Below are positions 1 through 64,000 of a stretch of DNA of 64,000 bases, in pieces. Numbering within the stretch: position 1 is the stretch's first letter; each line of letters begins with the position of its first letter. Source of the DNA: Staphylococcus sp. Marseille-Q5304 (GTDB taxonomy: Bacteria; Bacillota; Bacilli; Staphylococcales; Staphylococcaceae); the NCBI RefSeq assembly GCF_943737015.1, contig NZ_CALSFP010000001.1:558001-622000 (forward strand), in the 5' to 3' direction. Under the pieces are notes generated by a model. The model was not told where the DNA came from. It searched no databases and worked only from the letters and a program-made list of their open reading frames with translations. The position numbers and the translations under genes were made by a program.

Positions 1-1790
<1,790 letters not shown>

Positions 1791-1867
1791 TTTTTAAACG
1801 TTTTGTTTGGTTTCATTCATTTTACTTATTATCTAGTTTTGAATGTATAATTTCATACATTGCATTG

Positions 1868-1982
1868 TCTGGTGACAATGGCAAGGAGGTCACACCTGTT
1901 CCCATGCCGAACACAGAAGTTAAGCTCCTTAGCGCCGATGGTAGTCGGACTTACGTTCCGCAAGAGTAGGACGTTGCCAGGC
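1868..1982 (+). rRNA. 5S ribosomal RNA
   Basis: This is a complete 5S rRNA of about 115 nt. It starts TCTGGTGAC and ends GTTGCCAGGC, so its ends pair, and it contains the conserved CCATGCCGAACACAGAAGTTAAG box. It follows 23S by about 80 nt, the normal order of an rRNA operon, and a terminator comes directly after it. Confidence 0.95.
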
Positions 1983-1990
1983 AATAACCC

Positions 1991-2017
1991 AAAGAGACCA
2001 AAAGGTCTCTTTTTTTA
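1991..2017 (+). terminator. rRNA operon terminator
   Basis: The stem AAAGAGACC / GGTCTCTTT has a four-base loop and is followed by a run of T. It ends the rRNA operon just after the 5S gene. No tRNA gene is recognisable between 5S and this site. Confidence 0.85.
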
Positions 2018-2052
2018 TATCCAAACGGCGCTAATCAGTGCCGCAGGCACAA

Positions 2053-2269
2053 AAGGAGCTTAACTTCTAACTTGCATTGTCCCTGATAGAAGAAAGCGTT
2101 TGAAGCTGACGAATTGAGTGAAAGACGCAAAGAGCTTACAAGAGGTAAGCGAATAAGGAAAGAACGAAAATGAGGAAAGATGCGAGCGCTTGCCTTCGTA
2201 ATCAGGAAGGTTCTCCTTAGCGTCGATGGTAGCCGACTTACGTTCCGCAAGAGTAGGACGTTGCCAGGC
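2053..2269 (+). pseudogene. Rearranged 5S rRNA remnant
   Basis: Positions about 2213-2269 repeat the 3' half of the adjacent 5S gene (from CTCCTTAGCG to GTTGCCAGGC) with a few differences. About 150 nt upstream, near 2053-2067, GGAGCTTAACTTCT is the reverse complement of the internal 5S segment AGAAGTTAAGCTCC. The stretch therefore looks like a second 5S copy broken by insertion or inversion. The material between (about 2068-2212) is richer in GC than the neighbouring intergenic DNA and I do not recognise it. The 5' half of the 5S is missing, so a functional 5S RNA is not expected. Confidence 0.6.
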
Positions 2270-2360
2270 ATTTGATTAATCCACAGTAGTCAATGGAAGA
2301 AACCGTAAGTTTCTTTGATAAAAAAAATGTAAGTGCATGAGCAGTAGACACACTTGCATA

Positions 2361-2530
2361 AGTATCACTAATTTCAATAAATTGAAAAGTGATACTTTAA
2401 GTTTCTTTGATATAAAAAAGCAAGTGCATGAGCACTTGCATAATTTAATAATATTTATTTAAAGGTTCGCAAGTGTAGAAACACTTGCATAAGTCGCACT
2501 AAGCCCAAGTTGTCTTGGGCGAGTGCGACT
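2361..2530. repeat. Cluster of four intergenic hairpins
   Basis: Four inverted repeats lie in a row: AGTATCACT/AGTGATACT (2361-2396), GCAAGTGC/GCACTTGC (2420-2439), GCAAGTGT/ACACTTGC (2469-2488) and a long one with arms AGTCGCACT and GCCCAAG (2492-2530). Hairpins two and three share the CAAGTG-CACTTG core. The last one covers the ilvA stop codon and may help end the ilv-leu transcript, though it lacks a strong T run. No gene is visible between the 5S remnant and ilvA. Confidence 0.6.
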
Positions 2531-3797
2531 AAATAAGTAACGAATAGAGCATTTTATTTTCATTAATATAAATATTTGAAGCATCGAACTCATCGACGTT
2601 TGCTTTTAAGTTATTTAAGTCAGCATGATCATTGAGTTGGATACCAATAATGACTGTACCCGTATTTTGTGAAGACTTTTTAAGGTATTCGAATTTTGTA
2701 ATATCATCTTTAGGGCCAAGCACGTCATTAACAAATTCTCTCAATGCACCTGGACGTTGAGGGAAGTTCAATATGAAGTAATGTTTCATTTCTTCATATA
2801 ATAATGAGCGTTCTTCAATTTCTTTCATGCGGTTGATGTCGTTATTACCACCACTCACGATACAAACTACGTTCTTACCTTTGATTTGTGATTTGTATTG
2901 TTCTAGTGCACTCACACTTAAAGCACCAGCAGGTTCTGCGATAATCGCTTGTTTTGAATACATATCTAAAATAGTTGTACATACTGCACCTTCATGTACT
3001 TGAACATAATCATCGACAACATCGTTAGCAATATTAAATGTTAATTCTCCAACGCGTGCAACAGATGCTCCATCAACAAATTTATCAATTTCTGGTAAGG
3101 TCACAATTTGTTGTTCTTGTATCACAGAAGTATACATACTACTTGCACCAGCAGGTTCTACACCGATGATTGAGGTTTGAGGTGAATGTGTCTTAAAGTA
3201 AGTACCTACACCTGAAATTAAACCACCACCACCAATTGCTGCAAATAAATAATCAAATTGAACATTGTCAGATTTAGCTTGTTCTATCATTTCTTTCGCT
3301 ATTGTGCCTTGTCCAGCAATGGTATAAATGTTATTAAATGGATCGATAAAATTCATCTTTTGTTCTTCTGTGTAAACCAAGGCTTCTTTTAAACAATCAT
3401 CAAATGTATCTCCTGTTAATATGACTTTAACATTTTCTCCACCAAAAAATTTAACTTGATTAATTTTTTGTAATGGGGTAGTTACAGGCATGAAAATAAC
3501 AGCTTGGAGATTAAGTTCGCTTGCGGTATAAGCTACACCTTGTGCATGGTTACCAGCACTTGCACAAGTGACCCCGTTTTGTCTATCTGCTTCATTCAAA
3601 GCGATAATAGCGTTGTAAGCACCTCTTAATTTAAAGGAACGAACCCATTGCATATCTTCACGTTTCAAATAGACATTACAGTCGTATTTATGAGATAGAT
3701 ATAGATCTTTTTGTAAGGGCGTTTCCTTCACTACATCTTTTAATTGTAAAAAAGCTTCATCGATTTCTTTTGAAGAAACTGTTGTGTTCATAGTCAT
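2529..3797 (-). CDS. ilvA: Threonine dehydratase (threonine deaminase)
   Basis: This PLP enzyme converts threonine to 2-oxobutanoate, the first committed step to isoleucine. The protein is about 422 aa and close to the staphylococcal IlvA I know. The PLP lysine motif is visible in [13 protein letters not shown], a glycine-rich phosphate-binding loop in [13 protein letters not shown], and a C-terminal regulatory ACT-like domain begins near [17 protein letters not shown]. The frame is open further upstream, but the start at 3797 (MTMNTTVSS) has an AAAGGTG ribosome site and matches homologues; an alternative ATG lies at 3791. It is the last gene of the ilv-leu operon, 22 nt after leuD. Confidence 0.95.
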
Positions 3798-3819
3798 TAT
3801 TGTTCCACACCTTTGTAAA

Positions 3820-4404
3820 TTAATTTTGCATGAATGAATGATTCTTTTCGAATGATTTGATTTTATCTTCATATTCTAACGTCACAGCGATATCATCTAG
3901 TCCTTGAATCAATTTGTTTTTCCATGTTTCATCGATATCAAATTTATAGCTGTGTTCGTCAGTAAAAACAGTTTGATTAGGTAAATCTACTGTAATTGAT
4001 TTAGCTTGTGCTAAATATTCTCGAACATGATTATCTAACACGATTGGAAGCATTGCATTTTTAGTGCAATTCATGTAGAAGATATCACTAAAGCTACCCG
4101 CAATGATGATGTCAAAGCCGTAATCTTTTAATGCCCAAGCTGCGTGTTCACGGCTAGAACCACAACCAAAGTTATCGCCTGTAATCAATATTGTCGCATC
4201 TCTATACTCTGGTTTATTCGGATTAAATTCTGGATTATCAGTGCCATCTTCCAAATAGCGCCATTCATCGAAAGCGAATGGTCCAAACCCTGATTTCGAA
4301 ATACGTTTTAAATGGACTTTAGGAATAATTTGGTCTGTATCAATATTATCGTGAAATAGGGGGACAACTTTACCTGTATAAGTTGTAATTGGTTTAATTT
4401 CCAT
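3820..4404 (-). CDS. leuD: 3-isopropylmalate dehydratase small subunit
   Basis: This is the small (swivel-domain) subunit of isopropylmalate isomerase, which converts 2- to 3-isopropylmalate in leucine synthesis together with LeuC. The protein is 194 aa, normal for the family. The conserved [10 protein letters not shown] near the N-terminus and [13 protein letters not shown] (the substrate-binding loop) are both present. It starts one base after the leuC stop, so the two are very probably translationally coupled, as expected for a two-subunit enzyme. Confidence 0.96.
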
Positions 4405-4405
4405 A

Positions 4406-5776
4406 TTAAACGACCACCTTTCTCACATCTACAAATCGACCATTGATAGCGGCTGCGGCAGCCATTGCTGGCGATACGAGGTGTGTTCTCGCACCTTTAC
4501 CTTGTCGACCTTCGAAGTTACGATTACTTGTTGAGGCACAATGGACACCCGCTGGAACTTGGTCTGGGTTCATACCGAGACACATAGAACAGCCAGGTTC
4601 ACGCCAATCGAATCCTGCCTCTTTGAATATTTGATCGAGTCCCAGTTTTTCTGCTTCGATTTTAACTGTTCGTGAACCAGGAACGACGATGGCAGTAATA
4701 TTTGGATTAACTGTTTGACCTTTTACGATATGACTTGCTTCGATAAGATCTGATAAGCGCGCGTTTGTACATGAACCTAAGAAGACGTAACCAAGATCAA
4801 TGTCCTCAGCTTTTTGTCCTGGTTTAAGCCCCATATAATCATAAGCACGTTGGTCATTCACATTTTGAATTTCTGGGAAAGGTGTATTAAAGTTCACACC
4901 CATTTCAGGACTCGTGCCCCAAGTAACTTGTGGCTCCAAATCTGAGACATCCATTGTAATGACTTTATCAAATGTAGCATTATCATCAGTATAAAGTTCG
5001 CGCCATTCAGAAAGTGATTGTTCAAAGTTTGTCGCGTATGGACGACCTTTAACATATTCAAATGTTGTTTCATCTGGTTGCATCATGCCATATTTTGCGC
5101 CTGCTTCAATAGCCATATTACATATCGTCATACGTTCTTCCATTGAAAGATTTCGAATTGTTTCACCTGCGAATTCTAAGGCGTAACCTGTACCGAAATC
5201 AACGCCATACTGGTTAATTAAATAAAGGATAATGTCTTTAGCATAGACACCTTTAGGTAATTGGCCAGATACTTCAATTTTTAAGTTTTTCGGTTTTGTT
5301 TGCCATAGACATTGCGTCGCGAATACGTGCTCAACTTCACTCGTTCCGATACCAAAAGCAATTGCACCGAATGCACCATGTGTAGCTGTGTGCGAATCTC
5401 CACAGACGATGGTCTTACCAGGTTGGGTTAATCCTGTTTCAGGACCAACCATATGCACGATACCTTGTTCATCGGATCCCATATCGAAAATACTAACTCC
5501 AAAATCTTTAGCATTTTTTTGAAGAGTGGTAATTTGTTTATTCGCAATTTCATCTTTAATATTAAAAATGTCAGTTGTCGGTACATTATGATCTAAAGTT
5601 GCGAAAGTTAGGTCCTGTCTACGCAATTGTCGATTCTGAATTCTAAGTCCTTCAAAAGCTTGAGGAGATGTAACTTCATGTATCAAATGTAAATCGATAT
5701 ATAATAATTGAGGGTCACCTTCTTTACCAGTAATCACATGTTGATTCCATACTTTATCAAATAGTGTTTTCCCCAT
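4406..5776 (-). CDS. leuC: 3-isopropylmalate dehydratase large subunit
   Basis: This is the large subunit of isopropylmalate isomerase, an aconitase-type enzyme with a 4Fe-4S cluster. The protein is 456 aa. Visible hallmarks are [26 protein letters not shown] and [12 protein letters not shown], which carry the three cluster cysteines and substrate-binding residues of the family. The start is preceded by GGAGGAG. It sits between leuB (16 nt upstream) and leuD, the standard order in staphylococci. Confidence 0.97.
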
Positions 5777-5791
5777 TCGACATCTCCTCCT

Positions 5792-6832
5792 TTATAGTTT
5801 GTCTTTTATAATTTTAAAGATTTCAGAAGTACGGTAAGCACCATTTAAATCTTTAGTTGTATAACCTTGTTCAATACATTGATAGATAATTGTTTCTAAT
5901 TGTTCAGCTGCATGTGATTGATCTAAACTTTCTCGCAGACACATCACGAGTGATAATAACATTCCGTATGGGTTAGCTATATCTTGGTTGGCAATATCTG
6001 GAGCAGAACCATGTATTGGTTCATATAATCTTGGTCCTTGAGAACTGAAACTTGCGGAAGGTGATAAACCTAATGAACCAGGTATTACTGATGCTTCATC
6101 ACTTAAAATATCACCAAACAAGTTTTCAGTAACAATGACATCAAATTGAGCTGGATTGGTAATCAGATGCATGGCACACGCATCGACGAGTAAGTGATTC
6201 ACTTCAACGTCTGGATAATCACTAGCGATATCATTAATGACTGAACGCCAAAGTTTGCTTGAAGATAGCACATTTTCTTTATCGACTGATGTTAGCTTTT
6301 TAGTTCTTTTTTGTGCTAGCTCAAAAGCGATACGTGCAATACGTTCTATTTCAGAGCGTTGATAGGTTAAAGAATCTAACGCCGACGTTTCATCCCATCG
6401 TTTAGGTTCACCGAAGTAAATACCTCCAGTTAATTCACGTACAATGATTAGATCTGTACCTGTCACACGCGATTCTTTGATAGGCGATAGGTGGCTCGTA
6501 CTTTTTGTTACTTTCGTTGGGCGTATATTGGCAAATAATTCTAACGATTTTCTTAAAGAAAGTAGTCCTTGTTCAGGTCTGAGTTTAGAATCTGCCCATT
6601 TTGGTCCACCAACAGCACCTAATAATATGGCATCTGCGCGTTCACATGCAGATAAAGTGTTATCTGGGAGTGGTGAGCCATGATTGTCTATTGCGATGCC
6701 GCCGAAATCATGTATCTCTAATTGATAGTCAAAGTTATATGAGTTGCTTAGTTTTTCTAATATCTCTAACGTACCATTGACGATTTCTGGTCCGATACCA
6801 TCGCCAGGAAGTGCAACGATTTGATAAGGCAT
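5792..6832 (-). CDS. leuB: 3-isopropylmalate dehydrogenase
   Basis: This enzyme oxidatively decarboxylates 3-isopropylmalate with NAD, the third leucine-specific step. The protein is 346 aa. It begins with [14 protein letters not shown] and contains the substrate site [14 protein letters not shown], the metal-binding region [14 protein letters not shown] and the cofactor region [11 protein letters not shown]. Its ATG overlaps the leuA stop by one base (TAATG), which indicates coupled translation. Confidence 0.97.
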
Positions 6833-8364
6833 TAATGACTACCTTCTTTCACTTCAAACTCTGATACATATTTGGCGTGAGCTTCAACATAAGCTTTACA
6901 TGATGCAAGTAAGATATCGTGATCAATACCAATTCCAGTAACATTTTTACCGTTAATTTTAAGTTGGACATGGACTTCACCTTGAGCGTCTGTACCTTCA
7001 GTAACAGAGTCAATACGATAATCTAATAATTCAGTGTCACGGTTAAAGATACGATCTACAGCATTATAGATTGAGACAATAGAACCTGAACCAATACTTG
7101 AATCTTGGTAAGTTTGTCCTTCGTTATCCTTGATTACAACTACAGCACTTTGTAAACCTTCAGAAACGAATTGAAGTTGTAGTGTTTCAACTTGATAAAT
7201 AGCATTTTGTTCGTGTTCTGTACCTTGGATTAAGGCGTGAATATCACGGTCAGTAACCGTCTTTTTCTTATCGGCAACTGTTTTAAATTGCTTAAATAAA
7301 GTCTTTTGATCTTCAGGATTAATTTCATAGCCGAGTGCAATTAATTTTTCAGCAAAGGCATGTTTACCTGAAAGCTTACCGAGAGGCATTTCTGTTGTTT
7401 TAACGCCAACCATTTGTGGTGTCATAATTTCGTAAGTTTCTGGATTTTTAAGCACGCCATCTTGATGGATACCAGATTCATGGCTGAATGCGTTTTGTCC
7501 GACAATTGCTTTATTTCTAGGTACACGGATGCCTGCGAAACGTGCTATAAGTTCTGAAGTTTGTTTCGTTTCCTTTAAATTGAGCTTTGTTTGGTTGTTG
7601 TAATGGTCTTGTCGTACGTAAAGTCCTAGTGCTACTTCTTCTAATGCGGTATTACCTGCACGTTCACCAATACCATTTAACGTGCCTTCAATACGCAATG
7701 CACCATTTTCAATCGCTGCCATACTATTTGCGACAGCAAGACCTAGGTCATCATGACAATGTGCACTATAAATCACTTCATGGTCTGTAGTAATATTTTC
7801 CTTTAGAGTTTTGAAGATATTGCCATATTCAGTAGGGTAGGTATAACCGACCGTATCTGGTATGTTAATGACACTTGCACCAGCATTAACAGCAGTTTGT
7901 ACACATTCTATTAAAAATGGAAGCTCTGTACGCGTTGCATCTTCAGGTGAAAATTGAACAACATCAAAATATTGTTTAGCGTAACTTACGTGTTCTTTAA
8001 TTGCTGCTAATACTTCTTCTTGTGACATCATTAATTTGGAATCACGATGTATAGGGCTTGTTGCTATAAAAACATGTATTCTCGGTTTAACTGCTTTCTT
8101 TGTAGCTTCATACACCTTATCAATGTCGTTTTTAACGCAACGTGCTAAACCGCAAACAGCTGTAGTTGTTAATGTTTCAGCAATACTTTCAACAGATTTA
8201 AAACTTCCTGTACTAGAAGCGGGGAAACCAGCTTCGATAATATCGACGCGCCATTTTTCTAGTTGTTTAGCGATTTTTAAACGTTCGTCAAATGTGAAAT
8301 TCACTCCTGGTGTTTGTTCACCATCTCTTAGTGTTGTATCAAAAATTTGAATATGGTTTTCCAT
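6832..8364 (-). CDS. leuA: 2-isopropylmalate synthase
   Basis: This enzyme condenses acetyl-CoA with 2-oxoisovalerate, committing carbon to leucine. The protein is about 510 aa. The HMGL-like barrel opens with [14 protein letters not shown]; the metal-site SAHCHDDLG and GERAGN segments follow, and a C-terminal LeuA regulatory domain (from roughly residue 390) should give leucine feedback. The frame extends ten codons upstream, but the start at 8364 (MENHIQIF) is preceded by GAGGAG at good spacing and matches the family. The spacer to ilvC contains an inverted repeat (ACCATGTTAGG / CCTAACATGGT, about 8450-8502). Confidence 0.95.
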
Positions 8365-8449
8365 TTGCAACATCTCCTCACATTGTATGTTCATTCTATA
8401 ATTGGATGATGTCTATTTGGTGGTATTGCCATGAGCAATATAAAAATTC

Positions 8450-8502
8450 ACCATGTTAGGAGGCGTCTTGTTGATTTAATTGTTGTGTTACCTAACATGG
8501 TG
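8450..8502. repeat. Inverted repeat between ilvC and leuA
   Basis: The arms ACCATGTTAGG (from about 8451) and CCTAACATGGT (to about 8502) are perfect complements separated by about 30 nt. The hairpin lies within the operon, in the roughly 170 nt spacer between ilvC and leuA. It has no T run on the minus strand, so it is more likely an mRNA-processing or stability element than a terminator. That role is inference. Confidence 0.5.
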
Positions 8503-8532
8503 GATATGGACTTCATTCAATTATAGTGCTTG

Positions 8533-10059
<1,527 letters not shown>

Positions 10060-10063
<4 letters not shown>

Positions 10064-11850
10064 ATTAGGCCCTCCATCTCATGATTTGCTTTACCACTTG
10101 GTACCATTGGATTGACAGGTTCGACAGGTGAGATACGAACGTCAATGAGTGCCGGTCCTTCGTGATTAAATGCTGCATCTAATTGTTGCTCTAAGTTATC
10201 TGGATTATCTATGAGATAGCCTTTCACATTGTATGCTTCGGCTAATTTTAAGAAGTCTGGTTGGTCGTTAAATACAGAATGTGAAAAACGTTTATTGAAA
10301 AATTTATCTTGCCATTGCTTTACCATACCTAAAGTACCGTTATTTACGATAACTATTTTAATATCGATTTGATATTCATCTAATATAGCCATCTCTTGGT
10401 TTGTCATTTGGAATCCACCATCTCCAACAAATGCTACAACGGTCTTATCTGGTTGTGCTAATTTAGCACCAATAGCAGCTGGAATACCGAACCCCATTGT
10501 ACCTAAACCACCACTTGTAACAAGTTGGCCATGTGTTTTAAATGGATAATATTGAGCAACCCACATTTGGTGTTGTCCTACATCAGTTGTAACGATTGCA
10601 TCACCGTTTGTTATTTCACCAATGTATTCAATTGTACGTTGAGGTTTTGAGAATACTTTATCTTCATCTTCCTCATAAGAGAAAGGTTGCTTTGCTTTGT
10701 TCTCATAACACCATTCTAACCATTCTGTATGCTTGATTGAATTACTTTCGTAGCCTAGTAATTCTTCTAAAGTTGCTTTACAGTCAGCATTGATTCCTAA
10801 ATCTACCTTGATGATCTTATTGATTTCTGAAGGGTCGATATCAACGTGAACAATCTTAGCATTTGGTGCAAATTCATCAGGATTACTCGCAAGTCGGTCA
10901 TCAAAACGACTACCGAAATTAATTAATAAATCACATTCTGTGAGTGCCATATTACTTGCGTAAGAACCATGCATGCCCCCCATACCTAAAAATAGCGGAT
11001 GTTCATACGGGATAGAACCTAATCCTAATAATGTATTAACAACAGGTAATTGATGTCGAGTAACAAATTCGTTTAATACATCATTTGCTTTTGCATGATT
11101 AATACCAGCACCAGCAAGAATTAGTGGCTTTTCAGCACTTTTTAAGTAATCGCGTAATTTTTGTATTTCATTTTCTGATGGTTTTTCAGCTACTGAATTT
11201 CCAGGTAAGTCAAGTGAGTTACAAACTTGCGCATTAGTTGAAAGCACGCCCATGTCTTTTGGAAAGTCGATTACGACTGGGCCTTTTCTTCCAGTGTTGG
11301 CAATATGAAATGCTTCATGCACAATTGTTGGGATATCGCTTACATTTTTAACTTGGTAATTATGTTTAGAAATTGGTGTCGTCATTGATAATAAGTCAGC
11401 TTCTTGGAAGGCATCTTTACCGATACCTGCTGTTGCAACTTGTCCTGTAAATACTACTAATGGAAGGGAATCGCTATAAGCATCAGCGATTCCTGTGATT
11501 GCATTTGTAGCTCCAGGTCCACTCGTAACTACGACAACGCCTGTATTACCAGAAACACGTGCATAACCTTCTGCAGCGTGTGTTGCACCTTGTTCGTGTC
11601 GTGCTAAAATGTGTTTGATTTTGCCTTCATAAAATGTGTCATAAAGTGGCAATACTGCACCACCGGGATAACCAAAAATAAATTCAACATTTTCATTGAC
11701 GAGTGATTCTACTAATAATTCAGAACCAGTCCTCATTTCATCTACTGTTTGTTGTTCTATTTCAACTTCAGGTTCTACTGATTGAGCTGCTTCTAATGTA
11801 TCAAAACTTTCTGTACTATTTTGATCTAGCATTTCTGTTTGTTTAGCCAT
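10060..11850 (-). CDS. ilvB: Acetolactate synthase large subunit
   Basis: This is the catalytic, ThDP-dependent subunit that makes acetolactate from pyruvate, or acetohydroxybutyrate from pyruvate plus 2-oxobutanoate. It is about 596 aa. After an acidic N-terminal extension of about 40 residues come the ThDP glutamate region ILARHEQGATHAAEG, the FAD/central domain and the ThDP motif VGDGGFQM ending near NNGTLGM. A GTG three codons upstream lies inside the ribosome site, so I take the ATG at 11850 (MAKQTEM), which has AAGGAG at normal distance. It lies 12 nt after ilvD. Confidence 0.96.
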
Positions 11851-11862
11851 TTTACTCACTCC

Positions 11863-13551
11863 TTATAAAAGGTCATCTGGTACTTGCATGATGCCACCTG
11901 TATTAGCACTAGTAACTAATGATGTGTAACGTGCAAGATATCCTGTTTTAACTTTTGCTTTGAATGGTTCAAGTTCTTGCTTTCTAGCTTCTAACGTTTC
12001 GACTGGTACATCGACATCTAATGTTCTGTCGACTAAATCGATTGTGATTTCATCGCCATCTTCGATTAAAGCGATAGGTCCGCCAGCTGCGGCTTCAGGA
12101 GATACATGTCCGACTGCGACACCTCTTGTTGCACCTGAGAAACGACCATCTGTAATTAATGCGACGTCCTTACCAAGTCCGCGACCTACAATGGATGAAG
12201 TAGGGGCTAACATCTCTGGCATACCTGGACCACCTTTAGGTCCTTCGTAACGGATGACTACGACATGTCCTTCACGAACAGTGTGGTTATCGATGGCTTC
12301 TACTGCTTCATCATGTGAGTTGAAACAAATAGCTTTACCTTTAAATACTTTGATAGAAGGGTCAACGCCACCGACTTTTATCGCTGCGCCCTTAGGTGCG
12401 ATATTACCGTATAAGATTGATAGACCACCTTGTTTATCGTAAGGGTTATCTAAATGTCTGATGACATCATTATTTGTGATCTCTTTGCCTTCGTTATTTT
12501 CGCGTAACGTCTTGCCTGTAACTGTGATACGGTCTGGATGTAACGTGCCTTCTTTTTTAAATAGTTCATTGATGATTGCTGGAACACCACCTGCTTCATG
12601 AACATCGTGCATTGAATATGATGAACTTGGTGCTATTTTTGAAAGGTAAGGTGTTTTTTTAGCGATATCATTAATACGTGTTAAATCATAATCGATGCCA
12701 GCTTCGTTAGCTATAGCTAATGTGTGTAGTACAGTGTTAGTAGAGCCGCCCATAGCCATATCTAGAGCAAATGCATCATCTATTGCGTCATGTGTAACGA
12801 TATCGCGTGGTTTGATATCATTTTTAATGTTGTCTACTAATCTAAATGCAGCTTCTCTAATCATTTCACGTCGTTGGTCACTTACGGCTAATGCAGTACC
12901 GTTATATGGTAATGCTAAACCTAATACCTCCATAAGACAGTTCATAGAGTTTGCTGTGAACATCCCTGAACAAGAACCACAAGTAGGGCATGCATTTTGT
13001 TCCATATCTAAGAATTCTTCTTTTGAAAGTGAACCATCTTTAAATGCGCCAACCGCTTCAAACATTGAAGAAAGGTTTAAAGCTTTCCCTTGTGATGATA
13101 AACCGGCTTTCATTGGCCCACCTGAACAAAAGACTGCTGGTACGTTTGTTCTTACTGAAGCTAGCAACATACCTGGTGTGATCTTGTCACAGTTTGGAAT
13201 GTAAAATACGCCGTCAAACCAATGTGCATTGACAACAGTTTCTGCAGCGTCTGCGATGATTTCTCTAGATGGCAATGAATATCTCATTCCGATGTGTCCC
13301 ATTGCGATACCGTCATCGACACCGATTGTATTGAATTCGAACGGTACTGCACCTGCTTCACGTATTGCTTCTTTAGCGATGTCTCCTAATTCTCTTAAAT
13401 GTACATGTCCTGGTACGATGTCGATGTATGAATTACATATAGCCACAAATGGTTTATTCATATCAGTTGGTTTATCTAATGCGCCTGTTGCGTGTAATAA
13501 ACTTCTTGCCGGTGCTTGATGATCTCCTCTTTTTATCATATCGCTTCTCAT
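11863..13551 (-). CDS. ilvD: Dihydroxy-acid dehydratase
   Basis: This iron-sulfur enzyme dehydrates the dihydroxy acids to 2-oxo acids, a shared step in valine, leucine and isoleucine synthesis. The protein is 562 aa and close to S. aureus IlvD along its whole length. Cluster cysteines are visible in [10 protein letters not shown] and in [20 protein letters not shown], and the C-terminal GRFSGATRG and [13 protein letters not shown] motifs are intact. It is the first structural gene of the operon, downstream of the leader peptide and attenuator. Confidence 0.97.
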
Positions 13552-13576
13552 TTTAATTCCCCCATAAAATTGAAAA

Positions 13577-13608
13577 TAAAAAAACGTCCCAATAATTTAT
13601 TGGGACGT
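13577..13608 (-). terminator. ilv-leu attenuator terminator
   Basis: On the minus strand the arms ACGTCCCAATAA and TTATTGGGACGT are followed by a run of T, about 30 nt before the ilvD start. It lies between the leader peptide and ilvD, so it would end transcription prematurely. Its upstream arm can instead pair with a nearby TGGGAC (13615-13620). A further 9-bp stem, TTTAAGTCC with GGACTTAAA (13635-13643 with 13610-13618), would tie up that competitor. The set of mutually exclusive pairings is what an attenuator needs. Confidence 0.8.
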
Positions 13609-13674
13609 TTTTAAGTCCCATTCCATTAGAAAGAGGACTTAAACGTTTAGTAGGTCATTACTAAAGTTCCAGTC

Positions 13675-13743
13675 CTAATTGCATAATAAAATGACTAAAA
13701 TATTTGAAGTTGTCGGTCTATATTTCATTGTATGTTGGGTCAT
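13675..13743 (-). CDS. ilv-leu leader peptide
   Basis: This 22-codon frame, from the ATG at 13743 to a TAG at 13675, is preceded by GGAAGGAG at good spacing. It begins MTQHTMKY and ends with the run ILVILL before CN and stop, so six consecutive branched-chain codons (ATT TTA GTC ATT TTA TTA) sit just before its end. This is the signature of a ribosome-mediated attenuator peptide. A leucine-rich attenuator peptide is known for the ilv-leu operon of S. aureus. I infer that ribosome stalling here favours antitermination and expression of ilvDBHC-leuABCD-ilvA. Confidence 0.85.
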   Translation of the reverse strand: MTQHTMKYRPTTSNILVILLCN

Positions 13744-13769
13744 TTTATTATACTCCTTCCTCTAGAATG

Positions 13770-13798
13770 GTTATATTGAAATTTATTTGAAATGTCTA
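13770..13798 (-). promoter_or_regulatory. Predicted ilv-leu promoter
   Basis: On the minus strand, TAGACA (13793-13798) and TATAAC (13770-13775) are separated by exactly 17 bases, matching a vegetative sigma-A promoter. Transcription would start about 20 nt before the leader peptide. This is a sequence prediction only. Confidence 0.65.
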
Positions 13799-13854
13799 AA
13801 AATTCGATAAATTAAATCTACTACAGATAGAGCAATGTGTCAGTAAGTATTTGA

Positions 13855-13869
13855 AATTTTCTTACAATT
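13855..13869. promoter_or_regulatory. Candidate CodY box upstream of ilv-leu
   Basis: AATTTTCTTACAATT differs from the CodY consensus AATTTTCWGAAAATT at two positions. It lies about 60 nt upstream of the predicted -35. CodY represses ilv-leu in S. aureus when branched-chain amino acids and GTP are plentiful, so a site here is expected. Binding is inferred. Confidence 0.5.
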
Positions 13870-14069
13870 TAAATTAGAGATATCGTATTTATATAAATTA
13901 AACATGCTTAAAGTAAAATCAGTTAAAATTTGTTAAAATAGAAACGTTCATTTAAGCTCATTTATAAAAACAAGCGGTGTATGGTGCGAATGCCATTTTG
14001 AGTAAAAAAATAAAGATGAAATTAAAATATGTGAAATAAACGCTTTGAACGTAAATAAAGGAGTTAGCA

Positions 14070-14531
14070 ATGATTAGAATAAAGGATTTGAATGATTTAG
14101 AACGTTTTGGTGAGACAATAGCTCAACATTTGTCGATAGGAGATATTATTTTATTAAATGGCGATTTGGGCGCTGGTAAGACAACTTTAAGTCAGAAGAT
14201 AGGGAAAGCATTAGGCGTCAAACGCAATATCAATTCTCCAACATTTAATATAATTAAGTCATATCGAGGTACAAATTTGAAATTACATCATATGGACTGT
14301 TATCGTTTAGAGGATTCAGACGAAGATTTGGGCTTTGATGAGTATTTTGAAGATGAAGCAGTAACATTAATAGAATGGAGCCAATTTATTGCTGACTATT
14401 TACCATCTCAATATTTAGTAATTAATATAACTACAACTGATGAAACAGAACGAGAAATAACAATAGAAGCACAAGGTGCACATTATAAACAGTTAAAGGA
14501 GGCGATTGAGCATGAATTATCTATTGATTGA
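14070..14531 (+). CDS. tsaE: tRNA t6A ATPase TsaE
   Basis: This P-loop ATPase works with TsaB and TsaD to put threonylcarbamoyl on adenosine-37 of ANN-decoding tRNAs (t6A). The protein is 153 aa, usual for the family. The Walker A motif GDLGAGKTT lies at about residues 31-39, and the conserved SPTFNIIKSY and HMDCYRLEDSDE segments follow. The start is preceded by AAGGAG. It is the first gene of a four-gene block and overlaps tsaB. Confidence 0.95.
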   Translation: MIRIKDLNDLERFGETIAQHLSIGDIILLNGDLGAGKTTLSQKIGKALGVKRNINSPTFNIIKSYRGTNLKLHHMDCYRLEDSDEDLGFDEYFEDEAVTLIEWSQFIADYLPSQYLVINITTTDETEREITIEAQGAHYKQLKEAIEHELSID

Positions 14532-15174
14532 TACTTCTAATCAACCGTTATCTGTGGCAGTCATGCAAGATAATCAATTGTTGAGTGAGTTAAATTCCAA
14601 TTTAAAGAAAAACCATTCTGCTCAATTAATGCCTGCAATAGAATCCGTAATCAAAGAGAGTGGTATAGGGAAAAAAGAGATAAATGCAATCATTGTGGCA
14701 CAAGGTCCAGGATCGTACACCGGATTAAGAATTGGTGTGACAGTCGCAAAAACATTGGCATATGCTTTGGATGCCAAGTTATATGGCGTATCTTCTTTAG
14801 CTGCATTAGCCGCTACCGTTGACGAAAGAGAGGATTTAATTGTTCCTCTCTTCGATGCTAGACGTGAAGCGGTTTATACCGGGGTGTATCAAAATCATTC
14901 TGGTCAAATGAAACAAATTATTGAAGATCAGTATCTACCAATTACAGATTTATTAACTATTTTGCATGATCAACAGCAACCTTATGTATTTGTCGGCCAG
15001 GATGCCAAACAGCTTGAATCATTGATAGATGGAGAATATATATCGAATTTACCACGAGCTAAAGTAATGTTAAACCTAATTGAAAATGAAGAAGATGTAC
15101 ATCAATTTACACCAAACTATATTAAATTATCAGAGGCGGAACGCAATTGGATAAACCAACAGAACAAGAACTAA
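14512..15174 (+). CDS. tsaB: tRNA t6A scaffold protein TsaB
   Basis: TsaB is a catalytically inactive paralogue of TsaD that dimerises with it and is needed for t6A synthesis. The protein is about 220 aa with the ASKHA-fold start LLIDTSNQPLSVAV and the conserved GPGSYTGLRIG. A TTG two codons upstream is possible, but the ATG at 14512 has AAAGGAGG at ideal spacing. The 3' end of tsaE overlaps this start by 20 nt, and rimI overlaps its 3' end. Confidence 0.94.
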   Translation: MNYLLIDTSNQPLSVAVMQDNQLLSELNSNLKKNHSAQLMPAIESVIKESGIGKKEINAIIVAQGPGSYTGLRIGVTVAKTLAYALDAKLYGVSSLAALAATVDEREDLIVPLFDARREAVYTGVYQNHSGQMKQIIEDQYLPITDLLTILHDQQQPYVFVGQDAKQLESLIDGEYISNLPRAKVMLNLIENEEDVHQFTPNYIKLSEAERNWINQQNKN

Positions 15175-15611
15175 ATATCCGCTTAATGACGTTAAAAGAT
15201 GTGCCACAAGTATTTGATATAGAGCGAGCAAGTTTTAATGACAGTAGTTGGACAATTGATGCATTTTACCATGAGATTGAAAAAAATGAATTCGCGCATT
15301 ATTTTATAATTGAATTTAATGAGACTATTATTGGCTACATCGGTGTTTGGATAGTGATTGACCAAGCTCAAATCACGACAGTTGCAATCGACGAACAATA
15401 TAGAGGATATGGACTAGGGCAGCTTTTATTGAAATATGTGATGAATTACGTCCAAACGCAATGTGAGGTCATGAGTTTAGAAGTACGTGAAGAAAACGTT
15501 ATAGCTAGAAGAGTTTACACAAATTTAGGATTCCAATATGGTGGAAAGCGGAAAAATTATTACGGTGAAGGTGAGGATGCTTTAGTGATGTGGGTGAATT
15601 TAAATGAATAA
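15147..15611 (+). CDS. rimI: Ribosomal-protein-alanine N-acetyltransferase
   Basis: This GNAT-family acetyltransferase is predicted to acetylate the N-terminal alanine of ribosomal protein S18. It is about 154 aa. The acetyl-CoA loop is visible in [13 protein letters not shown] and the C-terminal GNAT motif in [23 protein letters not shown]. It appears to start with TTG, preceded by GAGGCGG, inside the last codons of tsaB. It lies between tsaB and tsaD, as in many Firmicutes. The exact substrate is inferred from the family and context. Confidence 0.88.
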
Positions 15612-16626
15612 TCAAACTAAAATATTAGCAGTAGAAACGAGTTGTGATGAAACAAGCGTAAGTGTCATAGAAAACGGTACAAATACATTATCTAATATCG
15701 TTCTAAGTCAAATTGAAATTCATAAGCGATTTGGTGGGGTTGTTCCTGAAGTCGCAAGCAGGCATCACGTTGAAGGTATGACAACTACAATTGATGAAGC
15801 GCTGAAAAAAGCTCAGGTGACAATGGAAGATATCGACGCGGTTGCAGTAACGCAAGGACCTGGTCTCATTGGTGCACTTCTCGTAGGAATTAATGCCGCT
15901 AAAGCATTAGCATTTGCATATGATAAACCAATCATTCCCGTACATCATATTGCGGGTCATATATATGCAAATCATTTAGAGCAACCATTACAATTTCCAT
16001 TAATGGCGCTTATCGTTTCTGGTGGTCATACTGAACTGATTTACATGAAAGACCATTTAAACTTTGAAGTCATTGGAGAAACACGTGATGATGCTGTAGG
16101 TGAGGCTTACGATAAAGTAGCGAGAACCATTGGATTAAGTTATCCAGGCGGTCCTCAAATTGATAAACTTGCCGCAGAAGGTAAAGATCGATATGACTTT
16201 CCAAGAGTGTGGTTAGAAAATGATAGTTACGATTTCAGTTTTAGTGGATTGAAAAGTGCTGTTATTAATAAATTGCATAATTTACGCCAAAAAGGGGAGG
16301 CCATTGAGGCAGCTGATGTTGCAACTAGCTTTCAAAATAGTGTTGTAGAAGTATTAGTAGGTAAAGCAATGAACGCGTGTCGTGCATACGATGTACAACA
16401 ATTGATTGTCGCAGGTGGTGTAGCAAGTAATAAAGGGTTGAGAACACATTTAACACAAGCTTGTAAAGACAATGATATTACATTGCACATACCTAGTATG
16501 AAACTTTGTACTGACAATGCTGCCATGATTGGTGCTGCAGGGCATTATTTATATCAAAGAGGTATGCAGGCCGACATGTCATTAAATGGTTTGAGCAGTA
16601 TAGATATTGAAGCATTTACAATGTAA
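15604..16626 (+). CDS. tsaD: tRNA t6A transferase TsaD
   Basis: TsaD transfers the threonylcarbamoyl group to tRNA adenosine-37. The protein is 340 aa. It has the ASKHA start [14 protein letters not shown], metal-binding histidines in [12 protein letters not shown], the nucleotide motif [11 protein letters not shown] and the C-terminal [10 protein letters not shown] and CTDNAAMIG segments. It overlaps rimI by eight bases and ends the tsaEB-rimI-tsaD block. Confidence 0.97.
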
Positions 16627-16817
16627 TAATGCGATAGCGAGTTGACTTTATAAGTGAAACCAAATGAGTCGATAAATAAGACTTTTATTTTGCTCATCAA
16701 CAACATCATAATTTTATCATTGATATTTTAATAAATAATAATATGGGTATAAGTAATAGAGGATTATTAAAAAATTGACTCATGACAAATCATTTATAAA
16801 CATAGGAGGTTTCAACT

Positions 16818-17240
16818 ATGAAATCAATTCAATACTTCAACTTTCAAAATAGTTTATCAGCGTTAAATTTTTATGAAAAACATTTAGGTGCAACAAATAT
16901 CAATCGCCTTGGTGGCGACGACAAAATGTTCGACGATATGCCTGACGATTACCAAATTGACAAAGACTTTACGATGCATGCTTCATTCGAAATTTTAGGT
17001 GAAACTTTTTACTGCAGTGACACATGGAAGAATAAGAGCATAGATAATACTGGGGCTATTGTTGCATTTACTTTTGACGCTTCAAATACTGCCGATAAAG
17101 AACGTGCTGAAGAATTTTTCAATAGAGCAGTTGCTGGTGGTTGTGAAGTAACAATGCCATTAGGTAAAACTGAATGGTCAGAGTTCTATGGTATGTTTAA
17201 TGACCCATATGGTGTAACTTGGATGGTTAACGCTGAATAA
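16818..17240 (+). CDS. VOC family protein (PhnB/glyoxalase-like)
   Basis: This 140-aa cytosolic protein has the vicinal-oxygen-chelate fold seen in PhnB-like and bleomycin-resistance proteins. The N-terminus YFNFQNSLSALNFYEKHLGA and the C-terminal WSEFYGMFNDPYGVTWMVN match the beta-alpha-beta-beta-beta pattern of the DNA-methyltransferase-like/PhnB subgroup. The start has AGGAGG at good spacing. It stands alone between the tsa block and a terminator. No substrate can be assigned. Confidence 0.85.
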   Translation: MKSIQYFNFQNSLSALNFYEKHLGATNINRLGGDDKMFDDMPDDYQIDKDFTMHASFEILGETFYCSDTWKNKSIDNTGAIVAFTFDASNTADKERAEEFFNRAVAGGCEVTMPLGKTEWSEFYGMFNDPYGVTWMVNAE

Positions 17241-17264
17241 TAAAAACATAACTAATTATTACAG

Positions 17265-17305
17265 GGCTTTAGAAACATTGATGACGTTTCTAAAGTCTTT
17301 TTTTG
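17265..17305 (+). terminator. Terminator after the VOC gene
   Basis: The arms GGCTTTAGAAAC and GTTTCTAAAGTC with a nine-base loop are followed by TTTTTTTT. It ends the VOC transcript. Confidence 0.85.
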
Positions 17306-17383
17306 TGCATATTTAAATATTGTAAAGCAATATTATCTCAATAATTATATATTAGTTTAAAAGTCAAGAGGGAACATGCGTAC

Positions 17384-17543
17384 TTATCAACAAAAAGTGT
17401 ATAACTTGTGGATAATTACTGTGTATCCATGTGGACAATGGTAGATATCTGAAAATTAGCAACAGCAAAAGTTACTTTTTACCTGTGGATAACTAGGATA
17501 ACTTTGTGGATAGCTATCATTATAGGAAATACATTGTGAATAA
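17384..17543. promoter_or_regulatory. DnaA-box cluster
   Basis: Six DnaA boxes (consensus TTATCCACA, here mostly read as TGTGGATAA) lie within 160 nt. Perfect copies are at 17407-17415 and 17484-17492. Single-mismatch copies are at 17384-17392 (TTATCAACA, opposite orientation), 17430-17438 (TGTGGACAA), 17505-17513 (TGTGGATAG) and 17535-17543 (TGTGAATAA). Five of the six point the same way. The cluster lies in the intergenic region between tsaD/VOC and the ABC-F gene. In Bacillus subtilis a DnaA-binding cluster is known near gcp (tsaD), so the site may be an ancient titration or regulatory locus. Confidence 0.7.
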
Positions 17544-17555
17544 AAGTTATTGTAA

Positions 17556-17605
17556 AATGTAAAATAAAAAGGTGCAAAAGTGAGAAATTCTCCTTTTGCA
17601 CCTTT
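17556..17605 (-). terminator. Terminator of the ABC-F gene
   Basis: On the minus strand the arms AAAGGTGCAAAAG and CTTTTGCACCTTT (17568-17605) are followed by TTTTTATTTTA. It lies just past the stop of the ABC-F gene. Confidence 0.85.
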
Positions 17606-17609
17606 ACAA

Positions 17610-19544
17610 TTATTGAGCTGATGTTAATGATTCTTGTAATTCTGCCCACTCTGTCATTGTTTGTTCTAGTTTTTGTTCGGCATCATTTTTTTCTTGAGTC
17701 ATTTCATTCGCTTTTTGTGGATCTGAATACACTTCTGGTTGCGTTAAAGCTTCATTTAATTCACTAATTTGTTGTTCGTACGTTTGAATTTGTTCTTCAC
17801 ATTGTTCTATTTTACGTTCGATTTGGCGTTGTTCTTTACGTTGTTGTTTTTGTGATTTGTAAGTATTACTTTGATTTTTAGTGTTTGATTCCGCCTGGGT
17901 CTCTTGTTCCGCTTTAGCTTGAATGGCTTGCTGTTCTTCTAGTTTTTCAGTGTAATATTGATAGTCACCGAGATAGATTGTGCCACCATCATGATCCAGG
18001 CTAAATACTTTATTAGCTAATTGATTAATAAAATAACGATCGTGTGATACGAACAGTAATGTACCTTCGAATTGTGCTAACGCTTGCTCTAACATTTCTT
18101 TAGAGTCAATATCGAGATGGTTTGTAGGTTCGTCTAAAATGAGTACATTATTGCGTTCTAGCATGAGTAACGCGAGTTGTAGACGTGCCTTTTCGCCACC
18201 AGATAAATCGTTGATAATCTTCTTTACATCTTCTTGAACAAATAAGAAGCGGCCTAATATTGCACGTACATCCTTTTCATTCATCATAGGGTATTGGTCC
18301 CATATGTAATCTAGAATTGTTTTAGAAGATTTAAATTCAGCTTGTTTCTGATCGTAGTAGCCTACTTTTAAATTCGCACCCGTTACAATTTCTCCATCAA
18401 GTTTATTTAATTTGCCAGCAATTGTTTTAATTAATGTGGACTTTCCAATGCCGTTTGGTCCGATGACTGCGATGTGATCACCTTTAGTAATTTCTAAATT
18501 AATTCCACTCGTAATGGGTGCATCATAGCCAATTTGTAAATTTTTAATATGATATACATCATTTCCGGTATTTCTATCAAAATCAAATTGGATGTTTGCA
18601 CTTTTAGCATCAATCATCGGTTTATCCATGCGTTTAATTTTTTCTAACATTTTACGGCGGCTTTTCGCCATACCAGAAGTTGAAGCACGTGCAATATTTT
18701 TATCTACAAACGTTTCTAAGCGTTTAATTTCTGCTTGTTGACTTTCATATTCTTGCATTCGTTTTTTATAATATTGATCACGCTGTTTAATAAATTGACT
18801 ATAATTACCTAAGTAATGTTGAACATCGCCTAGAGCTACATCATAAATTTGATTGACAATTTTATCTAAGAAATAACGATCGTGACTGATTATAATGATA
18901 GCGCCTTTAAAGTAATTGAGGTAACCTTCTAACCATTGAGTCGTTTCCATATCTAGATGGTTGGTAGGCTCGTCAAGTAGTAATAAATCAGGTTCATTAA
19001 GTAACATTTGGGCTAAAGATAGTCGGGTTTTTTGGCCTCCGCTAAAGTCATTAATAGGGCGGTTAAAATCCGCTTTTTTAAAGTTAAGGCCAAAGAGTAC
19101 GGTCTTGATTTTACTTTCATATTGATAGCCTTCTTGTTGTTCGAACTGATTGGACAATGTTTCGTAACGATCTAAATGTGATTTATAAGATTCACTTTCG
19201 AAATCTTCAGCATGTTGTGCAAGCCAATCTGTTTCTTTTTGCATTTCATCTTCAATTTGCTTTAAATGATTAAACGGTTTAGACATTTCTTCTATTACCG
19301 TATGATTCGTATTTAAAGTCATTTGTTGGGTGAGATAACCGAGCTTTAAGTTTTTAGTTTTGGATATAGTACCTTCGTCATAACTTTCAACACCGGCAAT
19401 AATCTTCATTAGTGTGGACTTTCCTGCACCATTTCGACCAACAATACCAATGCGTTCGCCAGTTTTCACTTCTAAATCCACATCATTGAATATATCTTCA
19501 CCGTCAAATGACTTTGTGATGTTGTTGAGTTGTAATAATATCAT
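17610..19544 (-). CDS. ABC-F family ATPase (YdiF-like)
   Basis: ABC-F proteins are soluble twin-ATPase factors that act on the ribosome; they are not transporters. The protein is 644 aa with no membrane segment. The first ATPase has Walker A GRNGAGKST, signature FSGGQKTRLSLAQ and Walker B LLLLDEPTNHLD; the second has GPNGIGKST, LSGGEKARLQLAL and VLILDEPTNHLD. A linker lies between them, and the C-terminus from about residue 545 is charged coiled coil. Placement between tsaD and rex matches B. subtilis ydiF, so I read it as the housekeeping paralogue and not an acquired resistance factor. Its precise role is unknown. Confidence 0.92.
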   Translation of the reverse strand: MILLQLNNITKSFDGEDIFNDVDLEVKTGERIGIVGRNGAGKSTLMKIIAGVESYDEGTISKTKNLKLGYLTQQMTLNTNHTVIEEMSKPFNHLKQIEDEMQKETDWLAQHAEDFESESYKSHLDRYETLSNQFEQQEGYQYESKIKTVLFGLNFKKADFNRPINDFSGGQKTRLSLAQMLLNEPDLLLLDEPTNHLDMETTQWLEGYLNYFKGAIIIISHDRYFLDKIVNQIYDVALGDVQHYLGNYSQFIKQRDQYYKKRMQEYESQQAEIKRLETFVDKNIARASTSGMAKSRRKMLEKIKRMDKPMIDAKSANIQFDFDRNTGNDVYHIKNLQIGYDAPITSGINLEITKGDHIAVIGPNGIGKSTLIKTIAGKLNKLDGEIVTGANLKVGYYDQKQAEFKSSKTILDYIWDQYPMMNEKDVRAILGRFLFVQEDVKKIINDLSGGEKARLQLALLMLERNNVLILDEPTNHLDIDSKEMLEQALAQFEGTLLFVSHDRYFINQLANKVFSLDHDGGTIYLGDYQYYTEKLEEQQAIQAKAEQETQAESNTKNQSNTYKSQKQQRKEQRQIERKIEQCEEQIQTYEQQISELNEALTQPEVYSDPQKANEMTQEKNDAEQKLEQTMTEWAELQESLTSAQ

Positions 19545-19692
19545 TTGAATCGCACCTCTCTATTATCTTTTATTTTACAGTATTCAGGGCACGGTTAAAA
19601 CTATGATTGTTTATTTTTATATTGTAGTCATGTATAATAATCAAGTATTGTGAGATAGTTTAAGACAAGAAAAATAATAGGGGGACAGTACT

Positions 19693-20334
19693 TTGGCTAA
19701 TCAGGGCGATATGATTCCTCGTGCTACATTAAAGCGCTTACCGTTGTATTATAGATTCGTGCATACCTTAAAGGAAAAAGGTATTGATAGAGTTAATTCT
19801 AAAATGATTAGTGAAGGTTTAAATATTGATTCTGCTACGATTCGACGTGATTTTTCATATTTTGGAGAATTAGGTAAAAAGGGCTATGGTTATAATATTG
19901 ATAGTTTATTGCATTTCTTTAAACATGAAATCAGTGACGATGAAGAAATTAAAATAGCTCTAGTAGGCGTAGGGAATTTAGGGAAAGCATTATTAACGTA
20001 TAACTTTTCTATACACGATGATATGACGATAACGGAAGCATTTGATATACGGGAAAATATTATTGGGACTCAAATTGGTAATGTCGTTGTGAAATCTTAT
20101 GATCAAATATCTGATATTTTGATGCAAGGAAATATTGACGTTGTAATTTTAACAACTACTGAAGACGCAGCTCAAAAGGTAGTCGACAATTTAGTGGATT
20201 TAGGTGTGAAAGGTATATTGAATTTTACACCAAGACGCGTGACGACTCCAGAGGATGTTCAAGTTCAGCACATTGATTTGGGGATTGAGCTACTATCATT
20301 ATTATTTTTTATGAAAAATTACAATAATAAATAA
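19693..20334 (+). CDS. rex: Redox-sensing transcriptional repressor Rex
   Basis: Rex senses the NADH/NAD ratio and represses fermentation and anaerobic-respiration genes when NADH is low. The protein is 213 aa. The N-terminal winged helix includes [15 protein letters not shown] and [22 protein letters not shown], and the Rossmann NAD site is [13 protein letters not shown]. Translation seems to start at TTG, preceded by GGGGGA. It is divergent from the ABC-F gene across about 150 nt. Confidence 0.96.
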
Positions 20335-20351
20335 TTTATTTTTCTATAGTG

Positions 20352-20408
20352 AAACGTGCTATAAATATGAAATTTGCATTTGTATGCAACATATTTATAG
20401 TGCGTTTT
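20352..20408 (+). terminator. Terminator after rex
   Basis: The arms AAACGTGCTATAAATATG and CATATTTATAGTGCGTTT form a long, nearly perfect hairpin followed by TTTTGTATTTTT. The rest of the 254-nt gap to the next gene holds no other recognisable feature apart from AAGCGCT at about 20423. Confidence 0.75.
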
Positions 20409-20588
20409 TGTATTTTTAGAAAAGCGCTCTAATCTTCTATTTCCAATAACAACATACAGATTGAAATTTTTATGAATATACTAATTTAATGGAACTCACA
20501 CTGTAATGATTAAACTGATGTGGTTGAAAATGAACATAAATTAATATATTATTAATCATATTAAGTTAATCGGAAATGAGGTCATAAC

Positions 20589-21680
20589 ATGTTATGGATG
20601 ATATTCAGTGGTCTAATTGTGGGCTTGCTGTTAGGGTTCGTCATGCAAAGAACAAGATTTTGCTTAGCAGGCGGATTTAGAGATATGTATGTGCAAAAAA
20701 GCAATAAGATGTTTTATGCATTGCTTATAGCAATAACTGTACAAAGTATTGGGTTAGTTATTTTATCTTCATTTGGTCTTGTGAAAATACCAGAATCAAC
20801 ATACCCAATCATAGGAACTGTGATTGGTTCATTTATTTTTGGTGTTGGAATTATTTTAGCTGGAGGTTGTGCCACTGGGACATGGTATAGAGCAGGAGAA
20901 GGACTCATTGGTAGTTGGGTCGCTTTAATTGCATATGGTTTCACTTCAGCTGTAACGAAATTTGGGATTTTATTACCCGTGATGAATAAAGTGAATAAAC
21001 CGACCAACGTCAACACGAGTATGGCACAAACGACAGGTATTCCAATGTGGGTATGGGTTGCTTTATTGACGATTATCACTGGTTTCCTCGTAATAAAAAC
21101 ATTGCGAAAACCTAAACCCCAAATAGCCATCCCTAAATTAAAACAGAAATATTCTGGTTTAAGACATGCGTTATTTGAAAAAAGATATCATCCTTTTATA
21201 GCTGCTATTGCAGTCGGATTAATAGCCTTACTCGCTTGGCCTATGAGTGAATCTACAGGACGTATGCATGGTTTGGGTATTACGACACCTTCAGCAAATA
21301 TCGTTCAATTTCTACTTACAGGAGATACAAAGTTATTAGATTGGGGCGTATTTCTTGTCGTAGGTATCTTCTTCGGGTCTTACGTTGCAGCAAGAGGTGC
21401 ACGTGAATTTAAATGGCGTTTACCTGACAAGAAAACAATTAGAAACAGTGTGATTGGCGGAGCATTTATGGGATTTGGTGCCTCAGTTGCTGGCGGTTGT
21501 TCAATTGGTAATGGACTTGTTGAAACCGCAGCAATGTCTTGGAAAGGCTGGATTGCGCTAGGGTCAATGATACTCGGAGCATGGTTTATGAGTTATTTTA
21601 TATTTATTAAACCAATGAAGAAAGCGCAACGTGCAAACAGTAAGAAACAAGCAATGTCCACACAAACACAGACAACTTAA
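20589..21680 (+). CDS. YeeE/YedE family thiosulfate transporter (TsuA-like)
   Basis: This 363-aa integral membrane protein belongs to the YeeE/YedE family, which imports thiosulfate or related sulfur species. About nine to ten membrane helices can be picked out. Conserved cysteine and glycine motifs are visible as QRTRFCLAGGFRDMY near the start, LAGGCATGTWYRAGEG in the middle and SVAGGCSIGNGL near the end. The next gene, 18 nt downstream, encodes a TusA/TsuB-like protein, the usual partner. Transport of thiosulfate is inferred from the TsuA family. Confidence 0.88.
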   Translation: MLWMIFSGLIVGLLLGFVMQRTRFCLAGGFRDMYVQKSNKMFYALLIAITVQSIGLVILSSFGLVKIPESTYPIIGTVIGSFIFGVGIILAGGCATGTWYRAGEGLIGSWVALIAYGFTSAVTKFGILLPVMNKVNKPTNVNTSMAQTTGIPMWVWVALLTIITGFLVIKTLRKPKPQIAIPKLKQKYSGLRHALFEKRYHPFIAAIAVGLIALLAWPMSESTGRMHGLGITTPSANIVQFLLTGDTKLLDWGVFLVVGIFFGSYVAARGAREFKWRLPDKKTIRNSVIGGAFMGFGASVAGGCSIGNGLVETAAMSWKGWIALGSMILGAWFMSYFIFIKPMKKAQRANSKKQAMSTQTQTT

Positions 21681-21698
21681 AGGAAGGAGTAAGTGATT

Positions 21699-21923
21699 AT
21701 GGTATATGAATTAGGAACAGTAGGGATGGTATGTCCGTTCCCATTAATAGAAGCACAAAAGACAATGACAGATTTAAATTTAGGAGACGAATTAAAGATA
21801 GATTTCGATTGCACGCAAGCTACAGAAGCCATTCCAAATTGGGCAGCCGAACAAGGCTACCCTGTTACGAATTATGAACAATTAGATGATGCTTCTTGGA
21901 CAATTACAGTACAGAAAGCATAA
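21699..21923 (+). CDS. TusA-family sulfur carrier (TsuB-like)
   Basis: This small cytosolic protein of about 75 aa has the TusA/SirA fold. The conserved motif MVCPFPLIEAQKTM contains the reactive cysteine that carries sulfur as a persulfide. Members paired with YeeE/YedE transporters (TsuB) are needed for thiosulfate uptake or use. A GTG two codons upstream is possible, but the ATG at 21699 has AAGGAAGGAG at suitable spacing. Confidence 0.88.
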   Translation: MVYELGTVGMVCPFPLIEAQKTMTDLNLGDELKIDFDCTQATEAIPNWAAEQGYPVTNYEQLDDASWTITVQKA

Positions 21924-21938
21924 AAATTGCAATATTTG

Positions 21939-22034
21939 AGACACATGAGGTTAGGACTTATTTAAATATAGACGTTATGTAACTACACTATACATTTGTA
22001 ATAAAAACGTCTATGTCCTTATCCTGATGTGTCT
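21939..22034. repeat. Long imperfect inverted repeat
   Basis: Outer arms AGACACAT and ATGTGTCT, intermediate arms around TTAGGAC and GTCCTTA, and inner arms TATAGACGTT and AACGTCTAT nest over 96 nt around a loop of about 30 nt. It follows the sulfur-carrier gene directly and could act as a terminator, but the T run is weak (TATTTATTTT). A small structured RNA or element remnant is also possible. Confidence 0.5.
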
Positions 22035-22119
22035 ATTTATTTTGAAATAGTATTTTATCATCTGCTAATATGGTAAAATAAATAAAGTTTATAATGACCA
22101 TATATGAGAGTGAGATTTG

Positions 22120-23082
22120 ATGAAAAACATTACCGATATTGCTAAAATTGCCGGCGTCTCAAAAAGTACAGTCTCAAGATATTTAAATAACGGCTCTGTT
22201 AGTAATAAAACAAAGCAAAAATTGGATAAAATAATTGAAGAAAATGACTATCAACCAAATCAATTTGCGAGAAGTTTAAGAGCTCAAAGTACAAATATGA
22301 TTGGTGCCATTATACCAAGAATGAATTCACATGCAGTTGATGAAACGATTAAGGGAGTCAAAAAAGTTTGTGATAATCTGAATTATAGACTCCTATTAAA
22401 CTATACAAATTTACATAGTGAATTAGAAATTGATGCACTTGAAACGTTTAATCGTAGTAAAGTTGATGGCGTGATCTTTATGGCGACAGAAATTACTGAC
22501 AAACATTTAGAGGTTATAAATAAAATGAATGTACCAGTTGTCATCATTGGACAAGAACATCCGCAATTAAACTGTGTCATACACGATGACTATCAAGCAG
22601 GGTATATGGTTGGCAAGCTTATCGGTCAAAAAAGCTATAAAAAAGTTAAATATTTTGGAGTGACTGAAACGGATATTGCAGTTGGTGTTAAAAGGAAAAA
22701 CGGTCTATGTGATGGACTGAAGGCATTCGAAATAGAACCAGTGATATCTGAAACATCTTTTCATTATAAAGAAGCTTTAAAAGATGTTAGTTCAGATTTA
22801 GAAAATGCAAGAGATTATGATGTCATTATCGGAGCGACAGATTCAATTGCTTTAGCAGTTCATAAGTTTACGTTTGACTATGAAGATAAACTGCAACAAC
22901 CTTTAATTGTAGGATTCGGTGGCGATCCAGTAACAGAAATTGTGACACCAGCGATTAATACGGTAGAATATCATTTTGTAGAGGCCGGAGAAATCGCAAT
23001 GTCTAAACTACAGCGCTCAATTAAAAATCAGCAAAAAGATGACATCAGCGTCGTAGATGTGACATGTGCATTTAAATTATAA
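22120..23082 (+). CDS. scrR: LacI-family sucrose operon repressor
   Basis: This LacI/GalR-type repressor is predicted to control the adjacent sucrose genes. The protein is 320 aa. The N-terminal helix-turn-helix is ITDIAKIAGVSKSTVSRYLN, the hinge region follows at about residue 50, and the rest is a periplasmic-binding-protein-like effector domain. A TTG one codon upstream is also possible and the ribosome site (GAGAGTGAG) is weak. Next to scrB and scrK, with a palindromic operator in front of scrB, the identification as ScrR is well supported by context. Confidence 0.9.
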   Translation: MKNITDIAKIAGVSKSTVSRYLNNGSVSNKTKQKLDKIIEENDYQPNQFARSLRAQSTNMIGAIIPRMNSHAVDETIKGVKKVCDNLNYRLLLNYTNLHSELEIDALETFNRSKVDGVIFMATEITDKHLEVINKMNVPVVIIGQEHPQLNCVIHDDYQAGYMVGKLIGQKSYKKVKYFGVTETDIAVGVKRKNGLCDGLKAFEIEPVISETSFHYKEALKDVSSDLENARDYDVIIGATDSIALAVHKFTFDYEDKLQQPLIVGFGGDPVTEIVTPAINTVEYHFVEAGEIAMSKLQRSIKNQQKDDISVVDVTCAFKL

Positions 23083-23111
23083 TAGGGTCATGATAAAATA
23101 AAAGAAATAAG

Positions 23112-23125
23112 TGGAACCGGTACCA
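23112..23125. promoter_or_regulatory. Candidate ScrR operator
   Basis: TGGAACCGGTACCA is a near-perfect palindrome 49 nt upstream of the scrB start, the type of site bound by LacI-family repressors. It lies in the 90-nt gap between scrR and scrB, so ScrR could repress scrBK. Confidence 0.6.
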
Positions 23126-23173
23126 AATAAATAATGATTTGTATTATTTTTAATGATTTTTGGAGGTAAGATA

Positions 23174-24691
23174 ATGGCTGAATGGACAAGGGCACAACGT
23201 TATCAAAGATATGAAGATGTCGATAACGAAACTTTAGAAAATTTACAACAACAAGTTAATTTGTCGAAATACAGACAATTATTCCATATACAACCGAAGA
23301 CTGGCTTATTAAATGATCCAAATGGATTAATTTATTATAACGGTTTATATTATATTTCCCATCAATGGTTTCCGTTAGGGCCAGTACATGGTTTGAAATA
23401 TTGGTATACATATACAAGTAAAGATTTAGTTCATTTTTCACCACAAGGTATTTCATTGAGGCCTGATACTGTGAGTGATAGCCATGGTGTTTATAGTGGT
23501 AGTGCATTTGTTTATAAGGGAGAACTTTACTATATGTATACGGCGAATCACCGAGATGAAGAATGGAACCGTGTTTCAACACAACATATCGCTAAAGTTC
23601 ATGACGATGGTAGCGTGGAGAAGTTTCCCGAAGCGGTAATCTCACATCCTCCAACAGGTTACACACAACACTTTAGGGATCCTAAAGTGTTTATAAAAGA
23701 TGATACATATTATGCAATTATTGGTGCCCAAAACGAGTTAGGCCAAGGGAGAGCTCTACAATATCGCTCTCAAGATATTAAGCATTGGGAATTTTTAGGT
23801 GAAATTAATACAAATTTAGATGCTTTCGGTTATATGTGGGAGTGCCCAGATTATTTTAATATCGATGGATACGATATTTTATTATTCTGCCCTCAAGGTG
23901 TCGAATCAGATGGCGAGCATTTTAGAAATATTTATCAGTCTGGGTATATCATGGGCCAATTAGACATTAATCATTTAAAGATGAATCATGGAGATTTTCA
24001 TGAGCTAGATTATGGTTTTGATTTTTACGCACCTCAAACGTTCGTTGACGAATTCGGGCGTCGTATTCTGATCGGTTGGATGGGGCTGCCTGATACGACT
24101 TATCCTTCAGATCAAGATGGATGGGCGCATTGTTTAACTTTACCGCGCGTTCTTTCAGTGGAAGGTGGAAACCTAAAACAACGTCCAATCAAAGATTTAG
24201 AAAAATTGCGTACAAATAAAGAAACTGCATTAGGTTATGCAAATAAATTTACGACGAAACTACATCCTTATGAAGGAAAACAGTTTGAGTTAATTATAGA
24301 TGTTTTGGAAAATGAAGCTACAGAGATTTATTTTGAAGTTCGAACTTCAAAATCTCAAAGTACTTTAATAGGATACAATACGAAATCAAGAAAACTCACA
24401 TTAGATAGGACAGATAGTGGTTATTTACCAGAAAATGTTGAAGGTACAACACGTACTACTACATTAGATACAGATTTATCAAAGTTACAACTATTTGTAG
24501 ATACTTCTAGCATTGAAATCTTTTGCAACGATGGTGAACGCGTATTAACATCGAGACTATTTACAGATGAAGATGCAGTGGGGATAAAGACTTCGACGGA
24601 ATCCGGTCAAGCCTTTCTTAAATTTACTAAATACGACTTAAAGGGTGAAGAAGATGAAAAGACTATTAGCAATAGGGGAAGCTCTAATTGA
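23174..24691 (+). CDS. scrB: Sucrose-6-phosphate hydrolase
   Basis: This glycoside hydrolase family 32 enzyme splits sucrose-6-phosphate, delivered by a sucrose PTS, into glucose-6-phosphate and fructose. The protein is about 505 aa. The catalytic nucleophile motif is LLNDPNGL, the transition-state stabiliser FRDPKV and the acid/base region WECPDYF, followed by a C-terminal beta-sandwich. There is no signal peptide. The start at 23174 follows GGAGG; the frame is open seven codons earlier. No sucrose PTS gene is in the window, so uptake must be encoded elsewhere. Confidence 0.96.
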   Translation: MAEWTRAQRYQRYEDVDNETLENLQQQVNLSKYRQLFHIQPKTGLLNDPNGLIYYNGLYYISHQWFPLGPVHGLKYWYTYTSKDLVHFSPQGISLRPDTVSDSHGVYSGSAFVYKGELYYMYTANHRDEEWNRVSTQHIAKVHDDGSVEKFPEAVISHPPTGYTQHFRDPKVFIKDDTYYAIIGAQNELGQGRALQYRSQDIKHWEFLGEINTNLDAFGYMWECPDYFNIDGYDILLFCPQGVESDGEHFRNIYQSGYIMGQLDINHLKMNHGDFHELDYGFDFYAPQTFVDEFGRRILIGWMGLPDTTYPSDQDGWAHCLTLPRVLSVEGGNLKQRPIKDLEKLRTNKETALGYANKFTTKLHPYEGKQFELIIDVLENEATEIYFEVRTSKSQSTLIGYNTKSRKLTLDRTDSGYLPENVEGTTRTTTLDTDLSKLQLFVDTSSIEIFCNDGERVLTSRLFTDEDAVGIKTSTESGQAFLKFTKYDLKGEEDEKTISNRGSSN

Positions 24692-25619
24692 CTTTATTCC
24701 AGATACAACTGATGCTAAATTAAAAGAAGTCAATGGTTTCACACGTCAAGTTGGTGGTGCGCCTTGTAATGTTGCTTGTACTGCAACGAAACTAGGCGGT
24801 CATGCCGAAATGATTACGCAACTCGGTGACGATGCATTCGGTGAGGCGATTATTGATACGATTGAAGCAATCGGTGTGCATACAAATTACTTAAGAATTA
24901 CAGATGAAGCGAATACTGCTTTAGCATTTGTTAGCTTAACTAAAGAAGGCGAACGAGATTTTTCATTCTATCGTAAACCTTCGGCCGATATGTTATACCA
25001 ACCCGAGTATGTAGACGACATTAAAGTAAACGAAGATGATGTATTACATTTCTGTTCAGTAGACTTAATCGAAAGTCCAATGAAACATGCACATACGGCT
25101 TTAATCAATAAAGTAAAAAATGCAGGCGGCACTGTTGTATTTGATCCAAATGTGAGATTGCCTTTATGGAGTAATGAAAACGACGCGAAAGAGACGATTC
25201 AATCATTTATTCCGAAAGCACATATTGTGAAAATTTCAGACGAAGAACTATCATTTGTTACTGGATATGAAGACGAACAACAAGCCATTCAATCTCTATT
25301 TACAGGTGATGTTGAAGCAGTTATTTATACTCAAGGAGCTCATGGTGCTACGATTTATTTTAAAGATGGCCATTCAATTCAACAACAAGGTTTTAAAGTA
25401 GAAGTAAAAGACACGACAGGTGCTGGAGATGCTTTTATAGGAGCAATCATTAGTCAACTGATTACTTCACAAGAAACTGATGTTATTAAATTATTGAAAG
25501 AACAAGGCGAAGCAATATTAGAATTTAGTAACTTTGTTGCCGCTTCTGTGACGACTAAATATGGAGCGATAGAAAGTATACCGACTTTAAAAGAAGTAGA
25601 GCAAGCATTATATCAATAA
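24654..25619 (+). CDS. scrK: Fructokinase
   Basis: This PfkB-family sugar kinase phosphorylates the fructose released by ScrB. The protein is about 321 aa. It begins with LLAIGEALIDFIP, has the GGAPCNVACTATKLG substrate region and ends with the PfkB signature DTTGAGDAFIGA carrying the catalytic aspartate. It overlaps the end of scrB by 38 nt; I prefer the ATG at 24654 over an upstream GTG in the same frame. Confidence 0.94.
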   Translation: MKRLLAIGEALIDFIPDTTDAKLKEVNGFTRQVGGAPCNVACTATKLGGHAEMITQLGDDAFGEAIIDTIEAIGVHTNYLRITDEANTALAFVSLTKEGERDFSFYRKPSADMLYQPEYVDDIKVNEDDVLHFCSVDLIESPMKHAHTALINKVKNAGGTVVFDPNVRLPLWSNENDAKETIQSFIPKAHIVKISDEELSFVTGYEDEQQAIQSLFTGDVEAVIYTQGAHGATIYFKDGHSIQQQGFKVEVKDTTGAGDAFIGAIISQLITSQETDVIKLLKEQGEAILEFSNFVAASVTTKYGAIESIPTLKEVEQALYQ

Positions 25620-25622
25620 AAA

Positions 25623-25668
25623 TAAGCCAAAGAGGAACGCATTTATCGTTTCATCTTTGGCTTTAAAA
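25623..25668. terminator. Bidirectional terminator between scrK and agrA
   Basis: The arms AAGCCAAAGA and TCTTTGGCTT enclose a loop of about 20 nt with A-rich and T-rich flanks, so it can serve both convergent genes. Confidence 0.75.
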
Positions 25669-26385
25669 TTATATTTTTTTAACATTTCTTACTGAAGCAT
25701 AGCAATGTTCTTTATTTTTGAAATATACAATTCTGTTTTTTGAATCAATTGATTCGATATTATGTCTGTTGACTACAAAACTATTATGACATCTAAAGAA
25801 GCGATCATCTAACTGGTGTAATTCTTTAAGACTACCATAAAATTCAATTTGTCGATTATCTAGATGGGCGATAAGACGATGAGATTTGGATGAGGATTCA
25901 AAGAACATGACGTCATCGTACTGAACATACACTGAATTACTTCCTCTTTTAAGCTCAATTGTTTCCACGTTATCTTCTTTTGAAAGTAGATTCAAACGTT
26001 TTTCCGCTGTTTCAATACAGTCAATGATTCTTGACTGTAGTTCATCAGGATCGTCTTTAAAGATGAAGTCCATAGCGGCAACTTTATAAACGAAGGTGAG
26101 GTAAGTAAGCTCGCTGTGACTCGTTACAAATATAATATTACCGACAGGGTCAAACTTACGAATTTCGCTAGCAAGTTTGATGCCATTAATATCTGCATTC
26201 AGTTGAATATCTAAAAAGTAACATCCAATATCGCTTGTTTCTTTAGCTGTTTCGATGACTTCATATGGGTCGTCTGTTGCTAATTCAATAGACATCGGTT
26301 TTTCTTCAATCATAATGTAGTTGTTAATAATCGACATCATATTCTCACGTTGTTTTACGTCATCTTCACAAATGAAAATCTTCAT
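25669..26385 (-). CDS. agrA: Accessory gene regulator response regulator AgrA
   Basis: AgrA is the response regulator of agr quorum sensing; when phosphorylated by AgrC it activates promoters P2 and P3. The protein is 238 aa. The receiver domain contains the acidic pocket IFICEDD and the phosphoacceptor region CYFLDIQLN, and the C-terminal LytTR DNA-binding domain includes FFRCHNSFVVNRHNIESID. It lies 18 nt after agrC. The direct repeats it should bind are visible upstream of agrB and of RNAIII. Confidence 0.97.
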   Translation of the reverse strand: MKIFICEDDVKQRENMMSIINNYIMIEEKPMSIELATDDPYEVIETAKETSDIGCYFLDIQLNADINGIKLASEIRKFDPVGNIIFVTSHSELTYLTFVYKVAAMDFIFKDDPDELQSRIIDCIETAEKRLNLLSKEDNVETIELKRGSNSVYVQYDDVMFFESSSKSHRLIAHLDNRQIEFYGSLKELHQLDDRFFRCHNSFVVNRHNIESIDSKNRIVYFKNKEHCYASVRNVKKI

Positions 26386-26403
26386 AGTTACACGCCCTTA
26401 TGA

Positions 26404-27693
26404 TTAAGAATTTAGAATTTCTACTTTTTGTATAAAGTAATTTGCATCTATGGTTGTATCTAATAACACATTTGGTGTTTCATCAGTTATTTCCTTCAAC
26501 GTTGATAAACCTAAACCGCGATTTTTGCCTTTTGTTGAAAAATTTTGTTGAAATAATGTATGTAGACGCGGCATATCCGATTCACATTTATTCATCACAA
26601 TCAACGTGACTGAAGTTGCTTCGTTTTTAATAAACGCCAGTCGAATTAAAGGTTCCTCTTCAATTTTTTCGGAGGCTTCAATTGCATTATCAAGTATAAT
26701 CCCTATAATACGACTAAGATCAATCTTTCGCATATTGATATGATCAATTTCATCAGGTACTTCAATATTTATAGTAATATCTTTTTCCTGTGCTTGTAAA
26801 ATTTTCGTAGTGAGTAATCCTTTAATCTCACGCACTTTTAAATTTTCAATACCATTGATTTTAATTGCATTCATTTGCATGCTATCTTGCATAGGTAATA
26901 TTTCTTCATTGAAATACGTTCGTAAACCCTTCATGTCGTCCTCTCTTATAAAATCCGACATTGTAGAAAGGATGTTTACGTAATCATGACGAAATTTACG
27001 CATTTCATTATTGATTTTTTCTATTTGAAGTGTGTATTTGTAATAATTATCAATTTCCTGCATATTACGTTTGTACTGAATTTGTCTGACAATGCTGAAA
27101 GAAATGGTTATAACTATGATAGCTAAAGCAATTATTACCATAGCTCCGATAAAGACTAAGAATTTTAAGTCACCAAAATTTAAAGATTTATTTGGTAAAT
27201 AAAAACAAATAATTAATAGGACTATAAACAAAAAACTAGCAACTATCGAAAGGTAGATTTTACTTACAGATAAACCTGAAGTAATAAGAGTTCTTAAAAA
27301 ATACCTTGCAATATATGCTGTTGAAATTGAAAATATTAAAAAAATTGCTACATAAATTATGCTAAATAATACATTTGACGGAACGAAGACAAAGAATAAG
27401 GCACCTAACCAAATTGTAACAAAATTGGTCATATATAAAATGAAAAAACTTATTAAAACGGATAATATGCCCATCATTTTATTTTTAAGGTACATAAAAA
27501 TTGCAGCACCAACTAATAAAACAATCATTGCTTTTGCTTCAATAAAACAAAAAAGAATATTAGAAGGGATTATAATCCCTAAAATAGAAATATAATCCCT
27601 CAAAGTGTAATTTATTTTATTTAAGATTTTAATTAAAATAAAAGGACATATTGACTGAAATATTATTAAAAAAATTGAATCTAAGATTGCCAT
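26404..27693 (-). CDS. agrC: Autoinducing-peptide receptor histidine kinase AgrC
   Basis: AgrC is the membrane receptor for the autoinducing peptide and phosphorylates AgrA. The protein is 429 aa. About six membrane helices occupy residues 1-205. The phosphoacceptor region is MRKFRHDYVNIL, the N-box IGIILDNAIEAS and the ATP-lid glycines KGKNRGLGLSTL, typical of the HPK10 family. The variable sensor part should match the AgrD encoded just upstream. Confidence 0.96.
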   Translation of the reverse strand: MAILDSIFLIIFQSICPFILIKILNKINYTLRDYISILGIIIPSNILFCFIEAKAMIVLLVGAAIFMYLKNKMMGILSVLISFFILYMTNFVTIWLGALFFVFVPSNVLFSIIYVAIFLIFSISTAYIARYFLRTLITSGLSVSKIYLSIVASFLFIVLLIICFYLPNKSLNFGDLKFLVFIGAMVIIALAIIVITISFSIVRQIQYKRNMQEIDNYYKYTLQIEKINNEMRKFRHDYVNILSTMSDFIREDDMKGLRTYFNEEILPMQDSMQMNAIKINGIENLKVREIKGLLTTKILQAQEKDITINIEVPDEIDHINMRKIDLSRIIGIILDNAIEASEKIEEEPLIRLAFIKNEATSVTLIVMNKCESDMPRLHTLFQQNFSTKGKNRGLGLSTLKEITDETPNVLLDTTIDANYFIQKVEILNS

Positions 27694-27721
27694 TTTCTAC
27701 ACACTCTCTATTGTTAAACAA

Positions 27722-27859
27722 TTATTCGTATAGTTCAGTTAACTCTTTAGGTACTTCAGGTTCATCGAAAAATCCACCGCATGGTTTCCCAGTTGCACTC
27801 GTTCCTAGTAATGAAAATAATTTAGTAATAATGTTAAGTATAGATTCGAAAATTTGCAT
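27722..27859 (-). CDS. agrD: Autoinducing peptide precursor AgrD
   Basis: AgrD is a 45-aa precursor processed by AgrB to the cyclic thiolactone signal. It begins with an amphipathic helix (MQIFESILNIITKLFSLLG), followed by the signal segment TGKPCGGFF and the acidic tail DEPEVPKELTELYE. The thiolactone would join the cysteine to the final phenylalanine. As I remember published sequences, the closest peptides are those of S. xylosus (GAKPCGGFF) and S. gallinarum. The start lies two bases after the agrB stop with AGGAGG upstream. Confidence 0.95.
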   Translation of the reverse strand: MQIFESILNIITKLFSLLGTSATGKPCGGFFDEPEVPKELTELYE

Positions 27860-27861
27860 CT

Positions 27862-28431
27862 TTAAACATCCTCCTTAGGAAAAAATATAGGTAATTGTGT
27901 TGTAGATATTAACAATATACCTAATAAAATTAATTGCTGATAGACTAAAGGGACAAAAACGGAAATAAATAATAAGACTAATGCTACTGATATTGCTTTT
28001 ACTTTTTTACCTTTTTTAAGTCGCTCTGGAATCGGTTGCTTTTTAGTTTCTGCTGGTGCATAAATAAAAAGAATTATGATTCCGAAACATGCCAAAATAT
28101 ACATTACATATGATGGTATATAAATATGAGCTATACCCCAAGGTAAAAAAACAAATAACAATAAATTTTGTACATGACACATAATAGACGATTTTGCATG
28201 TGCGCCATGGGCATACCTTCGCATGAGAAAGTATGATAAATGTGTAGTTAGAGTGTATAGAAAGGCATCAAATAGGATAGAAACACCATACGTGACAATC
28301 GTTTTGAAAAAATTACTAACCGCTACTTGTATCCCCAAACGTACTTTAAGAAATTCAATATGATCTAAGTTGTTTCGTTGTTGCAAATACCTAGAAAAAC
28401 TATCAATTTTACGGTCAATAACTTTAGACAT
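27862..28431 (-). CDS. agrB: AgrD-processing membrane endopeptidase AgrB
   Basis: AgrB is a membrane cysteine endopeptidase that removes the AgrD C-tail and forms the thiolactone. The protein is 189 aa with several membrane helices. The catalytic histidine lies in RRYAHGAHAKSS and the cysteine in SIMCHVQNLLLF. The conserved ends RNNLDHIEFLKVRLG and LPIFFPKED match AgrB. The start at 28431 (MSKVIDRKID) has AAGGAGAG at good spacing and is preferred to an ATG ten codons upstream. It is the first gene of agrBDCA. Confidence 0.96.
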   Translation of the reverse strand: MSKVIDRKIDSFSRYLQQRNNLDHIEFLKVRLGIQVAVSNFFKTIVTYGVSILFDAFLYTLTTHLSYFLMRRYAHGAHAKSSIMCHVQNLLLFVFLPWGIAHIYIPSYVMYILACFGIIILFIYAPAETKKQPIPERLKKGKKVKAISVALVLLFISVFVPLVYQQLILLGILLISTTQLPIFFPKEDV

Positions 28432-28481
28432 CACGTTTCTCTCCTTAGATGTATTATACAATTTTATTAAAAAATCATGCG

Positions 28482-28519
28482 AATTAATGCCTAACTGTAC
28501 ATTTCTAACGCCTAACTGT
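28482..28519 (-). promoter_or_regulatory. agr P2 promoter with AgrA boxes
   Basis: On the minus strand two perfect ACAGTTAGG repeats are separated by 12 bases (28490-28498 and 28511-28519), the arrangement bound by an AgrA dimer. A -10-like CATTAAT follows at once; a better-looking TATAAT at 28453-28458 is too close to the agrB ribosome site to be likely. This drives agrBDCA. Confidence 0.8.
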
Positions 28520-28559
28520 TTTTTACATTTACAAAACTCATTTTAACATATTTTTACTA

Positions 28560-28618
28560 ACAGTTAAGAATAAAATGTAATGAGTTAGGAATTTTTTTAC
28601 GATTTAAAATAATATTAT
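28560..28618 (+). promoter_or_regulatory. agr P3 promoter with AgrA boxes
   Basis: ACAGTTAAG (28560-28568) and the degenerate TGAGTTAGG (28581-28589) are separated by 12 bases, followed by AT-rich -10 candidates (TAAAAT, TAATAT) at 28605-28615. The weaker second box suggests lower AgrA affinity than at P2, as described for S. aureus. This drives RNAIII. Confidence 0.75.
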
Positions 28619-28620
28619 GG

Positions 28621-29215
28621 TTTAATGTACTTGTATCACAAAGAAGTGATAAACAAATCCAATTGAAATGCATATTTCATGTTTGGATTTATTTTAATTA
28701 TGCTTAGCAGAAGAGTGTAATTAAAACACTAATGTGATGACATTTCTTCGTGTAGTTGTCTCTTTTGCACATTAGTCCCTGTTTTTCAATTCTTTGAATA
28801 CAAAAACATAGGAGGCTGATGTAGAGACAGAGACATTTCAGCGAAGGTTTTTGGTTTCGTAAAGTAGTACTGATAAGATCCCAACTCACATATGATTTGT
28901 AGATTTTCCCAGTCTCAAATCAAGAATCATCTCAATACTTTAATTTGTAGATCTTTCCCAGTCTCAAATTATTGTTATCTTTATTAGGTTTGTAGATTCT
29001 CCCAGTCTCAAATCTATACAATTTAATTTGACTATAACAGAGCCAAATTAAATTTAACATGTAAGCTATCTGAAAATTGTCGATTTATAATTAATCGTTA
29101 AATTCACTAATTTTTTCATAATTAATAACATCCCCAAAAATAGATAGAAAAATAATTGCAAAACATTCCCTTAATAATTAAAACCGTGAGTCCCTCCCAA
29201 GCTCACGGTTTATTT
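28621..29215 (+). ncRNA. RNAIII, agr effector RNA
   Basis: RNAIII is the regulatory RNA of agr; C-rich hairpin loops pair with ribosome sites of target mRNAs. The gene is divergent from agrB, begins after P3 and ends with the characteristic 3' hairpin (CCGTGAG, loop TCCCTCCCAAG, CTCACGG). Three near-identical hairpins of the form ATTTGTAGA-loop-AGTCTCAAAT with TTCCC-type loops lie at 28895-28920, 28943-28969 and 28987-29013. I find no frame resembling delta-haemolysin; short frames such as the 13-codon one at about 28680 do not look like hld. Both ends are estimates. Confidence 0.85.
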
Positions 29216-29220
29216 TTTAT
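29182..29220. terminator. RNAIII 3' terminator
   Basis: The arms AACCGTGAG and CTCACGGTT surround TCCCTCCCAAG and are followed by TTATTTTTTAT. This is the conserved last hairpin of staphylococcal RNAIII. It also abuts the stop of the convergent hydrolase gene. Confidence 0.9.
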
Positions 29221-30002
29221 TTATAAAGACTCGGTTTTATACTTTCGAAGACAGGAATATTTTTCCGTTGTTGTTGTACTTCATTTATATCAAGCTCATA
29301 TGTTAAATGATCTTCTTTGTCTTTTAAGCTAGCCACAATTTCTCCATTTGGGTTAATGACCATTGATTGACCTGCATAAAGTGTTTTGCCATCATCTCCA
29401 CATCCATTACAAGCAACGATAAACATATCATTTTCAATTGCACGTGCTTTTAATAACGCAACCCAATGATCAGCTCTAACGTCTGGCCATTGTGCAACAT
29501 AGAAAGCCACTTGTGCACCGGTGCGAGCTGGATATCTTAATAATTCGGGAAAACGTAAATCATAACAGATAATTTGTGTAGCACTGATTCCATTTGTTAA
29601 ATTAAAGCTTTCTGGCACTACATCACCTGGTGCTAAGAATTTGGGTTCATCTAACATAGGAACAAGATGGACTTTGTCGTATTGATTAATAATTTCTCCA
29701 TTATTATTAACGGTGAAAGCAGTATTATAAACGCTACCATCGTGTTTATTTGAAACTGACCCAGCAATAATATCGACATCGTAGTTAAATGCTAGTTTTC
29801 CTATAAATGCTTTGCTTCTTGTTAATTCTTTATCTGCTAAACCTTCTAAATGAGGTAATGCATAGCCGTTGTTCCACATTTCAGGCAAAACCACCACATC
29901 TGTGTCAGAAGTTACATATTGTTCAAAGCATTTTTTAATGACCGCTTCATTTTGTTCTACGTTTGCAGGCTCAACTTTAAATTGAAAAATTTCGATATTC
30001 AT
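29217..30002 (-). CDS. Carbon-nitrogen hydrolase (nitrilase superfamily)
   Basis: This 261-aa cytosolic enzyme belongs to the nitrilase superfamily. The catalytic triad is visible: Glu in VVLPEMWNNG, Lys in YDKVHLVP and Cys in IICYDLRFPELLR. The overall pattern is closest to the omega-amidase/YafV-like branch, which would deamidate 2-oxo amides such as 2-oxoglutaramate, but the substrate is inferred. In S. aureus the same gene also lies next to RNAIII. Confidence 0.88.
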   Translation of the reverse strand: MNIEIFQFKVEPANVEQNEAVIKKCFEQYVTSDTDVVVLPEMWNNGYALPHLEGLADKELTRSKAFIGKLAFNYDVDIIAGSVSNKHDGSVYNTAFTVNNNGEIINQYDKVHLVPMLDEPKFLAPGDVVPESFNLTNGISATQIICYDLRFPELLRYPARTGAQVAFYVAQWPDVRADHWVALLKARAIENDMFIVACNGCGDDGKTLYAGQSMVINPNGEIVASLKDKEDHLTYELDINEVQQQRKNIPVFESIKPSLYK

Positions 30003-30092
30003 GTATATCGCCCCTTAAATTGTTATTATGGCAACTATACTAAATATTATCAGATTATTCAAAAATCTTTAACATAAAATAAAATCGTAAAA

Positions 30093-30121
30093 AACAGAGA
30101 TATACTGTATATCTCTGTTTT
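30093..30121. terminator. Terminator of the nitroreductase gene
   Basis: The arms AAACAGAGATATAC and GTATATCTCTGTTT form a perfect hairpin, with T-rich DNA on both sides. Confidence 0.75.
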
Positions 30122-30128
30122 ATCTCAA

Positions 30129-30758
30129 TTATTTTTTTACTACAAAACGTGAGTTAATATCTTGGAATTCTTTGTCTCCAGCGTTTTCTCTAATATTACC
30201 GAATGGCATTTGTGCCATTAATTTCCATGATTTAGGAATGTCAAAAGTCTCAGTAACCGCTTGATCAACAATAGGATTATAGTGTTGTAAAGAAGCTCCG
30301 ATACCTTTTGTGCTTAACGCAGTCCATATGGCAAATTGGTGCATAGCGTTTGTTTGGCTAGACCAGAGAGCGAAGTTTTCTGCGTAATTAGGCATTTTAT
30401 CTTGTAAACCTTTAATTACGTCTTCGTCTTCAAAATAAAGGATTGTTCCATGTGAATGTTTGAAATTATCAATTTTATCCGAAGTAGGTTGGAAATCTCT
30501 ATCTGGACCCATAACTTCTTTTAAAGTTGCTTTTGTGATATCCCAAAATTTATTGTGATTATCGTTCAATAATAAAACGATTCGTGTAGATTGAGAATTA
30601 AATGATGAAGGCACATGTTTGATGGCATGTTCAATGATGTTTTCAACGTCCTCATCTGAAATTGAAATTTCTGTGTCTAAACTATATATCGTTCTTCTTG
30701 TTTCAATCGCATTTTGTAAAGATGTAAGGTCATCTGATTTTTTATTAAATAGTCCCAT
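30129..30758 (-). CDS. Nitroreductase family protein
   Basis: This 209-aa FMN enzyme belongs to the nitroreductase superfamily, the subgroup with the N-terminus NAIETRRTIYSLD. The FMN-contacting arginines (TRRTIY) and the conserved SSFNSQSTRIVLL segment are visible. It should reduce nitro or quinone compounds with NAD(P)H, but no substrate can be deduced. The start is preceded by GAAGGAGG. It lies between the hydrolase and sdrH, as in S. aureus. Confidence 0.88.
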   Translation of the reverse strand: MGLFNKKSDDLTSLQNAIETRRTIYSLDTEISISDEDVENIIEHAIKHVPSSFNSQSTRIVLLLNDNHNKFWDITKATLKEVMGPDRDFQPTSDKIDNFKHSHGTILYFEDEDVIKGLQDKMPNYAENFALWSSQTNAMHQFAIWTALSTKGIGASLQHYNPIVDQAVTETFDIPKSWKLMAQMPFGNIRENAGDKEFQDINSRFVVKK

Positions 30759-30950
30759 AAAGGACCCTCCTTCAATCTATTTTGTATATTTAATATATCA
30801 ATTATACCTATATTTGTCTATTTATCTTTATTAAATTTCTAAAATAAACCTAATTCTTAAATATACGCTATAATTAATGAAATATTTCTACATATCTAAT
30901 ATAATAAGTGTGTTAGAAGTGTATTTTTCTTAAAATTGGGGGGTGAGCAA

Positions 30951-33488
30951 GTGAGTAATAATAAAAAACATAAATTTGCAATTTCAGGTTTTGTGTTTGT
31001 GTTAAGTGCATCGTTATTAACTAAAACTACACATGGTGAAGAAACACAGTATCCATATGATTCAACTTTAAATACACCAAATAAATTAAATGAAAATGTT
31101 TCAAATACCTTAAATAATGATTTTAACGATAATTCAACAGATAGTGATGACACTGATTTGAACGATGGCATTGATAATGGCTCAAGCGAAGAACCAACCG
31201 ACTCAGCTGATTCTGATGACGGCCAAAATGATGGTTCAAGTGAAGAACCGACAGATCCAGATAACACAGACGGCGGTCAAGATGATGGATCAAGTGAAGA
31301 ACCAACGAATCCGGATAATCCAGACGATAGCCAAGATGATGGGTCAAGTGAAGAGCCAACGGATCCAGATAACCCAGACGATGGTCAAGATGATGGGTCA
31401 AGTGAAGAGCCAACGGATCCAGATAATCCAGACGATGGCCAAGATGATGGGTCAAGTGAAGAGCCAACGGATCCAGATAATCCAGACGATGGCGAAAATG
31501 ATGGCTCAAGTGAGGAACCAACAGACCCAAATAATCCAGACGATGGCCAAGATGATGGGTCAAGTGAAGAGCCAACGGATCCAGATAACCCAGACGATGG
31601 TGAAGATGACGGATCAAGTGAGGAACCAACAGACCCAAATAATCCCGACGATGGTCAAGATGATGGCTCAAGTGAGGAACCAACGAATCCAGATAACCCA
31701 GACGATGGCCAAAATGATGGATCAAGTGAGGAACCGACAGATCCAGATAACCCAGACGACGGTCAAGATGATGGATCAAGTGAGGAGCCGACCGATCCAG
31801 ATGACGGTCAGAACGATGGTCAAGATGATGGATCAAGCGAAGAACCGTCAGATCCAGACGATGGTCAAGATGATGGCTCAGGCGAGGAGCCAACAAATCC
31901 AGATGACGGTCAAAACGATGGTTCTAGCGAGGAACCAACGGAGCCAGATGACGGTCAGAACGATGGCCAAGATGATGGCTCAAGCGAGGAACCAACGGAG
32001 CCAGATGACGGTCAGAACGATGGCCAAGGTGATGGCTCAAGTGAAGAGCCAACGGAGCCAGATGATGGCCAAGACGATGGCTCAAGCGAGGAGCCAACGA
32101 ATCCCGATAATCCCGACGATGGTCAAGATGATGGGTCAAGTGAGGAACCAACGTACCCAGATACTCCAGACGATGGTCAAGATGATGGGTCAAATGAAGA
32201 ACCAACAAACCCAGATGACGGCCAAAATAATGGTGAAGAGGGTAGCTCAAATGAAGAACCGTCATACCCAGACAAAACGGACAATGGTTCAAATTCCGGA
32301 CCTATAGTGCCCGATACTCCAGATGATGGAAATAATAACGGCTCAAACGATGGTTCAACAAACCCAGATCGTCCTGATAATAATACAAATGGTGGGTCGA
32401 GTGAAAGTCCAACCGATTCGGATAACAACTCTAGCGAAACACCTACACATTCAGATGGTGGAACGCATAATGACTCAACTAATCATTCAACACCTCATGA
32501 GACGCATGGTGAAAATTCAAACGACGGTGGGGTAATTTTCCCAACGCCTACACATGACAATAATGATAGTAGTTCTGATAGCGTGCCAACGAAACCAAAC
32601 CATTCAAATTCACATCATAATAGTCATCATAGGGCAGAATTCCCAAACAATAATCGAGATCATCAGTCAAATAATATAGGAGTTCCAGTTCAACCACATC
32701 GTAGCTTAGACTATAAATCTCCATTAGATATTAAATCTAATGACAATCATATTTCTTCTACATCACATAACCATCACAATGGAACAGTCGGTAGAAGCTC
32801 AACATTTAATCGAAACAAATATAATTCAAACACGTATGATGACAATCTATCTCGTTCATTCAACACTGATAGTGGTCAACATCAAACAACAGCTCAAAAA
32901 AATATTGAGGATTTTAATATATTTGGTTATAGACCTTTTTCAGATAGAGAAAAGGGTAACGATGATAACCAATTAATACACCGCTTCAAACAAATGGCGG
33001 ACGGATCATTTAAGTACAATCCTTTTATTTTAAATCAAGTGAAACATTTAAATAAAATTGGTAAAGTTTCGAACAAAGATATTTCTTCATTGTTAAAGAG
33101 ACAGCGTTTCCCAGATAATTCATTTTTAAATCGTTTGCAACAAGGGACAAATTATTTTAAATTCCAATATTTTAATCCACTTAAAGCTAAAGATTACTAT
33201 GAAAATCTGGATAAACAAGTATTAGCGCTCGTTACTGGTGAAATTGGTTCAATGCCTGACTTAAAAGAAAACGCAAGTTCGAAAGTAAATGGAAAATATG
33301 AATATCATACGAGCAGTGATCAAGAGTATACGCAAACAACTGATCCGAGTAAAAAGGATTCCAATGGTATCAAATTTGAACGTACATTATTTGGATTAAT
33401 TATTGCTATAGTCACAATCTTTCTAGGTGTGTTGATTGGTTTCTTTGTTAAACGTAAAAATGACGACAAAGCAAAAAGTACGTCATAA
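30951..33488 (+). CDS. sdrH: Surface protein SdrH homologue, serine-aspartate repeats
   Basis: Predicted membrane-anchored surface protein of about 845 aa. A signal-like hydrophobic segment (about residues 7-25) is followed by a short acidic region and about 21 repeats of the DGSSEEPTDPDNPDDGQD type to about residue 440. A Ser/Asn/His-rich stretch and a non-repetitive domain (FNIFGYRPFSDRE onward) follow. It ends with one membrane helix and KRKNDDK, without LPXTG, so sortase anchoring is unlikely. The gene appears to start with GTG at 30951, with GGGGGGTGA before it. Position between the nitroreductase and mroQ matches S. aureus sdrH, whose product is much shorter as I recall. Its function is unknown. 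Confidence 0.9.
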   Translation: MSNNKKHKFAISGFVFVLSASLLTKTTHGEETQYPYDSTLNTPNKLNENVSNTLNNDFNDNSTDSDDTDLNDGIDNGSSEEPTDSADSDDGQNDGSSEEPTDPDNTDGGQDDGSSEEPTNPDNPDDSQDDGSSEEPTDPDNPDDGQDDGSSEEPTDPDNPDDGQDDGSSEEPTDPDNPDDGENDGSSEEPTDPNNPDDGQDDGSSEEPTDPDNPDDGEDDGSSEEPTDPNNPDDGQDDGSSEEPTNPDNPDDGQNDGSSEEPTDPDNPDDGQDDGSSEEPTDPDDGQNDGQDDGSSEEPSDPDDGQDDGSGEEPTNPDDGQNDGSSEEPTEPDDGQNDGQDDGSSEEPTEPDDGQNDGQGDGSSEEPTEPDDGQDDGSSEEPTNPDNPDDGQDDGSSEEPTYPDTPDDGQDDGSNEEPTNPDDGQNNGEEGSSNEEPSYPDKTDNGSNSGPIVPDTPDDGNNNGSNDGSTNPDRPDNNTNGGSSESPTDSDNNSSETPTHSDGGTHNDSTNHSTPHETHGENSNDGGVIFPTPTHDNNDSSSDSVPTKPNHSNSHHNSHHRAEFPNNNRDHQSNNIGVPVQPHRSLDYKSPLDIKSNDNHISSTSHNHHNGTVGRSSTFNRNKYNSNTYDDNLSRSFNTDSGQHQTTAQKNIEDFNIFGYRPFSDREKGNDDNQLIHRFKQMADGSFKYNPFILNQVKHLNKIGKVSNKDISSLLKRQRFPDNSFLNRLQQGTNYFKFQYFNPLKAKDYYENLDKQVLALVTGEIGSMPDLKENASSKVNGKYEYHTSSDQEYTQTTDPSKKDSNGIKFERTLFGLIIAIVTIFLGVLIGFFVKRKNDDKAKSTS
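31160..32275 (+). repeat. 54-bp tandem repeat array in sdrH
   Basis: About 21 units of roughly 54 bp (18 codons), shortening to 36-bp variants in the second half, encode the acidic repeats of SdrH. Runs of identical units occur (for example around 31340-31500). Strict codon periodicity leaves other frames and the opposite strand open for hundreds of codons, but those are by-products. Confidence 0.9.
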
Positions 33489-33523
33489 AAGATAAATTTG
33501 TATTAGCATAAAATATTAAATAG

Positions 33524-33570
33524 AAAAAGAGAAACTAAGCATAATCATTATGCTTAGTTTCTCTTTATTT
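33524..33570. terminator. Bidirectional terminator between sdrH and mroQ
   Basis: The arms AAAGAGAAACTAAGCATAA and TTATGCTTAGTTTCTCTTT form a long perfect hairpin with A and T runs on the two sides, serving the convergent genes. Confidence 0.9.
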
Positions 33571-33598
33571 AAATAACTTTTTCAAGTTATGTTTCACA

Positions 33599-34345
33599 TT
33601 ATAAGAAAATCAAATGGTAAATAAATGATGCTTTCTCTTGTATTTCTTTTAATTTGTCTGGACCTATAACAACTTGGAATATAACGACAATACTATTTTG
33701 CATTATATGAATTAAAATTGATACCCAAATACGTTTAGTATATGCATAAAAAATAGCTAAAATGAAGCCCATTCCAAAATATGTAAGGAAGTATGCTGGA
33801 TCTCCGTGTGCCAAACTGAATATTGCTGAACTTACAATAGCAGCAATTAAGAATCTTATTACTTTATTACCTTTCATCATATTGAAAAGTTCACCAAATA
33901 TCACTTTACGGAAGACATATTCTTCTAAAATAGGTCCCACTGTTGAAATTAAAATAATGAAGAATGGTATTTCTTGTGCAACTTTCATTAATCTATCCGT
34001 GTTAGGACTTTTTTCTGGGGCTCCAAATACATATATATTGATTAAGTTTGCAGCCATTTGGTATATCATTACGACGACTAAACCGACAATGGCCCATAAC
34101 ACAACATATCTTTTTTCCTCTTTAGGTTGTTGATCTAATCGTGTTGGATTTTTCACAAATTGATGTATAGTTACAATTAAAATTGCTGCGATGATAAAAA
34201 AGGCTACTTGTGTGTAAATACTAGTAAAAATTAAATCTTTACCTTTTAAATTTTTAAATAGACCTGCCATTTGCATAAAGCTAACACCTAATTGCGCAAG
34301 TCCATAAATTAATAATGTCAATACTGACACCCAAATACGCGACAT
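33599..34345 (-). CDS. mroQ: CPBP-family membrane protease MroQ
   Basis: This 248-aa integral membrane protein belongs to the CAAX protease and bacteriocin-processing (Abi) family. The family motifs are visible: EEYVFR (EExxxR), FSLAHGD (FxxxH) and HIMQN near the C-terminus, within about seven or eight membrane helices. In S. aureus the protein in this position, MroQ, promotes agr activity by acting on AIP processing, so the closeness to agr is meaningful. It is convergent with sdrH and divergent from groESL. Confidence 0.92.
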   Translation of the reverse strand: MSRIWVSVLTLLIYGLAQLGVSFMQMAGLFKNLKGKDLIFTSIYTQVAFFIIAAILIVTIHQFVKNPTRLDQQPKEEKRYVVLWAIVGLVVVMIYQMAANLINIYVFGAPEKSPNTDRLMKVAQEIPFFIILISTVGPILEEYVFRKVIFGELFNMMKGNKVIRFLIAAIVSSAIFSLAHGDPAYFLTYFGMGFILAIFYAYTKRIWVSILIHIMQNSIVVIFQVVIGPDKLKEIQEKASFIYHLIFL

Positions 34346-34426
34346 GATGTACCTCCAAAATAAAGATTATAATTCATTCTATCGTAAAATGAACTAACGT
34401 ACAAAGTTAATGACAAACGTTATAAC

Positions 34427-34455
34427 TTGAAATGTTGACCAAATTTGATTATTAT
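34427..34455 (+). promoter_or_regulatory. groESL promoter with CtsR-like box
   Basis: TTGAAA (34427-34432) and TATTAT (34450-34455) are separated by 17 bases. Between them, GTTGACCAAATTTGATT resembles the CtsR operator with one good and one degenerate half. Dual HrcA and CtsR control is known for groESL in staphylococci; the CtsR site here is only a candidate. Confidence 0.5.
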
Positions 34456-34465
34456 AGATACTACA

Positions 34466-34492
34466 TTAGCACTCAACACATTCAACTGCTAA
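34466..34492. promoter_or_regulatory. CIRCE element (HrcA operator)
   Basis: TTAGCACTC, nine bases, then AACTGCTAA. The left arm matches the CIRCE consensus exactly and the right arm differs at two bases from GAGTGCTAA. It lies 29 nt before groES, where HrcA represses heat-shock genes. Confidence 0.85.
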
Positions 34493-34500
34493 TAAATTGA

Positions 34501-34806
<306 letters not shown>

Positions 34807-34854
34807 TAAACTTTTAAATATAAAAATGTAATACACATAAATGGAGGTATGTAA

Positions 34855-36486
<1,632 letters not shown>

Positions 36487-36549
36487 TAAGCAACTGAATA
36501 ATGGTCATATCATAATTTGACTTTGCCATTAATAACGGTTGTCAATATA

Positions 36550-36596
36550 AAATCACCATGAGTATTGAAACTCGTGGTGATTTTTTTATGTATAAG
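36550..36596 (+). terminator. groESL terminator
   Basis: The arms AAATCACCATGAGT and ACTCGTGGTGATTT form a hairpin followed by a run of seven or more T. Confidence 0.9.
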
Positions 36597-36661
36597 AATA
36601 TAAGTAAAGGGTATTATAATTAAGAATAGTTTCTGAGTTTCGTAAAAGGGGGAGAAACAAA

Positions 36662-37129
36662 TTGACTAAAAAAACAGTTTTCAACGTGATTGATACAGGC
36701 GTAAATTATTTATTGAGCAACTACGAAAGTTGGGGTAATGAAGTAGTTTTAGACAAGGAAAGTGAATTCTTTCCTAATACATTACATTGGCAATATGGAC
36801 ATGTCTTAACGATTTTTGAAAGTGGTTTATCTATTTGCGAACAAAATGAAGTAGACATTCAAAAATACACACAATTTTTCGGATATGGTACGTCTCCAAA
36901 AGATTGGGGAGATGTTGAACCACCAAGTATTGAAGAAATATTCAACCATATTAAAACACTACCAGAACGTGCAGAGAACCTTACTGATGAACAATTAGAA
37001 ATAGAATTAGATCAACCGATTGCAGGCTGTAAAACATTAGATGAATTGCTTGTGTTAAATGCAATTCATATCCCATTACATGCAGGTAAAATCGAAGAAA
37101 TGTCTCGTGTATTAAAACAAAATCAATAA
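36662..37129 (+). CDS. DinB-family protein
   Basis: This 155-aa protein has the four-helix DinB/YfiT-like fold. Three metal-binding histidines fit the pattern: LHWQYGHVLTIFESGL near residue 41-47 and NAIHIPLHAGKIEEM near the C-terminus. DinB-family members include bacillithiol-S-transferases of staphylococci, so a thiol-transferase role is possible, but it is not proved by sequence. Translation probably starts with TTG, preceded by GGGGGAG. Confidence 0.8.
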   Translation: MTKKTVFNVIDTGVNYLLSNYESWGNEVVLDKESEFFPNTLHWQYGHVLTIFESGLSICEQNEVDIQKYTQFFGYGTSPKDWGDVEPPSIEEIFNHIKTLPERAENLTDEQLEIELDQPIAGCKTLDELLVLNAIHIPLHAGKIEEMSRVLKQNQ

Positions 37130-37147
37130 TAAGTTAAAAAAATATAA

Positions 37148-37180
37148 AGCCTGAGGCGCAAACACGTCTCAGGCTTTTTT
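37148..37180. terminator. Bidirectional terminator
   Basis: The arms AAGCCTGAG and CTCAGGCTT, with a weaker inner pairing, are followed by TTTTTT. It lies between the DinB-like gene and the convergent aminotransferase. Confidence 0.85.
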
Positions 37181-37200
37181 GATTATTAATCGAACTTATT

Positions 37201-38499
37201 TTATTCACTTTTAGCTTGAAGATCTTCAATTGCTTTAGCAATCATATCAAATACGTATGGGATATCATCTTTTTCAATACAACTGAATGCAATTCGAATA
37301 TCAGTAGCGTTTAAAGCGATAATACCGATTGAATAGTGTTCGATAAGATGTTCACGTAATTCTTCCGGTTTAACATCTTGAACTTTCACTGCCATAAAGT
37401 AGCCTGAATTGAAATCATATGGTTGCCAGAATTTTTTGTATTTTTCATCATAAACGACTGATTTTGTAACTTCATATCGTGCTTGAAGTGTATCTATATT
37501 ATGTTGAATTTCCTTTTCAAATGTTTCAGGATGTTCTAAAACGTATTTAACAGCACTTTGTGAAGGCATTGGACCGCTAGAAATATTACTGCGTATTAAC
37601 CCTTTAACTTTCGCTTCTAAAACTTGTTTTGTAGTTTCATCATTTACACCAAATGTGATAAATCCAACACGTAAGCCCCAAGCGAAGAATTCTTTTGTAG
37701 CACCATCTAAACGGATAGGTAACAAGTTTTCTTGTTGTAGATTAGTGAGTGCTGTAAATAATGACTGCGTATATACGTCTTCATAGAATAAGCCGTAATA
37801 AGCGTCATCCACAATAGCAATGACATTCGTACCTCGCTCAGCTAATGATTGAATTGCCTCAACCATAACTTTTACTTCTTCTTTATTTGGAGTATAGCCA
37901 GTAGGGTTGTTAGGGTAATTTAAAATTAAAATCACTTTATCTTTCTCATAGTTTTCTAAATGTTTAACAAGACCATCAGTTGTGAAATTACCTGATTCAT
38001 CAAAAATATTATAAGTTTCTATATCTACACTATGTCTCGTACTATAAACAAGCTTGTAGTTACCCCAATTGTGCGTTGGTAATAGCAATGTATCACCACT
38101 ATCTGCGAACATATCACCTACGATTGATAAACCATGTGTTAACGCATTTGTTGCAATTGGTCGTGAGAAATCTTCTTTTTTTAGATCTGGGTTTTCTTTT
38201 AACATTTTTTGTTGCCATAAATCACGTAATGACTCTAAACCTTGAGGTGGGGCATAAGGAAATATTTCATCAGGCTCTAAATGATGGAATACATCATTTA
38301 ACGTATCTGCATACATTTTACGATCACTATATGTTGCCATACCTATCGTTGCGTTATATTTTGTAGATTTAGCTTCTGCAGATTGTGACAAAATCCCTTT
38401 AGGATAGTAAATTAATTTACCAAGATCTGAGAGCATATCTGCAACATTTGGGTTTGATTTAGATAATTTTTCGTTTAAATCTAAAGCTAATGGATTCAT
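37201..38499 (-). CDS. Class I/II PLP-dependent aminotransferase
   Basis: This 432-aa cytosolic enzyme has the fold type I aminotransferase pattern. The PLP-contacting segments ILNYPNNPTGYTP and AIVDDAYYGLFYED and the Schiff-base lysine in RLDGATKEFFAWGLRVGF are clear. The amino donor and acceptor cannot be deduced, and it is not one of the well-known biosynthetic aminotransferases. It is a single gene, with upstream DNA shared with the Fst-like locus. Confidence 0.88.
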   Translation of the reverse strand: MNPLALDLNEKLSKSNPNVADMLSDLGKLIYYPKGILSQSAEAKSTKYNATIGMATYSDRKMYADTLNDVFHHLEPDEIFPYAPPQGLESLRDLWQQKMLKENPDLKKEDFSRPIATNALTHGLSIVGDMFADSGDTLLLPTHNWGNYKLVYSTRHSVDIETYNIFDESGNFTTDGLVKHLENYEKDKVILILNYPNNPTGYTPNKEEVKVMVEAIQSLAERGTNVIAIVDDAYYGLFYEDVYTQSLFTALTNLQQENLLPIRLDGATKEFFAWGLRVGFITFGVNDETTKQVLEAKVKGLIRSNISSGPMPSQSAVKYVLEHPETFEKEIQHNIDTLQARYEVTKSVVYDEKYKKFWQPYDFNSGYFMAVKVQDVKPEELREHLIEHYSIGIIALNATDIRIAFSCIEKDDIPYVFDMIAKAIEDLQAKSE

Positions 38500-38611
38500 A
38501 GTAGGACAACCTCTCTTTTTTGATTGATATTATTATATTATCTTGAAATGCTTTAAAATAAAAGTATTGAACCAACAATACCTACAAATTATGAAAAAAA
38601 TACCCTTATAC

Positions 38612-38641
38612 CGAACATACGTTCTATTTTTATGTTAGAAT
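38612..38641 (+). promoter_or_regulatory. LexA box and promoter of the Fst-like toxin
   Basis: CGAACATACGTTCT (38612-38625) matches the Gram-positive LexA operator CGAAC-N4-GTTCG at every fixed position except the last. An extended -10, TGTTAGAAT (38633-38641), lies downstream, so the LexA box covers the -35 region. Repression by LexA and induction by DNA damage are inferred. The same one-mismatch form of the box occurs in front of the YolD-like gene in this window. Confidence 0.7.
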
Positions 38642-38694
38642 ATAAGAAGGCCATTGTTATTCCTCATGGCACTCTTTGTTATGGGAGGTGTAGT

Positions 38695-38793
38695 ATGATT
38701 ATGTGGTGGCAAGATATGGTTATGACGTTAATAACAGGTGGCATACTTGTTGTTTTCCGTGTCTGGTTAGACATTAAATGGAAAGACAAATAG
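38695..38793 (+). CDS. Fst-like type I toxin peptide
   Basis: This 32-aa frame begins MIMWWQDMVMTLITGG, continues ILVVFRVWL and ends in the charged tail DIKWKDK: one membrane helix followed by a lysine-rich tail. The pattern of small residues, then F-x-x-WL, then charges resembles Fst/SprA1-type toxins, although the usual proline is missing. GGGAGG lies 6 nt upstream; a second ATG at 38701 is possible. The repeat GTGTAGTATGA covers its start codon and recurs after the downstream hairpin, where a short antisense RNA would begin. Membrane toxicity is inferred. Confidence 0.65.
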   Translation: MIMWWQDMVMTLITGGILVVFRVWLDIKWKDK

Positions 38794-38802
38794 GTGGCCT
38801 TG

Positions 38803-38864
38803 CACAAAAAACCCCAAGTCTGTGGCAGCAGACTTGGGGTTTGTGTAGTATGACTTGTGGATAC
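38803..38864 (-). ncRNA. Candidate antisense antitoxin RNA
   Basis: On the minus strand TTGCAG (38894-38899) and TAAAAT (38871-38876, with TGG before it) are separated by 17 bases, a good promoter. The transcript would start near 38864 and run about 60 nt to the hairpin at 38811-38840 and its T run. It contains the complement of GTGTAGTATGA (38843-38853), so it can pair with the identical copy at 38688-38698 over the toxin ribosome site and start codon. This is the arrangement of RNA II in par/Fst modules. Confidence 0.6.
38805..38840. terminator. Shared terminator of the toxin-antitoxin locus
   Basis: The arms ACCCCAAGTCTG and CAGACTTGGGGT form a perfect 12-bp stem. The T run is on the minus-strand side (TTTTTT), which favours termination of the antisense RNA; the toxin mRNA would use the same hairpin from the other side less efficiently. 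Confidence 0.8.
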
Positions 38865-39104
38865 ATTTACATTTTACCATTAAAGTATTATGTCTGCAAT
38901 CAATTCATGTATTTATACAAAATGTACAATATATATCTAGAATTATAAGTGATTTAAACTGGGTGAAATGAGAAAAATCGTGTTTATGTATTCCATAAGT
39001 CTTTTTACGATATTAATCTTATTTTTAATAAGTAAATATGTGACGTTCACTATTTAGATATTCAGTATAAAATTTGATATACTGTGAGTGTTTGAGGTGA
39101 AAAT

Positions 39105-39299
39105 ATGAAACATTTAACAAAAATATTTGTAATAATTGCTATTATCGCTTTTATTGTGGGTTATTATTTACAAGCGACTGGTAATGAAAGTGCTGGCATT
39201 AAATTATTATTAGCAGCGATAATGTTTATGATTTGTGCATTTATTAACAGATACAATGATCGACGAAAAAAGCAAAACCAAGACAAGCATAAAAAGTAA
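39105..39299 (+). CDS. Small two-helix membrane protein
   Basis: This 64-aa protein has two predicted membrane helices (about residues 6-24 and 31-48) followed by a strongly basic tail (RRKKQNQDKHKK). The start is preceded by GAGGTG. I do not recognise a family. It stands alone upstream of pmtR with its own terminator. A role next to the Pmt exporter is possible but unsupported. Confidence 0.75.
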   Translation: MKHLTKIFVIIAIIAFIVGYYLQATGNESAGIKLLLAAIMFMICAFINRYNDRRKKQNQDKHKK

Positions 39300-39310
39300 A
39301 GTGTATATAA

Positions 39311-39356
39311 CTACGAGTGAGACTGATGTAATGGGTTTCGCTCGTAGTTTTTTATG
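39311..39356 (+). terminator. Terminator after the small membrane protein gene
   Basis: The arms ACTACGAG and CTCGTAGT enclose a loop of about 20 nt and are followed by TTTTTTAT. Confidence 0.8.
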
Positions 39357-39360
39357 CATA

Positions 39361-39383
39361 CTGTATATATACTATATATACAG
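39361..39383. promoter_or_regulatory. Candidate PmtR operator 1
   Basis: The perfect palindrome with arms CTGTATATATA and TATATATACAG lies about 120 nt upstream of pmtR. A related palindrome overlaps the promoter further down. GntR/YtrA-type regulators bind such sites. Confidence 0.6.
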
Positions 39384-39441
39384 TTGTATGATATTCCCCT
39401 AAAGAAAAATGCGATTATCTCAATTATTTTTACAAATACCC

Positions 39442-39482
39442 TTTACAAAACAGTGTATATTGTATATATTGTGTATATACAG
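39442..39482 (+). promoter_or_regulatory. pmt promoter with overlapping operator 2
   Basis: TTTACA (39442-39447) and TATATT (39465-39470) are 17 bases apart. A second palindrome (TGTATATA / TATATACA, 39461-39481) covers the -10, so PmtR binding would block the promoter and give autoregulation. In S. aureus PmtR represses pmt until phenol-soluble modulins are present. Confidence 0.65.
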
Positions 39483-39500
39483 TTGTAAGGGAGGACGTTA

Positions 39501-39881
39501 ATGAAGATACTTTTAAAGAATAATAGTGAACGACCCATATACGAACAAATCAAACAACAAATTAAAGAAAACATTTTAAAAGGTTATGTTGCACCTGGTG
39601 AACACTTACCATCTATGCGCGAATTAGCTGAGGATTTAAGTGTCAGCGTAATTACAACTAAAAGAGCTTACGAGGATTTAGAAAAAGATGGATTTGTTTT
39701 TACCATTAGAGGAAAGGGTACTTTCGTAAAGGAACAAGATAGTTCTATTTTAAAGGAAAAACAATTTATAGTTATTGAATCATTAGCGAAATCGATGACG
39801 AAAGAAGCAAAAACAATAGGCATGCCATTATCCGAACTGCAAGAAATACTAGCTATGATATTTGAGGAGGATAACGAATGA
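39501..39881 (+). CDS. pmtR: GntR-family regulator PmtR
   Basis: This 126-aa YtrA-type GntR regulator has an N-terminal winged helix (PIYEQIKQQIKENILKGYV, then LAEDLSVSVITTKRAYEDLE) and a short C-terminal helical tail. It starts after GGGAGG. Its stop overlaps the start of pmtA by four bases, so it is co-transcribed with the exporter genes. The identity rests on the regulator-ABC-permease-ABC-permease order, which matches the staphylococcal pmt locus. Confidence 0.92.
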   Translation: MKILLKNNSERPIYEQIKQQIKENILKGYVAPGEHLPSMRELAEDLSVSVITTKRAYEDLEKDGFVFTIRGKGTFVKEQDSSILKEKQFIVIESLAKSMTKEAKTIGMPLSELQEILAMIFEEDNE

Positions 39882-40783
39882 ACGCAATCGAACTTAACGA
39901 TGTAAGTTATCAATTCAAGAAGTTCTCCCTCAAGGATATTAGTTTTAGCGTACCCCAAGGTTACGTAACAGGATTTATCGGATCTAATGGTGTGGGTAAA
40001 ACAACGTTAATTAGATTGATTATGGATTTGATAGAACCGGATGGTGGAGAAATCAATATCTTTAATCAAAGAATGAAAGAGAATCCTTTAGAAATAAAGA
40101 ATAAAATAGGTTTTGTATACTCCGATTTATATCTTAATGACAAATGGACAATAAAACAAATTGAATCCTATATTGCACCTTTTTATAAGAAGTGGGATCA
40201 CACAGTTTTTGCTAATTATCTGGAGAAATTTAACCTGCCGTACAAAGGAAAAATAAAAACTTTCTCAACAGGAATGTTGATGAAATTATCTATTGCGATT
40301 GCTTTTAGTCATGAGGCAGAGTTATTTATTTTAGATGAACCTACTTCTGGTTTGGATCCAATTGTTAGAAACGAAGTATTAGAAATAATTCAAAAAGAAC
40401 TTATTGATGAAAATAAAACAGTCTTTATTTCTACACATATCATTTCAGATTTAGAAAAGATAGCTGATTATCTTGTTTATATTAAAGAAGGAGAAGTCGT
40501 CTTAAATTCATATATAGATGATATAATAAGTAAATTTAAAATCGTTAAAGGTGATGCAGAGCACATAGACAGTGAGCTGAAAGATTTAATGAACTACGTT
40601 GAATATAATCGTACTGGCTATGTAGCACTTACCGAATATGCAAATGTATTTAAAGAATTGTTCGGTAATCAAGTTACTATCACTGAACCGTCAATTGAAG
40701 ATCTAATGGTCTATCTTGAAAAAGGTGAATATAATCATTCAGATTCTGGTGGAATGATTGATCAACAGGAGGACATTAGATGA
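39878..40783 (+). CDS. pmtA: PSM exporter ATP-binding protein PmtA
   Basis: This ABC ATPase of 301 aa powers the Pmt exporter, which in S. aureus secretes phenol-soluble modulins and protects the producer. Walker A is IGSNGVGKTT, the signature region reads FSTGMLMKLSIA (a divergent form of LSGGQ) and Walker B is LFILDEPTSGLD. It overlaps both pmtR and pmtB by four bases. Confidence 0.92.
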   Translation: MNAIELNDVSYQFKKFSLKDISFSVPQGYVTGFIGSNGVGKTTLIRLIMDLIEPDGGEINIFNQRMKENPLEIKNKIGFVYSDLYLNDKWTIKQIESYIAPFYKKWDHTVFANYLEKFNLPYKGKIKTFSTGMLMKLSIAIAFSHEAELFILDEPTSGLDPIVRNEVLEIIQKELIDENKTVFISTHIISDLEKIADYLVYIKEGEVVLNSYIDDIISKFKIVKGDAEHIDSELKDLMNYVEYNRTGYVALTEYANVFKELFGNQVTITEPSIEDLMVYLEKGEYNHSDSGGMIDQQEDIR

Positions 40784-41448
40784 AAAATTTACTTATTCGA
40801 AATATAAAATTACGTAAGTGGACGATTTTAATTTACGCGATATTACTTATACTTTCTCCTTTGCATCTAATTATTAGCAACGATACGATCTTTACTAAAG
40901 TTAGTTATTCTTGTGTTGCTATGCTGTTGTTGTTTATCTCACTCAAAGATTCAGGTCATGCCTTCCGTTTTTATAGTAAACTTGGTCATCGTCGTGCTTA
41001 TGATTTCTTTGGAAGTTTACCCGTTTCTAAGAAAGATTTGCTTAATGCTAATTATATAACTGTTTTAGTGTTTACATTAGTTGGTGCTGGTATCTTATCT
41101 TTATATAACATGCCAGATTCTAATTTAGCCGACAGTGATGTGAACTTTAATTATACAATTCCAATCTCCTATATGACGATTAACTTTTTTGCGATTCCAA
41201 TTGCATTTAAGCAATTCATCGAACGAAAGGCAGAACGCATTTCTTTCTTAGTTTACTTATTGTTTATGTTTATATTAGTACCATTTGCTGTTGCTTTCAG
41301 CATAATTGGTATTACGTTGTTGTTTCAAATTGATTTTTCTTTTTTAAATAAATGTGAATGGTTGTTGAATTATGGTTTGCTAGTATTGAGTATTATATTT
41401 TTCGTAATTAATTATTTTATGCAGATTAAAAAATTAAAATCACACTAA
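40780..41448 (+). CDS. pmtB: PSM exporter membrane protein PmtB
   Basis: This 222-aa membrane subunit has about six hydrophobic helices (for example AILLILSPLHLII and FLVYLLFMFILVPFAVAF) and pairs with an ABC ATPase. Sequence motifs are weak, so the assignment depends on position between pmtA and pmtC and on topology. Confidence 0.88.
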   Translation: MKNLLIRNIKLRKWTILIYAILLILSPLHLIISNDTIFTKVSYSCVAMLLLFISLKDSGHAFRFYSKLGHRRAYDFFGSLPVSKKDLLNANYITVLVFTLVGAGILSLYNMPDSNLADSDVNFNYTIPISYMTINFFAIPIAFKQFIERKAERISFLVYLLFMFILVPFAVAFSIIGITLLFQIDFSFLNKCEWLLNYGLLVLSIIFFVINYFMQIKKLKSH

Positions 41449-41461
41449 AGGGGGCACATAT

Positions 41462-42334
41462 ATGCAATTAAAAGATATTACAAAGACGTACGGTAGTAAC
41501 AACGTATTGGACCATATTAATTTTGACTTTGATAAAAGTCGCATCGTTGGTCTAATTGGTAAAAATGGTGTCGGAAAGACAACATTAATGAAAGTTATGA
41601 ATGGTAATATCGTAAATTTCAAAGGTGACGTAAAAGTAAAAGCTAAACAAAATATAGGGTATCTTATTGAAAACCCTAAGTTATATGGTAACAAATCAGG
41701 TTTGTATAACTTAAAATTATTTGCAAATGTATTAGGTGAAGGGTTTGATAAAGAGTACTCAAATCATATTATTGATGCATTTGGTATGAGACCTTACATT
41801 AATAAAAAAGTAAAAAAATATTCAATGGGTATGAAACAAAAGTTAGCGATTGCTGTTTCATTAATGAATAAACCTAAATACTTAATTTTAGATGAACCAA
41901 CTAATGGAATGGACCCAGATGGTTCAATCGATGTACTTAAAACAATTGAACAACTTGTAAAAGATTTAGATATGAAAATTTTAATCTCAAGCCACAAACT
42001 TGAAGATATTGAATTAATTTGTGACCGTGCCATCTTTTTAAGTGACGGAAACTTTGTACAAGATGTCAATATGGCAGAGGGTGCACCTACTGATTCTACA
42101 ATTCTTATTCTTCCGAAAGAACATTTTGATAAAAGTTTAGATTACTTGAAAAAGAACTTTGAAATTGTTCAATCAGAAAAGAGCAGCAAAGAAATTATCC
42201 TAAAAGGTCAAAAGAACTATCAGAAGTTACTTAAAGGGTTAGCAAGTATTGATGTGTTCCCTGAATTTATTGAAACACGTAAGAGCTCGTTACGTGATAC
42301 TTACTTCAATATTAATCAGAAAGGTGGCAAATAA
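41462..42334 (+). CDS. pmtC: PSM exporter ATP-binding protein PmtC
   Basis: This is the second ABC ATPase of the Pmt exporter, 290 aa. Walker A is IGKNGVGKTT, the signature is YSMGMKQKLAIA and Walker B is YLILDEPTNGMD, followed by the switch histidine in LISSHKLED. It starts after GGGGG and overlaps pmtD by one base (TAATG). Confidence 0.92.
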   Translation: MQLKDITKTYGSNNVLDHINFDFDKSRIVGLIGKNGVGKTTLMKVMNGNIVNFKGDVKVKAKQNIGYLIENPKLYGNKSGLYNLKLFANVLGEGFDKEYSNHIIDAFGMRPYINKKVKKYSMGMKQKLAIAVSLMNKPKYLILDEPTNGMDPDGSIDVLKTIEQLVKDLDMKILISSHKLEDIELICDRAIFLSDGNFVQDVNMAEGAPTDSTILILPKEHFDKSLDYLKKNFEIVQSEKSSKEIILKGQKNYQKLLKGLASIDVFPEFIETRKSSLRDTYFNINQKGGK

Positions 42335-43065
42335 TGAATAGTTTACAACTTGTAAAATATGATATGTATAGCATCTTAAGAAGTCCATTAACGTATTTAG
42401 CACTAATTTTAGTTTTGGTTCCAATCATTACTTTTACAATATTAGCAAATCAAAATAATCATGAAGTAGATGGTAATACAGTTTTAACTGCTGGCAGCTG
42501 GTTCTTCTCAATTATGGGGTTACTGTTCGTTATTAAGACAATCACACGTGATATTTCGAATGGTACAATTCAACTTTACATGAATAAGAAATCTAGTCGT
42601 ATTGGATATATTGTTGCAAAAACAATTTCTATGATTTTAATTGCGATTTTAATTACAGTTTTACTTATAATTTTTGTTCTAATTGTACAAGGTGTGGTTG
42701 ATGGTAAAACTGTAAAAGCTGATAAGTTCTTTAACTTACTTTGGTTCTTTATTATGTTCCATTTATTCTTTGGATTACTATTATATCTTTTCTCATTATT
42801 TGTACCTAAAGCAGCTGTAATCTTTACAGTTGGTATATTCTTAATATTAGTTGTGCCATTCGCTGAACCATTTTTACCAATGATTCCAAAAATTGGCGAT
42901 AACATCAAAGATTCTTTAAAATACATTCCATTCAGTTATCTAACTACTAAGACAACTGAAAGAGGAAATTATACATTCACACATTGGCAATGGTTTATCA
43001 CTAGTGCTTCAATTGTAATACTATTTATTGCAAGTCTCTTATATGGAGCTAAAAAAGATATTTAA
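42334..43065 (+). CDS. pmtD: PSM exporter membrane protein PmtD
   Basis: This 243-aa ABC-2-type permease has six predicted helices (for example LTYLALILVLVPIITFTIL and TISMILIAILITVLLIIFVLI). It completes the two-ATPase, two-permease Pmt complex. A terminator follows directly. Confidence 0.9.
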   Translation: MNSLQLVKYDMYSILRSPLTYLALILVLVPIITFTILANQNNHEVDGNTVLTAGSWFFSIMGLLFVIKTITRDISNGTIQLYMNKKSSRIGYIVAKTISMILIAILITVLLIIFVLIVQGVVDGKTVKADKFFNLLWFFIMFHLFFGLLLYLFSLFVPKAAVIFTVGIFLILVVPFAEPFLPMIPKIGDNIKDSLKYIPFSYLTTKTTERGNYTFTHWQWFITSASIVILFIASLLYGAKKDI

Positions 43066-43076
43066 TACGAATCAAA

Positions 43077-43114
43077 ACCGGCAAAGTATCAACACTTTGC
43101 CGGTTTTTTTGTTT
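43077..43114. terminator. Terminator after pmtD
   Basis: The arms AAACCGGCAAAGT and ACTTTGCCGGTTT are followed by a run of T. It may also serve the convergent thioredoxin-like gene. Confidence 0.9.
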
Positions 43115-43131
43115 AACGTATGATTTAATGT

Positions 43132-43692
43132 TTATTTAGTTATCAGTTTATCTAATATAGAATCATAGACATGTTGCCACATTTGTGAATCGGTCTTGAA
43201 GCGGTTGCTAATAATTGTATGCGTTTCAGCAACTTTATCTTCATAGTTAGGATTGTCTTTTTCTGGTAAGGCTTCTCGAGTTTGTTCTACGAAATGTTGC
43301 GCTTGTCTTGCGCGTGGTCCCCATACCGTTTCTTGTTCAAATTGATCATTTAAAAATACAAAAATAGGTATAGAACGAGCTGTTCCATTTGTTAAATATT
43401 GGTCTATTAAATTCGTGTCCTCATCACGATGGAAGACACGAACGTCAAAATTTAGTGATTCGCTAATATGCTTTAAGATCGGCACATTCATCATTGCATC
43501 CCCACACCAATCTTCTGTTATAACCAAAACTTTACTATAATTTAAACGCTTTATTTGATCTAAACGTTCATCTTGTTCTGGGACTGTAAAAGAGTTATAA
43601 ATAGTTAATAATCCCTCTTTATTTTGAGTCATAGCTTCGATATATTGCTCTAGTGGCTGACTTTTTTTGAAATATGTTTCGAGATTTGTCAT
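43132..43692 (-). CDS. Thioredoxin-family protein with single active-site Cys
   Basis: This 186-aa cytosolic protein has a thioredoxin-like core with VLVITEDWCGDAMMNVPIL around the active site. The motif is WCGDA, so the second (resolving) cysteine of CxxC is replaced, which argues against ordinary dithiol reductase activity. A cis-proline follows in ARSIPIFVFL. Monothiol activity or a bacillithiol link is possible but not shown by the sequence. Confidence 0.8.
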   Translation of the reverse strand: MTNLETYFKKSQPLEQYIEAMTQNKEGLLTIYNSFTVPEQDERLDQIKRLNYSKVLVITEDWCGDAMMNVPILKHISESLNFDVRVFHRDEDTNLIDQYLTNGTARSIPIFVFLNDQFEQETVWGPRARQAQHFVEQTREALPEKDNPNYEDKVAETHTIISNRFKTDSQMWQHVYDSILDKLITK

Positions 43693-43922
43693 AGTATCTC
43701 CACCCCTTTTATTTTATTAAAAATGATTATAACAATCTTCAAATCAAAAAGTAAATTTTTATACGTTATCGTACGTGAATAAATCAGTTTTCAAGTTTTA
43801 ACGTGAAAGTGATTAATTCATATGCTATATTAAAAAGTAATGTAACATAACAATATGAAATTGTTTCATTCTAAGATGTCTTAAAAGCTGAGCGAACATG
43901 ATGACAAGATTATTACTCTAGA

Positions 43923-44498
43923 ATGGCGGTAGATATTTTGGATAAAATTACGTTTTTGAATGAACTTGAGCAAGAGTTAGATGGCCTCGCTAGAATAGAA
44001 AGAGACAAAGTAATGTTTGAGTATGAAGATTACTTTTTTGAAGAGGAAAGTAAAGGGAGAAATGAGTATCAAATCATCGGTGCGTTGGATTCACCCAAAC
44101 AGATAGGGAAAGAGATTTTAGCAAAACGTGCAATTGCTTCAGCTGAATCACGACCAAATGCAAAGACAATTATCCGCGCAATTATGGCTTCTTTGGGCAT
44201 GGGTATCATTTCTGTTTTACTGATTTTGGTACCTACTATTTTTTTAGGTTTCGGGATGTTTATACTGTTATTATTCTCCTTGTTTTTAATATTAAGTCCA
44301 ATTTTATTAGTTATAAATGGGTTGGTGTCACATAATTTGAGTTTTGCATTAAGTAACTATTTATTTGCAATTTCCTATACAGGACTAGGCATCGTCTTGT
44401 TTGTATTTATTGCTAATCTAGCACATTTCGTATATAGGCTGATATTAAAATACCTTCGTTGGAACATTAAAACAATTAGAGGAAGGGCAGTCGGATGA
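43923..44498 (+). CDS. DUF1700 (HAAS-domain) membrane protein
   Basis: This protein of about 191 aa has a helical N-terminal domain (FLNELEQELDGLARIERDKVMFEYEDYF) typical of DUF1700/HAAS proteins, then about four membrane helices in the second half. Members are often paired with PadR regulators or DUF4097 proteins; here the next gene is a DUF4097-like protein overlapping by four bases. No ribosome site precedes the ATG; a TTG at 43938, just before DKITFLNELEQ, is an alternative start. Confidence 0.8.
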   Translation: MAVDILDKITFLNELEQELDGLARIERDKVMFEYEDYFFEEESKGRNEYQIIGALDSPKQIGKEILAKRAIASAESRPNAKTIIRAIMASLGMGIISVLLILVPTIFLGFGMFILLLFSLFLILSPILLVINGLVSHNLSFALSNYLFAISYTGLGIVLFVFIANLAHFVYRLILKYLRWNIKTIRGRAVG

Positions 44499-45349
44499 AG
44501 AAGTTATTTATTAGTGGTTTAATTATTTTCGTTGTATGTTTCGTTCTCGCAAGTGTAATGTGGTTTGGCTTTGAACGACAAAATAATAAATTAAATACTG
44601 CACATAAATCTTTTCCAAATGACAAAATTAATGGACTTCATATCTCTAGTCAAAACAGTTTCGTCGAAGTTAAACGTGGCAAGCAATTTTCAGTATCATA
44701 TAAGGGGCAAAAGAAATTAAATGTTCAAAACCATAATGGGACGCTCTATATTAAAGAACAAAGAAATAGTGAGGACCATTATGGGTTAAACTTTAACCCA
44801 CTTAGAAAGATTAAAGAACACTTAGTTGTTACAGTGCCTGACAAGAAATTAAAACAATTTGATTTAAAAAGTAAAAGAAATAGAGTAGAAGTGAATCAAC
44901 TTGATGTCGAAAAAGCAAAAATAAACATGGCTTATGAAGGAATCGTTAAGGTTGGATTAAATCGTTCTAACGTGGATAAATTATTTTATCGTGGTAAGAA
45001 TTCACCAGTAACTTTAACGAAAGATAAAATTGCGAATGCTAATATTAAAAGTAGTAACGCCCATATTAACGCTGAAGAGTCACTCATTGAAAAATCAGTT
45101 TTATTAGTGACACGAGATAAAGATATTCATTTAGATAAAATGGATATTAATTCAAACTTTAAAGCATCTTCAGAAAATGGAGATATAATTATGTCATATA
45201 ATAGAAAGCCTGAAAATGTATTACTCAAATTAAACCCATCTGATGGTAAATCAAAAGTTTTCAACAGCAGCTTTAATGATGACAAAGTAGGCAAAGGTGA
45301 TAATGTTTTAGAAATGTATACAGAAAAAGGAAATATTCAAATAAATTAG
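44495..45349 (+). CDS. DUF4097-family membrane-anchored beta-strand protein
   Basis: This 284-aa protein has one N-terminal membrane helix (about residues 4-26) and then a region rich in short beta strands of the DUF4097 type (GLHISSQNSFVEVKRG, LDKMDINSNFKASSENGDIIM). It is probably outside the membrane, anchored by the helix. The overlap with the DUF1700 gene suggests they act together, perhaps in envelope signalling, which is inference. Confidence 0.8.
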   Translation: MKKLFISGLIIFVVCFVLASVMWFGFERQNNKLNTAHKSFPNDKINGLHISSQNSFVEVKRGKQFSVSYKGQKKLNVQNHNGTLYIKEQRNSEDHYGLNFNPLRKIKEHLVVTVPDKKLKQFDLKSKRNRVEVNQLDVEKAKINMAYEGIVKVGLNRSNVDKLFYRGKNSPVTLTKDKIANANIKSSNAHINAEESLIEKSVLLVTRDKDIHLDKMDINSNFKASSENGDIIMSYNRKPENVLLKLNPSDGKSKVFNSSFNDDKVGKGDNVLEMYTEKGNIQIN

Positions 45350-45447
45350 TGGTTCCCGTTTATCATTAAAGAAGCATCTCGAAGTTAGACAAGTAGCTTC
45401 GGGATGCTTTTTTACTTAGTGCGTACATGAGTAAATGTCGAGCCTTA

Positions 45448-46491
45448 TTAGTATGAAGCGAAAGTTAAATTAGTATCGATTGAACCTTTAAAAGATTTAA
45501 TTTCTAATGTTTCACCTTGTAACCATTTACTAAAATCAATTTTAGAAGGTGATTGATTTTCCCCTAATGTGAAATAGACAATTCTTTTTTTAGGCTCATA
45601 CAAACTTGTGTGGATCGTACCTGACCAACTTTTGAATAACTTACTATATATTTCATACTCTGGATTGTTGAACAATTCGAATGCTTCCATTTTATCCATA
45701 GATGAATTCGGAGTTTGTTGGATAAGTCTCGATAATCTTTCTGTTGATTCTTTAGTGTAATTGCGATTTTCGTGTGTTAATAATTCAAAGTGGTTTGTAC
45801 ATGTACGGTCATATCTTACGTCAATATTACGTGGTGTGACTTCAACAATAGCATGATTCAAATTTGCATCCATTACGATATAACTAAATGAGCTTCTGTG
45901 TGGTATTTCTTTAAGTAATTGGATAGCTTCAGAGACATTTTTACAGTTCTGTAATATCAATCGCCCAATCATATAACATACAAAGCCGTCTCCAGGTTTC
46001 TTACGATGCATAAAGTTATAGCCCATCGTTAAGCCATGTTCATTCATGCCATCCATTCTTCCTGTGACACGAGATGTAGGGCCTATTTGAGCATATCCTC
46101 CATCATTTGGTTGAAATAATAAAAAGCGTCCATCATATGTAGCAGGATGATAATCATAATTACGAACCATATAGTCATTGCCTAAAAATATTGTACACCC
46201 ACTATTTTTTAGTTTTGTGAAGCGGTAATGTCCGAAATTGAGTATCATTTGGCTAGTTGGTAGTTGAAGAACTTCTTGCATTCCTTTTATTTCTTCCCAT
46301 ATTTGGGGTGCATACATTTGGAAAATATCGTATGTTTCTTTAATGTGAATGTCAAAACGTGGCATGCGTTTGCGCCATTCTTTTTCTCTATTTTTTAATA
46401 AAGCTGTTTGTTTGAGCCATTGACCCGTTTGCACACCTAAATCAAAATGAGACCCACGATGTGTTAAAATATCTGATTTAACTTGTTGCAT
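45448..46491 (-). CDS. C45-family autoproteolytic acyltransferase/hydrolase
   Basis: This 347-aa protein belongs to the peptidase C45 group (isopenicillin N acyltransferase-like Ntn hydrolases). The self-cleaving cysteine is probably in NSGCTIFLGND at about residue 98; conserved residues follow in VRNYDYHP and GMNEHGLTMGYNF. The natural substrate in staphylococci is not known to me. It is a single gene with a weak upstream ribosome site. Confidence 0.82.
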   Translation of the reverse strand: MQQVKSDILTHRGSHFDLGVQTGQWLKQTALLKNREKEWRKRMPRFDIHIKETYDIFQMYAPQIWEEIKGMQEVLQLPTSQMILNFGHYRFTKLKNSGCTIFLGNDYMVRNYDYHPATYDGRFLLFQPNDGGYAQIGPTSRVTGRMDGMNEHGLTMGYNFMHRKKPGDGFVCYMIGRLILQNCKNVSEAIQLLKEIPHRSSFSYIVMDANLNHAIVEVTPRNIDVRYDRTCTNHFELLTHENRNYTKESTERLSRLIQQTPNSSMDKMEAFELFNNPEYEIYSKLFKSWSGTIHTSLYEPKKRIVYFTLGENQSPSKIDFSKWLQGETLEIKSFKGSIDTNLTFASY

Positions 46492-46635
46492 TATTTAAAA
46501 ACTCCTCATTTAATTCATCTTACAATTTTGTTATATCATTGTAACTCTAGCTTAATTGTATTATACATCATTATTGGTTAGTATAAATGTAACAACAGGG
46601 AATGACGAATAAATTTGGTTAGAGGGGTGAATTTA

Positions 46636-46683
46636 ATGTTTAATTCAGTTAGAGATGCAATTTCAGTATGGTGGGGTAATTAA
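46636..46683 (+). CDS. Candidate 15-aa peptide
   Basis: A 15-codon frame, MFNSVRDAISVWWGN, is preceded by AGAGGGGTGA at good distance. It is followed about 95 nt later by a clear terminator (46777-46829), so a transcript of about 200 nt with this as its only frame is plausible. Two adjacent tryptophans near the end are unusual. I do not recognise it; it might also be a chance frame in a small RNA. Confidence 0.4.
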   Translation: MFNSVRDAISVWWGN

Positions 46684-46776
46684 AGCTCAGCGTATAGTAC
46701 TTGACTTACATTAAGGATCGAACAAAAATGTTGAATAAGTATAACATCAACTTTCATATTACGATGTATAAGGGAT

Positions 46777-46829
46777 AGTTGGGGTGATTTCTATGTTGTA
46801 TATAGGTAGAAATTATCCCAGCTTTTTTG
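46777..46829 (+). terminator. Terminator of a short transcript
   Basis: The arms AGTTGGGGTGATTTCTA and TAGAAATTATCCCAGCT pair with a few G-U pairs and are followed by TTTTTTGT. No annotated gene lies directly upstream, which suggests a small RNA or peptide mRNA. Confidence 0.7.
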
Positions 46830-47102
46830 TGGTATAAAATAATTTCTTTGTTGATTATATTTTGCAATTTAAAGGTAAATATCAGTTATTTATCTTAGAT
46901 ATTTGAATTAGGGCAAGACTTTCTGATAACATCGATTATAATCACTACATATTAAAGTATTAGTAAATATATTATAAGTAGATGTGACTTCATCTATTTT
47001 ATGTTAAATGCACAGTTGCACAGTGGGTATATATTTATTGATGCTTGCAAATATGCTATTATTTAATATAGATGTGTTAATAATTTATTGAGGTGAAACA
47101 GA

Positions 47103-47273
47103 ATGTGGAATTTTATTAAAGGTTTATTTAAATTTGTAATGGGTACAATCCTTACTTTATCTCTATTAGCGGGAATCGGTGTAGTAGCATTCGCTTATAT
47201 CTTTAAAAAAGACTTTGAAGATATTGAAAACAAAACTAAAGAAATTGTTTCAGATATTGAGGCAAACAACTAA
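47103..47273 (+). CDS. Small single-helix membrane protein
   Basis: This 56-aa protein begins MWNFIKGLFKFVMG, continues through one membrane helix (about residues 13-34) and ends in an acidic helical tail (KDFEDIENKTKEIVSDIE). GAGGTG lies at suitable spacing before the ATG. I do not recognise the family. A terminator follows at 47331-47386. Confidence 0.75.
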   Translation: MWNFIKGLFKFVMGTILTLSLLAGIGVVAFAYIFKKDFEDIENKTKEIVSDIEANN

Positions 47274-47330
47274 AAAAGATTATAGCGTAATGATACGTTG
47301 TATAAGCTATAGTCAAAGAATTTCTATATG

Positions 47331-47386
47331 AAAAGGGCAGAACAACAGCAACTCAAAAAAGTTGGTGGTTTCTGTCCTTTTTTATG
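47331..47386 (+). terminator. Terminator after the small membrane protein
   Basis: The arms AAAAGGGCAGAA and TTCTGTCCTTTT, with an inner CAACT/AGTTG pairing, are followed by TTTATG. Confidence 0.75.
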
Positions 47387-47484
47387 TTTCACAAATAAAC
47401 AACATACAAGAAGATGTAAATTGTTTGATAGCAATAGTCATGGCATCATTAGATGGTGAAATGAGGAAATAGGATGATAACACG

Positions 47485-47524
47485 ATGAGTCTGAGACAAA
47501 AATAGGTGTCTCAGACTCTTTATC
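47485..47524. terminator. Perfect 12-bp hairpin
   Basis: The arms GAGTCTGAGACA and TGTCTCAGACTC surround an eight-base loop and are followed by TTTAT. No gene ends here, so it may belong to staphylococcal intergenic repeat DNA. Confidence 0.55.
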
Positions 47525-47579
47525 AACTTGGCAATAGATGTCTGAATTGAAAATGCGCTTAGAACAAGCTTTTTTTAAT

Positions 47580-47649
47580 CCTAGTCATCCTTGCCGGGGT
47601 GGGACTACGAAATCTCTATTAGAAAATTCGATTTCTGTCCCGCTCCCAT
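47580..47649 (+). repeat. Staphylococcal intergenic repeat, copy A
   Basis: This stretch runs from CCTAGTCATCCTTGCCGGGG through GTGGGACTACGAAATC to GATTTCTGTCCCGCTCCCA. It matches copy C in inverted orientation and shares the GATTTCTGTCCC hairpin with copy B. Such GTGGGACAGAAATC elements are common between staphylococcal genes. Confidence 0.7.
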
Positions 47650-47678
47650 TTTTATGTTTGGAATAAGGGCGATGTAAG

Positions 47679-48104
47679 TTAATGCTCGATTTGAGCAATA
47701 CGTGTAATATCTAATAATGATAACTTGACCGTTTGAGGATTAGTTTGTGTATGACCTTCAATGAATAATTGTAAGGTGTCGATGCGTGAGATTTCTAAGG
47801 TGATTGTTTCTATCCAACCGTCGTTGAAAAATTCAACTTGAACTGGACGATTGTGATGTAACGCTTGATGAAGCTGACAATTGAGCTCATTTAATTGATC
47901 GTCTGATAATAATGGACGTTCGACTTTATTTTGATCGTGCATATATTGTTTAATTGTTTCAAATTGTTCGGGTAAAGTAGCGAACGGTTGCCATTTAATT
48001 TTGCCACGACCATGAGGAATACGTGGATTTAAATATTGTCTTGGAACCTTTCTGTAATCAGTCTCGTATTTATACGGATCAGGAGCATCTGGGTTTATAA
48101 TCAT
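47679..48104 (-). CDS. YolD-like family protein
   Basis: This 141-aa protein matches the YolD-like family in its C-terminal half (LHQALHHNRPVQVEFFNDG, LSLLDITRIAQIEH). YolD-like genes often accompany Y-family polymerases and belong to SOS regulons. A LexA box lies just upstream here (48127-48140), but no polymerase gene is adjacent. The start follows GAGGTGA. Confidence 0.82.
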   Translation of the reverse strand: MIINPDAPDPYKYETDYRKVPRQYLNPRIPHGRGKIKWQPFATLPEQFETIKQYMHDQNKVERPLLSDDQLNELNCQLHQALHHNRPVQVEFFNDGWIETITLEISRIDTLQLFIEGHTQTNPQTVKLSLLDITRIAQIEH

Positions 48105-48126
48105 CTAATCACCTCAAATCAATAAT

Positions 48127-48140
48127 AGAACATTTGTTCG
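48127..48140. promoter_or_regulatory. LexA box upstream of the YolD-like gene
   Basis: Read on the minus strand this is CGAACAAATGTTCT, which matches CGAAC-N4-GTTCG except at the last base. It lies 23 nt before the YolD-like start codon, so SOS control is likely. Confidence 0.75.
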
Positions 48141-48198
48141 ATTTTATCAAGTGGTAAAGGCGGAAACAAAAATAGTTTTCTCAGCACCTTTGTCAATT

Positions 48199-48244
48199 CG
48201 TGGGACAGAAATCAAATCTCTGTTAGAAATTTGATTTCTGTCCC
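48199..48244. repeat. Staphylococcal intergenic repeat, copy B
   Basis: The perfect inverted repeat GTGGGACAGAAATCAAAT / ATTTGATTTCTGTCCCAC belongs to the same family as copies A and C. The rest of the 400-nt gap before the lactonase gene holds the LexA box and the short direct repeat-like region near 48440-48470 (ACTTATTACTAAAGTAATGGGTGAG). Confidence 0.7.
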
Positions 48245-48503
48245 ACGACCACTAAAATGAAACAAGATATACTCAAAGTAAATAAGTGATACTTAAATTA
48301 AATAGACGAAATTCGGGAATATGAAAGCATCAAGTACTATGTATTTCATTTATGCATGCTTGGAAAGTATTAATTTTACAAATCGATAAAAACATAGATA
48401 ATATAAGTAAGGATAGTTAAATAACTCAAAGAGACTTCACACTTATTACTAAAGTAATGGGTGAGTATGAATAAAATCATTCTATTATATTGGAGGAGTT
48501 AGT

Positions 48504-49541
48504 ATGACGACAATCGGATATATCGGCTCGTATACAAAGAAAGACGGTAAAGGGGTGTATCGTTTTCAACTTGATGAAAATTCAGGGAAAATAACAGAAG
48601 TTGAAACAGGCTATGAACTTGAAGCTTCAACATATGTAACGCAACATCAATCATATTTATATGCGATTACCCGTGAAGGTGACGACTGTGGAATAGCAAG
48701 CTTTGAAATTCAACAAGATGGGCAGTTAACTTTAATTAATAAATGTTTAGCTTCCACAAAGGGGACAGGATGTTATATCAGTGTGTCACCAGATGGCAAA
48801 TATGTCTTTGAAGCGATTTACGGGGCAGGATTGGCTAGAATTTATAAAGCAAATCCAGAAACTGGAGAAGTTGAACACTTAATACAAGAAATAGCACATG
48901 ACTATACTATAGGACCAAAGGAACGCCAAGATCAAGCACATGTCCATTATTTAGATGTGACGCCAGATGAAAGATATGTGATTGCTATGGATCTAGGTAC
49001 AGATAAAGCTGTGACTTATAAATTTGGTGATGAAGGTTTAACAGAATATGAAGTTTATGACTTTGAACAGGGAGACGGGCCACGACATATTACATTTCAT
49101 GGTAACGGCAAGTTTGGATATGTTGTACATGAGTTATCAAATATGATTAGCGTTGTTGAATATAATGACGGTAAGATTAAAGAGTTAGAACGTCATTCTA
49201 CAATCCCTGAAAACTTTAATGATGAAACGAAATTAGCAGGTGTTAGACTATCCCAAGATCAAAAATATGTTTATGTAAGTAACCGCGGTCATGATAGTTT
49301 AGCGATATTTAAAGTGAGTGAAACAGGAGCTTCAATTTCTGCGGTTGATATTGTTTCAAGCGGCGGTGTCTTTCCACGTGATTTCAATATTACGCCTTCT
49401 AACGATTATCTTGTATGTGCACACCAAGAAGGTGATTCTATTATAACTGTGTTTAAACGTGACAGCGTTACAGGATTGCTTGAAAAGGTAGATGATCACC
49501 AAACTGCAGCGGAAGGTGTTTGTGTGCAATTTTTAAAATAA
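48504..49541 (+). CDS. Lactonase family protein (6-phosphogluconolactonase type)
   Basis: This 345-aa cytosolic seven-bladed beta-propeller belongs to the lactonase/Pgl family that includes YkgB/YbhE, which hydrolyses 6-phosphogluconolactone in the pentose phosphate route. Typical repeats are [40 protein letters not shown] and [16 protein letters not shown]. The start follows GGAGG. The substrate is inferred from the family. Confidence 0.85.
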
Positions 49542-49548
49542 TAATATA

Positions 49549-49584
49549 AAAAACGCCATGCACTTATGCGCTTGGCGTTTTTTA
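49549..49584. terminator. Bidirectional terminator
   Basis: The arms AAAAAACGCCA and TGGCGTTTTTT lie between the lactonase gene and the convergent aldehyde dehydrogenase gene. Confidence 0.85.
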
Positions 49585-49613
49585 GTTTAACGCGTATATA
49601 AACGTCGATGCTT

Positions 49614-50993
49614 TCAATTATTATAGAATTTCTTGATATATTTGAATTTCCCTTTATAAGGAGGGAACAATAAGCTTGATTCTAGACGAGTTGTTTTAAA
49701 AATATATGATTTATCATGGCTAAATGTATTGAAACTATATTTTCCGTGATAATGTCCAATGCCAGAGCCACCGACACCGCCAAATGGTAAGTTTGAATTA
49801 GCTAAATGCATCATTGTGTCATTGATGGCACCACCACCGAATGAAATTTCATTTAACACGCGTTCTGTTGCATTTTCATCTTCACTAAAGAGATACAGTG
49901 CTAATGGTTTAGGAAGTTTACGGATGGATTCAACAGCTTCATCGAATTCATCATACGTAATGATTGGAAGTACTGGACCGAATATTTCGTCTTCCATAAT
50001 TTTAGAGTCGAACGTAATTCCATCAAGTAAAGTTGGAACGACATACAATTCATCTTCATCCGTTTCTCCACCAAGAATGATATCTGATTCATGTAATTGT
50101 AATAAGTGTTTCAATCTATCAAAGTGTCTTTGATTAACAATTCGTCCGAAATCTGGACTATCTTTCACTGATTTACCATAAAATTCTTTCAACGTTTGTT
50201 TCATGCCTTCGACCAATTGATCTTTTACTTTTCGTTGAACAAGAACGTAATCTGGAGCTACACATGTCTGACCCGCGTTTGCAAATTTACCGAAACTAAT
50301 ACGTTCACTAGCAACTTTAATATTCGCTGTATCATCCACAATAACAGGTGATTTACCGCCAAGTTCAAGTGTGACAGGCACTAAATTTTGGCTAGCAGCT
50401 TGATAGACAATCTTACCGACTTGTTTACTACCTGTAAAGAAGATGTAATCGAAAGGCATGTGAATTAATGATTGCGTTGTATTCGCATCACCCTGACAAA
50501 CAGTAATATATTCTGGTGGACATGCATCTTCAATGATTTGTTGTATCACTTCTGAAACATTAGGTGTATATTCAGAAGGTTTAAGTATCACTGTATTACC
50601 TGCAGCTATTGCACCGATTAATGGTTCGAACAATAACTGGAAAGGATAATTATATGGACCGATAATCAATACAGTTCCATAAGGCTCTTTCATAATGTAA
50701 CTTTTCGTAGGGAACATAAATATCGGAGTATTAACTTGTTTCACTTTAGTCCAATTTTTAAGTTCTTTCCTCGCTGCTTTGATATTTCTTAAAGTAAAAC
50801 CTATTTCTGCTGCATACGCTTCAACTTTATTTTTGCCTAAGTCTTTTTGAAAGGCAGTTAATAAATCGTCCTCGTGATTACGAATACTTTTACTTAATTG
50901 CTTTAATTGTTTTTTTCTGAATTTAACATTTTTAGTTTCATGTGTATTGAAAAATTGTTTACATTGATCAAACCTTTGTTTTAAATCGTCCAA
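49614..50993 (-). CDS. Aldehyde dehydrogenase
   Basis: This 459-aa class 3-like aldehyde dehydrogenase oxidises aldehydes to acids with NAD(P). Cofactor contacts are in GPYNYPFQLL and FTGSKQVGK, the general-base glutamate is in TLELGGKSPVIV and the nucleophile cysteine in FANAGQTCVAPDYV. The C-terminal LPFGGVGGSGIGHYHG is intact. The family also includes fatty and aromatic aldehyde enzymes, so the substrate is unknown. Confidence 0.93.
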   Translation of the reverse strand: MDDLKQRFDQCKQFFNTHETKNVKFRKKQLKQLSKSIRNHEDDLLTAFQKDLGKNKVEAYAAEIGFTLRNIKAARKELKNWTKVKQVNTPIFMFPTKSYIMKEPYGTVLIIGPYNYPFQLLFEPLIGAIAAGNTVILKPSEYTPNVSEVIQQIIEDACPPEYITVCQGDANTTQSLIHMPFDYIFFTGSKQVGKIVYQAASQNLVPVTLELGGKSPVIVDDTANIKVASERISFGKFANAGQTCVAPDYVLVQRKVKDQLVEGMKQTLKEFYGKSVKDSPDFGRIVNQRHFDRLKHLLQLHESDIILGGETDEDELYVVPTLLDGITFDSKIMEDEIFGPVLPIITYDEFDEAVESIRKLPKPLALYLFSEDENATERVLNEISFGGGAINDTMMHLANSNLPFGGVGGSGIGHYHGKYSFNTFSHDKSYIFKTTRLESSLLFPPYKGKFKYIKKFYNN

Positions 50994-51042
50994 TGATATC
51001 CTCCTAGTCTGACATACATAAATGTTGTCAAATTGATAAAAA

Positions 51043-51109
51043 TGGAGTGGGACAGAAATCTAAAGTATTCGCAAGATTTCAATATCCCACCCCGGCAAGG
51101 GTGACTAGT
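51043..51109 (-). repeat. Staphylococcal intergenic repeat, copy C
   Basis: Read on the minus strand it runs from CTAGTCACCCTTGCCGGGG to GATTTCTGTCCCACTCCA, matching copy A in the opposite orientation. It lies between the aldehyde dehydrogenase and ppaC genes. Confidence 0.7.
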
Positions 51110-51148
51110 TAGTCGTGACTATACGTTTGCTAGAGATGTAGTGAATAA

Positions 51149-52075
51149 TTAACTTAAAGCATCTGTAATTTGTGGTACGACTTGTTTCTTTCTTGATACT
51201 ACGCCTGGTAAGAAAGCAGTGCCGTTATCAAGTTCCACATCAAATGCTTGACCGACTTTATCTTTTTCTGATCCAACTGCTAAGATCTTAGAGTTACTGT
51301 TTAAAATGTCAGTAACAACGAGTACAAATAAGTCGTATTTTTCTTCTGCACTTGCAGTTAACATTTCTTTTTCAAGTTCTTCTTTACGTTCGAATACTTC
51401 ATCGATGTCAACTGCGTTAACTTGTGCGATGCGTGTAGTGTTGTCGCCCATGTTGAATGATTTCGCATCCATTGTAATTAATTCTGAAGCGGATTTATCA
51501 GTTGTAGATGCGCCTGCTTTTAAGAAATCTAAACCGTATTGTTCTAAATCCACTTTGGCAATTGATTTTAAAGCTTCTGCGGCTTCCACATCTTCATCTG
51601 TACAAGTTGGTGATTTGAATAATAAAGTATCTGAAATAATTGCAGAAATCATTAATCCAGCGATTTCAGGAGAAATTTCAAAACCACGTTCTTTGTACAT
51701 TTTATATAAAATTGTAGCTGTACAACCAACTGGTTCTGCACGGTAATAAAGAGGTGCAGCTGTTTCAAAGTTAGCAATTCTATGATGGTCAACGACATGT
51801 TGAATTTCAGCATCTGCAATAGAATCTGCACTTTGTTGGAATTCGTTATGGTCAACTAAGATAACTTTTTGATCGCTTAAATTATCTGATAGCAATTCAG
51901 GTGCATCGATTTTAAAATAATCTAACGCAAACTGAGTTTCAGCACCTACTTCTCCTAATCGATAAGGTGTTGCTTCAGTGTTACCTGTTTGCTTTTCAAA
52001 ATCAGCCATAATAATCGCAGATGAAATTGCATCTGTATCAGGATTTTTATGTCCGAAAATATATGTTTTAGCCAT
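51149..52075 (-). CDS. ppaC: Manganese-dependent inorganic pyrophosphatase
   Basis: This 308-aa DHH-family (family II) enzyme hydrolyses pyrophosphate and so drives biosynthesis. Metal-binding motifs are FGHKNPDTDAIS at the N-terminus and VDHHRIANFE in the middle, and the C-terminal DHHA2 domain ends with the substrate-binding SRKKQVVP. The start follows GGAGAA. Confidence 0.96.
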   Translation of the reverse strand: MAKTYIFGHKNPDTDAISSAIIMADFEKQTGNTEATPYRLGEVGAETQFALDYFKIDAPELLSDNLSDQKVILVDHNEFQQSADSIADAEIQHVVDHHRIANFETAAPLYYRAEPVGCTATILYKMYKERGFEISPEIAGLMISAIISDTLLFKSPTCTDEDVEAAEALKSIAKVDLEQYGLDFLKAGASTTDKSASELITMDAKSFNMGDNTTRIAQVNAVDIDEVFERKEELEKEMLTASAEEKYDLFVLVVTDILNSNSKILAVGSEKDKVGQAFDVELDNGTAFLPGVVSRKKQVVPQITDALS

Positions 52076-52130
52076 GTAATCATTCTCCTAACCAATATTT
52101 TTAATTACATTTTAGCATGTTCAAGTGTCT

Positions 52131-52682
52131 TTATTCTACTTCGGCACCTAAAGAATTTTTAAAATGATCAAGTGCCCAATCATGCCCAACCGGATTGAAA
52201 CTTGCAACGCCTTTAACTGGAATCGTTAAATGGTAGCCTAAATTATAAGCAGTTACTGCAGTGTGTAATATACAAATGTCAGTACATACACCTACAATTT
52301 CTAAGTGAGTAATACCACGTTCGCGTAACATGATATCTAATGGTGTGCCATGGAAAGAATCGTAGCGTGTCTTATCAAGATAATGTACGTAATCATTAAA
52401 TAGAATGTTTTGATAAATATCGTTTACTTTACCGTAAAGTTCTCTACCTAATGTGCCAATAATATTGTGAGGTGGGAATAACTTACTTTCTGGGTGGAAC
52501 TGGTTTTCTTCGTAATGCAAATCCATCATAAAGAAGATATCGTTTTTTTCTTTATTGTATGCTTCTATACGTTCAACAATATAACTTTCAATTTTTTGAC
52601 CTGGTTCACCACAAGTTAATTTGCCGTTATCTGCGACGAAATCATTGGAATAGTCGACGATAATCAGTGCACTTTTCTTCAT
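52131..52682 (-). CDS. pncA: Nicotinamidase-like cysteine hydrolase
   Basis: This 183-aa isochorismatase-fold enzyme is predicted to deamidate nicotinamide to nicotinate. The catalytic triad fits: Asp in LIIVDYSNDF, Lys in LDKTRYDSF and Cys in GVCTDICILHTA, with a cis-peptide nearby. Genes for the next NAD steps, pncB and nadE, lie about 5 kb away. Other isochorismatase-like activities cannot be excluded. Confidence 0.87.
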   Translation of the reverse strand: MKKSALIIVDYSNDFVADNGKLTCGEPGQKIESYIVERIEAYNKEKNDIFFMMDLHYEENQFHPESKLFPPHNIIGTLGRELYGKVNDIYQNILFNDYVHYLDKTRYDSFHGTPLDIMLRERGITHLEIVGVCTDICILHTAVTAYNLGYHLTIPVKGVASFNPVGHDWALDHFKNSLGAEVE

Positions 52683-52818
52683 TTGTATAAAACACTCCCG
52701 TATTCAAGTTTGTAGTCATTATAAACTATATCATTAAAACTATAAAGGTTGTGCTACGGGTTTAAAAAATAGTTTAAACGTTAATATATAAATATTAATT
52801 TTTGAAAGGATTTCAATT

Positions 52819-53910
52819 ATGATAAATGCTAAAGAATTTGGATTAAAAGGCAAAAATAAAAGAGCTGATACCCGTGCGTTACAACGTGCTTTGAATTATG
52901 CAAAAAAACATGGAAATACTGAAATATATATTCCAGCAGGTGAATACCATATTCGTAAAGCGCTCGTCATATATGCGCGTACATCGCTTATACTTGATGA
53001 CAACGCAGTGCTTAAACGTTGTGGTAAAGATGCGTTGTTAAAGAATGGAACGAAGCTCAAACGTTATTACGGTTACGATGGAAATGGTCATATTCGAATC
53101 AGTGGTGGTACATTTGATATGAATGGTGAAGCATATCCATATAACAATACAGCGATGAGTATTGGCCATGCACGTGAAATAGAGATTAGAAACGTTACGT
53201 TTAAAGATATAGTAGGTGGGCATGCAATAGACGCATGCGGTTTAAATGGTTTATATATGGGTGGTTGTCAGTTTTTAGGATTTAACAACCCTCAAGGAGA
53301 TCGTAGCTTTTCTGAAGCGATTCAAATTGATTTACAAGTTAAAGGAGCATTTCCGAAATTTGGTGCAGCTGATGGCACAATTACTAAAAATGTAATTATT
53401 GAGCATTGTTATTTTGGAAATTCTGACACACCGACAATGCAACCATGGAATCGTGCAATAGGATCACATGCGAGTCGTTTTAATCAGTTTTACGATAATA
53501 TCCACATTCGTCATAATACTTTTGAGGGTATGGGATATTATGCGTTAACTCCTTTGAAATCAACAAATATGTATATATACGATAATCACTTTATTAATTG
53601 TAATGGTGGTATTCGATATTTAGCAGTTAAAGAAGGGAAGAACGCACGCGATTTAAAAGGTAAAGAACGTTCAACCCAAGCAGGTAAACATTTGTACATT
53701 TATAATAATGATTTTGAAGGTCATATGAAGAAAGATGCAGTTCATATACAAAGTTATAATTGCGTAAAGCATCAAGATATTGTCATTGCCGATAATCATT
53801 TTAATGATGAATCACAAAGTTTATTTTTAAATAATATTCAAGGGCTCGTGTTGGATGTTCCTGACAACACTAAAATCAAAGCCACTCAACTTATAAATAT
53901 AAATGAATAA
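52819..53910 (+). CDS. Right-handed beta-helix protein (pectate lyase-like fold)
   Basis: This 363-aa protein has repeated coils typical of parallel beta-helix enzymes: AGEYHIRKALVIYARTSLILDDNA, HIRISGGTFDMNG, VIIEHCYFGNSD, NIHIRHNTFEGMGY, NMYIYDNHFINCNGG and DIVIADNHFNDES. The pattern matches glycosyl hydrolase family 28-like and phage tail depolymerase folds. No signal peptide is visible, so it is probably cytosolic. The function is unknown to me. The start follows GAAAGGA. Confidence 0.78.
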   Translation: MINAKEFGLKGKNKRADTRALQRALNYAKKHGNTEIYIPAGEYHIRKALVIYARTSLILDDNAVLKRCGKDALLKNGTKLKRYYGYDGNGHIRISGGTFDMNGEAYPYNNTAMSIGHAREIEIRNVTFKDIVGGHAIDACGLNGLYMGGCQFLGFNNPQGDRSFSEAIQIDLQVKGAFPKFGAADGTITKNVIIEHCYFGNSDTPTMQPWNRAIGSHASRFNQFYDNIHIRHNTFEGMGYYALTPLKSTNMYIYDNHFINCNGGIRYLAVKEGKNARDLKGKERSTQAGKHLYIYNNDFEGHMKKDAVHIQSYNCVKHQDIVIADNHFNDESQSLFLNNIQGLVLDVPDNTKIKATQLININE

Positions 53911-53913
53911 ATA

Positions 53914-53928
53914 ATGAAAGCGCTTAAA
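53914..53928. promoter_or_regulatory. Candidate cre site upstream of sdcS
   Basis: ATGAAAGCGCTTAAA matches the CcpA cre consensus (WTGNAANCGNWNNCW) except at one base and contains the palindromic AAGCGCTT. It lies about 80 nt before the dicarboxylate transporter, consistent with carbon catabolite repression of C4-acid uptake. Confidence 0.6.
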
Positions 53929-54006
53929 TATAATATTTCCTTTTAAGATATTTGTGTTATAATTAAATAATATTTAGAATATTCACAAAATTTGTGGGGG
54001 GATATT

Positions 54007-55566
54007 ATGTTAAATCTAGAAAAAGGGGACTCTAGAGCAGCGCATTATTTAACTTTCTTTTCTAAACAGCAAAAGAAACCGTCATATAATTTGGGACAGT
54101 TGATTGGACTCATATTAGGGCCATTGTTATTTGTATTAACATTATTGTTTGTACATCCACATGGTTTACCTAGTAAGGGTGTTTTTGTTTTAGCGATTAC
54201 TTTATGGATAGCTACTTGGTGGATTACAGAAGCTATTCCAATTGCGGCCACAAGTTTTTTACCTTTGATTTTATTACCTATCGGTCATGTGTTGAATCCT
54301 GATGAGGTATCAGCGAAATATGGTAACGATATTATATTTTTATTTTTAGGTGGCTTTATACTAGCTATAGCCATGGAAAGATGGAATTTGCATACGAGAG
54401 TGGCATTAACCATTATTAGTTATTTAGGTACAAGTACTGGGAAGATTTTATTAGGATTTATGGTTGCTACAGCATTTTTATCTATGTTTGTTTCGAACAC
54501 TGCAGCAGTCATGATTATGATTCCAATTGGGTTAGCAATTATTAAAGAGGCAAACGAACTAAGAGAAGAGAATGTCAGCTCAAGCAGTTTGAAGAAATTT
54601 GAACAATCACTGGTTCTGGCAATTGGATATGCTGGAACAATAGGAGGGCTCGGTACACTTATCGGGACACCGCCTTTAATTATCTTGAAAGGACAATTTC
54701 AATCTACTTTCGGCCAAGAAATAAGTTTCGCAAAATGGATGATTATAGGTGTACCAACCGTCATTTTACTGTTAGGGCTAGTATGGTTCTACATACGATT
54801 TATCGCATTTAAACATGATATGAAATCATTGCCAGGTGGCCAAGATCTCATTAAGGAAAAATTAAACGAACTAGGCAAAATGAAATATGAAGAAAAAGTT
54901 GTTCAAGCAGTTTTCATTTTAGCTAGTTTATTATGGATTAGCAGAGAATTCTTGCTCAAAAATTGGAGTGTAACATCCGAAGTTGCAGATGGAACCATTG
55001 CGATGTTTATCTCAGTATTATTATTTTTAATTCCAGCTAAAAACAAAGAAAAACATAAACGTATTATTGATTGGGAAGTGGCTAAAGATCTACCATGGGG
55101 CGTACTCATCTTATTTGGTGGAGGTTTAGCTTTAGCTGAAGGAATTTCAAAGAGTGGTTTAGCAAAATGGTTAGGTGAACAGCTTAAATTAATCGATGGG
55201 GTTAGCCCAATTATTATCGTGATTGTTATTACGATCTTTGTATTGTTCTTAACTGAAATTACTTCTAATACAGCAACGGCAACTATGATATTGCCTATAT
55301 TAGCTACTTTGTCTGTAGCGGTACAAGTGCACCCATTATTATTAATGGTGCCTGCAGCAATGGCAGCGAACTGTGCATATATGTTACCCGTAGGTACACC
55401 ACCTAATGCGATTGTCTTTGGTACAGGACGTATTTCTATTAAAAAAATGGCAACCGTTGGATTCTGGGTTAATATACTTAGCGTAATTATCATCGTGCTC
55501 ATCGTTTATTTCTTAGTACCACCTGTATTAGGTATCGACGTTACAAAACCATTACCATTGAAATAA
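54007..55566 (+). CDS. sdcS: Sodium-coupled dicarboxylate transporter (SdcS, SLC13/DASS)
   Basis: This membrane protein of about 519 aa imports succinate, fumarate and malate with sodium. It is close to S. aureus SdcS throughout. The two sodium/substrate motifs are SNTAAVMIMIP and SNTATATMILP, with GTPPLIILKG and VGTPPNAIVFG in matching positions. I start at 54007 (MLNLEKGDS), after GGGGGG, though the frame continues upstream. A terminator follows. Confidence 0.95.
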   Translation: MLNLEKGDSRAAHYLTFFSKQQKKPSYNLGQLIGLILGPLLFVLTLLFVHPHGLPSKGVFVLAITLWIATWWITEAIPIAATSFLPLILLPIGHVLNPDEVSAKYGNDIIFLFLGGFILAIAMERWNLHTRVALTIISYLGTSTGKILLGFMVATAFLSMFVSNTAAVMIMIPIGLAIIKEANELREENVSSSSLKKFEQSLVLAIGYAGTIGGLGTLIGTPPLIILKGQFQSTFGQEISFAKWMIIGVPTVILLLGLVWFYIRFIAFKHDMKSLPGGQDLIKEKLNELGKMKYEEKVVQAVFILASLLWISREFLLKNWSVTSEVADGTIAMFISVLLFLIPAKNKEKHKRIIDWEVAKDLPWGVLILFGGGLALAEGISKSGLAKWLGEQLKLIDGVSPIIIVIVITIFVLFLTEITSNTATATMILPILATLSVAVQVHPLLLMVPAAMAANCAYMLPVGTPPNAIVFGTGRISIKKMATVGFWVNILSVIIIVLIVYFLVPPVLGIDVTKPLPLK

Positions 55567-55573
55567 TTAAATA

Positions 55574-55615
55574 TAAAAATAGACTGGCTAATAACGTTTT
55601 TATTAGCCAGTTTTT
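55574..55615. terminator. Terminator after sdcS
   Basis: The arms ACTGGCTAATAA and TTATTAGCCAGT are followed by TTTTTT, serving sdcS. Confidence 0.9.
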
Positions 55616-55646
55616 TATGCAGGGATTCGTTATATTTCGCTCTGTA

Positions 55647-56450
55647 TTAATTGATTCGTTTAAACGAACCGATAATTGTTACTTCAAAATCTAAAGTGTG
55701 TAAAATAGTCATAATCTTTTTAAGTTCATCATTCATAGGTGTATCGGCTTGCACGAAGAAATGATACATACCTAATTTTGTTTTAAGAGGTCGTGATTCA
55801 ATCCACGAAAGGTTGATATTAAACATAGCGAATGTATTTAATATGCTTGCAAGTAAACCAGCTTTGTCCTGTTTCGGTGTGATTAAGAGCATCGTATCGG
55901 TTGCTAAGTTGCTATATTCGGGTTGGTTACTCACGACTAAGAAACGTGTTGTATTGTGTGGATAGTCTTGTATGTTTTTGGCAAGTGGTTTGTAACCATA
56001 GGGTTCTCCACTACCTAATGGTGCAATAGCACCGATATTTTCAGTAATCTTTTCCAGACTAGCAATCGTGCTATCTACGTAGTCATAAGTGTATTGATTT
56101 TTTTGAATGAAATGACTTGTTTGACTGATAGCAGGTGCTATGGAATAAACTTGTGCAATATCACTTGGATGGACATGGTCTAATCCATAAAGCGCGAATT
56201 GAATATTTAAATGTATCTCTCCATGTGCAAAAATATTTTGCTGCGTTAGCGCATCAGCGACAATATTGATAGTCCCTTCGATTGAATTTTCAATAGGGAC
56301 GACTGCAATACTTTTGTCGTCGTTAGATACAGCATTGACCACTTCATAGAGGTTGGATTTCGAGACGTAATTTACTTCATTTTCTGATTTGTATTGTTGT
56401 GCTGCTAAATATGAGAAAGTGCTTTTTGGACCTAAATAGTATAATTTCAT
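55647..56450 (-). CDS. pheA: Prephenate dehydratase
   Basis: This 267-aa enzyme converts prephenate to phenylpyruvate on the way to phenylalanine. The N-terminal YYLGPKSTFSYLA, the catalytic region IEGTINIVADAL and NTTRFLVVS, and a C-terminal ACT domain with the ESRP motif for phenylalanine feedback are present. There is no fused chorismate mutase. It lies 36 nt after nos in the same direction. Confidence 0.95.
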   Translation of the reverse strand: MKLYYLGPKSTFSYLAAQQYKSENEVNYVSKSNLYEVVNAVSNDDKSIAVVPIENSIEGTINIVADALTQQNIFAHGEIHLNIQFALYGLDHVHPSDIAQVYSIAPAISQTSHFIQKNQYTYDYVDSTIASLEKITENIGAIAPLGSGEPYGYKPLAKNIQDYPHNTTRFLVVSNQPEYSNLATDTMLLITPKQDKAGLLASILNTFAMFNINLSWIESRPLKTKLGMYHFFVQADTPMNDELKKIMTILHTLDFEVTIIGSFKRIN

Positions 56451-56486
56451 AGCGTGTGACTCCTTGAGTGATGAGTAAATTGTTAT

Positions 56487-57551
56487 CTAATGGAAGGGGC
56501 AGCCTGAAGTGCCTCTCTTTTTATAGAAGAAATTGGGCTCTCGCATAGTGTTATCATAACCATGATGATAGTTAGAAACGAGTGTAGGCGATAACGATGG
56601 TGCTAACCAAGACCATTTACCAGTAACTGTTCTATGTTGTTTATGTTCATTTGATTCAAATCTTTCAAACTGTTTTGAAGCGGTTAAATGATCAACAATT
56701 GAAACGCCTTCGTTTTTAAATGATTGGTATACCGCATCATTCAATTCTACGAGTGTGCGATCTTTATTAAATGAATTATTTTTAAGTGTATCAAATTCGA
56801 AAGCGGCTGCAACTTTTTCTAATAAATTATAGCGATAACTGTCTGTAAAGTTTCGTACTGCGATTTCATTTACCATGTACCATCCATTGAATGGTGCCGT
56901 TGGATAAGTAATGCCACCAATTTTTAAATCCATATTTGAAATGATTGGTACTGCATACCACTTCAAGTTAAGGCTTTTGAGTTTAGGGAATTTGTCATGT
57001 GTAATAGGGACTTCTTTTATTATATTTGAATTATATTCGTGATACTTCATAGAGCCATTTGGACAACGGTAAATCAGGGGCAGTATATCAAAGTCTGTAT
57101 ATCCACCTGACCAACCTAAATGGTGTGCGAGTTGCGTAACTTCTTGTTCAGCAGGGTCACCTTTTTCAACGTACCCCGCATATCTAATGAGCTGGTTGTT
57201 ATAAATTGTTGGTGGGTCCTCCGCAGAATAAATTGTAATACAAGGCTTGATCTTTCCATCATTTGTGGCGAATTTGATATGGTGTTCGATACTATTTATA
57301 AATGCTTGTTCTGTTCGAATATCTCTTGCATCGATTACATGTAATGTCTCCCAAAAGAACCGGCCAATGCATCGATTTGAATTTCTCCAGGCCATTTTGG
57401 CACCATATTTAAGTTCTTCTGACGTATGTGAGTAAGTGCCTCTCTCGTTAATCTCACGTTCGATTTCATGTATTCGCTTAGAAATTGCTTGTGGCTCGTA
57501 TTGTAATTCTTGATACATGGTCTCTATGAATGTTCTAGCTTGTTCTAACAT
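56487..57551 (-). CDS. nos: Nitric oxide synthase oxygenase
   Basis: Bacterial NOS makes nitric oxide and citrulline from arginine, using a separate reductase because there is no flavin domain. The protein is 354 aa. The heme-ligand cysteine lies in [10 protein letters not shown], the arginine-binding glutamate in [13 protein letters not shown], and the pterin-side C-terminal aromatic region ends [11 protein letters not shown]. In S. aureus nos and pheA are likewise adjacent. Confidence 0.96.
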
Positions 57552-57765
57552 ATTAACACCTCGACCATATTATAAATTATTTTCTGTAAAATAGAATCAT
57601 TCTGATGAAAATGTCACTATTTTGTTGCAGTTAATTTAAAATTTATAAAAATATTCGCAAATAATTCAGTTAATTTGTAACAATTATGTTTATTGTGTAG
57701 TTATCATGTGTTTCTGTTATCGCTTTTATGCTAAACTGATGGAAAAGTTGATTGGAGTGATAGTG

Positions 57766-59235
57766 ATGTACCAATACGAAGACGATACCTTTGTATTGCA
57801 TAACGATCTGTATCAAATAAATATGGCTGAAAGTTATTGGAATGATGGGATTCATGAACGTTGGTCAGTATTTGATTTATACTTTAGAAATATGCCGTTT
57901 GATAGTGGATATGCCGTATTTAATGGGTTGAAACGTGTAATTGATTTTATTGAAAACTTCCATTTTTCATCATCTGATATTGAATATTTAAAATCGATTG
58001 GTTACAAAGATGATTTTCTGAGTTATTTAAAAACTTTAAAATTTACTGGGAATATTCGTTCAATGCAAGAAGGCGAGCTTTGTTTTGGTAACGAACCACT
58101 TATTAGAGTGGAAGCCCCTTTAATTCAAGCTCAATTAATAGAAACGATGTTATTAAATATAGTGAATTTCCATACACTTATAACTACAAAAGCAAGTCGA
58201 ATTAGACATGTTGCACCACAAGATCAGCTTATGGAATTTGGAACGAGACGTGCACAAGAAACCGACGCTGCACTATGGGGATCTAGAGCAGCTTACATAG
58301 GTGGTTTTGATTCAACGAGTAATGTACGAGCTGGTAAACTATTTGGTATTCCTGTTTCGGGAACGCACGCACATGCGCTTGTTCAGACTTATGGGGATGA
58401 ATACATTGCCTTTAAAAAATACGCAGAGCGCCATAAAGATTGTGTGTTCTTAGTAGATACATTCCATACATTGAAATCAGGTGTGCCGACTGCGATAAAA
58501 GTTGCGAAAGAGTTAGGAGATAAAATTAATTTCGTCGGCATACGTTTAGACTCAGGTGATATCGCTTATTTATCTAAAGAAGCACGTAAAATGCTTGATG
58601 AAGCAGGATTTACAGACACCAAAATTATCGCTTCAAATGATTTAGATGAACAGACGATAATGAGTTTGAAATCTCAAGGTGCTAAAGTGGATTCATGGGG
58701 GATTGGGACGAAATTAATCACCGGATATGATCAACCTGCTTTAGGTGCAGTTTACAAACTCGTAGCCGTGCAAGACAGCTCTGGCGAATATGTTGATCGT
58801 ATCAAATTGTCTAATAATGCGGAAAAAGTAACAACACCTGGTAAGAAAAATGTGTATCGTATTATTAATAAGAAAACAAATAAAGCAGAAGGTGATTACA
58901 TTACTTTAGAACACGAAGATCCTGACGCAGAATCACCACTTAAATTATTCCATCCAGTTCACACATATAAAATGAAATTCATTAAATCTTTTACAGCGAA
59001 AAACTTGCATCATGACATTTTTAAAGAAGGTAAACTTGTCTATGAGTTGCCAAGTGAGAAAGAAGCACAAGCATATTTAGATGACAATCTGTTACATCTT
59101 TGGGAAGAAAATAAACGTCACCTCAACCCACAAGATTATCCAGTTGATTTAAGTACAGCTTGTTGGGAAAATAAACATAAACGCATTTTCGAAGTAGCAG
59201 AACATGTGAAGGAGATGGAAGAAGAAAATGAGTAA
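57766..59235 (+). CDS. pncB: Nicotinate phosphoribosyltransferase
   Basis: This enzyme couples nicotinate with PRPP to nicotinate mononucleotide for NAD salvage. The protein is about 489 aa. The segment [15 protein letters not shown] near the start, EFGTRRAQ and [23 protein letters not shown] are conserved. I start at 57766 (MYQYEDDTF) following GGAGTGATAGTG; the upstream part of the open frame has no homologue. It overlaps nadE by eight bases. Confidence 0.95.
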
Positions 59236-60049
59236 CTTGCAAGATATCGTTGTAAGAGAAATGAAAGTTAAACCTGAAATTGACAGTCACGCTGAAACTC
59301 GCAGTATTATACAATTTATCAAAAGTTATGTTCAATCACACTCATTTATCGAATCATTAGTATTAGGTATCTCAGGAGGACAAGATTCAACATTAACAGG
59401 CAAGTTATGTCAAATTGCTGTTAACGAACTGAAACAAGAGGATGTTCACTGTGAGTTTATAGCTGTGAAGCTACCTTATGGTGTGCAAAAAGACGCTGAC
59501 GAAGTCGAAGATGCCTTAGCATTTATAGAGCCTGACAAAACGTATACAGTAAATATTAAACCAGCAGTTGATCAAAGTGTTGCGTCACTGGAAGCATCTG
59601 GAATTACACTTAATGATTTCCATAAAGGTAATGAAAAGGCTCGTGAACGTATGAAAGTACAATATTCTATTGCCGCACATCATCAAGGCATCGTTGTCGG
59701 TACAGACCATTCTGCTGAAAATGTAACTGGTTTTTATACAAAATATGGTGATGGGGCAGCAGATATTGCACCAATCTTTGGCCTTAATAAACGTCAAGGC
59801 AAACAACTATTACAATATCTAGAAGCACCACAACATTTATACGATAAAGTACCGACAGCTGATTTAGAAGATGATAAACCTCAATTGCCAGATGAAGAAG
59901 CGCTTGGTGTTAGTTATCATGACATTGATGATTATTTAGAAGGTAAATCTGTACCGAGTGAAGCAAAAGATACTATTGAAAATCACTATATCAAAGCTGC
60001 GCATAAACGTGAACTAGCCTACACGAGATACACTTGGCCTAAAAATTAA
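59228..60049 (+). CDS. nadE: Ammonia-dependent NAD synthetase
   Basis: This enzyme makes NAD from nicotinate adenine dinucleotide, ATP and ammonia. The protein is 273 aa, the ammonia-dependent length without a glutaminase domain. The ATP-PPi loop is [14 protein letters not shown], and [23 protein letters not shown] and [12 protein letters not shown] follow. Overlap with pncB indicates joint expression for NAD salvage. Confidence 0.97.
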
Positions 60050-60131
60050 AAACCCGAAAACTTTCTAGTGACAAATTAAATATTCACTGATAAAATAATG
60101 TGAATTTAATGAACAGAAAGGGAAATGTGTG

Positions 60132-60710
60132 ATGTCACTAATAACGTCGAATCCATGGTTGATGGTGTTAGCGATATTCGTAATTAATGTTGCTTACGTT
60201 ACGTTCTTAACAATGAGAACAATTTTAACATTAAAAGGTTATCGTTATGTTGCTGCAGTTGTAAGTTTTTTAGAAGTACTTGTTTATGTTGTTGGGCTAG
60301 GTATGGTTATGTCTAGTTTAGATCAAATTCAAAATGTCATTGCGTATGCTTTTGGCTTTTCAATTGGGATTATTGTAGGTATGAAGATAGAGGAGAAATT
60401 AGCTTTAGGATACACAGTTGTCAATGTCACATCTTCAGAATATGAGCTAGATTTACCAAGACAATTAAGAGATTTAGGTTATGGTGTCACACATTATACT
60501 GCACACGGCAGAGATGGAGAACGACTAAATTTACAAATTCTAACACCAAGAAGATTTGAATTTAAATTAATCGAAACGATTAAGCAAATAGATGAGAAAG
60601 CATTTATCGTCGCATATGAACCTAGAACTATTAACGGTGGTTTCTGGGCCAAAGGTGTTAGAAGTAAGAAATTAAAACAATATGATACGGATGAAGTGGA
60701 AAGTATATGA
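60132..60710 (+). CDS. DUF2179/UPF0316 membrane protein
   Basis: This protein of about 192 aa has three N-terminal membrane helices (within residues 8-80) and a C-terminal cytosolic DUF2179 domain ([21 protein letters not shown]). DUF2179 is a small ligand-binding-like domain found at the ends of many Firmicute membrane proteins. The ATG at 60132 follows AAAGGGA; a GTG one codon earlier is in frame. The next gene overlaps by four bases. Confidence 0.87.
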
Positions 60711-60898
60711 AAAAACAACAAAAATTTATTGTCGAAGAACAAGAATCAATTCAAGATTGTTTGAAACGCATGCGAGAAGCGGGATATATGCCCGTAAAAC
60801 GATTTGAAAAACCAGTCTATAAAGAAAATAAAAATGGTGAAATTGAAGTCCTTAGACAAGAAATACAGTTTGTTGGAAAGTTAATGGATGAATCATAA
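60707..60898 (+). CDS. NETI-motif protein
   Basis: This 63-aa protein belongs to the NETI family of small Firmicute proteins ([26 protein letters not shown]). It overlaps the UPF0316 gene, and the pairing is conserved in related bacteria as far as I recall. Its function is unknown. Confidence 0.82.
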
Positions 60899-60937
60899 GT
60901 ATTCATAGAGAAGTAACGCTATCAGTAAGAAATGCTT

Positions 60938-60998
60938 AAAAGTCATTTTGTTGGTTCAAGTAATTTATCGTCTTGAATTAGACAAAGTGACTTTTTAT
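60938..60998 (+). terminator. Terminator after the NETI gene
   Basis: AAAAGTCA-TTTTG and CAAAG-TGACTTTTT pair with imperfections around a large loop containing TCAAG-CTTGA, followed by TATTTAAG. Confidence 0.65.
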
Positions 60999-61158
60999 TT
61001 AAGTAGAAAGATTTTAACAAAAGATGATAAAAACATTTATACATTTATACATAATTCTGTTAAACTATGATTGAAGAGGTCAAACACGAACTTTAACCGA
61101 TAAAAATTATAAAATGTACATGTTTTGGAGTTTGTGGAACTATAAAATTGAAAGATAG

Positions 61159-62472
<1,314 letters not shown>

Positions 62473-62563
62473 CTATACTTGAATTTCTCAATATTAATCG
62501 TTACACTTTAATGTATTAGTACGTTAAAATGAGATTAATTTGAAAGATACAGGGGTTGTTTTT

Positions 62564-62866
62564 ATGCAAATTGAAAAATTAAGAGGCCAAGCACTAGACG
62601 AATTGTTCGATGCTATTTTAACGCTTGAAACCAGAGAAGAATGTTATCAATTTTTTGATGATTTATGTACAGTCAATGAAATACAATCACTATCACAAAG
62701 ATTACAAGTCGCTAAGATGATTAAACAAGGGTATACTTATGCGACAATTGAACAAGAATCAGGTGCATCTACTGCCACAATCTCTAGAGTCAAACGCTCA
62801 TTACAATGGGGTAATGATGCATATACGATTATATTAGAACGCATGAACATTCCGACAACAGATTAA
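62564..62866 (+). CDS. YerC/YecD family TrpR-like regulator
   Basis: This small DNA-binding protein of about 100 aa has a TrpR-type helix-turn-helix (MIKQGYTYATIEQESGASTATISRVKRSL). YerC-like proteins are found next to purB or pcrBA in Bacillales. The effector is unknown. The ATG at 62564 fits the family better than the in-frame TTG eight codons upstream; AGGGG precedes it. Confidence 0.86.
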   Translation: MQIEKLRGQALDELFDAILTLETREECYQFFDDLCTVNEIQSLSQRLQVAKMIKQGYTYATIEQESGASTATISRVKRSLQWGNDAYTIILERMNIPTTD

Positions 62867-62954
62867 ATAAACTTTAGTGAAGTTATACATTAAACTTTCT
62901 TTCATATGAAGTTAATTGAGCTACTGAAACAAAATAATTTAATAATTACTAACA

Positions 62955-62997
62955 AACCAAATACGATGCCGTATTTGGTTTGTTTTTTGTGCTTGAG
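62955..62997 (+). terminator. Terminator after the YerC gene
   Basis: The arms AAACCAAATACG and CGTATTTGGTTT with a short loop are followed by TGTTTTTTG. Confidence 0.9.
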
Positions 62998-63097
62998 ATG
63001 AATTAAAATACGTGTTAAAAATACATAGTTTCATTTTAGAACTCAAAGAATAAAAATGATATAATTAATTGTATGTTAATTAAAGGAGTCTCCAGTA

Positions 63098-63790
63098 ATG
63101 TATGATATTAAACAATGGAAACATATATTTAAATTAGATCCAGCTAAATCAATTAGTGATGAGGATTTAGATGCGATTTGTATGTCAAATACAGATGCGA
63201 TTGTTATTGGGGGAACAGATGACGTTACAGAAGATAACGTTATTCATTTAATGAGTCGCGTAAGAAGATACCCTCTACCATTGGCACTGGAAATTTCAAA
63301 TGTAGAAAGTGTAATGCCAGGATTTGATTTCTACTTTGTGCCTACTGTATTAAATAGCAACGACGTAACATATCATAATGGCATTTTATTAGAGGCATTG
63401 AAATCGTATGGCCATGTGATTGATTTTGATGAGTTTATTTTCGAAGGTTATGTCGTATTAAATCCTGATAGTAAAGTAGCTCAAGTGACCAAATCCCAAA
63501 CTGATTTAAGCGAAGATGATATAGAAGCTTATGCACAAATGGTTAATTATATGTATCAATTACCAGTCATGTATTTAGAATATAGTGGCACTTATGGAGA
63601 GGTAGACAAAGTTAAAGCTGCCGCAGATATATTAACGGATACACAATTGTTTTATGGTGGGGGTATCTCAAGTTTAGGTGAAGCCCAAGAGATGGCATCA
63701 TTTGCAGATACAATCATAGTCGGAGATATCATTTACACCGATATTAAAAAAGCACTAAAAACAGTAAAGATAAAGGAGTCGCGTCAATGA
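63098..63790 (+). CDS. pcrB: Heptaprenylglyceryl phosphate synthase
   Basis: PcrB is a TIM-barrel prenyltransferase that joins heptaprenyl diphosphate to glycerol-1-phosphate. The protein is 230 aa. It starts [18 protein letters not shown], has the glycerol-phosphate site YLEYSGTYG and the barrel-end phosphate loop [15 protein letters not shown] and [11 protein letters not shown]. The start follows AAAGGAG. It overlaps pcrA by four bases, the standard Bacillales arrangement. Confidence 0.96.
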
Positions 63791-64000
63791 ATGCATTAGT
63801 AAACAATATGAACGATGAACAAAGCCAGGCTGTGCGTACAACAGAAGGTCCATTGCTAATCATGGCAGGTGCAGGTTCGGGAAAGACGCGTGTATTAACG
63901 CATCGCATTGCCTATTTATTAGATGAAAAGGATGTTTCGCCTTATAACGTACTAGCGATTACTTTTACAAATAAAGCGGCTAAAGAAATGAAAGCACGTG
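63787..64000 (+). CDS. pcrA: ATP-dependent DNA helicase PcrA, N-terminal part
   Basis: This is the start of the UvrD/PcrA superfamily 1 helicase needed for repair and for restraining RecA; the rest lies beyond the window. The visible 71 residues include the Q-motif region MNDEQSQAV, the Walker [16 protein letters not shown] and the motif Ia segment [21 protein letters not shown] precedes the ATG, which overlaps the pcrB stop (ATGA). Confidence 0.96.

Follow-up and report, generated by a model that had tools for sequence, protein, structure and literature searches.

The window analysed in this study, a stretch of 64,000 nucleotides from Staphylococcus sp. Marseille-Q5304, probably carries a chromosomal module of the type I toxin–antitoxin kind, in which a putative membrane peptide is controlled by the SOS response and guarded by RNA. 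The elements of the module are listed below with their strand, where rows are the aligned loci with the window included and cells are single entries of the fold alignment.

38612-38625, plus strand: LexA (SOS) box CGAACATACGTTCT; it covers the -35 position of the promoter for the peptide
38633-38641, plus strand: extended -10 (TGT-TAGAAT), TGTTAGAAT, directly after the LexA box; the transcription start is predicted near 38648
38648-38846, plus strand: predicted mRNA of the peptide, roughly 200 nt long and with predicted ends, running from the promoter under LexA to the terminator shared with the antisense RNA
38648-38655, plus strand: 5' arm of the predicted 5'-3' closing helix, with 93.6% of cells paired over 8 pairs; it can also pair with 38666-38670
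38666-38670, plus strand: leader arm ATGGC, which may pair with the 5' end in place of the 3' arm (95.6% of cells paired) and is also part of the predicted hairpin that hides the ribosome-binding site (RBS)
38683-38688, plus strand: Shine-Dalgarno sequence GGGAGG; GGAGG or GGGGG in 65 of 65 rows
38688-38698, plus strand: direct repeat 1, over the RBS and start codon, reported by the repeat finder and co-varying with repeat 2
38695-38793, plus strand: 32-aa single-helix peptide, a putative type I toxin; NF047567, 64.6 bits against a cut-off of 45
38793-38800, plus strand: 3' arm of the predicted 5'-3' closing helix, at the stop codon
38804-38864, minus strand: predicted antisense RNA of about 60 nt, with predicted ends; its 5' tail of about 24 nt is largely unpaired
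38809-38842, no strand assigned: predicted shared terminator hairpin with a perfect 14-bp stem and compensatory stem changes, for example G-C in 35 and A-U in 6 of 41 rows
38843-38853, no strand assigned: direct repeat 2, whose minus-strand complement lies within the antisense 5' tail
38857-38865, no strand assigned: GTGGATACA near the antisense start, which lengthens the pairing to the GTGG after the start codon
38871-38899, minus strand: candidate antisense promoter TTGCAG-17-TAAAAT, 8 of 12 to consensus

The module (38612-38899) is flanked by an ORF at 37201-38499 on the minus strand, labelled as an aminotransferase gene from the gene order of the S. aureus record NZ_CP077935.1, and by a gene for a small SE1626-family protein at 39105-39299 (NF047566, 118.2 bits, cut-off 70). 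Beyond the latter gene, the ORFs follow in the same order as in the S. aureus GntR-pmt region, and the S. aureus copy in NZ_CP077935.1 (L032) has the same neighbours as the window locus. This 256-kb record is labelled a plasmid and looks chromosome-derived because it carries the eap and pmt genes. In the 3.1 kb examined of NZ_CP077864.1, a single gene is annotated, and a phage-labelled relative is an unverified contig of 1.4 kb. None of these three records was taken as evidence of mobility.

All elements named in the original prediction, which had been made from the window sequence, were recovered from the sequence and with a repeat finder. The frame at 38695-38793 comprises 32 codons plus a stop; the 11-mer GTGTAGTATGA is present twice, at 38688-38698 and 38843-38853, and is the sole direct-repeat family reported at 10 nt or longer within 38400-39100; and the minus-strand TTGCAG-17-TAAAAT lies at 38899-38871. 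The hairpin is a perfect inverted repeat as claimed, with a stem of 14 bp (38809-38822/38829-38842) in place of the 12 bp given for it. The T run at which the RNA was proposed to end suits the minus-strand RNA (TTTTTT), and is poorer for the plus-strand mRNA (TTT). Eight Rfam matches (E up to 5) all fell below their gathering scores; the best two of them, SpF66 and NsiR1, overlie the terminator hairpin and were dismissed as hairpin look-alikes. A promoter/terminator scan listed neither the module promoters nor the hairpin, and it found fewer promoter-like sites than the shuffles had (8 versus 10.8). The single-genome statistics for the module are weak. The module stands out from chance because of the comparison with relatives, in which the GAAC/GTTC positions are near-invariant and the repeats co-vary. 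For this comparison, 64 relatives' loci were used, 63 from genus genomes (the window's own excluded) and one from an S. aureus record (L032); 63 of these 64 rows are distinct, and L054 is of the same species as the window.

A LexA box with at most two mismatches to CGAAC-N4-GTTCG was present in 64 of the 64 relatives' loci (0, 1 and 2 mismatches in 11, 49 and 4 loci, respectively), with the GAAC-N4-GTTC core in 63 of them. Among the 61 distinct rows of these loci, pairwise identity reached 0.97-1.00 at the GAAC/GTTC positions, only 0.49-0.55 at the two outermost box positions, and a mean of 0.43 over the 25 bases upstream of the box. A TG-n-TA-like -10 ends 14-17 nt past the box in every locus, reading TA(A/G)AAT in 58 and ending in AACT or AGAT in 6. 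As judged from these alignments, the locus shares with the SOS regulon a conserved LexA box over the promoter. PMC11442139 lists SAOUHSC_02157, with the box CGAACATATGTTCT, as LexA-regulated, citing its reference 22, and the box printed there is present in the NZ_CP077935.1 copy. With the box in all loci and the regulation of the S. aureus ortholog given in PMC11442139, the LexA-controlled toxin promoter of the original prediction is upheld, and SOS control of the locus is not new, that of the ortholog being already in print in the same source.

The LexA box was rejected as stand-alone proof: CGAACNNNNGTTCK has 5 copies in the window's own genome versus 4 for the reversed control pattern. GAACNNNNGTTC has 2 copies in the window versus 0.58 expected, a number equalled by 12 of 100 shuffles. 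The genome has four other exact boxes. Three are beside ORFs that we read as sbcD/sbcC-, UmuC- and YolD-like, and the fourth is close to one that we read as nrdI-like. The genes sbcC, sbcD, umuC and yolD belong to the published S. aureus LexA regulon (PMC11442139). A second LexA-type box of the window (48127-48140) is located just upstream of a minus-strand YolD-like ORF (L095, also named by our own reading), and a UmuC-like ORF (L096, C1:1132420 of the window's own genome) has at its start a pair of GAAC-N4-GTTC sites 29 bases apart, a possible double LexA operator.

The peptide of the window lies above the curated cut-off of NCBIfam NF047567, which is named after SAOUHSC_02157; the S. aureus gene is of the same family and has the same neighbours and the LexA box. 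In PMC11442139, a review, SAOUHSC_02157 is an uncharacterised 99-base gene, for which it is uncertain whether a functional peptide is encoded. Of the 84 genus genomes, 64 have a single copy of the peptide, among them the window's own (2.28 Mb). No copy was found in the 24 genomes from other genera of the Staphylococcaceae (108 genomes searched) or in the 73 genomes outside the genus within the order (157 genomes searched). We compared 52 distinct stretches of 19 codons in pairs, which are not independent, and the differences by codon position were 7778/1987/10549; among codons with a single change, 6030 were synonymous and 3096 were not. These codon-position differences and the synonymous excess show that the peptide is kept as a protein. 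Its sequence and its likeness to the Fst peptides suggest that it forms one helix. The conservation that the original prediction had proposed to check in related staphylococci was found for the LexA box (64/64), the repeat pair (59/64) and the peptide (64/84 genus genomes).

The strong constraint on the peptide also suits a different explanation, namely, that it is a useful SOS membrane protein, such as a division or membrane modulator, rather than a toxin, with the antisense RNA trimming leaky synthesis. We consider this explanation unlikely but serious. Its single copy in the genomes that carry it and the aminotransferase gene in 64 of 64 loci are unlike mobile addiction modules, and further evidence on it comes from loci that lost the antisense side, which are treated below.

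All 20 genus genomes that lack the peptide have the aminotransferase-like gene next to the SE1626-family gene, with the site intact; within the approximately 3.2 kb read for each, no LexA box (at most one mismatch) and no GTGGATACA were found. Three of these 20 genomes gave weak peptide matches (E 0.72, 0.72 and 0.13), of which two fall within the aminotransferase ORF and the third more than 1 kb away from the site; they were put down to chance. The module is present or absent as a block. The fixed neighbourhood would also be expected if the locus served its neighbours, through SOS read-through or antisense effects on the aminotransferase gene, the SE1626-family gene or the GntR-ABC (pmt-like) operon. 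This idea is hardly credible, given the strong hairpin after the ORF and the occurrence of the aminotransferase and SE1626 genes together in all 20 genomes that lack the module.

On the minus strand, the predicted antisense RNA folds with -23.8 kcal/mol (z -4.3), its tail being unpaired in the centroid structure and having 3 bases paired in the minimum free energy (MFE) structure. The duplex between this tail and the mRNA of the window has a predicted energy of -27.2 kcal/mol, which was equalled by 0 of 1000 shuffled tails. GTGGA is found downstream in 59 of 65 rows, window included, and is absent from L008, L012, L031, L041, L062 and L065. In the 59 rows that have GTGGA, the best minus-strand promoter site of each scan reaches 7-10 of 12, and the antisense promoter is therefore only supportive. 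With a promoter that is weak by consensus (8 of 12) and unlisted by the scan, the locus might have no antisense RNA at all, repeat 2 and the hairpin being the terminator region of the mRNA and the repeats a coincidence or relic. Such a reading is very improbable in view of the coordinated change of the repeats and its 16-to-0 direction, as pairing with a minus-strand RNA would select, and of the promoter-like sequence and GTGGATACA kept past the terminator.

The pairing of an antisense RNA with the mRNA is suggested most directly by the repeats. The repeat pair was found in 59 of 64 loci, with the second copy just past the terminator, and an exact repeat of at least 9 nt in 51 of 64. The repeat sequence varies by clade, both copies together (GTGTAGTATAAT, GTGTAATATAAT, GTGTAGCATAAT, GTGTTTAATCAT and others). 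Over 19 distinct pair types and 12 positions, 203 positions were identical, 16 differed by wobble-keeping transitions, 0 by the opposite transitions and 9 by transversions; the direction of 16 to 0 is explained by the G-U pair that is kept in a duplex of mRNA and minus-strand RNA, since the opposite kind would break the pairing. The mean pairing score was 22.7 of 24 (59 loci, range 19-24) versus 19.7 when second copies were re-dealt among loci with kinship ignored, and 0 of 2000 shuffles scored as high; this score is biased towards pairing, because repeat 2 was placed in its best-pairing register. Five loci (L008, L012, L031, L062 and L065) had been set aside by eye, with no hairpin found and no GTGGA. 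They score 16-20 of 24 and eight of the 59 score 19-21, an overlap by which the score alone would not separate L008 (20).

The changes were mapped by one parsimony reconstruction on a midpoint-rooted aminotransferase tree of 64 tips. Repeat 1 has 27 changes there and repeat 2 has 31, and 15 of each coincide in position and branch; the coincident events are fewer than 15 because several come from one clade's register shift or from near-root branches. The cleanest coincident changes are G to A at position 6 (clade of 9), T to C at position 7 (L011) and A to G at position 8 (clade of 10). In the window's own lineage, shared with L054, copy 2 changed from A to G at position 10, by which the G-U pair of relatives became G-C. 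Cognate tail–mRNA duplexes average -27.7 kcal/mol versus -22.4 kcal/mol for non-cognate ones, and the cognate duplex was at least as strong as the median non-cognate duplex in 52 of 58 loci (58 of the 59, L041 being without the GTGGA anchor). The antisense pairing at the toxin start, as originally proposed, is borne out by the co-varying repeats with their 16-to-0 direction. To judge from this co-variation, the locus has the par feature of direct repeats that give antisense complementarity at the toxin start.

The peptide and the LexA box are kept and the antisense side is lost in L008, L012/L031 and L062/L065, which represent three events on the tree. These five loci have neither the repeat pair nor a perfect hairpin of at least 7 bp, by a test that also missed the imperfect hairpins in eight repeat-keeping loci. 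Their repeat 1 departs from GTGT, which is found in 59 of 59 others, a departure that fits weaker constraint on repeat 1 once the antisense RNA is gone. The peptide can thus be carried without the antisense side, which is the strongest point against a potent toxin, and the retention of peptide and box in three lineages adds to the evidence for a useful SOS membrane protein. Heavy repression by LexA, the self-folded mRNA and the antisense RNA, together with the Fst likeness, would be expected for a harmful product and speaks against this alternative.

The predicted mRNA of the window has an MFE of -75.5 kcal/mol versus -52.2 kcal/mol for shuffles (z -5.7). The fold alignment contained 41 of 65 rows (the window plus 40); the near-duplicates L004, L010, L015, L032, L038, L039, L050 and L054, the loci L005 and L033 that were missed by the terminator pattern, the loci L008, L012 and L031, and the divergent L055-L065 were left out. 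RNAalifold pairs 38649-38654 with 38794-38799, one of these pairs being C-G in 24 and U-A in 15 of 41 rows, and leader columns 21-28 with RBS/start columns 45-54; double changes occur in 9 of its 42 pairs. Both pairings of the 5' end, with the leader arm and in the closing helix, exceeded all 500 shuffles in cells paired, double-change cells and covariation score, and exceeded slid controls in cells paired. Two other measures did not stand out: 487 of 500 shuffles for the leader arm and 495 of 500 for the closing helix had at least as many pairs with double changes, and all 500 in both cases had at least as many further pair types. Each helix has its double changes in one column only, and kinship inflates such counts; a control of the closing helix slid by -3 likewise gave 15 double-change cells. 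For the double-change column, 21 of 41 rows have C/G/G at the three partners, 14 have U/A/A and 6 have other combinations. A switch from a nascent to a closed fold is described for other type I toxin mRNAs. These partners suggest, and only suggest, that the 5' end may switch in this way here. Intramolecular mRNA helices of the par type are predicted for the module and partly co-vary over the 41 of 65 rows aligned.

In the proposed mechanism, LexA on the promoter would keep the peptide mRNA off, and DNA damage would remove LexA, upon which the mRNA would be made. The mRNA would fold on itself, its 5' end pairing with the stop-codon segment and its leader covering the RBS and start codon. An antisense RNA of about 60 nt, transcribed from the opposite strand and sharing the terminator, would pair through its 5' tail with the RBS and start codon. 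It would mop up leaky mRNA, so that the peptide would be produced only once transcription under SOS exceeds the supply of antisense RNA. The one-helix peptide would then act on the cell's own membrane, slowing growth during DNA repair. Comparison of loci documents the LexA box, the -10, the peptide, the repeats, the terminator and the mRNA helices at the level of sequence; from these we infer the RNA ends, constitutive expression of the antisense RNA, the translation block and the action on the membrane.

The closest known architecture is that of Fst/par, represented by par of pAD1, chromosomal Fst loci and S. aureus SprA1/PepA1. According to PMC7472228, par has convergent promoters, a shared bidirectional terminator, direct repeats that cover the start, and intramolecular helices of the 5' end that hide the Shine-Dalgarno sequence, and its peptide of about 32 aa has a P/D/S/TXXXG motif, a conserved Trp and a charged tail; as far as such features are visible in a sequence, those of RNA layout and peptide fit the module. 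A convergent layout with a shared terminator would agree with the hairpin and its compensatory changes and with minus-strand promoter-like sites in 59 of 65 rows, and the U run favours the antisense direction. The module differs from Fst/par in the additional Trp near both ends of its peptide, an invariant Arg and the promoter under LexA; the terms SOS and LexA have 0 occurrences in the main text of PMC7472228.

An hhalign comparison of the peptide family with seven staphylococcal Fst peptides gave 65.7% (E 5.7e-5), and column shuffling, in 200 full and 200 core-only versions, never gave a value as high; the best of the core-only versions was not far below, at 60.0% and a score of 20.7 versus 21.3. 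In the alignment of profiles, TLITG lies over the PIVVG-type motif of Fst, and Trp-Leu before the charged tail is in register. The peptide accordingly bears, as aligned, the marks of a distant Fst likeness, a P/D/S/T-XXX-G motif in the helix and a conserved Trp before the charged tail. The Pfam family PF13955 (Fst_toxin) matched none of 17 family peptides at a limit of E 10, at which the HMMER filters drop most matches above about 0.1, and none of its places at E 0.01 in the 84 genomes, compared by eye, was at the module locus. The label 'Fst-type' of the original prediction is therefore retained in part: the par layout, extended by the 5'-3' helix and the RBS-hiding hairpin, and the profile–profile likeness agree with it, and a Pfam Fst_toxin match is lacking in the 17 peptides. 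The sequence points weakly to kinship of the peptide with Fst; the module works like Fst/par and is probably its distant relative, not a confirmed member.

Other small-peptide systems were also compared. TxpA/RatA-SprG/SprF (Hol_Tox) are likewise staphylococcal one-helix type I toxins, and Hol_Tox gave a weak match (E 0.15) in one of the 17 family peptides. Kinship to Hol_Tox finds no support in a profile comparison of 4.7% versus 65.7% for Fst, made with a rough alignment of 10 peptides of which 6 were cut short (11 of 12 loci tried, 10 peptides obtained, 6 of these beginning at an internal Met). The other weak Pfam matches of the 17 peptides were DUF2976 in 6 (best E 0.013) and MASE5 and Synaptobrevin in 1 each. 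The type I pair Srn_9343/9344 proposed in S. aureus Newman (PMC5496865) is another locus, flanked by an amidase gene and isdB and next to phage phiNM2. The string '02157' is absent from the main text of PMC5496865 and PMC12607899.

In its wiring, the module is like E. coli tisB/istR-1, and also symE/symR and dinQ/agrB, in that a small toxin is repressed by LexA (PMC8309996, PMC8167048). The tisB mRNA is self-inhibited by its structure, and the antisense RNA is outrun upon SOS induction (PMC8309996, PMC8167048); where PMC8167048 at one point names Bacillus subtilis as the source of tisB/istR, we assume a slip. The peptide and RNA architecture of tisB/istR-1 are different from those of the module, which is predicted to be convergent, with a shared terminator and direct repeats, and the likeness is best described as analogy, not kinship. 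The term 'toxin-antitoxin' has 0 occurrences in PMC11442139, and no report of an antisense RNA or of a toxin–antitoxin reading of the locus was found in the open-licence literature searched, outside which most subscription papers and supplements lie. As far as this literature tells, the antisense partner, the co-variation, the folded mRNA and the toxin–antitoxin reading are new.

The module is most likely the staphylococcal equivalent of tisB/istR, with an architecture like that of par. We lean, with reserve, towards a fuller account, in which a genus-wide, vertically kept Fst-like module with three locks (LexA, a self-folding mRNA with a possible 5' switch, and the antisense RNA) would be a TisB-like growth brake triggered by damage and the first LexA-controlled Fst-type locus, its RNA lock having been lost in natural lineages. 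A type I toxin of Salmonella is reportedly SOS-induced. SOS-induced type I toxins are known from E. coli (PMC8309996, PMC8167048). If this account is true, the same wiring as in E. coli would be present with another RNA architecture in most staphylococcal genomes examined, and a published, unexplained LexA-regulated gene of S. aureus would gain a purpose. The natural losses of the antisense side would offer a ready comparison for the role of the RNA lock.
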